Below are positions 1 to 64,000 of a stretch of DNA of 64,000 bases, piece by piece. Position 1 is the stretch's first letter. Each line of letters opens with the position of its first letter. The notes under the pieces are model-generated. The model saw only the letters and a program-made list of their open reading frames with translations, was not told where the DNA came from and searched no databases. The DNA comes from Niebla homalea (taxonomy: Eukaryota; Ascomycota; Lecanoromycetes; Lecanorales; Ramalinaceae): assembly GCA_019925105.1 (NCBI GenBank), contig JAHGAU010000038.1, positions 414,642 to 478,641 on the forward strand. Reading direction: 5' to 3'. The position numbers and the translations under genes were made by a program.

Positions 1-1
1 A

Positions 2-1153
2 GAGACTGAGGGTTCTCTCATTATGCCAGGAGGCAGAGCCGCTCTCTACACAATAAAACCTACTATCGGGATCGTCTCACAACAGGGCATTGTGCCCGTG
101 TCCTACCTATGTGACGCGGTAGGACCAATGACCAAGAACGTACTAGATCTCGCGAACTTGATGGATATTATCGTGGATCCTTTAAAGACGCAGGTACCAA
201 ATGGCGGCTTTGCGTCTGTGATGACGGATACTTGGGCGGACTTGAAAGTTGGTGTACTTGATCCCACCGAGTGGAATTACCCGGCTGTTGTCATAAAACC
301 TAACGAAGGGGCAACGGAGCAAATGGTACACTGGTCACACTTTACCCTCCCGCCCTTGCTAACAGTCGAACGAGTAGAACGCCGAGTTTCAGGCTGCTTA
401 TGCTAAGATCGAAAACATGGCGAAGGCGTTTCACAAATACGTCCCATTGCCCAATGGCGACGAGTTGGAGTTTGAGGGAGGCGACTGCCTCAGCACTCTC
501 TGCAGTATTAAACCCTCCGATCATGTTAATGCGTGGACAACGAGCGCCTTTGGCTGACACATTCATAGCTGCCTATTTCAAGCAAGATTTCGAGAATTAT
601 ACGTCTGGTTTAGAGAATTCGGCCGTTTACACCCTTCAGGGCTTAGTCGACTTTAATCGCAAGCATTCCGACAAGGAGCTTCCCCCAAGTGAGTCGGCTC
701 GATGGATGCTTGCTTGCACTGCTTACTAGTCCAGGATACCCTAGACAAGACAAGCTCGAGAAGGCACTCAACTCAAAGATCAGTGCCAGTACCCTCGACA
801 CAGCCCTGAAGCATGCTAGAGACGTCGGGAGGACCAAGGGAATTGACAAAATTCTAAAAGAGTATGACATAGACGTCATTATTGGGCCCGCGGAAAGTTC
901 GATGACAGACATTGCATCAGCAAGTGGTTAGCAAGAATTTTTAAATTTCTGGCAAGGGGCTTTTGAATTGACATACGCCACAGGCTACCCTATCGCAAGC
1001 CTTCCATTGGGATATCTAGATTTCAATGGGCGTCCTTTCGCCATGGCCGCTTTAGTTTCTGGTCACCAGGAGGCTACGCTGGTCAAGGTGCAAAGTGCTT
1101 GGGAAGCCACATTTCCTCCTAGGCGTCCACCACCCAGAGAAAATTTTGAATAA
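2..1153 (+). CDS. Amidase-signature hydrolase, 3' part (5' end outside window)
   Basis: Amidase-signature enzymes hydrolyse amide bonds with a Ser-cisSer-Lys triad. The window opens inside the signature: ETEGSL at 2-19 matches the segment carrying the nucleophilic Ser, followed by PGGRAALYTIKPT and GPMTK. I rebuilt five exons that splice in phase: 2-325, 393-504, 569-688, 735-926 and 984-1153 (306 codons with stop). Introns are 46-67 bp with GT donors and AG acceptors, for example GTGAGT at 689 and GTTAGC at 927. The last exon encodes GYPIASLPLGY, the usual conserved C-terminal amidase motif. The N-terminal half and the catalytic Lys lie upstream of the window. No frameshift is needed, so it is probably functional. 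The substrate is unknown. It lies about 1.9 kb from the UstYa gene, so cluster membership is possible but unproven. Confidence 0.85.
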
Positions 1154-3017
1154 CCCAGCGTCTGCATCAGCTGATGTTTTGGTCTCTGCCATTGGAAGCG
1201 GTGGGCGTAAGGATGACACAAACTCAAAGCTGGAGGCTAATAGGAAGTGGTGATGCTATGGGTACCTTGAATTTGACCGTCTAGCTAGCGGAATAAGGAA
1301 GATATCAATCGCTGAACACTTGTCACTCCGGCTTTCTTTGTTATTTCTTCGTGACCATGATGATTCGAAGTTCTATACTCTCCGTATGAGTCGCAACTTC
1401 ATTCTCTCTAAACGCCGCGTGAGGGCAATCTAGCCTTTTCAGCCCTCCAGGTGCTTTCTTCGCTGGTTCGAGACTCACACGCTGGCTGATCCCCTCGTGC
1501 GGAGTCAAAACTCAAGAACAAAGCAAGTTCGTCGGGTCTCTGACTATTGACATCGTACCATGGATGGTTCTCAAAACCACTGTAATTCGGATGCAAACTC
1601 TGAGAGCTGAGCAAAGGGCCCGCACAGCTGACCCGATGCCCGATCCTCATTTGCCCCCACCACCACAGGCCCAAAAACACCGTGATGTGGATGGAGAACC
1701 TGAGAGCTAAGTAAGGCCTCCCCGTACCTGACGAGACGCCTGATACCCACATGCTCTCACTGCTACCACCTAAAAATACCGCAATTTGATTGGAGAACCT
1801 AAATCTTGGGCAAATATTCCATAAGCCAGAGAAAATACCGGTGGTGTGAAGCAGAGAGGGAAACGCACGTCTGCTACGGCTTGGATGGGAAATTAGAGAG
1901 ATGTGAGAGCGAAGGATGCCTGCACGGATGGGTACATCCGCTGAGCTGTCCATTCCCAATGCTGCTTATCATGCTGGTAGCATCTTACACATCGACACAC
2001 TTACATTTCAACTTCCTGATCGTGGTTTCGCTCTGGGTCATCAACGTTGCAACGTCTCCAACATCTTTGATAATCACGATGTGAAGATCATATGAAAAGG
2101 CCGTGCGCGTTTCAACCATTTTCAAACATTGCCATGGCAGACCAAAATGTGGAAATCGCCATGCCCAATTCAACGCTAGAGAGTTGGATGATGATGGATT
2201 GGGCTAGTGGATATCATTTGAACCAATCTTATAAGTCATCTCGCGTGAAGGGATAAAAATGATCGTCAAGGATCTGGCCGTCCATCCATTCCATACACAA
2301 CATTCGCTACCTATCCACATATATATGTCAGGGTGGATAACCGCCATGAAATAATTGCGCACTAAACCCCACGTGTCTCTCATTTCCATCATCCATGTAT
2401 AACGCCAATACTTTCTCCTGTGTTTTTGAGATGCGGTGATGCCCGTGTTCACCGTGGATATCACTGCATATCTACCAATTCTTCCAACACAACACAAACC
2501 AAAAAAGAGAATAAACCATTTCATCGTACCTCCGGAGGTGGTGGTGGTGATGGTGATGTTGACCCCTCGAATTGCTGCAAGGGGAATCAATCCCATTCTG
2601 CAGCTGCTTCTTGCAAGTAGGTGCACATACTGATGCTGAGGAGGAATTATCATCGGATTTACATTCCCTACAGCCTCAAGTCAATCAGAAGATAAAATAT
2701 GATTTACCTAAGCTGTATGGAAAAGCCGCACGGATGAAAATTCCTTTCACTTTTACACTACAGTTTTGTTGGGTGGTCCCCAAAGCGATTTGAGTATTAC
2801 TTAGAGAGGCTCCTAAATCTACCTCGATCGCTATCACGCATGATGTGAGGAGCTTCAGGAGGACCCACGCCTGTGGACACTATTTTTGTCAGCCTATTCA
2901 CGATTTTGACCAATCTTGGTCTTCATGGCAAATCATCCCTGCTTCTACATTCTTTCTCGGCATATGAGAGCGCTACTTCCCCACCCAAACAGCAGGTTCG
3001 CGTATGCCTAGACCCGC
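1154..3017. other. Intergenic, amidase to UstYa
   Basis: Apart from the degenerate 100-bp duplication I see no gene. Open frames here are short, lack conserved motifs and do not join through plausible introns. Both flanking genes end towards this gap (convergent). Confidence 0.6.
1577..1803. repeat. Degenerate tandem duplication, about 100-bp unit
   Basis: Two diverged copies (1577-1677 and 1678-1777) plus a partial third (1778-1803) share the order accgt-attYggat-gagaacctgagagctRag, then cYYgaccYgatgcc and a CAC-rich end. No long plus-strand frame runs through all copies. It sits in otherwise featureless intergenic DNA. Confidence 0.55.
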
Positions 3018-4095
3018 TTAAGGCGGAGGATCAAGCCCAGGAATATCACTCGGCCTTCGCATCTGGTGGTCGGTCCCGGGGGCTTGGTGCTCTTTACTCC
3101 ATGCCACAACGCCATCCCAATTGCGGCATTTGTGCTGGGTGTTGAAGTTCGGCCACGGTGTAGGCCGCCTGGCAACCCAGGTGTGGGTGATGACCCCGAC
3201 ATCCACGTCGCAGGTGAGCTTTTGCCGGAGCATTTCAATACAATGGTCTGAAAAGATAGGCTACTTGAGCGATCTCATGTACTAAGATTGAAGGAGGGGT
3301 TGGGGTTGCAAGTACTGACCGACGTGAGTACGGAGCAAGTCTGGCGGATCGGTAAAGGTGAGGGAGCGATTTTGGTAGTAATCTGGATAAGTATACTCGC
3401 GTATCAAGTTCTACAGGATGAATCGAAGTATGAGCAATCATAGCTATTGTTGTCGTTCGACTTTCCGATACCACGACTTTTCTTACGTACCAGGCAGTGC
3501 ATCTGATGGTATACTTCGAGGCCGGCGAAAATGCCACCTCCTTGACTCTCATTCAGCCGGACGACGTTCTCCGTTAGAGGGTGACCAAGCTTCAGATATT
3601 CTTCTTCAGATATGCTAAAGGCTTCGGCTATCGACGAAGATCAGCTCGCGTTCACCCGTGGAGAGAAATGACAGTACTTGTTTCCTTCCTCACAAGAGTC
3701 TCCCATGCGGCGTCAAGAGAAGGATTGGGTTCCCCCCTGAAGGGAGAAGGATAGTCTAGCGTGCCATTGAAAAAGATGTCTTCATAGGGAAGAATGGCCG
3801 AAAGCGCAGGGGCTATTCTACAGTTAGCATGATGCCAACATTGAGCGTTCGCGCACTAACACCAAGTGTTTTCTTGACGGGTACAATCGATAGCAGATGC
3901 AGAGCTTGGTCTGAAAAGGAAGAATGCCAAGACGCCTGCTATGGCAGCAAGATAGATTGCATGTGTGACCCATAGTAGGTGAGCTCGGAATTTCTTTGCT
4001 CCCTGAGGCGTATCATAATAGTATCCATCTGCGGACAATAGAGGCTCGGCTGATAACTTGCTGGCAAGTGCGGTGTGTTCCTTGTGATAGTCCAT
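3018..4095 (-). CDS. UstYa-like oxidase (DUF3328), candidate RiPP-modifying enzyme
   Basis: UstYa-family proteins are membrane-anchored, probably copper-dependent oxidases that cross-link or cyclise ribosomal peptides in ustiloxin-type pathways. Five exons splice in phase: 4095-3861, 3812-3678, 3627-3491, 3410-3320 and 3247-3018, giving 275 residues, normal for the family. An N-terminal cytosolic stretch is followed by one membrane segment (about residues 43-60), then WSPAL, the family motif FFNGTLDYPSPFRGEPNP, and both diagnostic HXXHC motifs: HQMHC (164-168) and HVDHC (198-202). A C-terminal WPNFNTQHKCRNW follows. The start at 4095 is the first ATG; the frame upstream opens only with TTG. 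It is transcribed away from the repeat precursor at 5587, with 1.5 kb between the two starts. Family assignment is firm; the substrate is inferred from the neighbour. Confidence 0.9.
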
Positions 4096-5586
4096 CTTGA
4101 TGTACTCACTGGAGTATGAGGCGTTGTATATCAAATCTCATAGAAGCAGAGAAGCACGACGTTCGAAAAATGAATCGACTAGTTTTGTTCTGAGTCTGAG
4201 CCAAAATCACGCTCCTTCTCAAACCACAAGCTCAGATTTACAAAGCTGAAGCTCACCTCCGGCGCAGTGCCATTGTTCCATCCTTATGCGGATGGAACAT
4301 AGGGTAATAGTAGCAGTGGAGAGTACCGCAGTGAGTAAGCGGCGAATGTTAGTGTGAAGTCAGTACAGAAGATCACAACTTCAACGCGGTTGAGGATGCC
4401 AGGATTGATGTCCGATGCAGGTTTCTGACTACGATATGCATGGTTTCAATATGCGAGCCCAGGCACTTTAGCAATGGCCGTATATGAAGCGTAGAAGCAC
4501 CCTCTCACCGCTGGGGACGAAGACCGTCGCATGAGTACGACGCGAGGAACTTCCTGATGAAGCTTGATTGAGGCGGACATGCAAGCAAAGTCTCGCCCAG
4601 AATTGCCTTTCTGATAGTAGCTTCTCCACCTAGATGCGTGGTGGCATTAGTTTTTCAGGGATGCTAGTTCATCTTGAGATTAGTTTGAACAATTGCTCAT
4701 CTGAATATCAATAGATTGAAGCCAAGCGAAGATTCAGTTGCTGACGATGCAGCAGATAGAAGGCAAGCGAAGGCTCAAACTTGCTGACTATGCAGCAGCT
4801 TATGCATAGAATTAAGAAGCGAAACAAATAAGCAAAGCTTATAAGGCAGCGGTGTACTAGTAACCAGACCAGACCTTTTTACGCTAAAACCGTCACAGAC
4901 GATCGACACCGTATTCGTGGAGGCATCGGCCTTATCCATCAGCGGTCAGGCCTTTCTTGAGCCTCAGAGTGACTGCATCTTGTCCGGTCATGCATCAAGT
5001 CGTTCTCTCATTAGGCAACTCACTAGCAATGATTTCTCATCTTCTTGCGGCGCGCCCCATAGACCCCATCTTGGGTATAGTTCGTGGCTTCATCCCAACA
5101 TCGAACGTCATGTATATGGTGGCTTTTGGACGGATGTAGCCTATCATGATGACCCTCGCTAGTCAATGGACAGCCGCTCTGGTCCCATGCACCAATTTGA
5201 AAGCGGAGAAGCCTGTGACGCATTTGGATATGACATCTAGATCATCATTCCAATGACAAGGTTCTCCCAGATGGATCCATGGACATATCAATTGGCTCGC
5301 TAGTAGTAGACCTGCACCATCTTCCCCATCCCAAGCGGTAAGCCGGATGCAAAGAAGCCTCGAAGAGGCCTAACACTAATTCTTGCTGCTTAGCAAGAAG
5401 CAGACTGGTCTCAGCATGTATGATTGCAGGAACGGTGACAATTCTATAAAAGACCGCTCCTTCTGCTCCAGAATGTTCCCTATCCCTTCACTCAAGTACA
5501 GATTCCAAACATCCCAGACTTTCTTTATATATGAGACATTCCGAATCCTCTCTTGAATTCCAAGGAATACGAGTCACGCTTTCAAC
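4096..5586. other. Divergent intergenic region between UstYa and precursor genes
   Basis: This 1.5-kb region should hold both promoters. A short frame at 4957-5139 encodes a hydrophobic stretch but has no recognisable motif. I found no further HXXHC-bearing frame, so there is no second UstYa copy here. Confidence 0.5.
5445..5452 (+). promoter_or_regulatory. TATA box of the repeat precursor gene
   Basis: TATAAAAG lies 135 bp upstream of the ATG at 5587 and is followed by a C/T-rich stretch typical of fungal transcription starts. Such a consensus TATA box suggests a regulated, strongly inducible gene. Confidence 0.5.
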
Positions 5587-6092
5587 ATGCACATCCGACC
5601 CATCCTTGCCCTTGTGGTTGCGTCCGCTGCCTTGGGCATCGCAGCACCCATCCTTGAGCCACGCAAGTAGCTCAGTCCAACTCGGCGAATGTTGCTGATG
5701 GATTCGTAGTTGATGTCGTCAAGCGTGAGCCCCAGGAGAACGACCTGAAGTACAAGTACGGCAAATACGCCGAGGAGAAGCGTGAGCCCCAGGAGAACGA
5801 CCTGCAGTACAAGTACGGCAAATACGCCGAGGAGAAGCGTGAGCCCCAGGAGAACGACCTGCAGTACAAGTACGGCAAATACGCCGAGGAGAAGCGTGAG
5901 CCCCAAGAGAACGACCTGCAGTACAAGTACGGCAAATACGCCGAGGAGAAGCGTGAGCCCCAGGAGAACGACCTGCAGTACAAGTACGGCAAATACGCCG
6001 AGGAGAAGCGTGAGCCCCAGGAGAACGACCTGCAGTACAAGTACGGCAAATATGCTAGCTCTGAGGAGGCAGCGGAGGGCACTGCCGTCTGA
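5587..6092 (+). CDS. Secreted Kex2-repeat peptide precursor (dikaritin/ustiloxin-type RiPP candidate)
   Basis: ATG 5587 opens an N-terminal signal peptide (MHIRP, then hydrophobic LALVVASAALGIAAP). The frame stops at 5668, but removing a GC-AG intron (5663-5709: GCAAGT donor, GCTGAT branch-like site, GTAG acceptor) joins it in phase to an exon at 5710-6092, giving 152 residues. After a first Lys-Arg come six units of EPQENDL(Q/K)YKYGKYAEEKR; the last ends in an acidic tail without KR. Kex2-type cleavage after each KR would free 19-mers containing YKYGKY. Known dikaritin precursors have the same layout: signal peptide, repeats, Kex2 sites and a Tyr-containing core. The UstYa gene nearby supports a cyclised Tyr-rich peptide. 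It could instead be a repeat pheromone or other Kex2-processed secreted peptide, but the UstYa neighbour makes RiPP likelier. The intron is inferred. Confidence 0.8.
5727..6055 (+). repeat. Six 57-bp in-frame tandem repeats
   Basis: Units start at 5727, 5784, 5841, 5898, 5955 and 6012; the sixth diverges after the GKY codons. By eye the first five differ only at two sites: unit 1 has AAG for CAG (Lys for Gln), and unit 4 has CAA for CAG (silent). Near-identity at DNA level points to recent expansion or gene conversion. Confidence 0.95.
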
Positions 6093-7248
6093 TTCTCTTC
6101 CGATCCACGGCGACAAGCGCCGTCGTTCGAGATGTTAGGATCTCCACACGCCCTGCGGCGCATTGATACTGATCTGCATCATGAAAGAGGTCTACATTTC
6201 GGTGCTTCCTGCCCGTACGCCCAGTCACAGAGGCTGGGTGTTCACGCAGCAGCTTAGCTTTAGTATTTCCCTGACAATCAGGTTCCTGCAAACATTTATG
6301 AGAAGCTTTCCATGTCGTGCTTTCCTCGTTGAAACCTTTTCCTCGTAGTACTGCAATAGCTGCATGGGTGGCCGTCACGAATCGATTCGAATCAGAGGGA
6401 AATGATCCCAAGAATCCTTGGCTTTTCTAGGAGAGAGATTGATCCAGGAGGCCCCGATCTACTGACAGAGATAGCCCATAGTAGGATCCGTTCCACTGGA
6501 GTGAGCAAGAAGTAGGCTGGCTATAAATATAGAGAATAGAAACGACCCTGGGCTTTGCTAGATGCACGTTGCTAATATTCTGCTCCTACTTAGTATGAGA
6601 GAGAGAGGTAGATAGGTCAAGGATAAAGCGCGGAGGATTGATGGCGTGTATACACTTGAGCTGTGTATTTCAGCGGCTCCTTACGATCTTGGTAGCACTT
6701 CAACTAATCATCTCAGCCTCCATTCATTCTTCAGATTATTTGTTGGATATTCCTTGTCAACATTTACAACGCTACCCGAAGCTCTGACTCGACACACTCT
6801 CTGAAGAAAAAATGATAGGCTCTGTCCACATTTCAAACAAGTTTGAACATTTGCTGTGTAGCTAAAACGCCAAAACCGCTTACCCCAACCCAACGCCAGA
6901 GAGTGGAGATATGATGGATCTGGTTAGCGTATTTTGTTCTGCCTGGTTCCAATCTACACAATGATGCCTCCGTACGACATGGGATCAACTTTGTGAAAAT
7001 TATAGAGATGACCACGGCAACTTATTTGCGAGCAATGATCGCTTGACATCTTACCAAATCCACTATAACTACAGAGATCACGGGAGAACCATTAACATAA
7101 CGGTACAAACTACCGCCATCAATTGAACGATGCCCAAGAAAGACACCGCCTTACATTGAACAATGCTCCGGGGGGTATACCTCGCAAAACACACAACGCC
7201 CTGCTTGGCACGGCCAGATATCGTTGATCATTCCGTGTTAACATCCAA
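6093..7248. other. Intergenic
   Basis: I see no supportable gene. The short frames on both strands lack motifs, and those overlapping 5574-6163 on the minus strand are antisense to the precursor repeats. Confidence 0.55.
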
Positions 7249-10200
7249 TCATTGCATTTCCATCAGCTCATCAAAAGCATTCATTCGTTGTCCCTCTGGA
7301 CGTCGTGTTGTCCCTTCCAACGCTGCAGCGAATTCCTCGCAATCTAGAAACACCCTCTGTAAGCGAATGTCTCAATAGGCATGAAAGATCAGACTCACCT
7401 CTCACAGTCTCAAAAGCAATAGTCACAGGTCCGACCTTCTTTCCCCCATCTTCCTTCCTCTCTCTGGAATCCCTTGCCACAAGATTCGCCATATCGATCT
7501 TCCTCCCTCGATCATACGGCAGCTTCGGTAAGGTTGCCCGATTGCTATCCCGTTTTTGATCCAGTGCATTCCTAGGAACTGCCATGCTCAACCACTTGTC
7601 CTCAACTTTGTCATCCCATCGGCTGATGAGCCGCACACTATTTCCCTTGAGCCAGAGTTGGACTTCTGCCGCACCTTTATTGGACCTAACACTGCCGAAC
7701 GGGCGCTTCGGTGGCGATTTGGTGGTGATGTACCCGGCGCGACGAGAGAAGATGAGAGTAAAGTCTGAGGTCAGTGAAGACATGAATGCGGCTGCGACAG
7801 ATTCTTCGGTAAAATCGATGCTGGTGTGGCCGATCTTTTTGTCGCAGTGGGAGAATTGAGGGGGCTCGTCGAGGGGCGGCTTGTAGAGCTTGTCCACGTG
7901 CGTGGAGATGTAGTCTGTGTAAGAAAGTTGAGGCAGCTTGACGCGACGAGCAGCACGATCGTAGACAAAATCGATGTCTCGGTATAGGTAGAAGAGATCG
8001 GAATATTTCCAATCGTGACGAGTGCGGGTTAGCATGAGAGCTTTGTACTTCTTCTGGTTGGGTTCATAATCCGATATCATGTATACCGAATGGGCTTCAG
8101 AATTGCCAGTCCAATCATAGATTGGCTGGTGTACAAGATGCAGAATCGTTTTCTCGAAATCGTCCGCGTCTTGAGCGTTGCGGAAAAGAAGGGACAGGGC
8201 CATGTTTGGGTTATGATCGTCGTAAACATAGGTATAGATTCGATGGTAACTCCCGTCAGTCCTGTTGCCGCTTTCGTGGGTACAGTCAGACCATTTCATC
8301 TCAACTTTACGTGCTATGTCACTGTCACAGCGAATTTGGACACGCGAGAGCGGGAGGAACAATTCAGAACACCACGGCCTCTCTTCGCCCGCAGAGGACG
8401 AGATGACGAGACGGCGGGTCGTACGCCAACCTTCTTTGCATGTAGTTTCTAGGATGCGCAGATCACATGACTGAAACCGTTGCTGAGGACTCATCTGCTT
8501 CATGGTGTCGGCTTTGAGCTGCTCAAAAACCTCGACTGATCGACTGAAGAGAAGAGTCTCCGTCGCGGACTTGAGCTGTCTTGGTAATCGACGTCTGACT
8601 GCTTCGAAGTATGCTCTAGGGATGTACATGAAGTTCTCAAGATCTTCTTCGTTGGTGAAAGCAACCGTGATGTTCGTGGAACCAAAGTTGAGGGGTATCG
8701 CTTCCCGTGGGCGCAGGCCGGCTCCAGCAAAGGGACTATTTGGAACCTCCTTTTCTTGCAGATCTTGATCGGTGAAATCCCTTGTCAAGCCAAGAGTGCC
8801 ACTTTGATTACACAAGGTTACTTTCGGCTCACTCTCGCCTTCCTTGATGGAGAGCAAAAGCATATACGGAGCTCCCTTTGACCTCATCCTATGACTTTTG
8901 CGGCCAATGGCTGCATTGACGAATGTGCGGAATAGTACCTTTTCGTCCTCTGCTCCAGCATCTTCCTGCTCGACCGTGACCCAACGCCCATTCTCTAATC
9001 CAGGGAACATCTCTTCTCCCTCGTAGGTCTCTTCCTCTGGTTGCAGAAACTCCCAAATATTCAAGTTTTGCTCTAGCAGGCCACTCTTGTCAGGAGCATC
9101 CACTGGCTGGAAACCGTTCAAGTCCTCGCTGATACCATCGGAAAGATTGTGAAACAGCTTGCGATTTTCATGAGTCATGAGAGAGGAGACATTGTCGCCA
9201 TGCAAGATGACATTATGAAGAATCCATGATGCTTTTAGCAAATCGACGTAGGCCTGGTTCACTGCCGTGGCGCCCTCACTAGACACACTGAAGCTTACGT
9301 GAGAAGTATATCGCCGATGGTCATCGTCAAGTCTTGTGTTATAGCGAGCCTTGAGCAGCCACCAAGTCGCTACTCGAAGCCAGTCCTTGGCATTGAGCCG
9401 CCTGATCTTCAATTCATCTTCAGCAAGCTGTTCAAACCGTGCGCGCAGAGCCTCATCTGGCTGATGCTGAGGATGCTGCCTGACAATGCGCAATGGTTTC
9501 GCTGATTGTTCCTTGCGCCGAATCTTTTTTAACTCTTTCATAGCTTCTGCAACGACCTCTTGTATTTCAGGATCCTTACTTCCCAGACCATGAGCACTTG
9601 GTTTGCGAGCTGATTCCGAGACGTTTGGCATTAGTCGCTTTCCAGGTCGCCTCTGGGGGTCATAATACGAATTGAGATCGTCGTCATCCTCCTCCTCCTC
9701 ATTATCATCATCGATCGCTGTGGATTTCCCAGGAGGGCCCGATTGGCTGGGTGACAGCGCTTTAGGCACGTTTAAGTTCGAACTCTTCCTCATTCTTCCC
9801 ATCGCTGGAGCACCTTTCTTGCGTGGCATAGACCGGCCATCCTCTGGATCGTCTTCATCATTTGGGGGAGTGATGTCTGATGAGGTGGTGTCAGCGAGCG
9901 TAGAGCCTGTGAATGCTCGGGATAGGCCTTGCAGTCCAAGACCGTCTGAGTCTGGTGTCTCGGCGCGGGCTGTAGAAGTAGTTCGAGTTTTACGAAGAGG
10001 AGCGAGTTCGTCCAGTTGATCCTCGTCTTCTTGTTCTTGCTTTGCTCCGTCAGCACCTGGAACCTCTTGTCGCTCCAATGCCTTCATCATGGAGCTCTCG
10101 ATTCGTGCGAGGGAGGAGCTAGCAATTTCAAGGTCAGCCAGGATCTTGAATGTCCGGGTCTGGAATGTGACGTACTTGCCTATGGAACTCATGCATAGGC

Positions 10201-10603
10201 TAATGTTGCACGTATGAGCCATGATCTGGCTTTTTAAAGCGTTGATCTCCCCTTGCTTCATCGAGTACTTGATCCTCCGCCAGAATTGGATGCCTTCGTT
10301 CAAGCCCAGCTCTCGATACTTCATGGTCAACCTCTTCAGCTTTGACAGAGTATGAAAGCACGAGTGAAGGCATCTTTCCAGTGTCTCCTTCCTGTTCTCG
10401 CCAATGCGCTGGAAGAACGATTTGTCCGAGTTGATGTCATCCCTGAGTGTACGCAAAACACCTTGCAGTGAGCAGAGCTCATTCACAAGCTGCCTGAAGT
10501 CGTCGGGTGCTTCTCGTGCGACCAAATAGCAGCCATGATAAAGGTCCCAGGCGAGCTTTGTCAATGCCAATATATCCCCCACACCCCAATTGATCATTGA
10601 CAT
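7249..10603 (-). CDS. Large protein with STAND-type fungal N-terminal domain, unknown function
   Basis: ATG 10603 opens a 1066-codon exon (to 7406). A 49-bp intron (7357-7405, GTGAGA donor, TTACAG acceptor, phase 0) leads to a short last exon ending at 7249, for 1101 residues. Without the intron the frame runs into an unrelated tail; with it the end reads as an acidic helix with DCEEFAAAL and MNAFDELMEMQ. Residues 1-160 are helical (DILALTKLAWDLYHGCYLVA) and resemble fungal N-terminal domains found on STAND/NLR-like proteins. Next come an acidic Ser-rich linker with DDDNEEEEDDDD (about 300-320) and a large C-terminal half with beta-rich stretches. No NACHT, NB-ARC or P-loop is visible. It is divergent from the gene at 11597, which has a similar N-terminal region. 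Confidence 0.8.
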
Positions 10604-11596
10604 GATGGAAGTTTTGTGTGTATTTAAATTGGTATTAGCCAGTCATCTCACTGCCCCGAATCCAACAGACAGGTGCTTGGGTTCGGGTAATAAGTTGGCT
10701 TTTGGTCTACAGAGCCGCATAGGGCCAGCCCAGGTCCGGAGCGGGGTTGTCTGTGAGGAAGCGATCGAAAGCAGTACCCTTGACTGGCCTTATGCAGGTA
10801 GCTGCAGCTGGATACAGGACCGTGTGATTCGTGGTGCTGACGAGTGCCGATCCAGACAGATATGTCTACATGATTATGAGACGAAAAGAATCATAAGGCA
10901 AGGCAAAGGCTGAATGATAAGAAGTGACTCAAAACCTAAGGCTCCAACGTAGGTAGGTACCTTACCTTATGATGTTACAGAACGATTCGCGGAGTCATAG
11001 GGCATGGAGGGGGCCGTTCTAGCCGCAAAGTTAGTGGCTCTCCGTGCCCCTTACAACACACAGGCTTCATAGATGGATAGGTAAGGTACTTGACGGTATC
11101 ACGTGCCCTAAGAAAGACCACATACAACGCAAAACCTTCTCAATATTAATGGGTGCAATGACGATTGTACGCTCAAATAGGATCCGTTGCCGGCCGCTCG
11201 CAATGAAAAAGAACGCAGTCAAAACCCTCACCTAGCATCATTGAGCCACTGAGCCACAGCATCGTAGCAACGTTTTTGTGGGCCTGAAAACGGTCTTTCA
11301 GTCATGTGCAGTTTACGGGCATGAGAGCCTAGCCGGTCAAGGCAAGTCGTCAAAAGGCCTCGAATCATAGCTCACGATTTAATGCGGCTTTCAGCTGAGA
11401 TGAGGCGGTGCTATCAGCTAGTCGGAGGCGCACGACGCCATTCATTTGAATACCCGCAGGCATCATAGCCTTCTTTCTTCATTTTGTGTATTGGTCAGTC
11501 CCGCGAGCAGAGAAGAGTCAAAAGGTGTCACTAAAAGAAACGCAATCGTAGTCGCTCCATTAGCTTAGAAGGATCAGTAACGATGCATGCCTTGAA
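10604..11596. other. Divergent intergenic region
   Basis: This is about 1 kb between two divergent genes with related N-terminal domains. It contains short direct motifs (gtaggtaggtacctta near 10950) but no coding signal I can support. Confidence 0.45.
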
Positions 11597-12997
11597 ATGG
11601 AGGTCGTTGCCGCGGCTGCCAGTATCGCTGGTATTATCACCTTGGTTTTTCAAAGCATTGACGGTCTCGTGAAGTTCAAAGAGCTCTTTGACGATGCCTC
11701 ATCCGCGTCGAGGACGATAAGTCGATTAATAGAGGACATCAATGGCCTCATCCAATTACTCGAAGATGTTCGCAATGTGGCCGAGCACTTCGAGACCAAA
11801 AGGGGGGAACAGCAGAATTTTGCATCTTTGGATTTGAAATTGGCGGATTGTTCCAAGGACATCCATATCTGGCTCTCGACAGCCAGAATCCTGCGACCAT
11901 CCGCTGAGCACGGCGGAAGAGCTTGGTGGAAGAAAATTCGCCTTGCTGTCAACAAAGATGCGATTCAAACCATCAGGAACGAGATTGGCCGACATCGCCA
12001 GCTCATCTCTCTCAGTCTTTCCGTGTTCGGAAGGAATATCGACATAGATACGTCGGAGCAAGTCCATCGCATCGGCAGCTCCATGTCGCAGTCATTGTCC
12101 AATCATGAAGCGCACGAGCAAGCTCTTCAAAGGATTGAGAACTACTCACGGGCCAGCCTTCACAGTTCTGCTCACAGTATCCAGAGCATGGAAAATATCC
12201 GGCATGAGCTCTCGAGGCTAGAAGCATTGATCAACAGCTCTTCGCGAGACGGCCACGTCGCGAATAGTAACGAATTCTCGGCCACCCACTCAGAAGTGCT
12301 CGATGCTCGAATATCAACTTCCTCTGCAGCACCAGTATCAAGTAGTGCCTGTGCCGCTGATGCGCCACCGGGACCTCCAAGGCAAACTTCCGAAGAAGCA
12401 GTGAGCCTAGGAACGAACAGAGTCCCCGTTGCTTCCTCATCGAGGGCTTCTTCATCCAAAACCGGACGGAGCACACCAAAAGTTCAGGCAGAGGCCGAAA
12501 TTCGAAGGGAAGAACTCAAGTACGAAAGCAGCTTTCTGTACGCATCCTACTCTACGTCTCGAATCGCCTCGAAACCATCCCAGTCTCAACAGAGCGGAGC
12601 TGCTATCCATGACTTGCTCTCTGAGTCGCTCGCCATGATGTATCCCCCATGCGTGGTGGACTACATTTCCGTTCGGCAGCTCCTCAAGCATTGCGAAAGC
12701 CACACAGCTTTCCTTACCGATCAACCAACAATCAAATTTCAGAAGGCTTCTTCGGATGCAAAGGTGCCTCTCAATGCTCTTCAGGAGCGTACCAAGGAGC
12801 TCCAGGAGGCTTCTCGTTCCCTGCGACAGCATTGCCTTCAATCTGGGTACCCACTTATGGAGCTCGACATGTTGTTAGGATCACATCCTCGGCCCCAATT
12901 ACGTCGAGTCGATGGGCTCAAGGGTACATATGGAGCATATATAGATAGTGATGAAGATGATTGGGCCGATGCATCCGAAGGGTTGAATGCTTCTTAA
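11597..12997 (+). CDS. Protein with fungal STAND N-terminal (PigL_N-like) domain
   Basis: This is an uninterrupted 466-residue frame from ATG 11597. It starts MEVVAAAASIAGIITLVFQS and continues with the amphipathic helices (LVKFKELFDDASSASRTISRL, IQLLEDVRN) of the fungal N-terminal domain found at the front of many STAND proteins. Here it has no NACHT or repeat module: residues 230-330 are Ser/Ala-rich and disordered, and the end is acidic (DSDEDDWADASEG). It may act as a stand-alone signalling or adaptor domain, or be a truncated NLR relative. It is divergent from the 7249-10603 gene. The domain call rests on pattern resemblance. Confidence 0.75.
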   Translation: MEVVAAAASIAGIITLVFQSIDGLVKFKELFDDASSASRTISRLIEDINGLIQLLEDVRNVAEHFETKRGEQQNFASLDLKLADCSKDIHIWLSTARILRPSAEHGGRAWWKKIRLAVNKDAIQTIRNEIGRHRQLISLSLSVFGRNIDIDTSEQVHRIGSSMSQSLSNHEAHEQALQRIENYSRASLHSSAHSIQSMENIRHELSRLEALINSSSRDGHVANSNEFSATHSEVLDARISTSSAAPVSSSACAADAPPGPPRQTSEEAVSLGTNRVPVASSSRASSSKTGRSTPKVQAEAEIRREELKYESSFLYASYSTSRIASKPSQSQQSGAAIHDLLSESLAMMYPPCVVDYISVRQLLKHCESHTAFLTDQPTIKFQKASSDAKVPLNALQERTKELQEASRSLRQHCLQSGYPLMELDMLLGSHPRPQLRRVDGLKGTYGAYIDSDEDDWADASEGLNAS

Positions 12998-13274
12998 TGT
13001 GGTTTATGATTCAGTATAATCTAATGTGCAATGATACTAAAAGCCATTTCAACATCCACTCCCAACTCAAAACCTGTGAGATAGGAGTGCATGAATGGTC
13101 TTAAAATGCTCAGACATCATGCCACCTCAATAATACAAGGACCATAGACAATCAATCCCAGCCCTTCATCATCGCGAAAAAGTCACGTGTCCCTCCATCT
13201 CATTCAACCGCATCTTTCTCAATCTTCACCACTTCCACGCTTTCCCCCCTTCCTCACCCTGTCACCCCAAAGCA

Positions 13275-13838
13275 ATGGCCCAAAAAGCAACCAAGCTCCT
13301 CGCCGCCCGCAACGCCACCACCCTTCGCCGCACCCACCTGATCTCCCTCTCCTGCCATACCCTCTACCTCCTCCTCCGCCTCCTCATCTTCCGATCTTCC
13401 TTCACCAGCACCTCTTTACTCCTCTACCTCATCCTCTCCATCCCATCTTTCGCCATTGAACTATGGCTCGAGAAGATTGGGCGGCCTACCTACACTTCCA
13501 GCAACACGGGGGAGAAGAGTGTGCAGAGAGCGGGCGAGGATTTGGAAGCCAAGGGGTTGACCGAGTATCTTTGGGATGTGCTGTATTGGACGTGGGGATG
13601 CGTTGTGCTTGCAGCGGTGGTGGGGGATCGGGCGTGGTGGGGTTGGGTGGTGGTGCCGGGGTATTCGGTCTATCTGGCTGTGGGGACCTATAGGGGTGTT
13701 ACTGGTGGGGGAGGGTTGGGAGGGATGGTGGGTGGTGGGGCAGGAGTGGAAGGGATGGATGGGTCAGGTGGAGGGGAGAGCAAGAGGCAGAAGAAGATGG
13801 AGAAGAGGGGGGGGAAGGAAAAGGTGCAATATCGATGA
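13275..13838 (+). CDS. SND2: SND2/TMEM208-like ER targeting protein
   Basis: This 187-residue single-exon protein matches the TMEM208/Snd2 family, ER membrane proteins of the SRP-independent targeting route. It starts MAQKATKLLAARNATTL. It has two hydrophobic hairpins (about 20-60 and 100-140: LISLSCHTLYLLLRLLIF; YLWDVLYWTWGCVVLAAVV), and the family's basic C-terminus KRQKKMEKRGGKEKVQYR. A Gly-rich loop (about 145-170) precedes the tail. The family is about 170-190 residues, so it is complete. The 5' leader is C/T-rich. Confidence 0.9.
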   Translation: MAQKATKLLAARNATTLRRTHLISLSCHTLYLLLRLLIFRSSFTSTSLLLYLILSIPSFAIELWLEKIGRPTYTSSNTGEKSVQRAGEDLEAKGLTEYLWDVLYWTWGCVVLAAVVGDRAWWGWVVVPGYSVYLAVGTYRGVTGGGGLGGMVGGGAGVEGMDGSGGGESKRQKKMEKRGGKEKVQYR

Positions 13839-13995
13839 GATGGTGATGTCTAGGCAGGTATCTGTTGAAAGATCTACACAAAGCAGCTTGTGCCCTGGTG
13901 AAACCTGGGTTTACACACAGAATGATATCTACATTGATATATCACGCCATGTTAATGCGCTGGACTGATATGTGAAGGCAATACTGAGGCGGTGA

Positions 13996-15099
13996 CTAGA
14001 AGCAGAAGACCTGATCCTCCAACTTGCTAACGGGGCGGGGCTTCGTGTAGCCCAAGGATTCTGTCGCTTTCTTCATGGCGCTGATCATGGGTGGTGGGCC
14101 GCAGAGGAGCAGCTTCATATCGCTCGATGGAGGTGGCAATTTTGCCTGTCACATCGAAATCAGCATCCTCGTACCGAAGCAAACACAGGACGTTGGGGAA
14201 AACAACAGGAGAATCTCACCTTGATCATGTCGGCAGTAACGAACCCCACACCTCCATCCCACTTCTCCGGCGGATTATTCAAGACATAAGTCACCCTGAA
14301 CCCTGCATCCTCCTTGGTCAAATCATCCAGATCCTGCTTCAGCAAGATGTCCTCTGGGTTGACGTTCGCAAAAATCAGATCCACCTCTGTACGATCACTA
14401 CCTCCGTTCCTCGGTCTGCCCCGGACAATAGCGCGAATGATCTGCAACATTGGGGTGATACCCGTCCCGCCAGCAATCATTCCAAATCTCTTGACAAGGC
14501 CTGGGGAGTAAACCATTGCTCCCTTGGGGCCCTTGACCTTCATTGAATCACCAATTGAGAGGGTACCCATATGCTTGGATATATTTCCCGTGGGGTAGGA
14601 TTTGATGAGGAGGTCGAAGTAGCCAGGGTTCTCGTCAGAGGATATGGGAGTGTAAGAACGCATGATTTGCTTGGTGGAGCCGTCCACGAGCAGGTCTGCT
14701 GCAACGGACATGTGCTGGCCAATGGGTAGGCCGAGGATTTGGGTAGGGGAGTGGAGAGAGAAGCGGTAGCTGGGTACACAGATTATCAATCCGTGTTTTG
14801 TAGAGATACACATGGGCAAATCCATACATGGCAACATTCGGCGAAACCACCGTCTTCTCCTTCAGGTTGAAGTCTTGAAATATGTCAGGCCGGAGTGCCT
14901 TCGGTGCTACCGCCGTCCCCTTTATATTGCCAAAGTAATGTAGAGCCGCCAGCACCAACGGTATGACCGTGGCAAACGGCAGCCATTCTCTCTTTGCAAT
15001 CCCAACTCCTAAAAGCACAATTGCTGAAGGCACGTAGACACTGGCGATCAACTGCGGTGACAAGGGCGAGATCGGACGAGCGGTGTGAGGCGTTGTCAT
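13996..15099 (-). CDS. CBR1: NADH-cytochrome b5 reductase 1
   Basis: This FAD enzyme passes electrons from NADH to cytochrome b5 for sterol and fatty-acid desaturation, anchored in the ER or outer mitochondrial membrane. Exons 15099-14828, 14769-14220 and 14145-13996 splice in phase to 323 residues. Visible are an N-terminal membrane anchor ([19 protein letters not shown]), FAD-binding RSYTPISS, the phosphate loop around [12 protein letters not shown]-binding [20 protein letters not shown], and the C-terminal EDQVFCF typical of Cbr1. The introns (58 and 74 bp) have GTATGG and GTGAGA donors. The start is the only ATG before the anchor. Confidence 0.93.
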
Positions 15100-15859
15100 C
15101 TTTTATACTGGAGCTGTAGCGGTATATTACGAAGGGCGATGCTCCTCTGAAATACGCCCTACCCACTGATTGCTGTGTTGGAATGCAGCGGCGTCGAAGC
15201 AACAAAGTTTCAAGCTCAGCAGAGTTGCATTTTCCAGCACACGAGATTATGAGCTAAAGAAGCGATTGTCGATCTTTTTCTGGTGATGGTTTCCCGCTTA
15301 TCGATAAACTTGCATGGACAAGCGCCTCTCCCGTTCTCTCCTGAAGGCTGAAGGCAATGTTTAGCCGAGTGTTTGGAGCGAAAAGGGGGCCCCTTTCTTT
15401 TGAGTTTCAACACTAGTCGTCTTCGATCTCTTGTCGTTGTTTATATTTCACTGCTCAGTCGAATTCAGCTTTCAGAATGATGCTTTTTGAGATGGACCTT
15501 GTCATTCATAAACGCGTTCCCCAGATATTTGTCAACACTATTCCAGTCGTTTCAAGTTCTGTTTAAAGACTGAGAAAGCTGGAATTGTGAGATGAGTAAA
15601 GTGGTAAAGTGTTTCCCGCCCATTGCCTATGCAGAAAATCTAGTGGCATCCCCTGCGAATTGTACGACAGAACGCCAACTTACCGACCGTTCGATATAAT
15701 CACTCATACCCAACCACTGATGGGCGATCCCAGGCACAATCATGACGCAGCCAGCGAGACATGCCTTCGTTAACAAAACCAAAATGTCAAGGCCTTGCTT
15801 CCGCGTCTGGAAAACACTGTGGCAATTGGCTTAGTCTCTCTTCATATCCTTTTGACTGG
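15100..15859. other. Intergenic with a short orphan hydrophobic frame
   Basis: On the minus strand, about 15672-15800 reads as an open stretch (QGLDILVLLTKACLAGC, then IAHQWLGMSDYIERS) ended by GTAAGT and preceded by TTCCAG. It looks like an internal exon, but I could not connect it to a start or to the DUF3605 gene that ends at 15860. Confidence 0.3.
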
Positions 15860-16583
15860 TCAAATATTTCCAGCGCCGATCCACTGAGTCAACATGTCTT
15901 CTGGTGCGTTTCTGACTAGGACATGAAAGTGGTCAAGTCCGCGGACGCTCTGCAGGCCTACCCAGTTCTTGAACCATATTACCCGATCCTTGGCTTCTTC
16001 TCCTTTGAGCAGCAGTGGCTTTTCAAATGTCTGATGCACAAAATCCTGGATCATGACCTTAGACTCAGGAAGCAAGTAGCCATCAGGCTGCTGTACTGGT
16101 ATCCTGGTCTTCAACCACACCACGATGTGAACAATACCTGACTCCATTCCGTATGGCCAGTCGTTCTTGAGGATCCTGTAGTCTTCGGGTGAAGCGAAAG
16201 GCCTTTCATCCTTGCACAAGAACGTGGGACCATCACTTGTAGTAGCAGATGAGGGTGTCCAGTGCAGACGCTCCTTGCAGACGAAATTCGTCATTGATCC
16301 ATACTCAGACTTGATTTGTCCAGTCCAAACGATGTACCGTTGAAGATCTGATGGTTTACGTTTGAGTATCGAGAGGTCGTTGGTGGCTGAAGTCAAAAGT
16401 GTCTATGTCAGAAGTGGCAAACACAACTGCAATGCAACAAGGTAGGCGTTGTTTACCTATGATGTGTTTGAGTTCATCCCAGGTATGTGGCTTGAAGTGC
16501 TCGTCACCAAGAAGGAGATTCTCGCGGTCGGTTTCAGTAAGTTCAAAGGGAATAGAAGACCAATCAATTTCGTCCGCAGACAT
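15860..16583 (-). CDS. DUF3605 / N-acetylglucosamine-induced protein 1-like
   Basis: Two exons (16583-16457 and 16386-15860, separated by a 70-bp intron with GTAAAC donor and TTCAG acceptor) give 217 residues. Family hallmarks are in order: PHTWDELKHII, LKRKPSDLQRY, YGSMTNFVCKERLHW, DYRILKNDWPYG, IVHIVVWLKT, WFKNW and HFHVLVR. This is the DUF3605 family that includes Candida Gig1, a protein induced by N-acetylglucosamine; the biochemical activity is unknown. Length matches the family. The start at 16583 is the ATG before DEIDWSSIPFELTETDR. Confidence 0.88.
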
Positions 16584-17064
16584 ACTTTCCGAATAGATTG
16601 CCTGTCGACCTCTTTCCTACGAATAGAAATGTGGTTATGCGCTTTCTCAATGTTGTTTCATGAAGCTCGAAAGACTGGAAATCTGTATGAGCGTTTTCGC
16701 TTGCCCACAAACGTGAACCCGCAACAACGCCTTTGCTTCAAAATGACTCATGTCATCAGGGTTGCCTAGGAGAACGCAATCGAGTTCTACTCAAAATATT
16801 GTGAGTCCTGTAACGTGAAAGTCAATTGGCTGTCATTAAGCTATGATGACTGTGATTTGATTTGTGGCTTTTTGGTTCGCAACGCCTTTCCACGGATTTT
16901 GGCGCGCTTTGCCCGTTTGGACCACGTTTTTTTGGCGCGAGGATATCAAAATTGCTAGCCACCGTCACCACCACGTCGTGATGGCTGTCTTTGTTTTGAT
17001 TTCAAATACAATCAAACTCAACCATGGTACGCGTTTCGCGCCAATCACCAGACCCAGCCCGTAA

Positions 17065-17073
17065 TATATAAAG
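17065..17073 (+). promoter_or_regulatory. TATA box before the CT-rich transcript
   Basis: TATATAAAG is followed by about 160 bp of C/T-rich sequence ending at ATGs 17236 and 17258. This is the layout of a strong fungal core promoter. Confidence 0.45.
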
Positions 17074-17282
17074 CCTCGATATCCCCTCGCCCTTTCCTTT
17101 TCTCTTTCATTCTTACACATCACTCACTTTTCGTTTCTTATTCGCTGCTCATTTTATACAATTCATACCTCCTCATTCAACAACCATCATATCTCTCCAC
17201 GCCACTTATTCGATACTAGGTCTCTCACTTTTCTCATGTTACTTTGCATTGCTTACCATGTTTAGGGACTCTCAACATCCTA

Positions 17283-17785
17283 CTAACCATCCCATCTATC
17301 TTCTACCTCTACCTCTACCACTACTTCTCTTGCTAATCCAACCTCCGCTCCGCTTCGCTCCACTCCGTCCTCCTCCTCCTCTTCTTCTCTCTCTACCTCT
17401 ACCTCTCTCCCACTCCGCTCCGCAGATATTCTCCTATCTCTACTTCTACCTCTCTCCCGCTTCGCTCCGCTCCGACTTCCTCCTCCTCTCAACTCTCTAC
17501 TTCTACCTCTACCTCTCTCCCGCTCCGCTCCGCAGACATCCTCATCTATCTAACTCTACTTCTCTCCCGCTTCGCTCCACTCCGACCTCCTCCTCCTCTC
17601 ATCTCTCTACTTCTACCTCTACCTCTCTCCCACTCCGCTCCGCAGACATTCTCCTATCTCTATCTCTACTTCTCTCCCGCTTCGCTCCGCTCCGACTTCC
17701 TCCTCCTTCTCCTCCTCCTCCTCCTTCTTCTCCTCCTCCTCCTCCTCCTTCTCCTCCTCCTCCTCCTCCTCCTTCTTCTCCACCA
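17283..17785 (+). repeat. Pyrimidine-tract minisatellite (110-bp period) and (TCC/TTC)n
   Basis: About 500 bp is almost purely C/T on the plus strand. Three tandem copies with an exact 110-bp period are marked by CTCCGCTCCGCAGA ending near 17424, 17534 and 17644. They are followed by a TCC/TTC triplet run at 17699-17783. Long frames through it on both strands are pure low complexity (Pro/Leu/Ser one way, Arg/Gly/Glu the other) and I do not treat them as genes. Confidence 0.85.
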
Positions 17786-18010
17786 TAGGTTTCTAGGCTT
17801 CTTATCATTCTCGAGCTCGACCGACGGCGACGACCGGCCACCCTCGACCTCGACCACCTCGACTTCGATCACCCTCAACCTTGAACACCGACCGAGCGAC
17901 GACAGCAGAATGCTGCAAGGCGAAGTGTGCGCACTGGCAAGGACTTGCTCAAGGGTGAGTGCCTCGCCCAGCTCAATGACATCGAATGGCTGACATATAG
18001 TACCAGACAG

Positions 18011-18126
18011 GCAGCATGGAGATGGAGCTTAAGGGTGTGTACTGAATGATGGAGGATACGGTTGAGCCAGAAGCAGCATGGAGATGGAGCTTTGGGGTGT
18101 ATACTACATAATGGAGGATACGGGTA
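18011..18126 (+). repeat. 62-bp direct repeat, two copies
   Basis: GCAGCATGGAGATGGAGCTT starts at 18011 and again at 18073, followed by similar GGTGTRTACT and ATGGAGGATACGG blocks. Copy 2 ends in GGGTAAGT, a good splice donor; copy 1 has GGTTGAGC at the same place. Confidence 0.8.
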
Positions 18127-18430
18127 AGTCAGCCTCCCATCGCCAAGTGCGCGCCTTGAGACTGACCAATTCCACAGGGAAGTTTCAATGTGAGGAGGCT
18201 GCGGGATGTTGGGAAAGCATGATTAGCTTTGAGATACTGTGATTGATGAGGGCACATCATCTTTGGGAGTGGAGGAAGCTTGGCGATTGTTTTCAAATCC
18301 ACATGACACTATATCAGTCGAGCTTACATCAATCACAATCTCTTCAACCTGCAATTTATCTTCGGTCCCACCTAACGTGTGAGAAAACCTCATCGAAGAT
18401 ACCCTGTGTCTCCAATGCTGTCGCTGTCTC

Positions 18431-18757
18431 TCATTTCACCTCGGATGGCTTGAAGCCGATGGCGGTATGGACGTCGTACCTGCAATAGCAGCCTGACTCG
18501 ATCTCCTCCATGGCCGCGTCCTCGATTTCTTCAACCTGCGCCATGGACATAGCCCCGGGCGCTTGCTTAGTGGCCATCATCCGCGCGAAACCGAGGAGCG
18601 CGACCAAGCCATTCTCCGTGAGCGTCCTCCTGGTTTCTACAACCCGATCGGAGCTCACAACGTCAGTCTCAACCCTTAGGCCGCATTTCTCCATAATCTC
18701 TGGCAGGGTGCTCCAACCGTGACTGAAACGCTGCTTCAGGGGATCACTCTGGAACAT
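18431..18757 (-). pseudogene. C-terminal fragment of a methyltransferase-like protein
   Basis: The frame encodes GWSTLPEIMEKCGLRVETDVV, then SSDRV, TRRTLTENG and GFARMMATKQAPG, and ends near HTAIGFKPSEVK. This resembles the C-terminal part of fungal secondary-metabolism SAM methyltransferases as I know them. No SAM-binding glycine motif can be found upstream on this strand (18760-19260); frames there are short and unrelated. The first ATG in frame is at 18757; the frame opens with TTG. It is most likely a truncated remnant, but an upstream exon I failed to find is possible. Confidence 0.4.
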
Positions 18758-19478
18758 GATTTGGAATCCGCAGAACTCCAAACTTTGAAATAAAGTATTG
18801 CCATTCTCCTTTGACGTAAACCAGAGTGCTCATGGGGATCCCGCCCATGGACAAGAACGCCGTAGGTCTTGGTTTACTGTCATTCGGCCTACCTTGAGCT
18901 GAAACTGAACAGCGATTATCCCGATTTTGGTGAAGATTTGAGTTTCGAGGGGATGTTGCGCATATATATGCTGTAACGGCGCTTGAGGCCAGTGGCTGAG
19001 CCTCAACCCCTTCCCCTGTCGAACTTCGTGTCTCGATGATTCTCGCCCCATTGTAATTATGAACCGCTTATTGCTATTCAGAGACCTCTGCCTGACCGTT
19101 CGTTTCGGATATCATTTTCGCCCCAAGATTTCCTGTTGGGGGTTGTGATTGACTAGGTGAACGAGACCACCGCCGTCTGAAGAGCCTTGCAAACTGCAAT
19201 CGCAAATACGGTCTCACCAAATTGATAGGATAATCATTGAGCCCGCGTTCCGACATGCTTCAATTCATTTTGGCGAACCTTTTGTCATTGAAGGAGAAAG
19301 CCTGGCCAAATGTTACAGACTTCTCATATATGAAGCCTAAAGAACCATCTTTTCATTCCTTCTCTCCATTCCTGACCTGATCAAGTCACTCAACACACTC
19401 GCTTCTTCCACTCAACAGCTCGATCAAACCCTCCCCTTACTACACACACGTTAAAAGTTCTTGCGTTCAATATTAACA

Positions 19479-20767
19479 ATGCATCCTTTACTCATCCTCG
19501 CTCTCGCCTCTCTCACCTCTGCTATGAGCCCCAGGCTTCTAGACTTGAAACTTGGGCCTCGAGCAATCACACTCCCCCAAACCCCCCCAGATGGCCTTCC
19601 TCCAACTGCCAAGCCTGCCGTGGCTTCTGTGCTGGGCGATGGTTCGAGCGATAATTTCGCACGCAACTGGACTGGTGCCTGCACGCAAGCGGCAACAGAC
19701 ATGTGCAAGTCCAACAACCTGGCTACCGCCGACCAGTGGGTCTGGTCCCAAAATACCAATCAGCCCACCTGCATGGTCGGACTCTGGCAACCCAATCCGA
19801 GCCCGAAAGATCCGAACGCGCCAAAAGGGGTGGCACTCCTAACCCAGGATAAATGTAACCTGTACTTCGGTCAGATGCAGAAGACGTTGCAGGCGATCAT
19901 CCAAATAAATCCATCGGTGGATCGGGGCAGCATCAACATTGTGAATTTCCCCAATAATGCTAAAGGCAGCGCGTACTCCGCCGGCAGCCAGGTCGATTCC
20001 ACGAGGCCGAGTTTCATCATGCAACCGTGAGTTCTCTCCTCCCAGCCTGAACCTACCCATTGTCGGTATCATCAAAAGCCACCTGGCCCCGTCTCTTACG
20101 CTCTCATATCAACCACTTCATCTTTTCTCTTTCTTCACCGCTCCCCGCCATGCATTTACCTGTTGCTGGAACATTGGCTAAGCAATCCATCACCTCTAGG
20201 ATAAATAGCAATTCGGGTCCCGATCCATTCGACTCAGGATCTGGCGGTCAATCCAACCCTGCCGGGGCGGTTCCACCGCCTTCTAAATGCCGCTCATCTG
20301 CACCAGAGGCGGCTGTGCTGACTCGGCCCCACTGTACAGGCATTGATGCATCATACTGCGAGACAAATAGTGATGTTGTATGTCAACCCCTTTTCCTCCT
20401 TCGATTCCAACGTCATGGTCGATGACGCGGAGCAACCTGATCGCAAATTGCTGCTTGTTTTAGGAGTAAATGTTGTAGAACAACCACTGACCTTGGGACG
20501 ATCTTTAGGGCGCTTACTGCGACCGAGCCATGGCCCACCAACCCGTTCAATTCTGTGGTCCAGTTGGAGATCTTGGGGGGCGGTGCTCAAGTGTCTGTCA
20601 ATGCTAGTCGCTGTAACCTGGAACGCTTCCCCAAAACAATGGAAGACAACGAAATGACTTCCCTCCTGGTTCGCAATAGAATTTTGTCACTATGGAAGGC
20701 AGCGATAGATTTGGGTGTGGATATGGGGGGATGGTCTGTTTTACTTAGTCGCGTCAGGGGGACTTGA
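19479..20767 (+). CDS. Small secreted Cys-containing protein, unknown family (last junction unresolved)
   Basis: ATG 19479 opens a signal peptide (MHPLLILALASLTSAMS). Exon 1 runs to 20026 (GTGAGT donor) and encodes ARNWTGACTQAATDMC and QPTCMVGLW. A second exon after CTCTAG at about 20202 joins in phase and runs to a GTATGT at about 20379 (KCRSSAPEA, HCTGIDASYCETNSDV). A third conserved-looking block, about 20470-20767, reads RTTTDLGTIFRALTATEPWP, NPFNSVVQLEIL and NASRCNLERF, ending at TGA 20767. I could not join exons 2 and 3 in phase with any GT-AG pair. That means an unusual junction, a sequencing indel or a broken gene. Six or more Cys suggest an extracellular disulphide-bonded protein. 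Function is not recognised. Confidence 0.55.
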
Positions 20768-21314
20768 AATATATATAAGCAGTCATTGAACACGGAATCG
20801 AAAGAAGTTCTACAGGAGAAATGGAAGTTCTGTCTCTTCACTCTTGCTTCTTGCTTGCTCCCAAGTGCTGCTCAGTCTGTGGGTTTTTGGACCGTTCTCT
20901 GGTACAGTCGACTACCCATTATATGAATCACGCGATTTAAGAGAAATCAGTTGTTTTATGTACTCTGAATGCTAGAGTTGTCTTCACCCCATGAGTGGTC
21001 CATACTCGTTGTCTTCCACTTGCGATGCTTACAATTTTCCAGCTACTTTGGGCGCCATGGCCTGCAACGTGAAGGAAACGAGCGTGTGAGCCACAAGGAC
21101 CATAAACCATTTGAAGGGTGATTCTTCCATGTCCGAAATACTAAGCTGGTCATCTTGTGATGATTCGTCCATCAGGAAAACGCTCCTGAAATCCAGACCA
21201 CCTTATTTTGTGATCGTCTTCGCTCAACTCCCAGAATGACAGAGATTCTCTTCTTCGGCCATGTGTCACTTGACTTGTTGATCCCTTTAGACGTTGATCG
21301 GAGGATACACAAGC
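20768..21314. other. Intergenic, convergent
   Basis: No supportable gene. It lies between the secreted-protein gene and the minus-strand gene ending at 21315. Confidence 0.5.
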
Positions 21315-22964
21315 TCAAGCGCCACATCGGCAATCGAAGCTGCATATGCCTCCATTCTCGGTGGAGTTTAGAAGCGCCAGCTTGCCGGCTGGGCAGCGAA
21401 TCTTGACATCACTCTCACCACAGACGGGACTGCAATCGCTTTTATCGCATTTGGCTCCTGTGGCCCTACTCCAGATATTCGCAGGTCGACCGCCAGGACA
21501 AATCATGTAGTATTCAATATCTTCGTGATCTGAGGACACTGGGGATGATGGTTGCTTCTCGATCCTGTTTTGGCTCCTACTTGCCTCGATTGTTTGTTGG
21601 AGTACTTCATATTTGTATTGCTGCATGTGTCTACCTTTGTTGCGTGGCGCCGTCAGGTCGTAATACCTGCCACCAATATTTCCACCATATGTTGCGAGAC
21701 CAGTACCAACTTTGACAGCGAGATTATCCTTATAAGCCTTAAGCTGCGTGGATATACATTAGCTCAAATGAAGAACGACCTCTAGAATTGCGTTGGGAGG
21801 GGACCCCACCTCGATTACCCAATCGATGAACGTCCAAGTCCTCTCTGTGCTACAATTCAGGCTTTCCAAAGTAAGTACTCCGCCGGTTGACCAAGGATCT
21901 TCATAGCTTGAACGCGTGTTACGAAAACCCTCCAGCAAATGATCACCCCCATGTCCCGGAAGTATAACGCCACCCGACGCAAGATTGGCAGTTATTCTAT
22001 CAATGCCATGAAACCCTCTGATGGTGACCTGGTGTCTTCGAGCCTTGGCCGCTACATTATGCTGCCAGCCATTCTCGTTCTTTCGGCACAGGTCCTTGTG
22101 GTCATGTGCAAAGTGGAGGAAGTGGCACAGGATTAGACCAAGATTGCGAACCTCTGTGCTGTCATCGCCGAATAACTTTTGTTGGATTAGAATATCAATG
22201 GCGGTCAGCAGAGCGGTACCGATGAGCATGACACGCTTGGCACTGCCCTCAATACCTGGGATGATAATTCAGACCAAAGTGCTGACATCCAAGACAGATA
22301 ACATACCATGCATGCCATAGCACGCTCGCTCAAGGAACAATGCCATTCCTTCGATATGCGCCCATATCAAAAGGGTGTCCCGCTTCTTCTTGCTTTTCTT
22401 CACTTCCTTGTTGAACGCTAGGAACGTGTTCTCTATCACCTCACTTGCCCCATAGCCATCCCACTTGGAAGTGATGTACATGTCGAAATTTTCAGGGTCA
22501 CGGCAGTATATTTGGTCTGTCCATTGTTTGTACAGATCATAGCCCGCTTTGGTCACTATCCAAGGGTGACTTGGATGCGCGTCCGCAGCCTGCATGCACA
22601 TGCACTTGCCCTCTTCAGCGCAGCTGATCTCAATGCGCTCGTAATCATCGGCGTCGCACTCACGGTGGAGATCACTAACAGACCGACATATGCATATCCA
22701 AGTCTTGCCATCGGCAGCCTCAGAGACCTTGGTTTCGCGCCTTGGTCTAGTCGTGGGCAGATTTTGTAGCAGGACGCGTTCCTTCGTCTTCGATGAACCA
22801 TGAGCCTTCTCCACTTTCTCAAGATCCGCAGATCTTCCCCCTGTTTCCGTTGGAGGCATTATGTTCTGCGTTGTCGAAGCCTTTTTACCGAACGCTCGTT
22901 TGGGCCTTGGGGCTACATCATCCTCCTTGCTCGTCACTGGTCGCTTTCGCTTCGCTGGAGGCAT
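21315..22964 (-). CDS. Conserved-looking fungal protein of unknown function
   Basis: Three exons splice in phase to 510 residues: 22964-22307, 22255-21810 and 21743-21315. Donors are GTATGT and GTGGGG; acceptors are CCCAG and ACGCAG. The N-terminus is basic with nuclear-localisation-like stretches (MPPAKRKRPVTSK, PRPKRAFGKK). A Cys-rich patch follows at about residues 90-125 (WICICRSVSDLHREC, ISCAEEGKCMCMQAADAHPSHPW), then a helical region (FLAFNKEVKKSKKKRDTLLIW). The C-terminus has eight or more Cys (GAKCDKSDCSPVCG, CSFDCRCGA). I recognise no family. Spacing of the first Cys cluster could bind zinc. The third exon is supported by phase and by a continuous frame across 143 codons. Confidence 0.65.
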
Positions 22965-23466
22965 GGCGGCAAATGTGGGACTTGGAACAATCAGAGACTG
23001 TAGTTGCTTGTTCTGATAGGGAGAGCTCTCCTCCGCGCTAGAGATTTGTCATGATTCCCGAGAATGACGCCTAGTCACGTGGACATAAGATTCCGCTATG
23101 CAAATCAGCATGACAGACTTGGCACACTCAAAATTCTGTACTGCGCTTTCATCTGCGGCGTCTGCTTACCTCTTTGAAGCCCTTCGTATGACCGATATGA
23201 ATGGCTAGCTAAAGTAAATAGAGCTGTGCATGTCTCAGTGTGCTGTTCAGGTCGCTCAGGGCGATATCAATACCTCCCCAATGTGTAGGGATTTGCCGAG
23301 CCTGCAAGGTCCTAGCGTAACAGCTTTGAAGGCGATGAGGTTACGAACTTGTCAAGATTCCATAGATCATATATTCGGGAATCTGGACGGCACGTCTGGT
23401 CATTCATGCCCATCTACATGAGACTCACATGCTTTGGCCTTGTGTCCCGGGCCACCTTTTGACATC
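22965..23466. other. Divergent intergenic region
   Basis: Shared 5' region of the 510-aa gene (minus) and the RING gene (plus). No extra gene is seen. Confidence 0.5.
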
Positions 23467-26122
23467 ATGGCGGAGGTTAACAAGCCAGGCCTCCTCGACC
23501 TCGAGAAGGAGCTGACATGTTCTGTGCGCTTTCCTCTTCCTCATGCCTGTTTTAACATTCTGCTGGTTCTCCTGAATGCTAATGTAAGGCAATATTCAGA
23601 TATGCACAGAAGTCCTCTATCAGCCTCTTACCCTCCTTGACTGCCTTCATACCTTCTGTGGTTCATGTCTCAAAGAATGGTTTGCTTTCCAGGCGACGAG
23701 AGCCTCTAGGACCAGCCCCGATCCCCTGACATGTCCCTCATGTCGTGCTGCAGTGCGGGAGACACGGCCAAATGCGACTGTAACAACTCTACTCGAAATG
23801 TACATGCAAGCCAATCCAGGGCGTGCACGGACAGACAAGGAAAAGGAGGACATTCGCCAGAAGTATACACTAGGAGAGAATGTCTTGCCAAAGATCAGGA
23901 GGAAGAAGGATACAGCGGAGGATGTTGAGGACAGGCGCATGGTTGAAGAGGCAAGGGAACTGAGCTTGAGGGAGGTGGGTATTCGAGGACAAGGGTATGA
24001 GAGAGGTGTACGGCATCGAGCAAGGGAAGGGCAAGCTGCTGCAAGCACCCAAGAGAGCCAGGCCTCCGTGGATGAGGAAACAAGAGCGAGGCAGATGAAT
24101 CATCAGGCTAGCCTCAGGTCCATGCTGAGCTCCTCGGATCTGGGAGATCATACTGAGCTGGAAGAGGAGATCCTGGGGCAGATCATGGAGGAAGGAATCT
24201 TGGATGGCATTGATCTAGACAATCTGAACGTTTCTCAGGAAGATGAGCTTAGCGAGAGGATAGCTGAGGCATACCGACAAAAGCACAGACATCGACAACG
24301 GCAGCGGTCACGGTCAGCTACTAGGGCAGGTCGTAGAGCAGAGGCAGGGGCATCATATTCTCGAAATATTAATCCAGCAGCTGAGCAAACACGGCATCGA
24401 CGGACTCATAGCTCCTCAAACCTTGTCGAACGATCTCCTAACGCCTCACACCCACCGGTCTCGAGACCACACTTGCTCGAGGCTTATCCCACCGCGCAAG
24501 GACGAAGGCGTAGGACTTCGAGCGAGAGCCGGCGACAGACCTCGCCAACCCCGGCTTCTCATTCCAGGAATGGCTCAGAAACGCAACGGCAAGCAGCAAG
24601 GTCCGCGACAGATCTTTCAGATCGCCCTTCCAGCTCCGATACTCAAAGACAGGCATCAAGGTCAGCCCTCAATCTGTCAAACAGGCCACCCACTCACGAC
24701 ACGGCAAACCCACGGCCAAATCATATCTCGGATCAAGCTCGCAGTACTACCGAGCCCGAGCGACTCCGTCCTAGCACGAGGGATGGCGAGCGGTCGTTGC
24801 AGGGTCGACAGTCAAGATCTCCGCAAGAGAGGAACCAGCTGGCACCGGCTACCGAAGGCGCTCGACAGCCCATGGCTCACGCATACCCTTTGGGTAGTCC
24901 TGATGTCATGCTGCATGGTCCACAAGATCGCAATCAGGGCTCGTCTACTTCTGTCCAGCCACTCGTCGCCGAAACGGATAGTGCGTCTTCAAGCTCCCAG
25001 GTGCAAAGGTTCATAGAACCTTCAATCTCCTGTAATGGATGTGGGAAGTCTGAACTTGAATACAACCTGCACTTCAACTGCTCGCATTGTGAGAATGGAT
25101 CATACAATCTCTGCCTACAATGTTACCGGACTGGCACAGGCTGTCTTCACTGGTATGGCTTCGGTACTGGCGCCATGCCCCGATATGAGCGCTCTGCACC
25201 GCCAGGTGGCTACCCTGCCGGGCACGAACTTCCCCATCGCCTACAGGGCCATCAGTATCTTCGCCCACCCTCTCGAACGCTTGTCCCCGCAGGAACTTCG
25301 CGCCTTACAACATCCGATCCTGCCCAACGCCTACAGTCCGGTCCCTTTTGTTCCAAATGCTCCACCTTCTCACCCTCCTGCTACTGGCAGTGCTCAATCT
25401 GCAACCAAGGCGAGTTCGGCTTCTGCAATACTTGCGTCAACACGGGCAAATGCTGCACACATCCCTTACTTCCTGTAGCCCTGACCTCATACTTGAGTTC
25501 CGGCCAGCAAACCTCGGCCACCAACATTCCATCATCAACCTCGTTCGCCCCCAAAACGCCAGCTTTGCCCACCAGCTCCGAATCAATGACTCCGACCTAC
25601 ACGCCCCTCACTATCTCGACCAACTGCGACAATTGCACCTACCCGATCCCGCCCTCCACAACCCGTTACCACTGCCCCCAATGCAACAACGGCGACTACG
25701 ACCTCTGTACCGCCTGCTACCAGAAATTCCTCAAGCGCGGCACCATCACCCCCGGAAACGGCCCTCGCGGCCGCCGCCTTTGCCCTCGGCATGAGCACCG
25801 CATGATCGTGGTGGGCTTCGAAGATTCTGAGGCCGGGCAGCGGAGGGTCGTGGTGGAGGATCTTGTGGGCGGGGTATTTGATAGGGATGGTGATGGTGGG
25901 GCAGGGGCCCACTCGGGGGAGAGGGGCATGCGGGTAGTGGCGCTATGGGGATGGTGGCCGCGCGAAGGAGTGGAGGATGAGCTGGGTTTTCCCAAAGGGG
26001 CGGAGATTCGGGAGTGTAAGGATGAAACTGGGGAATGGTATACGGGCGTGTATTGTGGGGATCGAGGGTTGTTTCCGACTGGGTATGTGAGATTTTGTGA
26101 GGGGTATGGCATAAGAGCTTGA
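23467..26122 (+). CDS. RING-ZZ-SH3 protein, probable E3 ubiquitin ligase
   Basis: Exon 1 (23467-23523) and exon 2 (23600-26122) join in phase across a 76-bp intron inside the RING finger, giving 859 residues. The RING is C3HC4: C18, C21, C34, H36, C39, C42, C64, C67 (with LDCLHTFCGSCLKEW), the E2-binding module of ubiquitin ligases. Residues 85-480 are charged, Arg/Ser-rich and probably disordered. Three ZZ-like zinc modules follow at about 495-537, 602-645 and 695-735 (CNGCGKSELEYNLHFNCSHC; CSKCSTFSPSCYWQCSIC; CDNCTYPIPPSTTRYHCPQC). The last 65 residues read as an SH3 domain (VVALWGWWP, GDRGLFPTGYVRF). The ZZ and SH3 parts suggest peptide-directed substrate choice. The target is unknown. Confidence 0.85.
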
Positions 26123-26372
26123 TGGAGAGAGGAAAGTCAAGAGATGTTGAAATACCGCGAAGAGTTACGAGACAGACGTAGCCTGCCGTTTGGATAGAAT
26201 TCTGTTACGGAATGAGGGCTGGCTTCCTGGTTCGTATGAACTGGGGTGGGAAGGTCTTGGTCGCCTTTTCTGGGCTCGTTGATCGATTTGATGATTTCAT
26301 GAATATCTACTGGGGAGTTATGGTAACGAATGTCACGGTTGTTGTTGTGTTCATCGCCCGGATGGAAATCCT

Positions 26373-28028
26373 TCACTTGGCATAAGAAGCTGTCATAGCG
26401 CTGCCTCCGGCTATCTGAGGACCTGTAAAAGCCTTCCTCCCCGTCGTAATCCACGTGACAATGCTGATCAGGGCAATGATGCCTATAGCCGCGCTCGTGT
26501 AATTCATGTTCCCTTTATCTACAGGGCTAAGGGTAGGAAAGTTGAACGTGATTGAAGTGAAGACCAGGAAGGCTAAGCCGACAATATTCATGATGATGCC
26601 GTACCGTCCAAGCGAGTAAGGCCCTGTAAGGGGCGTCTCATGCCTGGTGAACCTCGCGAGAATCCTGGATAGTAAAGGCATCGCGTACGAGAGATAAAAC
26701 CCTTCAGTCGCAATTGATATCACAGTATTGAAACCGGTCAGAGTCCCAAAGTAGATCGAATTGAGTGCTATCTGCACCGCACATGCAAGGAGGATGGCAT
26801 AGATGGGAATCTGTCGCCTCGATTCCACTTTGGCGAAAAGATCGGAGAATGGCAGTCCGCGGTCACGGGCAAAGGCGTAGATGCTTCTAGATCCCTCGGC
26901 AAGTAAGGCGTTGGCACAAAAGAGGAAGATGACCAATATCAATGAGGAGAGAAAGCAAGTCCCGACAACGGATCCAGTCGAGTCGTAAAAGATCTGTATG
27001 AGGGGAACGCCAGTGGTCGATTCAGCTGTTGAAGTGATGTCGCGGATACAGAAGCATATGGCAATGAGAAAGACGAAGCCTGTGACAGCGCCGATATAGA
27101 CGGACAAAATGATTGCTTTGGGCGCTTCCTTGGACGCATTCTTCATTTCCTGCAAGACAATCGTGATTAGCAGCCGTCTCTGTACTCTACAAAAGTATGT
27201 CATGATAGCCAAGACACAAAAGGTCAAGGAGGTGACAACAGTTTGTTGATTTACGGAAATCCATACCTCAGTCATGTGCGCGGGCGCATCGTAACAACAC
27301 ATGCCAAAGGAGCTCTGCAGCAAGCCTAAGATGGCGGCAAATCCAGTACTGAAGCCTGTAAAGTTCTGGAAGTCGTGGAAGACGAAGCTGGCAGGCTGTT
27401 TATGATCATTCGTCGCCAAGATGGTTACGACAACAATGATGAAGGAGCATATGTTCCATACTAGTATAAAGCGCGATATGCGATCCAGCAGATGGGTCCC
27501 ATAGATATTCATCGCAGTTGAGATGAAGGCAATCAAATACGCCAGGAGCACAGTATGCCATCGCTCTATGGTGTAGCCGGGAAATGAGAGATTGGCTTGA
27601 CCGAGTATGAAGTTGGCTCCAACGAAGTTGTTCGTCGCGCCCATTGCAAGAATGCCCGTTATCATGAACCAGCCGGTGACCCATGACATACCTCGAGCAA
27701 TCTTGGGTGGAGCAAGTACAGCAACCCACGAATATTGTCCTCCTGCCACTGGGAAAGCCGAACAGATCTCGGCCATGGAATAGGCAACAGCGAGGGCGAA
27801 GATACTGATCCCGATCCAGCTGTAGATCATAACGGGGGGCCCTCCACTTTCGACCCCTAAGATCAACACACCTCCCAAAGCGGTCCAGCAGGTGACGATA
27901 CTGAAGCTGAAACCGATCATGCCCAAGAGTCCAAAAGAGCGCTTGAGTTCTTGTGTGTAGCCCAGCTGCTCAAGCACTGCATCTTCCTTGGTTTCATTGT
28001 CAAAGACTTTTTCCTCTGACGATGACAT
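26373..28028 (-). CDS. APC-superfamily permease (GABA/choline type)
   Basis: ATG 28028 starts MSSSEEKVFDNETKEDAVLEQ. Typical signatures follow: QELKRSFGLLGMIGFSFSIV, the start of the transporter core, and FPVAGGQYSWVAVL. Splicing an in-frame, stop-free 117-bp intron (27150-27266, GTATGG to TTGCAG) restores the family sequence APAHMTEEMKNASKEAPKAI and yields 512 residues with about 12 membrane segments. Unspliced, it would carry 39 extra residues in a conserved loop. The family (Uga4, Hnm1 and relatives) imports GABA, choline or other amines by proton symport; the substrate cannot be told from sequence. It is divergent from nudE. Confidence 0.9.
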   Translation of the reverse strand: MSSSEEKVFDNETKEDAVLEQLGYTQELKRSFGLLGMIGFSFSIVTCWTALGGVLILGVESGGPPVMIYSWIGISIFALAVAYSMAEICSAFPVAGGQYSWVAVLAPPKIARGMSWVTGWFMITGILAMGATNNFVGANFILGQANLSFPGYTIERWHTVLLAYLIAFISTAMNIYGTHLLDRISRFILVWNICSFIIVVVTILATNDHKQPASFVFHDFQNFTGFSTGFAAILGLLQSSFGMCCYDAPAHMTEVWISVNQQTVVTSLTFCVLAIMTYFCRVQRRLLITIVLQEMKNASKEAPKAIILSVYIGAVTGFVFLIAICFCIRDITSTAESTTGVPLIQIFYDSTGSVVGTCFLSSLILVIFLFCANALLAEGSRSIYAFARDRGLPFSDLFAKVESRRQIPIYAILLACAVQIALNSIYFGTLTGFNTVISIATEGFYLSYAMPLLSRILARFTRHETPLTGPYSLGRYGIIMNIVGLAFLVFTSITFNFPTLSPVDKGNMNYTSAAIGIIALISIVTWITTGRKAFTGPQIAGGSAMTASYAK

Positions 28029-28998
28029 TCTCGCAAAAGATCAAGTAGCATGGAGAGAGAAAAAGAAAGGTTACGTTGAACGACTGTGCTTTGAGACGTA
28101 AAGAGCAGAGCGCGACCTAATCTCACGTAGCAACGAGGGCGGGAATCAAATTATATGGACCCTTTGCATACCCTAGGTAAAGCATTCACCTTCCCGATCA
28201 GCGTAGGAAACCTCTGCTACCCGTTGGGCTACAGGCTCTCTAAATGGGATCGCTTATCTTGATCTTAGAATCGCCTCCCATTGGCCCAATTCGGTGCTTC
28301 ATATCGACGCTGAGAGACCTGAGCAAGGACTCACCGCTAATGTCATCCGAAAGGTCGGTGTTCAATAGGAAGCCTTGGGCTCACTCTGGATCCTCCAATA
28401 ACCCTACCTTTGGCAATTCATGGACATGACAGGTAGATATGTACGTTTCTGATCAATACAGATGGTGTTCCAATGCCCATACTTGTTCTCTCTCAAGTCC
28501 GTTGAAGGCTATAAGTCTCAGGTATAACATTCGCGAGCCTGAATAGCTTATCGGAAGATAGGAACATTGAGCAACGTGGCTCAAAGATGTCGAGGCATGC
28601 TTCCCTTGCCTCCATAATATATGCTTTTGAGGGTCCGGAGTTTTACCGGCCAAATCCCAGCCATGTTGACGGTCTTAATGCCAAGAATGCTTTTTGTCAG
28701 TTCAAACAACAATGAGACCAGCAACAAAGACGACAATAAAGCTTGGGTCTTCTTAGAGGCTTGGGACAGATCATAGAATGGTAAAGGCTTGGTTGACAAA
28801 GAAGAGGAATTTATGCCCGTGGAGTTGCTCCGTCACCCGCTAACGTAGCAATCGCCTCGCAAACACAACATAACAAACAGTGAACATCGTGCAGGTGTTG
28901 ACCTAGTCCTTGCGATATACATCTGCCCTACTTGTTCAACATCGAGACAATTCAAACGCGGAACTCACAACACCACACCGAGCCGTAGGCGTGGGAAA
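28029..28998. other. Divergent intergenic region, permease to nudE
   Basis: About 1 kb of 5' region. Short frames on the minus strand (28453-28799) lack motifs. Confidence 0.5.
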
Positions 28999-31021
28999 AT
29001 GCCCCTCAGTGACGACCTTCCGTCGTCGTCCCCAAGTCGGCTTCCGGAGGATTCATTGGCCTACTACAAGTCGCAATATGAGCAGCTTGAGGCCGAGCTT
29101 GCAGACTTCCAAGCCTCCAGCAAAGAACTCGAAGCGGAATTGGAGAAAGATGTCGAGGCAGCAGAGAAGCGAGAGAGGCAACTACAAGAGAAAGTCGAGA
29201 GCTTAGGCTATGAGGTAGAGGAGTGGAAGGTGCGTAGAATCAGGGCTATAAAGCTCAAAATGCTAATGCACAGTTACGCGATAGACCAAATACAAGCAAG
29301 CAAAGGCAGAGGCCAATACAGCGCAGAATGCCTTGCAAAAAGAAATCACGAGCCTTCGGGACACCAACAGAACCATGCAACACCGACTACGCGATATTGA
29401 AGTTTCCAATGACGATATGGAGCGACAGGCTAGGAACACGACTTCTTCCCTGGAGGATCTGGAGTCCAAATACAATGTTGCGATCGAGCGTGGCGTCATG
29501 GCGGAAGACGACATCAGATCAGGGGAACAGGAGCGGGAGAATCTGAGGATTGAAACGCAACGATTGAAGGACGAACTCAACGATCTAAAGATTGAGGCCG
29601 ACATACGACAGAATAAGTTGCGCAACGCTGAATCCCTGCTCGAGCGTCAGCACAAGCGGGCACCAGCACCCATTGCTTCCAGTTTGGAAATGCCCCAATC
29701 AGCTGTCTCTGAATTATCGCCTGCCACGACGGCCTCCTCCCCCGGAATAGCGACTCCACCGACCAAATCAGCATCTTCGACCGTCTCAGACACCCAAACC
29801 CCTCCCTCACCTCCTACATCTGACAAATCAAGCTCCGCTGCCAATGTAACACCTGCGCCGTCGCTTCTCAAATCGAGATTACCAGCAGTGGACTCAAATG
29901 CGACACCAAAGCCGTCAACATTGCCCAGACATTCTAGACGACCTTCGATTCCGGTGAACAACGAGAGACCCCCTCGTGTACCCCGTCGCACGACATTGAG
30001 CCGGCCTGAAGCCACTCCTCGTGCTCCAGGCTTGGTTCAATCAGGCTCATTGCACCATCTGCATGGTTTGATGAGCAAGATGCAGATGCTCGAACAACGA
30101 GTTCATTCAGTCCGATCCAAACTCCCCGCACCCACCTCCACCCCACCACGAGCGTCCCCAAGGAGTGGCTCTGCCTTGGGCCAATCCCACATCCCAGCCA
30201 CAGTAACCCTTCGCAGCAGCAAGAAACGCGCCAGCGCAACCACCAACAACACTCCTTCTGACAGGCCTGCCAGTCGATTGTCCTCGGCATTCAACGCATC
30301 CACCACTCACACCCCGTCCGAAAGACCCAGCAGCCGTCTCTCCTCAACATTCACCCGCCGAAGCCCCGATCGTCCAACAAGCCGCCTCTCCTTCGGCATC
30401 CCCCAACCCACCATTGCCACCACTCGAGATGTCACTGCATCCCGCCCCCAAAGCCGTCAAGACAACACATCCCACCGCCCGCCCAGCCGCGATAACCACC
30501 ACTACCACCAATCAAGCAGCCGCCCTGCTTCCCGCGCCAGCCTCTCGTCCCGCCAATCCATCAGCCACCTACCATCCTCCTCCACATCCAGCACATCCCG
30601 CCCAGGCAGCCGACAATCGATGTCCGGCGCTCGCACGCCGCTCGGGCATTACAGCCAAGCCACCACGCAGTCCGAGGCACGTGGCAGACCGCTTTCTGCA
30701 ATGGGCGGATCGTACAATGGCGGGCACGCGCATTCCGCCAGTGTGAGCAGGAATTACGGGTCGCAGATCCCGCAGTATACGGATGAGGAAGACGTGAGTG
30801 AGGTACTGACGCCGACACCCTCGAGGAGGACCACAGCATCCAAAGGGGAGCCCGTTTCGAGTATCCCTGCGCTGTCAAGTTCGAAAGGCAGGTTAAGTGG
30901 CGTTGGCGGCGCTGCCGGGAGGAGGATCAGCTCTGGGGGTGCAGCGCCTGGAGTGGGAGAGATGGGACCGCCGGAGAGGAGAGCGACGAGGAAGTTGAGT
31001 GAGGTGGGGGAGTCTTATTAA
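28999..31021 (+). CDS. nudE: Nuclear distribution protein NudE
   Basis: NudE binds LIS1 (NudF) and dynein and supports nuclear migration and spindle function. Exon 1 (28999-29229) and exon 2 (29285-31021) join in phase over a 55-bp intron (GTGCGT to GATAG) to 655 residues. The N-terminal 190 residues form the conserved coiled coil ([76 protein letters not shown]). The remainder is Ser/Pro/Arg-rich, with a short motif [21 protein letters not shown] inside it as in other fungal NudE. Length is normal for Pezizomycotina. ATG 28999 is followed directly by conserved sequence. Confidence 0.93.
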
Positions 31022-34000
31022 TAGTGTATGAGTCCAGATGTATCTATGATTATGGCATGATAATGAGCATCAGGTTTGATACCCGTCTTGATGAATCTAT
31101 TGGCTTGGATCAACGATACACGAGAAAGTGAGCTTTGAGACATCCCCTTGCCCGTTTCGCTTGCTTCCATTTGACTCTCGGTGCATTTCTTGTATCCTTC
31201 CCCATTAGCCGGCAACGTTTCCATACATGTACCCACGTTCCATCCGTAATCAACAACAGGCGTTCGTCATCCCACCGTACTCCTAGGAAGACGTGACAAC
31301 TAACAGTACGCCTTATCCACAGCCCAATGAAAAGGGTGTAGCCTGGAAGAATTGCAATAGAGTTCAACCGTCACAGCAGATTCCAATGGGAAAAGCTTCT
31401 TTCATCATCTACAGTACCAAATGTGCATGGACCTCCCCCAGCCAACATCGACACACAGTTTGCGCTGGGCTGTCAGCTTCTTCACGCCCACATTTCAATG
31501 AGCCCAGTACAAAATTCCACAGATGTCCCGGTTTCTAAACCGTTCCGCCATTTTTCTGCCCCCCTTTTTTCCCCAGGGTAGAGTACAGTATGTGAGCAAC
31601 ACGTCCAAAGGAAGGCCCGATTCCGTGGTGTAGGCTCAGGTGCGCCGCCGCTGGGGATGCATCCTGCGCCGTCGGACCAGGGCGGTCCAGACCGCGAATG
31701 TGATCGCGTCCACGCTGGCCCGGACGATCTCGAGAGGTCGCATCTCGTCTTGTTCCTTTGAAATGAGCCAAATGGTATGGTGACGGGCTGCTGCTCAGCT
31801 TGAGTTGAAGGATGACTCTTTCAACGTTCTGAGGATAGCCTCGTCGATGAGCAAGAGGATTGCTTTCACAATGTCTGTTGCCCTCGTCGATGGGTTTGCG
31901 TTCCTGGGTGTCAAATGCTCATGGCAGGTTTTTGGGCACAGAAATAGAGGTTTGTGGATTTCGCACGGCATTGTGGACGAGGCGAACGCCATCAACGCCA
32001 GATGCTCTTGTTATCAAAACTTTAAACGCTCACAAAGCACCATTATTCGTGTCGTGCACCTTGAATAGCCTGCTTCATTTGCTCTGCGTAGGCAAGTCCA
32101 TGGGTATTTTCTGTGACTTCATAGACAAGATACACCAGACATGGCGTATCTGCTTTTTCCGAGTCTGAATATACATCTCTAAAGTTGTGGAGTATATTTA
32201 TGAAGCGCGACGCACGGGACTCGCAAATAGACAAAGACGAAGGCGATGGGCATGACACACTTTCACTCACTGCTCGACCAAACTGCTGATACCACCCTCA
32301 GAAAGTGTGGAGATGTCTGGGACACCATTCGGTTTATATGTAACTGCTGTCCTCGACTCACGCATGTCGACGCAGCTGACTTGATCAAGACATTCAAAGC
32401 ACCATGGTCGAAAGTTATCAGAAAGCTGCTGCATTTGTCCATTGGCACCATCGTCGCTTTGGTCTGCTTGTGAGGCCTCAGTAAAGGCGTTGATAAAAGG
32501 GCCCATTGCCTCTCTCGCCCCTGTTGCTCTCTTGATTCTGCCATTATTCACCGCTCTTGGAGACAACAAGACTTCCATGAAACTTCCTTGTGAATGTTGC
32601 ATCCTTTTCGACTTCACGATCTATGAAAGGACTGACCGAGATGGAGAGTGACCTGCAAGGCAAAAGAATAGCATGGAACCAACCCTCAAAGGCCAGAATT
32701 TGTCGCGCAAATCAGGCCATGGACTGGCAGCGGAGTCTTTGATGGACCCCACCAAATATGCCCTGTAACGCAGACTGCATCATGTTTACTTCGACCAGGC
32801 GTGAAGAAACATTTGTGAAGGATGCAACAGTACCCACCAGGGTGGGGGTTGACTGGGCTGTTGAACAAAACGAGGGTCATGCACATGCAAGGCTTTGGTG
32901 TTGCAATAAATGCACTACAACCCAATGCAGACACAAGGCTGGCAGTATATGCAGTCATGCTGACAGGCTGGTGGCTCAGTCTCATCACACTTACGTTCTT
33001 GCCACCTCGGAGCTTTATTGTTGGACAGTCATGCAGGCCTTCCATAGAACTACTACTCTTCCTGGTTGTTGTCAGACCATTGGGGAAAGCCTGGTCAGCA
33101 TCAAAGGAAAAGAGTGATCAGTAGGATCCACATGGATGAACGCATAGACCATTCTGACAGCGGGACAAAGCCCGGATCGGCGCATTAGCAGAGAGAGCCT
33201 CATTCCAAGTTTTACAAGTTCTTGTGAATGATCGTTTGCGGGATCGGGTTGTTGACTTTCCGAAGGCATGCCATTTGCTCAGTGTACGCTGGAGGCTACC
33301 CGAGGAAAGGCAACCTCACATATCACGAGTGAAAGTATTATTCGATTGATGCTGGTGCGTGATCAGAGACTGCAGGCTGTGTGACCAGACGCAATGCATG
33401 GGGGGACCTCTTTTCTAGTTCGCTTCTTCAGGGGGCCAAAGACAGGCGAACATGGCCAATGGCCACGACGGAAAGACGGAGAGCTGAGGGCTTATTTTCA
33501 GCAGTCCTTAGACGAAGGATTGGTCAAGGGGAGGGTTCAAGTGCTGTCGCCTACAGAAGATGAAATGATCCTGCGGACATCTGGATTGTCATGATTGCCG
33601 CTTCAAGCAAGCCACCAGGCCTTTCTAATGGTATTCTCTCTGCTCTTCAAGCATGTCAGACGATCATCAATATCAAGACACAGATTCGAAGTCGGAACCC
33701 CCCCCCGTCCCCGTCCTCGCTTGTGTAAGAAATGTTGGCTTCATAAATAGAAACAATAATGGCCGGGGGCCCTTTTGAAATTGCGGCGTGGGAGGGCCTA
33801 GGAAGGATTTTGGTGATTCGACGTTGGATTTTGCGCAGCACTCACTTGGCCTTCTTATCCCCCAGCCTCGTCTTTCTACCAGGGACCACTCGCAGCAGGC
33901 AGAGGCTCGGGTTGCATTCAAAATATGGATCTTAATCTATTTCCAAGCAATAGTATCATGATTCTGCTCGCCCTATAAGTCGGTGAACGACAGCATATAA

Positions 34001-34751
34001 TATGCGGACCACGTGTCATCTGATACTACTAGAATTCCGCCTGACGAGCGCTTACACATCCAGTCATGAGGAGGCAAATGTAGATGACGAAATATTCAAA
34101 TCATCTGATAGGGTATATACACTTTATCAACGGCTGCAAATATCATGCCCGTAAACAACGACGAAAAAGGGCTGCTGTTGAAATTGCGACTTTTTTCTTT
34201 GGCTGCGGGAGGTATTGGCGTACTGAGCCACTGAGGCTTTCTGCATCGCCTCGGGCGCTAGGGTTCATGCATCAACCGACAGTAGTTTCTCACGGGATGC
34301 TGGTCATCCATGGACATAAAGCCTGAGCCCTTCTCATGCGATTCTCGGAGTTCTGAATTGTCTTCCTTAGGCTCCAGTCATTAGTCTTTTCACATAACTA
34401 GCTTAGCTCCTCACTCTCGTTGACTACTCATACACAATCTACCTTTGATCGACCCAAAGCCCTTACTCAACACTCACGCTTCGACTTATACCCTCCTATC
34501 AACCTGACTGACACACTCCGACTGTGTGTAATGACCGCTTGAGCTTAGATGCATCCAGTCCTACTCCCTAAGCAGTCGTCTCGCCTAAGTGTGATCAGCT
34601 GCGACAAGGGGTAGATTCGGTGTCATTGAAGGCTTTCAACAAGGCAACAGTAACTCATAAAAGTATCCTCATACTCACCACAGAAGTACCTGCAAAGAAG
34701 AACCAGACTCAACACCAAAGGAAGCAACAAGACCCCCAACATCATTCTTTG
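31022..34751. other. Long intergenic stretch (3.7 kb)
   Basis: No confident gene. A low-confidence two-exon minus-strand frame at 32043-32602 is listed separately. A C-run lies at 33700-33709. The 5' leader of the 34752 gene probably starts near 34430 (C/T-rich). Confidence 0.45.
32043..32602 (-). CDS. Possible small two-exon gene, unrecognised
   Basis: ATG 32602 starts a frame to 32271 that ends in a GTGAGT donor. A 92-bp intron (acceptor CTTTAG) joins it in phase to 32178-32043, total 155 residues. The composition looks protein-like (AMGPFINAFTEASQADQSD; DTPCLVYLVYEVTENTHGLA), but no domain is recognisable and the alternative frame over 32263-32544 looks equally plausible. Treat as a weak candidate. 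Confidence 0.22.
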
Positions 34752-36029
34752 ATGTGCAGGATCGAACGCTTTAACCTGATCTTTCCTGATGGCCATTCCG
34801 AAGTAAGAGAGCAGCTTGTGAATACCTGCCCTCGAGGGACACCAAGCTCTCCTTGCCATCACCGCGAGTATCTTCAAGTCTTCAGAGACCGCTTTGCAAC
34901 ACGCGAAGAAAACGACGAATACTTGCGAAGAACAGCGCCTGTGATAGAGCCGGGACCATCTCTCAAGGAGATCAGGAAAAGCAGGAAGCCAAAGAGTGTG
35001 CTTCAAGGCTTGGGCATCGGGTTCAAGATGTGGCGTCCATTTTCTTCGGAGAAGAAGGAAAAGGCGAGGGAGAAGTACGTCATAACGGAAAGACGAAACA
35101 GATCACCAAATCAACTCACAGTCGTCCCTCCCATGGTCCGCGCCCCATCACCACCGCCTGCATGGACCCCAAGGCCACAGGAGCCCTTCTACATGACCGC
35201 AGAGCCAAGAGAGGGGTGCGGTAGACCTACCAATCGGCATTGGGAAGAAGAAGAGCCGAAAGAGATCAGGCCAAAAAGAAAATCAGCCGGGAGACGCATA
35301 CCCGTCATCATTCATCAAGAGAAGAAGAAAAAGCGGGAGAAATTTAGAAGAGAGCATGAAAAGTCCGACTCCGACTCAGAAGACGACGAATCTTCCACCG
35401 CGCGAGTCCGTCCTTACCATCGTCCACACCGATCTCACTCCCCAGCCCCTATCATCATTACGCCAAATCGGGAGCTTGAACGCGAACGCAGGCGCAGACA
35501 TCGTGCGGAACGAAATGCAGAAGCAGAGCATTACGCCCGTCTCCGCGCTGAACGCAATGCAGCTGCAGAACAACGCGAACAAAGGCGTATCGCCGACCAT
35601 GATCGATTGCGCCTTGAATCAGCTGAACGAGCAGCAAGGCGTGCACGCCTGGAAGAACAACAGCGGGCGCGTAATGCGCAAGAACATCAACGGGATCTGG
35701 ATAGCGAGATCATCAGGCGGAGGAGTCTAGGGCTGACCAGCAGGCAGCCAACCCGATACCGGCCTGTCAGTCTGCATCACCACGATGATCGAGGGATGGG
35801 GGGCAGAGGTGATGACCTCATTGATGAGGCGATCGCCAATGCAGAGGCGAATATGCGAAGGAATGCTGAAGCACAATGGCGAGGAGGTCGTGGTGAAGCA
35901 CAATGGCCAGGAGGCCGTGGTGGTAGGGGTCGCTTGATGAGGCGCAATACAGTTGACGGCACCCAAGGAAGAGGCTATGGTGGTTATCGGAGGGGTCACG
36001 CGCGGGGGAGGTACGGCGGTTCGAGCTGA
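34752..36029 (+). CDS. Arg/Glu-rich coiled-coil protein, unknown function
   Basis: The frame is open further upstream only from a GTG. The first ATG (34752) gives 425 residues beginning MCRIERFNLIFPDGHSEVRE and NTCPRGTPSSPC, an N-terminal motif I know from many uncharacterised Pezizomycotina proteins. The middle is basic with KKEKAREKY and RIPVIIHQEKKKKREK, then a Glu/Arg/Ala helix (RRRHRAERNAEAEHYARLRA, repeated as ERNAAAEQREQRR) of about 80 residues. The tail has a Gly/Arg-rich repeat (QWRGGRGEAQWPGGRGG) resembling RGG RNA-binding stretches. Function is unknown. A nuclear or RNA-associated role is only a guess. Confidence 0.7.
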   Translation: MCRIERFNLIFPDGHSEVREQLVNTCPRGTPSSPCHHREYLQVFRDRFATREENDEYLRRTAPVIEPGPSLKEIRKSRKPKSVLQGLGIGFKMWRPFSSEKKEKAREKYVITERRNRSPNQLTVVPPMVRAPSPPPAWTPRPQEPFYMTAEPREGCGRPTNRHWEEEEPKEIRPKRKSAGRRIPVIIHQEKKKKREKFRREHEKSDSDSEDDESSTARVRPYHRPHRSHSPAPIIITPNRELERERRRRHRAERNAEAEHYARLRAERNAAAEQREQRRIADHDRLRLESAERAARRARLEEQQRARNAQEHQRDLDSEIIRRRSLGLTSRQPTRYRPVSLHHHDDRGMGGRGDDLIDEAIANAEANMRRNAEAQWRGGRGEAQWPGGRGGRGRLMRRNTVDGTQGRGYGGYRRGHARGRYGGSS

Positions 36030-36602
36030 TTCGACTTCTGATCCTCAATGTGTGATGCTTGCTCTTTGGCGAGCAGGTGTTTTCTTTGACAGACGGATAG
36101 ATCTCTTGTGTATAGACTGCCTGTGATTTTCGAATATTGGTGCATCAACAACTCAACAGAAATTTTTGCATATGGACTGTATATTGACATGAAGCAAATG
36201 ACGTCGCATCTTCCAAGATTCTTGGTGTCATTCCTAGGCTGCAATGGCACCCGTCTTCAAGGTTGTATTGGCTTGTTGTTGTGACACCCTCACGCGAGAG
36301 TGCCCCTCATTCCTGGTTGAATGGACTATACTCTTTCTGAGCCTGTCTAAAGTCGGGGACAAGAAGCCCAGACCTCTTCTTGACAATAATGATGGATTCA
36401 CCGGAAAAGGATTGTGGTGGCAGGGTAAGTGAGGCAGATTGTGAAGGCTCTTGAGGCTCTTCGTCGGAACAATTCCCGAATTTCTTGGCAAGCTAAACCA
36501 TTAATAGCCGGCACTACAAAATAGTTCATTGAGTCGTGAATCATTATATAGAGCAAAAAAGGTATACAAGTCATACTGGACCAGCCAATGAGTCAGTCGT
36601 CC
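36030..36602. other. Intergenic, convergent
   Basis: 3' regions of two convergent genes; nothing else is seen. Confidence 0.5.
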
Positions 36603-38247
36603 TCAAGTTCGCCCAGTGACTGCCTTCGTGGCCAGTACTTCAATCCTCCTTGCGTAGATCTTCATCATGTGCATGACCGGATTGCCGAATACAACATGCC
36701 TCAACTCCTGATCACACGTGATCTCTGCCCTTACGTCTTCCTCCTTTGCCTGTGCCACTTCCCCGCCCTCACTGCCTCTGAGCACGACTAATCGTCCGGC
36801 GTTTGACAGAGTACCAGGAGGTACTTCCCAGATGTAGTCCTTCGAAGTGAATGCGGGTGTTGAATTGGAGTGGATTGGCTTCGCGGGTCGTAGGAATGGT
36901 AGTCTACGAACAGGCTCCGGAGCGGGTGTCTTGAAGGTCGGGGCTGGAGAGGCATAGAGTCGAAGCAGCGAGCGTACATAAGCTGGATCGGCGCGTGGGA
37001 CGGGGTCACCTTCGTTGATGAATGACATGAAGAGTGACTTCTTATACCGGTCACTTGTAGGTTTCGTGAGTGGAAGCAAGGAGATTGGCGGCGTTCCAAA
37101 GGTAAGACAGTGTATCCTCTTGAAGTATCCCGTCAGGGAGTTGAGCTCTGATTGAGCATTCTCGGCAAGCATGTGGGCGTAGAGAAGGCTGGCGACAGCA
37201 CCTCCGGCAGAATGACCTGTCATCAGCAGGGAGCACGTCGTCCGACCTGGATTTTCTTCCAAAAGTTGTCGGAGGCGAGCAGCAACCGGGGCTATCATCT
37301 TCCTTGCTACGGACAGGAATCCTGAATGGCAGAGATTGCCTGGGTCGTCCAGAAAGCCGTCTGCTGCTACAGGAGCGGAATGAAGATTCACTGCCCAATC
37401 CATGAAGGTTTGACTGCCACGAATCGCAAAGACCACACAGTTTCTGTCATCAAGAGGCATCGATTTGATGACCATGGCTTTGGTCCCAAGCCGCCAATCC
37501 GCGTTGACAAACGCATCCTTCTCAGTGCCAGTTGGTTTTTCGTAGGCCCGTTGGGAGTAATCCGCGGCGAGGCATAACAACGGATATGAAGGGAGATATA
37601 ATCTCAAGAGTGGGAGATGTAGAGGTAGTTTGGAGTTGGCGTAAAGATTTGCTTTTGCAAAGTAATTGGTATTGATTATGGTAGAAGTGACGGCTCTCTC
37701 GGCTGTTCTAGAAGCACGACTGCTTCTGAATATACCGCCTCCTCGAAGTCCTGATACCGCTTGCTCCTCAGGGATGACTAGGTAGTGTCAGTGGTGTTTG
37801 CTGTTCTTCACTCTTCCATCGCTTACCCAAATCACCTTCTTGCCCAAGAAATGTCTCCTCATCGATAGAGGTGATGATCGAATTGAGCTTGGCAGTGATC
37901 CTTCCACATAGTGCTCCTTCAGGAAAGCCATCCCTTTGCCCGCTCTGATGACCCGAGAAGTGAGACTGGAATGGCTCGGCTGGCGCAACTGATAAGAGGT
38001 TTGGGGTCGATTGAGCAGGTAGTCGTGGCAATGTTGCAGGTGGTCCCAATGAAGGATGGGTAAGGTTTGTCGCATAATCCACTACATCGTCGCTCCACGA
38101 GGGTGGCGGCGGCCGGGCGAGTCTGTTCACCACTCGACCATTCGGAGTGGTGGGGGCTCGCCTTGCTTTGACCTTTGGGGCTTGTGCTCGTGGCTCTTTC
38201 GAGTATTTTCTAGCTGTTGGCTGTTCTCCTGACTTTTGGACGAACAT
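36603..38247 (-). CDS. Class 3 lipase (alpha/beta hydrolase)
   Basis: Exon 1 (38247-37827) and exon 2 (37777-36603) splice in phase over a 49-bp intron (GTAAGC to CCTAG) to 531 residues. The first 140 residues are a Pro/Arg-rich, probably disordered extension. The lipase_3 core follows: YSQRAYEKPTG, VVFAIRGSQTFMDWAVNL and the nucleophile elbow GHSAGG (catalytic Ser about residue 330), then HCLTFGTPPISLLP and FINEGDPVPRADPAYV, which carries the likely catalytic Asp. The catalytic His is probably in RHVVFGNPVMHMM near the end. No signal peptide is present, so an intracellular lipase is likelier than a secreted one. The start at 38247 is the first ATG; TTG opens the frame. Confidence 0.88.
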
Positions 38248-39108
38248 GCTCAATCACTACCCATGCTGGCAAGAGAGGATGCTTCTCCATACGCACAATG
38301 AAGTCGCGGAAGAGCCGGCTTCATCGATGATCATAAGCCTAGAGATGCCCAAGGTCAAGGCCCTCGAAGCCGTGGATTCTTATTGGAGCACAGCCTCACT
38401 GCATTGCGCTATGCAACCAAAAGTGTGATGAACGGCCCCATTGGCGGTGTCATGCCGGCTAGCATGCAACCCGAACGCTCGATCGAGTCTCCACGCACAT
38501 TTACGATAACAACGTGCGGTATTCAACGATTCAATTCTCCTCAACAGTGAAGGCAACAAAAGGGGGCTGTTGTTAAGGTGAACCCCGAGACCCCCAAACT
38601 TCATCAGTAGTGACTAAGGTAGTGAGGCCCCCCTCAATTCAGCCTTAAAAGATCTTCTAGGCGAAGTGAATGACCCGAGACCTGACCCGAAGAAGTCAAA
38701 GCTGCGTCATAAATCGACTTTTGGCGTGTTTCACGTTCTGTCACGCTTCTTTCAATGCCGCAAGTGGTGGCCACCTCCCACACGGCCGTACTCCCGTAAG
38801 ACCAACTTGCTACAGTAATTGTGCGGCACGACGTCACGGACTCATGGATCTCAATTCCCGGTATGACAATAATCGTCCCTGCTGCCCGCTCAAAATGTGT
38901 CTGCTTCCTGTTCACCATTGCTCCACAAGAAAGAAAGTCAGCTAGTTGTGTGAATAAGGCGATGCTTGACGATTGGAGTGAATGTCTGACTTCTACTGTC
39001 CGGTGCTGACGCACCAATAATGGATTGCTCGCCTTTGCTCAGTCTTTTGCCTTATCCTGTTCTCTCATGGTGTCTTGCTGTGCGACATTCTTCACCTCCA
39101 CAGCTACA
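38248..39108. other. Divergent intergenic region
   Basis: 5' region shared by the lipase and GNAT genes. No conserved frame is seen. Confidence 0.5.
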
Positions 39109-40199
39109 ATGCCTTACACCGTTGACATAATTCAAGCTCCTGATGTACCTCGACTGGCCGATATCCAGTGGGCTGCCTTGAATAACAACCCTCTCATACA
39201 ATGTCTCTATCCTAGAGGTGCTACGCCAGAGCTTACCGCCTTCACCACAAGCTCTTACCAGAAAGCGCTCACCTTTCCGTCAGCGACCATCCTAAAGGCC
39301 ACAGATGATGCAACGGGTGAGATTGTGGGGTTTGCGAAATGGATCCTTTACACGCAAAAAGAGGAGACGGAGTTCCGTCGAAGCATTTCAAGTGATGGTC
39401 AGGCAAGAAGTGGGGGCTCCTCACGTCGAAGCTCTGGTTGGCAAAAGGAGAAGCATCTCATGCCTTCAACGCCGCCCGACTGTCATGGTGTGCTACTCGA
39501 ACATTGGGGTAACATTATGAATAAAACCCGAAGACGCATCCCAGGGCCGAGGGGGCATGCCTGTAGTACTGGAGCTCCATGCTCCCTTGAGTGTTACTTT
39601 GCCAATTTCTCAGAGACTCTCTGGGGTTCGTCTACTCCTGAACATTTCATTGGCAGCACTGACAGCATTCCTCAGTCTTGGACATTCTCCACGTTCTACC
39701 ACGTCACCAGGGCAACGGTGCTGGCGCCTCTCTAATCAATTGGGGTCTTGGACAAGCCGACAGCGAAGGCGTGGAATGCTACGTAGAAACTTCACCAGCT
39801 GCACGATCATTATGTGTCACCAAAGGCTTTCGCCATGTCGCGGAAATGCGCATCGAGCTGGGGAGATGGAAGGAGGGCTATACAGATTACAGGCATAGCG
39901 TCATGATCAGACCACCCTACGGAGAAGTCGAGCCCCTGAGCGGATCAGCCAAAGAAGATCCATTCCGAGATAATGGACCTTTGTCTCCTATAGAAGAGCA
40001 AGCGATCTCACCAATCAGCGAGATTGAGGAGCCGGCCTACACGGCAGAAGCAACAATGCTTGAATTCAAATCGACTTCGTCACTAAGGTCTGCAAGGCTC
40101 AGGGACGCTAGGCGCAGTAACAGCAACAGAAGCTCAAGGATATCTACCATGTACCTGGATGACAATCCGCCGCTGCCAAAAACACCCGAGGTAGCCTGA
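39109..40199 (+). CDS. GNAT-family N-acetyltransferase
   Basis: Exons 39109-39562 and 39676-40199 join in phase (113-bp intron, GTAGTA donor, CTGAC branch site, CCTCAG acceptor) to 325 residues. The junction restores a GNAT core strand directly before the acetyl-CoA loop: FLDILHVLPRHQGNGAGASL, where QGNGAG is the Q/RxxGxG/A motif. VECYVETSPAARSLCVTKGF is the following helix. Residues 1-70 carry the N-terminal GNAT helices (VPRLADIQWAALNNNPLIQC). The last 90 residues are an acidic, Ser-rich tail not needed for the fold. The substrate is unknown. Confidence 0.82.
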
Positions 40200-42286
40200 A
40201 TGTCATCAGTCACATCCGGGGCGCAAAAGCCATCTACCCTCTTCACGATCTTGTCATTGGTTGGGCTCACGGCTTCTAAAAATGGACGAGTCAGTCGCAA
40301 GAGCGCTACACTTTTCTAATTCTGTGGGGATGTTGAGATGCTTGATGCTTGGCATCTTTGCTCCATCTACACTGAAGGCCTGGGTCAGAATGCAGACTCA
40401 ACAGCCGTGTGAACAGTCCCAATTCGGATAGGTTTTCGATTGTTTCAGGTCAATTCTCCGACGGGACTATTCAATCTCGTCGCCTACTGCAGGATCGCTT
40501 GCTGTGTGGTTCGCACAGTGATTCTATCTCTGAGACAGCAATGTTTCATACAAGTAAGCCACTTCCGGACAACGCTACCAAATAGGAGATCAGCAGGAGC
40601 GCGCAAATGATGAAGCGTCAAGCTTGGCCGATCTGGCCGTTTGGGTAAGAGCCTTTTGTAATACAGATTAAGGCTATGGGTCATGGAAGAATTCACTGGG
40701 GCTTTCTACGAAAACATTTGTGGATCAATACGCGGAAGGATTCTCTTCTCGCTTTTGAAAGCTACGGTGACACCTCTGGGCACATTCAAAGCCACTGAAG
40801 CTCACGCACTGAGCATATTAAGTGGAGAAAGACGATGCCGGGGAATCTTTCACTCTTCTGCCCTTGTTCTTGAGTCGAAATAGCCGCGGATCGTGATTAA
40901 GCCTTCACTATTGGTGATGGGCGATGAGACTCCTTGCCAATCGCATTGGGACCAATCAACGGGTTGAGTCGACCTGTCTCAAAAGCTCCAAATGGTCAAG
41001 GCATTTAGATGTCTTTCGCGCCTGTCATCGGCGCTGTTGTCTTTCAGAACAGTATGGACCTGCAGGGCAAGAAGCGGCCAAGGCAGGCTTGCCACAGTAT
41101 ATCCTGGATCAGATTAGAGAGCCAGCTGCTGCAGCGAACCGGAATGTGGTGGCGGGCATTGGCGATCGATCGATACCTTTCCTTGGAGTCTGAGGAATGT
41201 GTGGATCCTTTGCACTTATATGGCGGCCTGTAGGTTGAATTGGAGAGCTTTCATCAGACCTGAAGAGAGTACGGAGCGTGTGGAAGTAAGGACGTGGGTG
41301 CAGGAAGATAAGGAAGATTCTTCGTAGGCGTGCCAGAGAGTGTTTCTGAATAAAGATCAGGCCGGCGTATAGGTGCTTGGATCATCAGGTTCCTTAATTT
41401 CGAAGAAGTTAGCCCGAAGAATTGATGCTAGAACAAGGTTGAATGTTATAATGAAGTCAGCAGAGGCCATTTGCAAGCAAGTGACAGATATGATCTTGGA
41501 TTTGAGCGAAGACTCGAAAGTTTATCCCACGGACAATCTTCAAATTGAGACACATTTTCGACATCAAGAAGGGACAGCATACAAAAGGTAGAAAATTCTG
41601 TGTCTCAAAACACCAATAAAGGATAAGTATACAAAACATTTTCATATGCAATTGGACAACTCATCTCTAAAATTCGGCTTGAGATGAGCAGTTGCACAAG
41701 TACAAAGTGCGAAGAGAAATAGGTCCTCATAAGTTGTGTAGGTGCTGGAAACCCATGCGATGATGCCTAGCAAGTGTAGGCATACATATCAGGCCTAGTG
41801 GATATAATTTGAATGCTGACGGCCTTGCCTATTTACAGCATAGCGTGCACAGCCATGAGACCGATCCAGACTCATAATCTCGGGATGACGCCATGCTAAT
41901 GTTCGAGTCTCCAAGATGAAGCGAGTAATGGACATGATTATGGTGAAGTATGGGTGTCTCTCGAGGCGTCAAACGTGCAGAGGGATTGTATGGAAGCGGC
42001 GATCCATGCGGTGACTTCTGCTGCTGGTTGGATAAAGCTGTGACGCAACATGCAGTTGGAAAACGAGTGGCTCTGCCAGTGGCCAATGAAAAAGTCTAAT
42101 TATTGCAATAAAAATCAAGGCAACATCGGTCCGATCACCCGAGCAATTACGTTGTCGTCGACTCGTCGTGCCAACTTTTCATTTTAATCACCATATCGAC
42201 ATTCTCCTTTGCGATTTTGTTCCCTTCACTTCGACTTTCAGGGCCGCAAGAAGCCGGACCAGTATCGTAACTCCGTGGTCGCCGAC
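40200..42286. other. Intergenic with an MFS remnant
   Basis: 2.1 kb with no intact gene. Around 41000-41193 lies a decayed transporter piece, listed separately. The MARVEL gene leader starts near 42160. Confidence 0.5.
41009..41193 (+). pseudogene. Degraded MFS transporter C-terminal fragment
   Basis: Two frames give pieces of the end of a fungal major-facilitator drug transporter. SFAPVIGAVVFQNSMDLQG lies in the frame starting at 41009. AAKAGLPQYILDQIREPAAAAN lies in the next frame, ending at 41193. A frameshift near 41070 separates them and nothing upstream encodes the other membrane segments. Family recognition is by the order VFQN, LPQYILDQI and PAAAAN. Confidence 0.45.
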
Positions 42287-43305
42287 ATGTCGAAACTTCA
42301 TCTTGTCACGCGTAGCGCTTCGACATTCCTCTATGCTCTGGAGTTCCTCATCTCTGCTCTTATTCTAGGCATCTTCTCATACTTCCTTGCGCATCTCGCC
42401 CGAGATGATACGAACCCGCCCATCCCGCAGTGGGAGAGGGCGGTCGAAGGCATATCTGGGGCCGCCGTGCTATACACCATCTTCGCCGTTCTCCTCACAT
42501 GCTTCTTCGGCGGCATCACATTCTTTGCTCTGATTGCAGTGGTCCTTGACATCTGCTTTTGTGGGGGTATGATCGCCATTGCAGTCTTGGCACGTGGTGG
42601 CAAAGATTCCTGCGGTTCGGTCAACAACTCACCTATAGGCCCGGGACAACATGTCTCCTGTCAGCTGGAGAGGGTGACATTTATAGTTGCGATCATTGGG
42701 GCGTACGTTCTTCGAATGTCTTGCCCGACGATCATATACTGACAAATCCTGACAGGTTCCTATTCTTGGTCTCGGCGCTTGTACAGGTCTTCCTGTCCCG
42801 TTCGCACAAACGCGAGAAGCGCTACGGCCCAAGCCCATCAAACAATTACACGTCCGGCTCCGGCAAGAGACGCCCCTGGCAACGCAAGAATCGCAAGAAC
42901 AAAGGCGCCGGTGATGCCGAGCTGGGCGCCTTCAGCTCTGGTGGTCTAGGAGCGAATGGCCAAGAGAAGACCGCAAACCGAGATTCGGATATCACTGGAA
43001 CCACTGCGCCGGTGACTGACACCGCTTACGGCGGTCCTACCAATAAGTACGCCACCCACGAGCCTACTCTACCGACTCACCACGCAAGCTACACTCCACA
43101 GACCACTGGGACTGTTGGAGGGCCAAATCCTGGAGTCGCCGGACCTGCTGGTGCAGGCCATCATAGTGCAGTGTCAGAGATGGATGGAAGCGCGGCAGGT
43201 GGACCACAAAATCCTTATGTCCAGCACGAAGCCAATCCCTATGCTGAAGTGCATGGTGGAGGATATGTGCACTCGAATCCGGAACAAAACACATACACCC
43301 GTTGA
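42287..43305 (+). CDS. MARVEL-domain membrane protein
   Basis: Exons 42287-42702 and 42756-43305 splice in phase over a 53-bp intron (GTACGT to CTGACAG) to 321 residues. Four membrane segments span about residues 15-150 (FLYALEFLISALILGIFSYF; AAVLYTIFAVLLTCFFGGI; FFALIAVVLDICFCGGMIA; VTFIVAIIG joined to AFLFLVSALVQVFL). This is the MARVEL arrangement of eisosome or vesicle-trafficking proteins such as Nce102 relatives. A paired-Cys extracellular loop lies before the last segment (DSCGSVNNS and HVSCQLE). The C-terminal 160 residues are Gly/Pro/Thr-rich and cytosolic. ATG 42287 is chosen because the preceding frame lacks conserved sequence. Confidence 0.85.
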
Positions 43306-43778
43306 GAGGGTGACTGTGATGGTGTGGGTTCATGGAAGGCGATGACAGAGAGTACACAAACGATACCATCCTTTGAAAAGGTCGACTACTATTCAAGAGT
43401 ATATATTCATGAGTTTGCTGCATTCTCGCACTTTGAGAACGGCTTATTGGCCGTTTTGTATATAATCCTAATTCATGAAAATCATATCTATATCCCCGTT
43501 CCAAAAAACTGCTACGAGGTGGGAAGCATCCCCCGTTGATCCTGACTGCGATCAACGCATCAACATTAGCTTCTTGATTGTCACAATGATGAAGTAGTCC
43601 TCCTCGGCCTGCAATCTTGCTGGTTGCCTTGTTGCTGACCATCTCATGGCAGCTCTTCTAAGCCCCCACAACTTGCCCCGGAGAACCCAATGCCATCCTT
43701 TCGAATCCGCCGATCAAAGGGAACCCTTTCCTCCAACGTCATTACTCCAGCCATCCGAGAGATCCAAATTCCATGATC
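43306..43778. other. Intergenic, convergent
   Basis: 3' regions of the MARVEL and coiled-coil genes; nothing else is supportable. Confidence 0.5.
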
Positions 43779-44228
43779 TCACCCCCGAACCGTCTCCCCA
43801 TCTGTTGCATGACCCCCCTCCCCACGATCAGCACCTCCATTGCCCCCTCCTCCAAGCTCCGCCTGTCGCCCCCGCTGCAACCTCATCTGGCCCTCCCTCG
43901 ACCGCTGAAACTCCTCGAAAGACACCGGCGGCTCCCCTCGCTCCGTCCGTCTCGCCTGGTCCTCCTCATATATCTGATGAGTCTGTATATTGCGGATCTG
44001 CAATGCGGCATCGAGTCGGGCCTGACCCTGCCCGGGCTGTCTGTTGTTGAGCTGCTCCCCCAGGCGCTCGAGCTCCTTGTTGGTGTTTTTGAGTCTTTGG
44101 ACTTCCTGCTGCGTTTTGTACCTGTCGTAGAGGCGGTGGGCCGAGCCCCAGATCTGGTAGCTGCTCGAGAGGATCATGACGAATTGGAGGAGGCGCCATT
44201 CTTCGTGGGAGAGGGAGAGCTCTAACAT
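43779..44228 (-). CDS. Small coiled-coil protein, unknown
   Basis: A 149-residue single-exon frame from ATG 44228: MLELSLSHEEWRLLQFVMIL, then SSSYQIWGSAHRLYDRYKTQ and a heptad-rich helix (QEVQRLKNTNKELERLGEQL). The tail is charged and ends in a Gly-rich stretch. The opposite strand is also open (43773-44225) but reads as Pro/Leu/Arg low complexity, so I prefer this strand. No known domain. It is divergent from the MRPL12 gene, only 198 bp from its start. Confidence 0.55.
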   Translation of the reverse strand: MLELSLSHEEWRLLQFVMILSSSYQIWGSAHRLYDRYKTQQEVQRLKNTNKELERLGEQLNNRQPGQGQARLDAALQIRNIQTHQIYEEDQARRTERGEPPVSFEEFQRSREGQMRLQRGRQAELGGGGNGGADRGEGGHATDGETVRG

Positions 44229-44426
44229 CTTGGATAGAGAGGGTCGAAGAGAGTTGGAGTAGTGGGTTGTGAGAGATCAGCCGGAGAGGATGAAAGTGAC
44301 GATCCTCACATTGATTGAGGCGGAAAGCCGTTCCGAACGAGACGCGCTAGCAAAATGGACGTTCTCAAAATGTAAAGATCTCTCTTTTTGCCTTCAACCT
44401 TCCTTCCCATATAGACTACTTCTACA

Positions 44427-45078
44427 ATGTCAATACCATATACATCTACAACGCGGTGTTGTGCAAGATCATTCCAGCTATCATCCAGGAGACTGACATT
44501 GGGACGGCCCCCCATAACACAACATGACCGCAAAGCACCATCCCGGCGATGGCAGTCTACAGAAGCGGCAGCATCACCCTCGAACCCCAAGATCTCTACC
44601 ATTGTCGACCAGATAAGCCAACTGACTTTACTGGAGACCGCTGATTTGGTCTCGAATCTCAAGGTTGGGGACCACATTGCCTCATCACCATTCCTACAGG
44701 TCTCCTCTTTTCGCGATCTGTGCTCAATGCTTACGTTTCTACCATGCCCAGTCTCGCCTCAATATCCCAGATATGCCAATGGGTAATTTCTCGGCCGGCC
44801 CTGCAGCTCCAGCAGCCGCTGCTGTTGAAGAACCAGAAGAAGCTGCTCCTGCGGCGCAAGAAAAGACCCTGTTCACTCTGACGCTGAAATCGTTCGAGAC
44901 GGCCTCGAAACCGAAGATCATCAAGGAGATCAAGAGTATGTTGGGGCTGAGCTTGGTGGATAGCAAGAAATTCGTGGAGAGCGCTCCGAAGATGATGAAG
45001 GAAGGGGTAGCGAAGGAGGAGGGGGAGAAGATTGTGGAGACTATGAAGGGCTTGGGTGGGGTGGTCAGTCTGGATTAG
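44427..45078 (+). CDS. MRPL12: Mitochondrial ribosomal protein L7/L12
   Basis: Exons 44427-44663 and 44752-45078 (88-bp intron, phase 0) give 187 residues. An Arg/Ser-rich mitochondrial presequence (RSFQLSSRRLTLGRPPITQH) precedes the N-terminal dimerisation region (KISTIVDQISQLTLLETADL). An Ala/Pro hinge (GPAAPAAAAVEEPEEAAPAA) follows, then the L7/L12 C-terminal domain (SKPKIIKEIKSMLGLSLVDS, KKFVESAPKMMKEGVAKEEG). That domain forms the ribosomal stalk that recruits elongation factors. Length is normal for fungal mitochondrial L12. Confidence 0.93.
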
Positions 45079-46747
45079 GGGATCATTTCCTTGGAGGCTC
45101 GGGTGATGATGTTGAAGAGCCGTGTACATATACTGGAGCTGTTTATATTGGTGTCACATCGAAGATTGATGGGGTCCTCATGCATTGGAACACGGCATTG
45201 CCCATATCGCTCCGGGAAACTGATTGAATACCTCGCAGCTTTTGGTGAAGCAATCGGACTGTTGTGGCTGCTCCCTCATCATTTCTCCACTTTCCTCTAA
45301 TTTCATACAGCTTGATCTTGTATGTTTAGACCTGTCATCGGAGCTGAATATACCGGAATGTGCATAAGGATGGGGAAGGAATAGGACAATCAATGCCACG
45401 ACACACACCGGATCGTTCTCGATTCTGTGACAAATGTACCGCAGCGCATGCACTTAGCCACGTGGTTCATTTGACATGTTGAGGACGTCAGCACCGTGTT
45501 AGAATTGACTGCTATGAAGGAGGTGAGCAGCTTCCTGCCATTTGATAATCATTGTGCTGATACTTCGTACCTAGCAGGTAGCTCAGCTTTAGGCATTCAG
45601 GTCAGATGCATACATTCGGCCAACTGCTAAGCCGGTGAGGACAGTCTTTGCTGATGGTGAAGTTGAGTCTATCACTAAGGGACCCTCAGCCTCAATGACC
45701 GCCATTGATGAGATTGATCCTGGGTATGGCTGCTCACCTTGCAGCTGATTCGACCAATTAGTCAATTTATGTTGTGTCAGGAAACATGCGGATCACCAAC
45801 TTCGCCTTGAACTTCACTTCTTCAGGCTCGAGAGGTGCGAGGTCGCAGCTCACCTTGTATGACAGGCGAGATGCGTCGGAGCAATTGATGCAATGGACCC
45901 CAAGTGAACGATATGGGATGAGGCAGTGAACCCAAGGGTACGAGTGATTTCTGTATGCTGTCCATACGAATACGCGTGCTTTTCTACTTTATTCTCAATT
46001 TCTCTTGGACATGATAGATGTTTTCAAAGTGGCGAATTCAGGCCGTGCTAATCACGAGTCATACATGCATGTCAGTTTACCTCAATTGAGTCCTTGAAGC
46101 TGTTGTTGCGGTCCGAGTATCTGATATTGGTATCATCCTTGAATCTTTTTCCTAATATCGTGAGAATGACGTCACAGGAACGTAGAACGGTAAGCTCTGA
46201 CGCACACTTTAGCGACGTTGATCAGTCAATGCAAAAGGGGGGACATTTATCCGCCTTGTACGTGTCCCACGCTCCAAGCCACAATCCATCCACCCGCACG
46301 CATGATTGACATAATCCCACGCGCTACCTTTACACATGCTCTAGTGCAGGGGAGAATAAACGATGAAACCTTTAGATACATCGGATGAATTGTTCGCAAC
46401 ATGCCTTCCCAATTGGGTGAAGCGTACATCACGGACCTGGCTCGTCTAGATCTTCAACAACATAAGCCACAGTGTCAACCGCTAGTTCTCATTCTTTACG
46501 CTGGAACAATTTCACGTATTCGAACAAATCAACATGGGTGCCTGGGATATACCTCACCCTCGTTCTCCGAATGGTCCAATTCATAATCTTCAATTGCTCG
46601 CCACAATGTTCATATATAACATGCTCGCATCATGCTATCACGAGCCTCATCTTTGGCTTTGGCGCCAGTTCAAAGCTCATCTATCCTGCGAATTACTATC
46701 CTTGGCATTTTCTTCACCTAGGACGATTTTTGCAAGCAGGTTCAATC
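45079..46747. other. Intergenic, 1.7 kb
   Basis: No gene seen. Short frames before 46748 on the plus strand are leader sequence of the Zn2Cys6 gene or chance. Confidence 0.5.
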
Positions 46748-48557
46748 ATGGTGGGTGTGCCTGGCAAGTCTCAGGGATGTATCACGTGCAGAAGACGCAA
46801 GATCAGGGTGAACCGTCCCGTATCGCCGGTGCAAACCATCCACTAAACCATTTCCACAGTGTGATCTCGCGGAGCCCGACTGCAAGAATTGCTCCGCGAC
46901 GGGGAGGGTATGCGAGGGTTATGCCCGATATCCCACCTTCTTGATCAACACGCCTGAAGGACGCCAGAAACGACAGCGACTTGAAGAAGCCAAGCCAAGG
47001 TCATTGGACAGTGGTGCCTCTTCTTCCACTGCATCCAGATCGAGCAGTGCATCCGGGCCATTCCAGTCTCACCCGACAGCAGCTGCATCGTCATCAGGCC
47101 TAGCTTTGCCTCAGCAAGTCAGTAGTACGAGCTTGAACAATGCCCAAATCATTTCTGCGTTCTGGGAGAAGTTTGTACCTGCGGAGACTACCGCACAGGA
47201 TAGTGGACCATGTCCATGGCTGCATCAAATCATTAAAAAGCCAGAGAAAAGCCAGGCATTGGAGGTCGCCGTGAATGCTTTGGCCATGACAAGGGTAGGT
47301 TGGGCTGAGGGAGATCCCGCGCTCTCCATTCGAGGTCGCAATCATTATGGCCTCGCCCTTAGGAGGCTTCAGTCGGCACTGTATGACCAGGACTTGATGT
47401 GGCAGGATGATACGTTGGCCGCGGCTTATTGCTTATCTACTTACGAAGTATCTCGCCCACAGGCATTCGATCAAACTTCAATCACTGATTATGTCCAGGT
47501 CTTTGAAGCGACGAATAATAGCATCAAAGGATGGAATAGTCATGTATCTGGCATGGGCTATCTGATAAAAATGCGCGGGCCGGATTCGTATCAAACGCCA
47601 ATTGCTCGAGGTGTCCTCCATAGTTATGCTTCTTCTTCGGTAAGATCAGCTACTTTAGAGATCATTGTCCTCATTCCTTCTAAACTTCTACAGATGGTTC
47701 AAGCCCTTCAATTTCGCGCAAAGAACTTTTTGGACGACCCTGAATGGCGCACCAGACCGTGGATTCACTTCGAAAAGGACTACCATTACAGACTGATAGA
47801 GCATGGCATTGAACTCGGAGGCGTAATCCAAGAGCTGGACTCTTCGGGCCACAAAGAGGGCAACCTGGGACTTCCCGACATCCTAAATTTCATGGCTCGC
47901 TTTTCCCAGATAGATCACCGCCTCGATGAATGGTTCAAACGATTCCAAGAAGCAGCACCTTCACCGCTCTTTCAAGTGACTAGTCCGCCTTCTACCCCGA
48001 CTGCTAGAGGATTCGACAACACCACCTTTTTCACTTTTCCCCGTCTCCAGCTGGCCATCGTCACGACCCACTACTGGGGGATCAAGATCGTTCTCTGCAG
48101 CATCATCAACGCCATCGCTCTCTCCTTGTCCCATCCAAACCTCGCCGAAGGCTACAGTGCCCTCGATCCAGGAATCCAAGAATCCATGCAGAAGATCATC
48201 CATGAGCATGATCGGGAACATTGCGTCGATCTAGCCACCAAAATCATGAGAACAACTCCTTACTGCTTCGCCGATCACATGGGCCTCGTGGCCGCACAGC
48301 AGTCCATCTTCCCAATGCGCGCGGCCATGTTCTTGCTTGAGCGATTCCGGGGGGATGAACTGGACTGGTGTAAGACCCTATACTCACAATTTCAGGAGAA
48401 GAAGGGGTTGAAATACGCTACGGAGATTGGGAAAGTAGCGGGAGGGTATGCGTTGGATCAGCAGGTGACTTTCGGGCAAGGGATCGAGGAGATGATTGAG
48501 GCTGAGACAGAGGCAGGTTTCCCGTCGAGGAGCAGGGTCGAAGAGGAAGAGGAGTGA
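46748..48557 (+). CDS. Zn2Cys6 transcription factor
   Basis: Three exons (46748-46807, 46860-47639, 47694-48557) give 567 residues. The binuclear zinc cluster is split by intron 1: CITCRRRKIR at the end of exon 1 joins CDLAEPDCKNCSATGRVCEGY in exon 2, spacing CX2CX6CX5CX2CX6C. Intron 2 (54 bp, GTAAGA to CTACAG) is in frame and stop-free; removing it joins YASSS to MVQALQFRAKNFL. The remainder resembles the fungal-specific regulatory domain (Fungal_trans_2): EVAVNALAMTRVGWAEGDPA, YCLSTYEVSR, MGYLIKMRGPDS. No metabolic cluster adjoins it, so the regulon is unknown. Confidence 0.88.
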
Positions 48558-49190
48558 GAATGGGGATGAAGGGTAGGCCAGTCATTTTTCTGTTCTCACA
48601 CGTCTCCGGGTGAGACATTTCAAACGGGTGGGTAAAGATTTACTGACTCGAAGCCGAATAGATCAGTAAGGTCAAGATGCTTTCCAGGTGAGGTTATTCA
48701 GACTCCTCAACGAGTGGGCAGGCCCTGTCATTTTGCTTTTTCCTTTCATAGAACAGCGAGCATTAGATTTCACATTACACACATGATCAGGTATTTGAAG
48801 GACCGTTCCAATGCTTCTTCTTTATCAATCAAGGCTCATTTTATAAGCTTCTTCAGAAGCCTGCCAGCAAATCCATAGTAGCTAACTTCTTCAGTACAGC
48901 TTGGCACATACCAGATACCGCCCTCAAGAATGGTATATATCAGGGCCACGGGCAGTAACGGCTATTACATACAAGACGAGATCTCTCGGCTCTTCCAACA
49001 AAGTAGAAGGTTCGTAGCCAGCACCACGTACAGGTGGATCCTCATCGCTGGCCTCCCACCCACCCCACCCCAAGCAACCTAAGACGTCCTGCCCGTTGAT
49101 CCCCGAGTCCTCTTCTCTGCAATTCTCATTCCAAAGATCCACACAAACACAAAGTAATCGGAGCTAGATCTAGACCTCTACACTAACAGG
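48558..49190. other. Intergenic, convergent; left border of the unusual island
   Basis: No gene seen. Genes to the right differ in architecture from those to the left, but no terminal repeat or target-site duplication is obvious here by eye. Confidence 0.4.
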
Positions 49191-51242
49191 TCAATCCTCC
49201 CGCTGCGCGTTTTGCTCCCGTTCGAGCATCTGCTGTTTTCTTAAAGCTGTCATCGAGTCTAAAAGTTCCGCAAGTGCTTTGAGCCTCGCTGCCTTGGCAT
49301 TCTGCTCATCCTGTTGTTCCTGCTGCTGTTGCTCAGCTGATCGCGTAATCGCTGCAGTCTCGAGAGAAATCTGGTTCATGTGCTCTTCCAGGTCACTATT
49401 CTCGCAAGCCTCTTGAAAATACCTCGTCCACGATTCCGTTGGAGTCTGTATGTAGGCGCTACTATTGGAGTAGCCTGCAGGGTAATGGCTGAACCCGCGA
49501 CCGCCAGACGTATATGCCTGAGCGACTTGCGTAAAGACGATCTCAGCGAGCCAAGGCTGAAGCGGCCGGTAGCAGGCGTAGATGATGGCTTGCTGCAAGG
49601 GGAACACCCCCGGATAAAGGTACTGGAACATCGCCTCAGCAAGATTCATGAGATAATTGGAGCTCCTGTGTCGGCGATGCTCCTTTAAACGCTTCGTCGA
49701 ATCCAGGCTATATCCGACCTCGACCACAGGGGCGCCAAAGGGAATGCCTTCTCTCCCTGCTTGCCGTTCCGAATCGATGCGTGATTCCATTTCGGATACG
49801 AAATAGTGGACCATCTGACGTCTGGCAGGATGCACAACCGACTGCCATTGTGACCCGGAGGCGTTCCAGTCCGTGTATCTTCGAAAGCCATCTCGAGCCT
49901 TGGACGATGGCCACGACTTGACCGGAAAGATCACTTGGTCGACGATTGCCGCAAGCCTTTGAGCTTCAGGGCTATCCTCAAGATACAGCTTGATGTGTTT
50001 GCAAACCCTCGACCACTGTTTCGGAGTTGGAGAGATACCGATGTGATTAGCAATCCCATTGATGTAGATTGACGGCTGATCGTCGACATCTTCGAGACGA
50101 TTCAGGGCCTCTCGCACCGGATGGTCGCGGACGGCTCGCTGTTGGAAAACGCGACCCTCGATTACAGCCTTGAGCAGGTCTTGGTCTACAAAAGCCAGAA
50201 TATACAGGAGCTCCTGTAACATTGATGCTTTGAGCATGGGGTTCCGCATCACACCTCTCACTGGCGTCTTCTCACCCTTATGTTCCATCTTGATGATTGC
50301 CATTGCGAGCCCCGCGCGGCCTTCCTCCACAAGAGCCTGCATGTATACGTCAGCAACTGGATCTACATGAAGGCTGGGGTCGAGGCAGTGTTTCGAGGAC
50401 TTCAACCAATCATTCCAACTCCCCTGCTGTCTCAGTCGACCTTCCCACATTGCGGTGGCCCATCTAAGGTCCTGCCAGCGAAAATCGCGTCCAGGTGGAA
50501 GGGCAGCATGGGCACATTGAAAGTACGATCTGTCACACGTTTCAGCTTGAACAGGTGCTTCTACTGGGTCATTGAATGATATGGCCATTGAAATCGAGAG
50601 CCAAACACAAATGACCAAGCCGTGCGCATACAAATCGAGAACATCGTTGGCTGAGTCGACACCGACGAGTTCCGATGCCTGCAAATGTTCCAGCACATTG
50701 TCGCTCGACCAATCGATATCCAGACTGAAGCCTCCGGCAGCTGCGTTGGCTACTCGCAGACACTCGAGAGGACGGGCGCTCCAGTCCCGGATCTGAATGA
50801 ATGAGCATAGCGTCTCAAGATAGGCACTATACCGCTCGGATATGTCTCGATCGAGTCCTGGCGGTGCAACCACGGCTTGAACCTGGCTGGCAACGGGCTC
50901 CAAGTCTATCCCGACAACAGGAGATGGACTGGGAGTTTCCGAAAGTCTTGAAGAACCCCCGTCGCTGTCGTCGTCGTCTGGGTCAGTCGTCTCAACTTCC
51001 AGTTGAGCTTGCGTCCGCCAATCTATATGAGGGTCGTCATCGTGGATTTGACCGCCGACATTCGACACCAGCTCAACAGGACCGCTGGCCGCTGTCTCCT
51101 CAGCATCAACAAGGTGTTCATCATCTGAATCCACTATCGGATCAGAAGACAGATCGCCGACTCTGCTCGACCCCACCACTCGGCGTATTTTAGGAGCTGG
51201 TGGGCATCCTAGCCTTTGTGGCATTATGCAATTGGATTGCAT
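49191..51242 (-). CDS. Large unknown protein with GIY-YIG-like patch
   Basis: The frame extends to 51335 only from a GTG; ATG 51242 gives 683 residues with no intron. Residues 1-150 are acidic and low complexity (SSDPIVDSDDEHLVDAEETA). Residues about 470-600 contain MVHYFVSEMESRI, then VVEVGYSLDSTKRLKEHRRH and SSNYLMNLAEAMF, FPLQQAIIYACYRPLQPWLA and GRGFSHYPAGYSNSSAY. The GYS(x)6RLKEH pattern recalls the YVG...RLxEH part of GIY-YIG nucleases, but a clean GIY strand is missing. The C-terminus is Gln-rich coiled coil (SAEQQQQEQQDEQNAKAARL). I do not recognise the family with certainty. It is the first of three minus-strand genes in the 49-59 kb island. Confidence 0.6.
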   Translation of the reverse strand: MQSNCIMPQRLGCPPAPKIRRVVGSSRVGDLSSDPIVDSDDEHLVDAEETAASGPVELVSNVGGQIHDDDPHIDWRTQAQLEVETTDPDDDDSDGGSSRLSETPSPSPVVGIDLEPVASQVQAVVAPPGLDRDISERYSAYLETLCSFIQIRDWSARPLECLRVANAAAGGFSLDIDWSSDNVLEHLQASELVGVDSANDVLDLYAHGLVICVWLSISMAISFNDPVEAPVQAETCDRSYFQCAHAALPPGRDFRWQDLRWATAMWEGRLRQQGSWNDWLKSSKHCLDPSLHVDPVADVYMQALVEEGRAGLAMAIIKMEHKGEKTPVRGVMRNPMLKASMLQELLYILAFVDQDLLKAVIEGRVFQQRAVRDHPVREALNRLEDVDDQPSIYINGIANHIGISPTPKQWSRVCKHIKLYLEDSPEAQRLAAIVDQVIFPVKSWPSSKARDGFRRYTDWNASGSQWQSVVHPARRQMVHYFVSEMESRIDSERQAGREGIPFGAPVVEVGYSLDSTKRLKEHRRHRSSNYLMNLAEAMFQYLYPGVFPLQQAIIYACYRPLQPWLAEIVFTQVAQAYTSGGRGFSHYPAGYSNSSAYIQTPTESWTRYFQEACENSDLEEHMNQISLETAAITRSAEQQQQEQQDEQNAKAARLKALAELLDSMTALRKQQMLEREQNAQRED

Positions 51243-51854
51243 GGTAATATGGTTGAAAGACCAGGCTGAAGCCAGAGCCTTTGGGAGAGGGAGTGGAGGG
51301 CCAGCAATCACTGCGGCCTCCAACAAGTACGACACTCGATTCTTGCTCGAAAGTCTCTTGTCGATTTATCAATCTGTCTGGTGGGAAAGGGGCTGACTCG
51401 GAGAGTCAGACAAGTCAATAATCATTAAAGGTGAGCAAGAATCGGTGTCGGTTGGAGAATCAAAAGGCAGCATCTTCTCTCTCTTATTTATTTATCGAGA
51501 CTACAATCTCTTACTAAACAAGTCGAGGTGGTAATGCTGGAAAGGCATTCGGGAAGGAGGTGCTTTCCTCTTTCGTCCATCTGTTTTTTCGAACGCCCAA
51601 CACTCTCTGCAACGAGCATGGTCAACATGACGGGTATTTCCCTATGAGTCTTTTCTCAAAATCTATCGGTACTCAGTGCACTCCAGTAGATCGACGAAAG
51701 ATATTTGATGTTCGGCCCCCCTCCTTGACCCCATATGTAATGACCATCAAGATGGGGAGGGGCTTTCGCCCCCCATCTATAAATGTTAGCGCAACTAAAA
51801 CATCCTTACACTTCTGCTCAGCCAGCCGGAGCATTGCCAAAAGAAACCTTGGAT
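51243..51854. other. Spacer between two island genes
   Basis: 5' region of the 49191-51242 gene and 3' region of the next; no gene seen. Confidence 0.45.
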
Positions 51855-53819
51855 TCAGTCTGGCTTGAGCCAACGGGTTTCAGCCCCTTGGCCTCTTCCA
51901 CCGATGGGTAACAGGCGAAGCGTGCCTGGCCCTTGCCACATTACGCAAAGTAATCCTCGCCGATGACAATAGTCGCAAGCTTTGTCGAGCCCATGAGTCC
52001 ATTCCGAAGCTTGCTTGTTAATCCGTCTTGCAATGCATTTAGGCCTTGCAATACTCCTACGATCTGCTGATACGTGTCTGTCCCACGTACCGCGTTTCTC
52101 ACACCACCCAGAGACCTGAATTTGCAATTTCTCCGCGATGGACTGTGGGATTCCCACTGGCGAAGGTCCATTCGAGATATCATCAACGTTGAAGTCGATG
52201 CTGCCTGCTGGAGGGGTTGCCGATGCGGTGTCTGTACGCCTGCCAACTTGCCTGCCATTACCATTGGGCAAAGCGGTATCCGGTTTCCTCCTTCCCTGCC
52301 CACCATTAAGCTGGGACCCCGGCATAGCTTGACCAGCTTGTGTCCCATGCGCAGGTATGACATCACCGCCGGCTTGCTTAGAGCCTCCAGTGCTGCCAGC
52401 ATTGTTCCCTGACGAGCGTGTATCCGCTTCACCTTGACCGGTCGAGCCGGATGGCGTGTCCGCATTGGTAGGTTGCCAAGCCCCATTGGAGTCCATTTTA
52501 GCTACCATCACCTTCATCCACTCCCGAAATGTGGACTGTGCTTCTCTCAGCTCGTCACGTTCACCACGAGCTTCATCCAGTTGTCGTTGCAATTCCTGGA
52601 TGGCAAAATCTTTCTTCTCCATTTCGAAATGCTGCCGCCGCAAGTGATTGATCAAGTTTTTTGCATCCTCAACCTCACTGCTGCGCAGGTGAACAGTCTG
52701 TCTGAGCTCTGCAACTTCGGCAAGCTGGCCCTGTAATTGATCGATCGTGTTGTTTGCATCCTCAACCTGATTGGAACGTTGTTGAACACGCTCCTGTAGT
52801 TGATTACCAGCAGCTCTCCATTCCTCAGCCTTTGACTGCCAGCTCAGACGGACCTGCACCTCTTGATTTAGCCTCTTTGACAGGTCATCCCGCTCCTCGC
52901 GCATCTCACGAATCTCGGCTACAATGTTTTCGCTCTTGTGTTTTTCGGCAGCGACCTTGGCTTTGCAGTCTTCCAAATCTTGCGCCAACGAGTCGACTTG
53001 ATTGTGATATTGCGTCTTGCCAGCTGAGACGGATCGTAGCTCGTACTGGAGCTCCTCAATCCTCTTCAGCTTTGAGGAATCCTTCTTGTCGGCCATTTCA
53101 TGGCAGGTGTCTTGCCACCTCCCGACTTGCTCGACCAAGTCATTGATTTTGAGGTGACATTCCTCCAATTCGAGGCCACTGGCTTTCTCTCGACCTTCGG
53201 ATGCTTCCATCTGTTCCAGTGTCCGATCATAATCCAGTTTCATTTCGCGGAGATGGCCTATCACGCAAGCGTTTATGCCGAGCATCTGATCGGGCTGTTC
53301 AAGGCCGGCGAACATGCCTCCAGGACCGATGGGTGGCGGCTTCCCAGAGTCAACATCCACGGCCGCAGCGACGGCAACGTTTAGTGAATCGATGTAGCCA
53401 TTGTCGAACTTTGAAAACTCGATCATCTTTGCGGTAACATCATCCTTGAGCCGTTGAACTTCCAGAGAGTCCTCCTCGGGATTCAAGTTTTCCCTGATGC
53501 TGAATGCAGACAAGAGGTCGGCAACGATCTTCGAGCCAGAGGCCTCCATCATCTCTCTTTTGCATACGTATTCGAGGCATTCTTCGAACATGCTCCTCCT
53601 CGGTGGATGAGCCGCAGAAGGACCTTGTTGCGTCCTCTTCCTCTTTCCGCTCCTAGGTGGGGCCGGATCACTCGTCGCGCCCGTTACTTCGTCGCTGCTT
53701 CTCTCAAGATCCATGAGATCTTGACGAGGCTCCAAGCAGAGAAGCCGTCTGCCAGGGTCATTGGTAGATTTACCAGCAGGTACGGCGACGGCAGTCAATC
53801 GCTGTTGCATTGGATACAT
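51855..53819 (-). CDS. Coiled-coil protein with C-terminal half zinc cluster
   Basis: ATG 53819 opens 654 uninterrupted codons. An NLS-like SGKRKRTQQG lies near residue 60. A helical globular stretch follows (RSMFEECLEYVCKREMMEAS, ENLNPEEDSLEVQRLKDDV). A long coiled coil runs from about 195 to 435 (KLKRIEELQYELRSVSAGKT, DDLSKRLNQEVQVRLSWQSK, VEDANNTIDQLQGQLAEVAE), then a Gly/Ser/Gln linker. Near residue 612 is DKACDYCHRRGLLCVMW, which has the CX2CX6C of half a Zn2Cys6 cluster and no second half. Function is unknown. Coiled coil plus Cys cluster suggests an oligomeric nucleic-acid or zinc-binding factor, which is inference. It is a neighbour of the helicase and reads in the same direction. Confidence 0.6.
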   Translation of the reverse strand: MYPMQQRLTAVAVPAGKSTNDPGRRLLCLEPRQDLMDLERSSDEVTGATSDPAPPRSGKRKRTQQGPSAAHPPRRSMFEECLEYVCKREMMEASGSKIVADLLSAFSIRENLNPEEDSLEVQRLKDDVTAKMIEFSKFDNGYIDSLNVAVAAAVDVDSGKPPPIGPGGMFAGLEQPDQMLGINACVIGHLREMKLDYDRTLEQMEASEGREKASGLELEECHLKINDLVEQVGRWQDTCHEMADKKDSSKLKRIEELQYELRSVSAGKTQYHNQVDSLAQDLEDCKAKVAAEKHKSENIVAEIREMREERDDLSKRLNQEVQVRLSWQSKAEEWRAAGNQLQERVQQRSNQVEDANNTIDQLQGQLAEVAELRQTVHLRSSEVEDAKNLINHLRRQHFEMEKKDFAIQELQRQLDEARGERDELREAQSTFREWMKVMVAKMDSNGAWQPTNADTPSGSTGQGEADTRSSGNNAGSTGGSKQAGGDVIPAHGTQAGQAMPGSQLNGGQGRRKPDTALPNGNGRQVGRRTDTASATPPAGSIDFNVDDISNGPSPVGIPQSIAEKLQIQVSGWCEKRGTWDRHVSADRRSIARPKCIARRINKQASEWTHGLDKACDYCHRRGLLCVMWQGPGTLRLLPIGGRGQGAETRWLKPD

Positions 53820-55120
53820 GACGGTTGATGATTGATTATGGTTAATGTCCCCGATCGATACCGGAAGACTTGGGTTTTTCGGCTTGTTCAGCCGAACTCA
53901 AGCTGACTGCAAGCAGCCAGTCGAGTGAGATCCCTCAGGTGCCCACAGTTCCCCCTGATGCCCACAGTCCCCTCAGCTATCCACAATTCCCCCTGATGCC
54001 CACAAAAGAAATGAGAGAGATAAAGGAAAGATGATCTTCACTTTCAGTATATATGATAAGGCGTCTGTCGTAGATGTTGAAGATCATTGGGAGAGGAAAG
54101 AAAAGGAGAAGAAAGCAGGGGACGACGGAGCTTTTAGCAGGTAAAAATTGGGCGCCCCCCTGGATTTCGAAAAAGGAAGGCACGATTACCGGATACTGCA
54201 CAATCAACATGCTTCCCCTACACGTTACTTTACACACCTCTCCATTGCTACATACACTTAGTCGATGAGTCTTTGATGAGCATGAAAAGAATGCAAAAGG
54301 TGTGCATGAACCAAGAATGACAGCTCTTCAAGCCGACGCATCCTCCGACGTCGAGCCTGGCAACTTGAAGCTTCAAGCAACGGTTGTGATGGTGGTAGTG
54401 ATGGTATGATCCAGGTGAAGACAGACTTTGCGGACTCCTCTTTATCTGCATCGACAGTCACTCCACTGACAGGCATTGTAAGGGCACATGAGAACCCACA
54501 TATTTAGAATGCAACGCCTTGCATCTTCTTCAATGAGACAACTGCAGAGCTGCAATCAATCTTTGAGCTCGGTATGCCACCCCATGTCGACCAGACGGGC
54601 GCCGCTGATAGTGGATGAAAATTGAGCGTTGCCGGAATCATGTTGAGACTACAGACACAGTATGCAGATGACGAAGGGAGTAGAGAAAAGCCTTGGGTCA
54701 TCCCATAGGAAAAAGGATGATCTCTTGATGGAAGTTGAGTAGTGAGACATCAAAAATGGATGGGACGCGTTAGTGAAGGAAAATGAATGCTGACAATGTC
54801 TGAGCCGTTGAATACACCTACATTTTCAGCCCTATGAAATCCGACTCACCGGAACCTGCGATGCATTCCCCCACCCTGATTGCTCCCCTCCAGAAGACAG
54901 CATAAAGCTGCTCACCTGATGGGGAGGGGCCCGGCCCCCCCCCCTATTAGTCCACATTAGCTATTCAGAGGAGCTTTTGGGATACCGCAGTATCCCAAAC
55001 CCGTGTCAGAAGGCAGGTCGGATCACCTATGCCTTAAAGGGTGGCTTGGTACCCCCCTTCTTCGACCCTTTCTTGGAGTCCTTGTTGGCAGTTCGAGTTC
55101 GAGCTGCCGGCCCTTGAGTC
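53820..55120. other. Spacer between coiled-coil and helicase genes
   Basis: 1.3 kb without a supportable gene; contains short direct repeats near 53942-54005 and a C-run at about 54931-54944. The helicase's possible alternative end (to 55027) falls inside. Confidence 0.4.
53942..54005. repeat. Short direct repeats TTCCCCCTGATGCCCACA
   Basis: The 18-bp block occurs at about 53949-53966 and 53987-54004, each preceded by CCACA. It lies upstream of the coiled-coil gene start at 53819 on the minus strand, so it could be a promoter element or a small tandem duplication. Confidence 0.6.
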
Positions 55121-58100
55121 TCAGGTGGGTCTGCCTCTTCCATAGGCGGGCTGATCGGTGCCCGCTGCAGGCTGATCGGTATCCATTGGAGGCTGGTCTT
55201 GTCCAGTAACGTCTTCAGCTGGCGTTGGACCGATATCCCACGTTGGCAGAGACGGCGAAGCGACGGGGACCCCGATGCCCAAATTTTGCGGAACGTACGG
55301 TTTGGGCGGATCGTGCTTGGCCTGTTTTTGCTTGCGAGCGGCCGCTTCTCGCTTCTTCTCGTTGGTCGAACCTTGAGCAGAATGCACAGGCTTCTGCACG
55401 AACCCTTGCTGGCCAGGCTTTGGCCATTCCGTATCGGCCTGTGCACCCTTCTTCGGCGCCTTGTACTGATCTCTGGCCAGATCCCGGTCGGCTCGGGCGC
55501 GGTATTCCCGGTGGATCTGATCCGGGATGTCGCGCAATCGGTCGACTTGCTGGCGGCGTTGGTAGGTCTCTTGCTCGAGCAAGGCCTCTCGCCGCTCTTG
55601 TTCCTGTATGGCTTGGGGATGATCATCCTCGGATTCCACCTCGACGACGAGTTTGCGAGCTTCGGCGTCGTCGATAAGAGCGGCGAGGGAACTCAACTCG
55701 CTGTCCGGATCGCTCTTGGCCGCCTTCTTGGTATCCTTGATGGAGCCAACATGGCAGAAGATCGTCAAGGCAAATTGGGCACGCGTGATGGCCACGTTGA
55801 TGCGGTTGTCCTCCAATGCATACTTGCTGATGGTGTCCCCGGAGCGCAGAGGCTTGGTAGGGTCCAATTTCTGGCTCTGAGGGCCGCCGGGGGGTTTTTT
55901 GGCAGCGACAATGTCCAGAATCACGACCGGTGCCTGCTGACCCTGGAATGCGTCAATCGTGGCGATGTCATGAAGGTCCGCCAGGATCACTTCGCCGTTG
56001 GGTTGCTCCATGATCTTCTGCTGGGTCACCGAGTGCTGGCCCTTGTACATGTTGAGCACGATGATGTCCTGGGCTCGGACGCCTTTGGCGATGAAGCGAG
56101 ATACGTGGGCGGCAACAGCAGTCGCGTTGGCGTAGTTCTGCAATGAGGTCCCGCCGTTCACGTCTGGACGCGCGCAACCTTTGAAGGCATCCACAACCAG
56201 GTACTCACATGCGTCGATCTTCTTCACCCCCATCTCGACACCGATCTCTCGGGCAGCCCTCCGGAAGTCATTGTCGGGGATGGTGCTCTCGTCGGAGAAG
56301 AGCCTACCATCGTAAAACCTCGTGCTCGGGAAACGGCAAAGCTGGTTGTGAAACCGGTATGACCGTGTTAGCATTACCGAGGGGTGAGACTTTCGCACCA
56401 GCATTTCCATGAGCGACAAGCGAGCATTCAGGGCGAACTCGTTGTTCGCCCGGTCAAGCTGCACGGACCGGAGCTGCTTGTGATCCCCAATCAGGACCAC
56501 GCCTTGGACAGAGCTCTCGTGTTGTTGCATTGGCACACAGGCTTCCGTGGTCGACATTTGACCATTCTCGTCCTGCATGACGATGGTGGCTCTGAAGCCG
56601 GCGAGGGCGATCCCCTGGCCGGAGACATAAGTGGTTGCCACTATGCAGTCGGCACGCTGGATGATGCGTGAGAGCTGTGCGAAGCGGACGTCCTTCCATC
56701 TACGGGCCATCTGTGACTTGATAGCTCTCCCGCGAAGTTCGCGGATATCTCGCACCAAGGTGCTGTACTCGCAGGACTTGGAGGTCTTCATGGCGATATA
56801 ATCCGCCTCTGTGACGAGCTCCATGGCGGGTGGCGCCGTGTCTGGAAACTGCAGCGTGAAGGCATCCTCGTAGTCTGCGTGGACCAGCATGCGCATGTAA
56901 TAGGCGGCCGTTGTCTCAAGAGGATAGGTCCTATTACGCGATCTCTTCTCTGTCAGGTCCTGGTAATCTTTCTCGACCTCTGCGACAAGCCCAGCCCGGA
57001 AGAGAAGGTCTTCGTCGCCGGCCTCGAACATGAACCGGGCGATAGCCTTTTGGAGTTGTTCATCCTCGACGAAAGGCCCCTGCTGGTTGCTCGTGGACCT
57101 AAGAATTTGCAGCTCGTCCAGCTGGTGAGTCTCAAGCCGAAGTACCAACTTGTCGCTGCCTGCCATCTTCTTGTAGATCTGCGCACAGGCATTGTCAGCC
57201 GAACTGTTGGTTGGGCCAGCCACGAAGACCTTGTGATTGGCCCGGAGGAAGCAATTCACAGCCTCGACGCAGACCTTGGTTTTCCCTGTGCCTGGAGGAC
57301 CACGAATTATTGCAAGGCCGTCCGGAGCCCGTCTCAACGATTGGAGGGCGTTGATCTGCTCCGCATTCAGCTGCTTCGAACCAGCGAGTGCCTTGACGTG
57401 TTTGACCATGTCGAAATTGCTGTTGGTACCTTCACAAACGGTCAAATCCCTGGACCTTGGCCTCTTTCGCAATTCCTGATTGGTGATGTTGTCACGAAGC
57501 GCTGCGAGGATCTCCGACCTGGACGACCAGAGCTGGATCGTCGAAGCAAGCTCTTGTCTCTCGTTTGAGACATCAACCAAAGCTTCGATCCGTCCCTTGG
57601 CAAGGCGAGAGTCTGCCAGATCCGCCAATCCCTCATGAATCACAGCCGGTGCTGGAGCCTGTGCCCTGGGAGGTTTGGTTAGGATGGCAGCAAAGGTCGT
57701 TCCAGTCAGTTGAAGCTCGTTGGGTGGATCCGGGGTGACGACCTCTCCGATGTAGTGGCGGTCAACCTTTGTCGGTTCGTGCTTCTTGAGCACTCTGCCA
57801 TCCCAGAGCGTCTCGTTGCTGAACTCAAGCCTGAACCTAAGACCGATCGGGATCGTTTTGCGATCGATGTCCCCACCCGTGCCGCGGAAACGCACGCATG
57901 CGCGAAAGTTCTGACCCAGAATCGTCATGGGATCGTCGAAGTTCCTCGAATGATAATCCGGTGGCATTATCTTCTTCAAGAACGTCAATGACTTGAACGG
58001 TCTCAGGTAAATGAGAGAGTCATATTCTCCAAGGTGGATGGTGAGAGCTTGCTTGTACTGGGCAGCGCGGATAATGCCCACGGCATAGCATATCAACGAT

Positions 58101-59078
58101 CCTTCCAGGGTAGTGAACGACAAGAAAAGTGGAAATCTGAACATGGTGGCACTGCCTTTCCCTACGCTGACCCCTTCCTTGTCTGTTGACTTGATGTACA
58201 TTCCACCGCCAATGTCGCGCTGGGTCGGAGCCTGGTCGATGTTGAGTACGGGCTCCCTGCCATACTGGTGGAATAACGGGAGCTGCTGAGAGACGACCTG
58301 CGAGAACTTGCCTGCCAATTTTGTAGTCCACAAATCCAGTGGGACGCGAGGGTTGAACCAGCATGTGACGCGTACAGCTGAGCTTCGCCACTGGTGAAGG
58401 CACATGGCTGCTATTGATACCTGCCGCTGGTTCTCCTGCGTTGCCTTTTCGCTGAAAGTGTGCCAAGGCTGCGGGTTGAATGGATTGATCACCTGGTAGC
58501 CATGGGTGAGCATGCTGAAGCAAGCGTAATTGACATAATCAGCCCCAGCTAGATCCATAAACCCTCTCTCACGAAAGGATTCCTCGTCTTTCAAGAGCCC
58601 GTGGGTGAACCATTCTATCCGGTTGCCCTTGGCAGTCTTGACTGATGGCTCCCACAGAATCTTGAACGAAACCTGCTCGGTACCCATCTGCTGCTCATTG
58701 TCCAAGGCGTCCGGGTTTGCAGTAAGGTCGAGAGAAATTGACGGTTCACCATACCTTCCGGGGTTCAATAAAAATTTGACGGAAGCTCCAAGAAGATTCT
58801 CGTTCACATGGCCGAATGAGAAAGTCTCAGGCTCAGTACCATTAGGCTTGAATCGATCAATTCTGACATAGCATCTCAAGGGTCGAATCCTCTTCGGAAT
58901 CTCGGCAAAGTTGAAAGGCGGAGGCCCCTCGGGCGCTGGAACGGGCTCCTGTCGCTTGCGGGGCGGACTCTCTGCCTCTGGTGCTGGACGTTTCTGGACC
59001 GTTCCAGCCGCTTGGCTTCTTGTAGCCTGCTGACTCTGTATGCTTCCCTCCGACCATGTCTCGCCTCATCGCTGCCAT
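55121..59078 (-). CDS. UPF1-like superfamily 1 helicase
   Basis: The helicase core is unmistakable. Numbering from the codon at 58879: Walker A GPPGTGKT (527-534), Ia region VFVAGPTNSSADNACAQI, motif II DENGQ (770-774, where UPF1 relatives usually have DEA), motif III GDHKQL (798-803), IV region RSYRFHNQLCRF, motif V TIDAFQGQQAPVVILD (from 974) and motif VI NRINVAITRAQ (1025-1035). These NTPases unwind RNA or DNA. The long frame (58879-55121) opens with TTG and has no ATG for 64 codons, so an upstream exon is needed. A start at 59078 (MAAMRRDMVGG) and a 64-bp intron (58936-58999) fit in phase. At the other end, a 46-bp intron (55165-55210) would switch to a basic tail ending at 55027. Both introns have weak donors, so frameshifts are the alternative. 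Confidence 0.8.
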
Positions 59079-59762
59079 GGCGATTTGTCCGGGTGTTAAG
59101 CTGGTCTGTTGACCAGCAGCAGCAGCTTGGTTTGATGATGCAGAGGCTGCACCGATGTCGGAAGAGGTTGTTAGATTGGGTTGACCCCCCTGGCTAATGC
59201 TACAGGGGAGAGATGGCTCCTGAGAGCCGGGTGGAGGGACCTGACCCTCGGGTTGGTCGGAGTCCAATCCATGTGCACAAATGCAGCAAGGATATAAGGG
59301 ACAAGCCCACACTGACACACACACGCACACACACACACAAACACAGACACAGGTTGTAAGCAGTAAGGTTTGCAGCTGCAGATAGATCTTTGATGTTACT
59401 TTGAGGAGAAGAGAAGGCAGAAGGAAGGCAAACGGATGGTTTACATGGAAAATTCCACGGGCGCTAGTCCCAAAAAGGGTGTGTCATTCACGCAGTGTTG
59501 ATGAGGATGAATGAATGACTAGTAGAGACGCCCTTTGTACCTTTCGATTCATGCAACTTTTCCACACATTATCATTCTGAGCTGCAGAGTGAAGCACTAC
59601 CATTGAATTCGACACTGGCAGTACACTGCCTCCTTTCGTTTGTTTTGCGGTCTTCGTAGTATCACGAGGTCGCCGAGTGGAAGGTCTCGCTTACCTTCGC
59701 ACAACTGCCTAGCCAATTGTACCCCCAGGAGGTCGGTTTCTATCGACTCCTTCAACCATACA
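59079..59762. other. Divergent intergenic region, helicase and CCHC gene
   Basis: About 0.7 kb with the CA microsatellite. The minus-strand frame continues open to 59336 but without an ATG, and probably represents 5' leader of the helicase transcript. Confidence 0.45.
59308..59352. repeat. CA/GT microsatellite
   Basis: Imperfect (CA)n with CG and AA interruptions, in the divergent promoter between helicase and CCHC genes. An antisense open frame here begins with a poly-(Cys-Val) stretch and is an artefact of the repeat. Confidence 0.85.
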
Positions 59763-61793
59763 ATGTCCAATGATTTGAACAATCATTCTCACCCTACTGG
59801 CGAGAGGCAGGGTGGTCCACCCCCTGCATCTGCTCTGAGGCCATCAACCTCGCCAGAGAGGAATGGCTTGGGCATGCCTTCTCGCATCTCCGATGGAGAC
59901 CAGGGTAATCCTACTTCTGGGCTCCATCCAAGATGGATCTCCAGAGCTCGTCCCTTGTCTCTGGCTCAACCCCGCGGCCCGAATCCTCTTGGCGGCGAGG
60001 GTCAGAGTGCATTGCCACTTGGGGGCGGGCTGACAGATTCATTATCTTTCCAGCCAAACGAGCCATCTTGGAGGGAGCTGAAAGATGAAAATTCCGATCT
60101 CAAACGCCAGAACGCGGCTCTGAGACAGCAGAACGCGGCTCTGGCACAGGATACGGTCGACCTTCGGGAGAACCTCAAGGAACGTACTCGAGAGCTTGAT
60201 AACGCCGAAAATTATGTCCAGATTTTGACTGAAGACTATCAAGGACAGGTCCAGGACCTCATTGGGACAGGCTCCAGCCGACAGGATGAGCGTGTTGGAC
60301 GCCTGGAGGCAGAGCTGGCAGCCAACCAGAACGCACTCCGATGCGTCAATGAAAACTTCGATCGCGTCGAGGAATTCGTCAAAGAAGTCTCCAACCGTCG
60401 CATCGAGGATCCGAGGACTGACAACCTCGGAGAGGGTTCCAGTGAGGACAGTGACGATATTTCTAGTGGAGGCCAGGCCGGCAAAAAGGACTTCCCTGTA
60501 GCTGCTGAGCAAGCTGAACCTGCACTCCCCCCTGTGGCTAAGAGTCCCATTCGTCAGACAAAGCGTCAAAGGGACAAGGTGACCGAGGGGCAGCTTATAG
60601 ATGCCTCGAGGAAGAAGGCCCGAATGGAGGATTGGGCTGCTTCGTCTGCGTCTGCGGATACCGATGACTATGTTTATCGTGCCTTTGTCCGGGCTCAGCT
60701 TCCGCTGCAATCCTTGTCAAAGACGCAATCCGATGAGCCTCGGATTTCGGAGACGATAGGCGAGCCGTCTAGCCCCCCAGCGCCACAATCGATGGAGGAG
60801 GCACCTGAGCAGACAGCCGACGAAAAGCGAGCTGCTTGGGCTGCACAGTCCCGAGCCCGTGACAAGCAATATTTCACCCAAAACCAGACAAAAAGACCCT
60901 TGTCGTTGGCGGAAGCGGAACGCAGGGGTATATCTCCATATCAGGCCACGGAGATGATAAAGGAGAAGTATCTTCAAGTCACCACTGGTCCTGACGGGCG
61001 AGAGAAGGAAGAGTGGGTTGAGCGGGTGAATGACCCCAGTCAACAGCCGGTCGCGCGTGAGGAGGTAGAGGCGATGGCCAAGGGCGAAGAGGCCCCAGCT
61101 AGTCACCCACAAATAGCTCCGCAACCGAAGCTCCCGGCGAAAGCAGAGGTCAAATCCAGTCCTGACAAGAAACCCACCAAACCAAAGAAGGTGGTGAGAA
61201 ATTTCATGGCTGAGGCGACGATCTATGCTGAAGAACATGGTATGGCCCTGACCGAGGCATTCGAAATCCTCCGACCCAAGCCAGAGAAAAAGGCGAAGCC
61301 CAGCCGGCCAGGCCAGGCCATCAGCGATTACGAGGCGTTAGGAAATGATCCCATACCGTCAATTGAGGCTACTAGGTCGGCGAACCCAGGACCCCAGAAG
61401 CTTCCTCCCAGTCCGGTGAAGGAAGAGCCGTGGAGGATTTTTTCAACCAGATTTTCTGTGCCGGCTACAACTGCGCCGCCCCCTGCCGTTCCCCAACCCG
61501 ACAAGACAGGAGGTGAGCCCAAAGGTAAGAGTAGTAACATCAAGGCTCGGGACCAAGTGGCAGGTCAGCGTCAACAACAGGGCGGCGCGACTCGCGGCGC
61601 TATACGCGGAGAGATCATTTGCTACTACTGCGGTAAACCAGGACATGTGCACGCCAAGTGCCCGAACAAAGCTCACCAGACGGAGGACAAAGGCCGTCGC
61701 GTGGAACGAGGTGGTGGTAGTGATCGTGGCCATGGCGGCGACCGGGGTGGCAATCCGTTTACATCTCTGGCAGACAAATCAGGCGGGGCATAG
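59763..61793 (+). CDS. Gag-like CCHC zinc-knuckle protein with coiled coil
   Basis: ATG 59763 gives 676 residues without intron; the frame upstream opens with a TTG at 59640. Residues 1-100 are Pro/Gly/Ser-rich. A coiled coil spans about 100-210 (ELKDENSDLKRQNAALRQQN, LKERTRELDNAENYVQILTE), then charged disordered sequence with KRQRDK. Two short alpha segments recur in style (SLAEAERRGISPYQATEMIK; NFMAEATIYAEEHGMALTEA). A classical retroviral-type zinc knuckle CX2CX4HX4C sits at residues 620-633 (CYYCGKPGHVHAKC), followed by an RG-rich tail. The knuckle and disorder resemble LTR-retrotransposon Gag, but no protease, reverse transcriptase or integrase follows. It may bind RNA for the adjacent helicase. 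Function is inferred only. Confidence 0.65.
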   Translation: MSNDLNNHSHPTGERQGGPPPASALRPSTSPERNGLGMPSRISDGDQGNPTSGLHPRWISRARPLSLAQPRGPNPLGGEGQSALPLGGGLTDSLSFQPNEPSWRELKDENSDLKRQNAALRQQNAALAQDTVDLRENLKERTRELDNAENYVQILTEDYQGQVQDLIGTGSSRQDERVGRLEAELAANQNALRCVNENFDRVEEFVKEVSNRRIEDPRTDNLGEGSSEDSDDISSGGQAGKKDFPVAAEQAEPALPPVAKSPIRQTKRQRDKVTEGQLIDASRKKARMEDWAASSASADTDDYVYRAFVRAQLPLQSLSKTQSDEPRISETIGEPSSPPAPQSMEEAPEQTADEKRAAWAAQSRARDKQYFTQNQTKRPLSLAEAERRGISPYQATEMIKEKYLQVTTGPDGREKEEWVERVNDPSQQPVAREEVEAMAKGEEAPASHPQIAPQPKLPAKAEVKSSPDKKPTKPKKVVRNFMAEATIYAEEHGMALTEAFEILRPKPEKKAKPSRPGQAISDYEALGNDPIPSIEATRSANPGPQKLPPSPVKEEPWRIFSTRFSVPATTAPPPAVPQPDKTGGEPKGKSSNIKARDQVAGQRQQQGGATRGAIRGEIICYYCGKPGHVHAKCPNKAHQTEDKGRRVERGGGSDRGHGGDRGGNPFTSLADKSGGA

Positions 61794-61859
61794 GTGTCTG
61801 AAAGGCGATAGCTTCATCGTCAATGAAGCAGTTTACAGATAGGCAACTGTAGATAGCTG

Positions 61860-61887
61860 GCGGGGCAGCTCTTCAGGGCTGCCCCGC
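61860..61887. other. 10-bp perfect inverted repeat downstream of the CCHC gene
   Basis: GCGGGGCAGC (61860-61869) pairs with GCTGCCCCGC (61878-61887) around an 8-nt loop, 66 bp past the stop codon. It would be a stable GC-rich hairpin in the 3' UTR. Confidence 0.8.
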
Positions 61888-63090
61888 TCTCACCTCTTCC
61901 ATCCCTTGTAAAAGGGGGGTGGAAGGGTGGGACACCAGCGTCGGGCTCGCACTTCTACGCAGTGCTGGTGATTAGTAGCCCATATCTGGGTGAAGCTAGG
62001 CCGAGCTCCAATTCTTCAAAAGCCATGTCGTCGCAATATGCCTTTAAACTTTTGATCTCTACCTCAAGGAAAGCGCCAACGAGCCGAACCTTGTGGCCAT
62101 GCTGGCAGTCAATAATATACCTGCGTCTGGGAAGGCTTCGATCGTTGGCAACGACATCGCTGTTTATGATTAAGGCTGAATTGATCCTCAATCGAAGGGA
62201 GGCGGGGGGTTATTGGACCGACGGTTGAATCTTTCATTTACTCAAACGGCGCAAAGGAGTAATAGCCCAACGTTTGAACTTTGCTACGGTATGACTTAGG
62301 AGAGGCAAGGACGTGATCAGAAACGGGAAAAGGCAATGGATTACAATGAAGATAAAGGCCAGACTTGGAAAGAAGTACCCCAGTCCAGCGCTTGCGGAGC
62401 AATGCTGCTCATTGCGGTCAACTCAGGATAGATCACAGTTGCATCGTAAGGCCAAATAGGGGGAAGGGAGGGTCAAGCATGGCACAGGGCGTGGGAGATT
62501 TTCCTATCGCAGCAATTACAGGTCGGACAATTGAAGGATCGCACGGCTTGGACGATGTACGATGTTCGATGATTGCTTTGTGGGCGGTGCTTCATACGCA
62601 TGCTAATTCTACTGTGTCTCCTCACGCAATCCGTGCCCGCATGCTCGATGAATGACAGACAGCCTAGCATAGAAGTCCACTGTATGTCACTCTCTTGCCC
62701 GGGCTGGCTTCGTTGTCCTCTCTAAATCAATGGACTCTCGAATGCGTCTGTTGTACCTTCTCTTTTGATGCTACTGGTCCCCCAAAGTACGGCCACCATA
62801 ACGAGCCTTCCTCACCCAGTGTCTGGACGGAAACACATCAACAGTCTCGTGAAGATCTCAACCTGAGAAGACCCCTCGTCCGTGAGGTGGTGAATGTCTT
62901 GGGGGATGCCTGTATGGAACGGTGCAGTCTGAAGTGCCATCTATCTGGCTACGTTATTGTCTTCCAAGGTTCCTTACCTATCTTCAATGCCGAGTGATGA
63001 AGCTTCGCATCCATACTGTAAGCATTGGCCGCAAGAGAGGGAGTTGAAGTGACTGGTTTGCCTCAGTCCCTCAGCCGCTGCGGAGAAAGA
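61888..63090. other. Intergenic, right side of the island
   Basis: No supportable gene. Short frames (62365-62655, 62695-62997) lack motifs or introns that would extend them. Confidence 0.45.
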
Positions 63091-63094
63091 GCCC

Positions 63095-63149
63095 GGCCCT
63101 AAGCCCCTTCGGGTTAGGGCCCGCATTTAAGCCCCTTCAGGTTAAATGC
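63095..63149. repeat. Twin hairpins with shared loop, TTAGGG-like stem
   Basis: Hairpin 1 has stem GGCCCTAA/TTAGGGCC (63095-63102 with 63114-63121) and loop GCCCCTTCGGG. Hairpin 2 follows at once, with stem GCATTTAA/TTAAATGC (63123-63130 with 63142-63149) and loop GCCCCTTCAGG. The loops differ by one G-to-A change. They sit at the boundary of the AT-rich block. Confidence 0.85.
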
Positions 63150-63165
63150 TGATAAATAGGCTTTT

Positions 63166-64000
63166 TTTTTACGCGTTTAAGCTTAAGAGCCCGTATTTTT
63201 ATCTGATCCGCCTTATTTTAATAATATATTATAGAAATTTTTTTACTTTATAAAAAATTTATTATTATTTATATTTATAATATAATTCTATACTTATTAT
63301 AATTACGATATTATATTAATTTACTTTTATTTCTTATTTAAAATTTAAATATTTAATTATAATAAGTTTTTTTTTTTATTTTTTATTATTATTTTATTCT
63401 TTTATAACGTAATATAAAAATTCCTAGAAAGTTTACGGAATCCCAACTTATAAAGAATAATAATAACCTTTTTTTAACTTAATTTTTTATTATATAATAA
63501 GTACTTAAGTTTATAATAAACGTTAAAATTAATTAAAGTAACCGTAAATACCTTTATATATAATATTTTAATATTATTTATCGCCTTTAAGAACTTAAAA
63601 TTATTAATATAAAATTAATAATTAATCCAATATTATTTACGTATATCGTTAATATAATTAAATAAAAGTTTAATTTTAAGTTAAAAACGGAATAAGTATT
63701 AATATTAAAAAGTTTTTTAAAAGATTAATTAAATATAATTATAATTATAAAAACGGGATTTAAGAAAAATATATTATTTTAAGTTATATTTTTTATATAT
63801 AAACTTATTAAAAGTATTTTAATTATTATACCTTTAAAAACCTTAAAAAAAGAATAATATTTAAAAATAACTTTTATCGATAATTATTAACCTTTTATAT
63901 TAAATAACGATAATAATAATATTAATAATTAAAGGTAAATACGTAAAGGATACTTTATTTACGGTATTACGATCTTATAAAGTAAAAACGTTATATTAAT
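63166..64000. repeat. RIP-degraded AT-rich block (runs off window)
   Basis: The sequence becomes almost wholly A/T. By my eye count it holds about 18 CpG but only 2 CpA and 1 TpG, with abundant TpA. Loss of CpA/TpG while CpG persists is the signature of repeat-induced point mutation of repeats in Pezizomycotina. No frame survives. The original element cannot be identified. Confidence 0.85.

Follow-up and report, generated by a model that had tools for sequence, protein, structure and literature searches.

The precursor locus

The window, that is, the whole 64,000-nt stretch of DNA analysed here (contig 38:414642-478641, reaching the contig end at 478,641, in a genome of 50.57 Mb and 52 contigs), carries a tandem-repeat gene and, beside it, a gene of the UstYa/DUF3328 family. 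The main features, in window coordinates, are the following:

1..1153, plus strand: 3' part of an amidase-family gene (PF01425) starting upstream of the window, 3' end placed by eye
3018..4095, minus strand: UstYa/DUF3328 gene (PF11807) of five hand-chosen exons
4095-3861, 3812-3678, 3627-3491, 3410-3320 and 3247-3018, minus strand: the exons of the UstYa gene
4096..5586: intergenic region between the precursor and the UstYa gene
5587..5662, plus strand: precursor exon 1, putative signal peptide MHIRPILALVVASAALGIAAPILEP, with ATG at 5587, a hydrophobic stretch and an AAP end
5663-5709, plus strand: proposed 47-nt GC-AG intron, with donor GCAAGT, branch-like GCTGAT and acceptor TAG
5710..6092, plus strand: precursor exon 2, comprising the six Kex2 units, a short tail and the stop codon
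5721..6062, plus strand: the six 57-bp/19-residue units, KR-EPQENDL[K/Q]YKYGKY-AEE, the last one ending in ASS

The repeat ORF (window 5658-6092, plus strand) encodes six 19-residue units of the KREPQENDLQYKYGKYAEE type, which start at 5721, 5778, 5835, 5892, 5949 and 6006 with a 57-bp period, and Tandem Repeats Finder described the array in the same terms (period 57, 5.8 copies, 98% matches, score 650). Lys-Arg opens each of the six units, and the hexapeptide YKYGKY is present in all of them. The amino-acid change between units is found just before the core, where unit 1 has Lys and the others Gln; further DNA differences are a silent change in unit 4 and an altered end of unit 6. The units are thus near-identical in DNA, which would make the array young or homogenised. 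The repeat ORF matched no Pfam family above the cut-off, and a protein search of its own genome at E up to 10 found no paralogue of the array, the sole match being itself.

Gene model of the precursor

The putative signal-peptide ORF starts at the ATG at 5587, runs for 27 codons (counted by eye) and stops at 5668-5670, in a frame different from that of the repeats. No one frame therefore stays open all the way from 5587 to 6092, the span given in the original prediction. The start codon at 5587, the stop codon ending at 6092 and the six 19-residue YKYGKY units, each preceded by Lys-Arg, are found as had been predicted; as for the signal peptide, the hydrophobic, AAP-ending peptide at 5587 exists (mean Kyte-Doolittle hydrophobicity of 2.79 over 11 residues), but it would be joined to the repeats only via the proposed GC-AG intron. 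Neither this intron nor the neighbouring UstYa gene had been mentioned.

Since exon 1 and the repeats lie in separate frames, they form one gene only if 5663-5709 is spliced out. GT-AG and GC-AG introns were enumerated under the requirement that they join exon 1 to the repeats free of stop codons, and 5663-5709 was the sole frame-restoring candidate sparing exon 1 through its AAP end. Frame-keeping GT-AG introns starting at 5614 or 5617 were rejected, as they cut into the hydrophobic stretch; GC donors at 5636, 5641 and 5644 spare this stretch and lose the AAP end, scoring at most 2.2 versus 6.2 for the chosen intron on a simple donor/branch scale of our own, built on consensus forms of both sites and not on a trained model. 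When the sequence separating the signal peptide from the repeats was shuffled with dinucleotides preserved, an equally good intron arose in 20 of 3000 cases. Few fungal introns lack a GT donor; we take the 98.7% given for fungi in PMC7072748 as the GT-AG share. Moreover, when the repeat ORF is aligned with its database relative P0001 (see below), the start of the latter (MDTADRKVSNND) coincides with the start of exon 2 (LDVVKREPQEND), which fits an exon boundary at this place. From these sequence features we infer a predicted gene in which exon 1 and the repeats would be joined by a GC-AG splice, its product being a secreted-type precursor of 152 aa (MHIRPILALVVASAALGIAAPILEPLDVVKREPQENDLKYKYGKYAEEKR...).

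The neighbouring UstYa gene

Searched with PF11807, the genome as a whole gave 33 matches, two of them in the window (3087-3410 and 3482-3631, minus strand; in-situ E values of 4.2e-21 and 2.3e-6), and no second DUF3328 match on contig 38. The exon model, with four GT-AG introns of 48, 50, 80 and 72 nt picked by hand, yields a protein of 275 aa with one hydrophobic helix near its N-terminus and both HxxHC motifs (HQMHC at residue 164 and HVDHC at 198). The spliced protein matches the Pfam family with an E value of 5.8e-57 over positions 9-220 of the 220 in the profile, and the gene reads as intact. No solved structure matched it at E up to 1. The UstYa and precursor genes are divergent, with start codons 1.5 kb apart, and both promoters probably lie within 4096..5586.

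In CctR, an enzyme of the DUF3328 family, the two HxxHC motifs form a binuclear copper centre, and activity is lost in His/Cys alanine mutants, as described in PMC12435403. The same source attributes hydroxylation and halogenation to DUF3328 proteins too, so that cyclisation by the present enzyme is not assured.

Sister regions in the same genome

The 33 PF11807 matches were reduced by hand to 22 UstYa regions, neighbours within a few kb being merged (e.g. C24). Kex2-bounded repeat arrays are clear in five of these regions, the window included, and weak in one; none was found in the other 16, so many UstYa genes of this genome have other or undetected partners. The arrays outside the window are:

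L021:7418-7824, plus strand: sister array, repeat ELYPAPDLGRIKVDD
L022:5653-6050, plus strand: sister array, repeat VVYSWSLPEE
L023, about 3641-3223, minus strand: sister array, repeat GNFEADGMLAVGNDAESSYATKP
L025:2869-3400, plus strand: sister array, repeat GPIAYPDAY
L029:7297-7515, plus strand: weak, degenerate array close to a UstYa match, its DADAA units bearing Lys-Arg, seen in the strict scan only

All five clear arrays contain Tyr in the repeat, and four of them, all except L025, are divergent from the nearest UstYa match. The plan of exon 1 recurs upstream of the four sister arrays, so that in 5/5 cases splicing could attach an ATG exon containing a signal-peptide-like stretch to the repeats; this exon ends in AAP in 4/5, and the donors are GT in all four sisters. 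The splice search at the sister arrays considered only upstream ATGs followed by a hydrophobic stretch and had no shuffle control. The best splice candidate of the weak array in L029 has no branch-like site. All five precursors appear to carry the signal peptide on a short exon separate from the repeats, and searches based on ORFs would be expected to miss them for that reason.

The strict tandem Kex2 scan covered L019-L038 and the window, and a looser one L001-L008, L019-L038, the window and L040-L042; L001-L008 and L040-L042 (the latter being three UstYa regions) were thus covered by the loose scan only. Antisense and other-frame echoes of the arrays (window, L023) and an Arg/Ser-rich low-complexity hit in L031 were dropped before counting. 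As a control, 96 kb without UstYa genes were taken (L019, L020, L001-L008, which had been picked by a sequence pattern, and window 12-64 kb), and no credible tandem Kex2 array was seen in this small, non-random sample. Poly-Arg at window 17669-18028 and a scattered three-fold NAEA in a 485-aa ORF at window 34572 were dropped from it.

These loci also bear on the possibility that the precursor is out of frame in the strain or the assembly and represents the relic of a pair, a reading which overlaps with the preferred one as to the kind of system. A relic would fit the lack of one continuous open frame, and of any GT donor found to bring the two frames together without loss of the signal peptide. 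Nevertheless, the frame is restored by a GC donor backed by branch-like and acceptor sites, a solution matched in only 20 of the 3000 shuffles, and splicing at a comparable place, with GT donors, is available to the four sister precursors; the repeats lie in a frame free of stops from end to end, and the UstYa gene reads as intact, all of which makes a relic unlikely.

Relatives in protein databases

Among 5.77 billion proteins, the repeat ORF found a sole relative, P0001 (ENA, 90 aa; E 6.3e-8). As the search reaches only relatives of similar length that share short exact words, this number is a lower bound. The units of P0001 read NNDSKYKYGKY, NNDLKYKYGRY and NNDLKYEYGKY, with cores YKYGKY, YKYGRY and YEYGKY, and the pattern common to the nine units of both records is ND.[KQ]Y[KE]YG[KR]Y. 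Tyr1, Tyr3, Gly4 and Tyr6 of the core are constant in 9/9 units, positions 2 and 5 vary slightly, and the linkers and spacers differ between the array and P0001. Constant Tyr and Gly with diverged linkers would be expected from selection on a Tyr-cross-linked core, one relative being thin evidence for it. A protein search with a two-row alignment (A1) returned P0001 again and P0002 (E 9.9), which was taken as a chance match.

For the UstYa protein, its last 106 residues retrieved 12 proteins, all of them PF11807 and 48-79% identical, from a database that may contain few other fungi. Three of the 12 carry a name (Xanthoria sp., Letrouitia subvulpina and Squamulea squamosa) and come from metagenome-assembled genomes. 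Letrouitia subvulpina and Squamulea squamosa belong to the Teloschistales, within the Lecanoromycetes, a class of mostly lichen-forming fungi, and Xanthoria is also placed among lichen fungi. Coming from metagenome-assembled records and a database perhaps poor in other fungi, these names give a weak lead to a lichen-fungus host. When 19 UstYa regions of the genome were compared, the window protein was the best match for 11/12 relatives, by a small margin in the case of P0014, and P0006 matched region L033 about equally. None of the 12 UstYa fragments comes from a contig with the 13,354-base length of that of P0001, and no link of P0001 to a UstYa gene was found, in a search that saw proteins of about 58-186 aa sharing words with the query.

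Scanning viral contigs with alignment A1, and bacterial and archaeal genome contigs with the UstYa alignment A2 (built from all of the 12 fragments except P0014), yielded no relatives, as expected for a fungal gene.

Comparison with known systems

The closest parallel is found in asperipin-2a of Aspergillus flavus, which is made from the precursor AprA with a single UstYa homologue, AprY; as described in PMC6514808, AprY is essential, a sequential oxidative macrocyclisation has been proposed for it, and the product is bicyclic through Tyr side-chain ethers. Both systems combine one UstYa-type gene with a repeat precursor whose core is a Tyr-rich hexapeptide, FYYTGY in asperipin-2a and YKYGKY in the present array. 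The present core differs in being dibasic, with Tyr at positions 1, 3 and 6, and the present locus in having an amidase gene nearby and no NmrA match: among the best-scoring candidates, 0 of 27 genome matches to NmrA (PF05368, isoflavone-reductase type) fall on contig 38.

Kex2-cut repeats, a UstYa-type oxidase and Tyr in the core are likewise shared with ustiloxin (UstA with UstYa/UstYb, the phomopsins being similar). The ustiloxin core is YAIG (PMC6514808), and its cluster contains two DUF3328 proteins and a tyrosinase, as outlined in PMC7329392 and PMC12048977. Here, in contrast, there is one UstYa gene, and contig 38 carries 0 of the 11 tyrosinase matches of the genome among the best-scoring candidates. 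Accessory genes of the ustiloxin and asperipin type are thus not seen.

In general anatomy and neighbourhood the locus resembles the KEPs with DUF3328 neighbours described in PMC7329392, where the frequency of DUF3328 genes is highest immediately beside the repeat-precursor genes and Tyr occurs in 65.6% of the repeats with DUF3328 nearby versus 38.2%. The same search logic has been applied in Venturia (PMC9632046). The strings YKYG and YGKY are absent from the main text of PMC7329392, whose supplementary list may include the sequence, and a literal full-text search of a library of open-licence papers found no core strings of the YKYGKY type. With regard to lichen fungi, PMC12048977 surveys 111 genomes, and its passages on the UstYa clusters of Clans R1 and R2 report no conserved repeated region. 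These clans resemble the present case in a DUF3328 protein with two HxxHC motifs and possibly in the fungal class, and they differ from it in that an explicit repeat precursor exists here.

A further alternative is a repeat protein cut by Kex2 whose peptides would serve in unmodified form, as a pheromone or another secreted signal, its UstYa neighbour being a coincidence. P0001 does have EAEAEA spacers of an alpha-factor-like kind, EAEA spacers occurring in yeast alpha-factor. When compared by eye, the core resembles no pheromone that we know of. Repeat precursors as a whole have a DUF3328 neighbour in only 22% of 7878 fungal cases, which would leave room for such a protein; nevertheless, almost all pheromone precursors lack such a neighbour, according to PMC7329392. 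Here the UstYa gene is adjacent, and Tyr-bearing arrays accompany 5/22 UstYa regions versus none credible in the 96-kb control. Unmodified peptides are therefore held to be quite improbable. The locus might also encode a structural or cell-wall protein built of repeats, or the ORF might be driven by the repeats and yield no peptide product. Slippage can expand arrays such as this one, with six units near-identical in DNA, yet Lys-Arg at every unit, the signal peptide, the UstYa neighbour and the retention of the core in P0001 while its linkers diverge make this reading very improbable indeed.

Proposed biosynthesis and significance

The reading preferred to all of these is a predicted two-gene RiPP pair of the dikaritin type, consisting of the repeat precursor and the adjacent UstYa copper oxidase, to which we assign a probability of about 0.84. 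The array with its Kex2 sites lies beside a UstYa gene with both motifs, and the Tyr/Gly pattern is kept in the one relative. The dikaritin-type interpretation, already put forward in the original prediction, is well supported at the sequence level by the adjacent UstYa gene, by the core pattern of P0001 and by the four sister loci of the same build. The prediction had suggested looking for repeat precursors next to DUF3328 genes: such a gene is indeed present in the window, divergent from the precursor, 1.5 kb away and with both HxxHC motifs, and Tyr-bearing Kex2 arrays occur in four other UstYa regions of this genome.

The pair would probably yield a putative small cyclic peptide, for which secretion, cleavage, cross-linking, ring pattern and biological role are all inferred. 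The two-exon message would be translated into a precursor whose signal peptide takes it into the secretory pathway, and the membrane-anchored UstYa-type copper oxidase would then cross-link the tyrosines of the six YKYGKY cores oxidatively, a step proposed by analogy with asperipin-2a (FYYTGY, AprY). Kex2 would cut after each Lys-Arg, and trimming peptidases, of the Kex1 and Ste13 type, would free the product, a small cyclic peptide of which each precursor could supply as many as six copies. With no other modification assumed, the computed [M+H]+ of linear YKYGKY is 821.419, and 819.404 or 817.388 with one or two oxidative cross-links; for the longer Kex2 piece EPQENDLQYKYGKYAEE the computed mass is 2103.951, less 2.016 per link.

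What is new is the core and the split gene, the kind of system being already known. The locus offers a concrete precursor-enzyme pair, small enough for co-expression of two genes, with a core of three Tyr and two Lys. Furthermore, several pairs in one genome allow UstYa sequence to be matched to core sequence, and, if the host is a lichen fungus, the finding bears on those UstYa clusters for which PMC12048977 describes no repeated precursor. A wider proposal, which we offer tentatively and regard as rather doubtful, is that of a conserved family of tri-tyrosine, lysine-bearing bicyclic peptides with the core Y[KE]YG[KR]Y, for which one copper oxidase would suffice. The family would be part of a set of five or more UstYa-precursor pairs in a single fungus, perhaps a lichen-forming one, and published surveys of lichens would have missed the precursors owing to the short intron between signal peptide and repeats.

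Other features of the window

Beyond the UstYa gene, as seen from the precursor, the amidase-family gene spans contig 38:413868 to about window 1153 on the plus strand, with PF01425 matches at contig 38:414571-414918 (reaching window 277) and 413868-414197. It is a possible cluster member, either peptide-tailoring or unrelated. Pfam was also run on ten more ORFs flanking the precursor/UstYa pair, and 6/10 were matched: a mitochondrial carrier, TMEM208/SND2, an FAD/NAD oxidoreductase, an amidase piece and two PigL_N. The PigL_N ORFs, at window 7274-10642 (minus strand) and 11564-12994 (plus strand), scored 28.1 and 24 bits with a cut-off of 27.2, a kind of match seen in the N-terminal domains of fungal NLR-like proteins. 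Pyrimidine-rich tandem repeats, with 110-bp and TCC units, occupy window 17350-17781. The GC content at window 62000-64000, the contig end, is 0.35 versus about 0.48-0.57 in the other 2-kb steps, and this end is perhaps mutated transposon or subtelomeric DNA.
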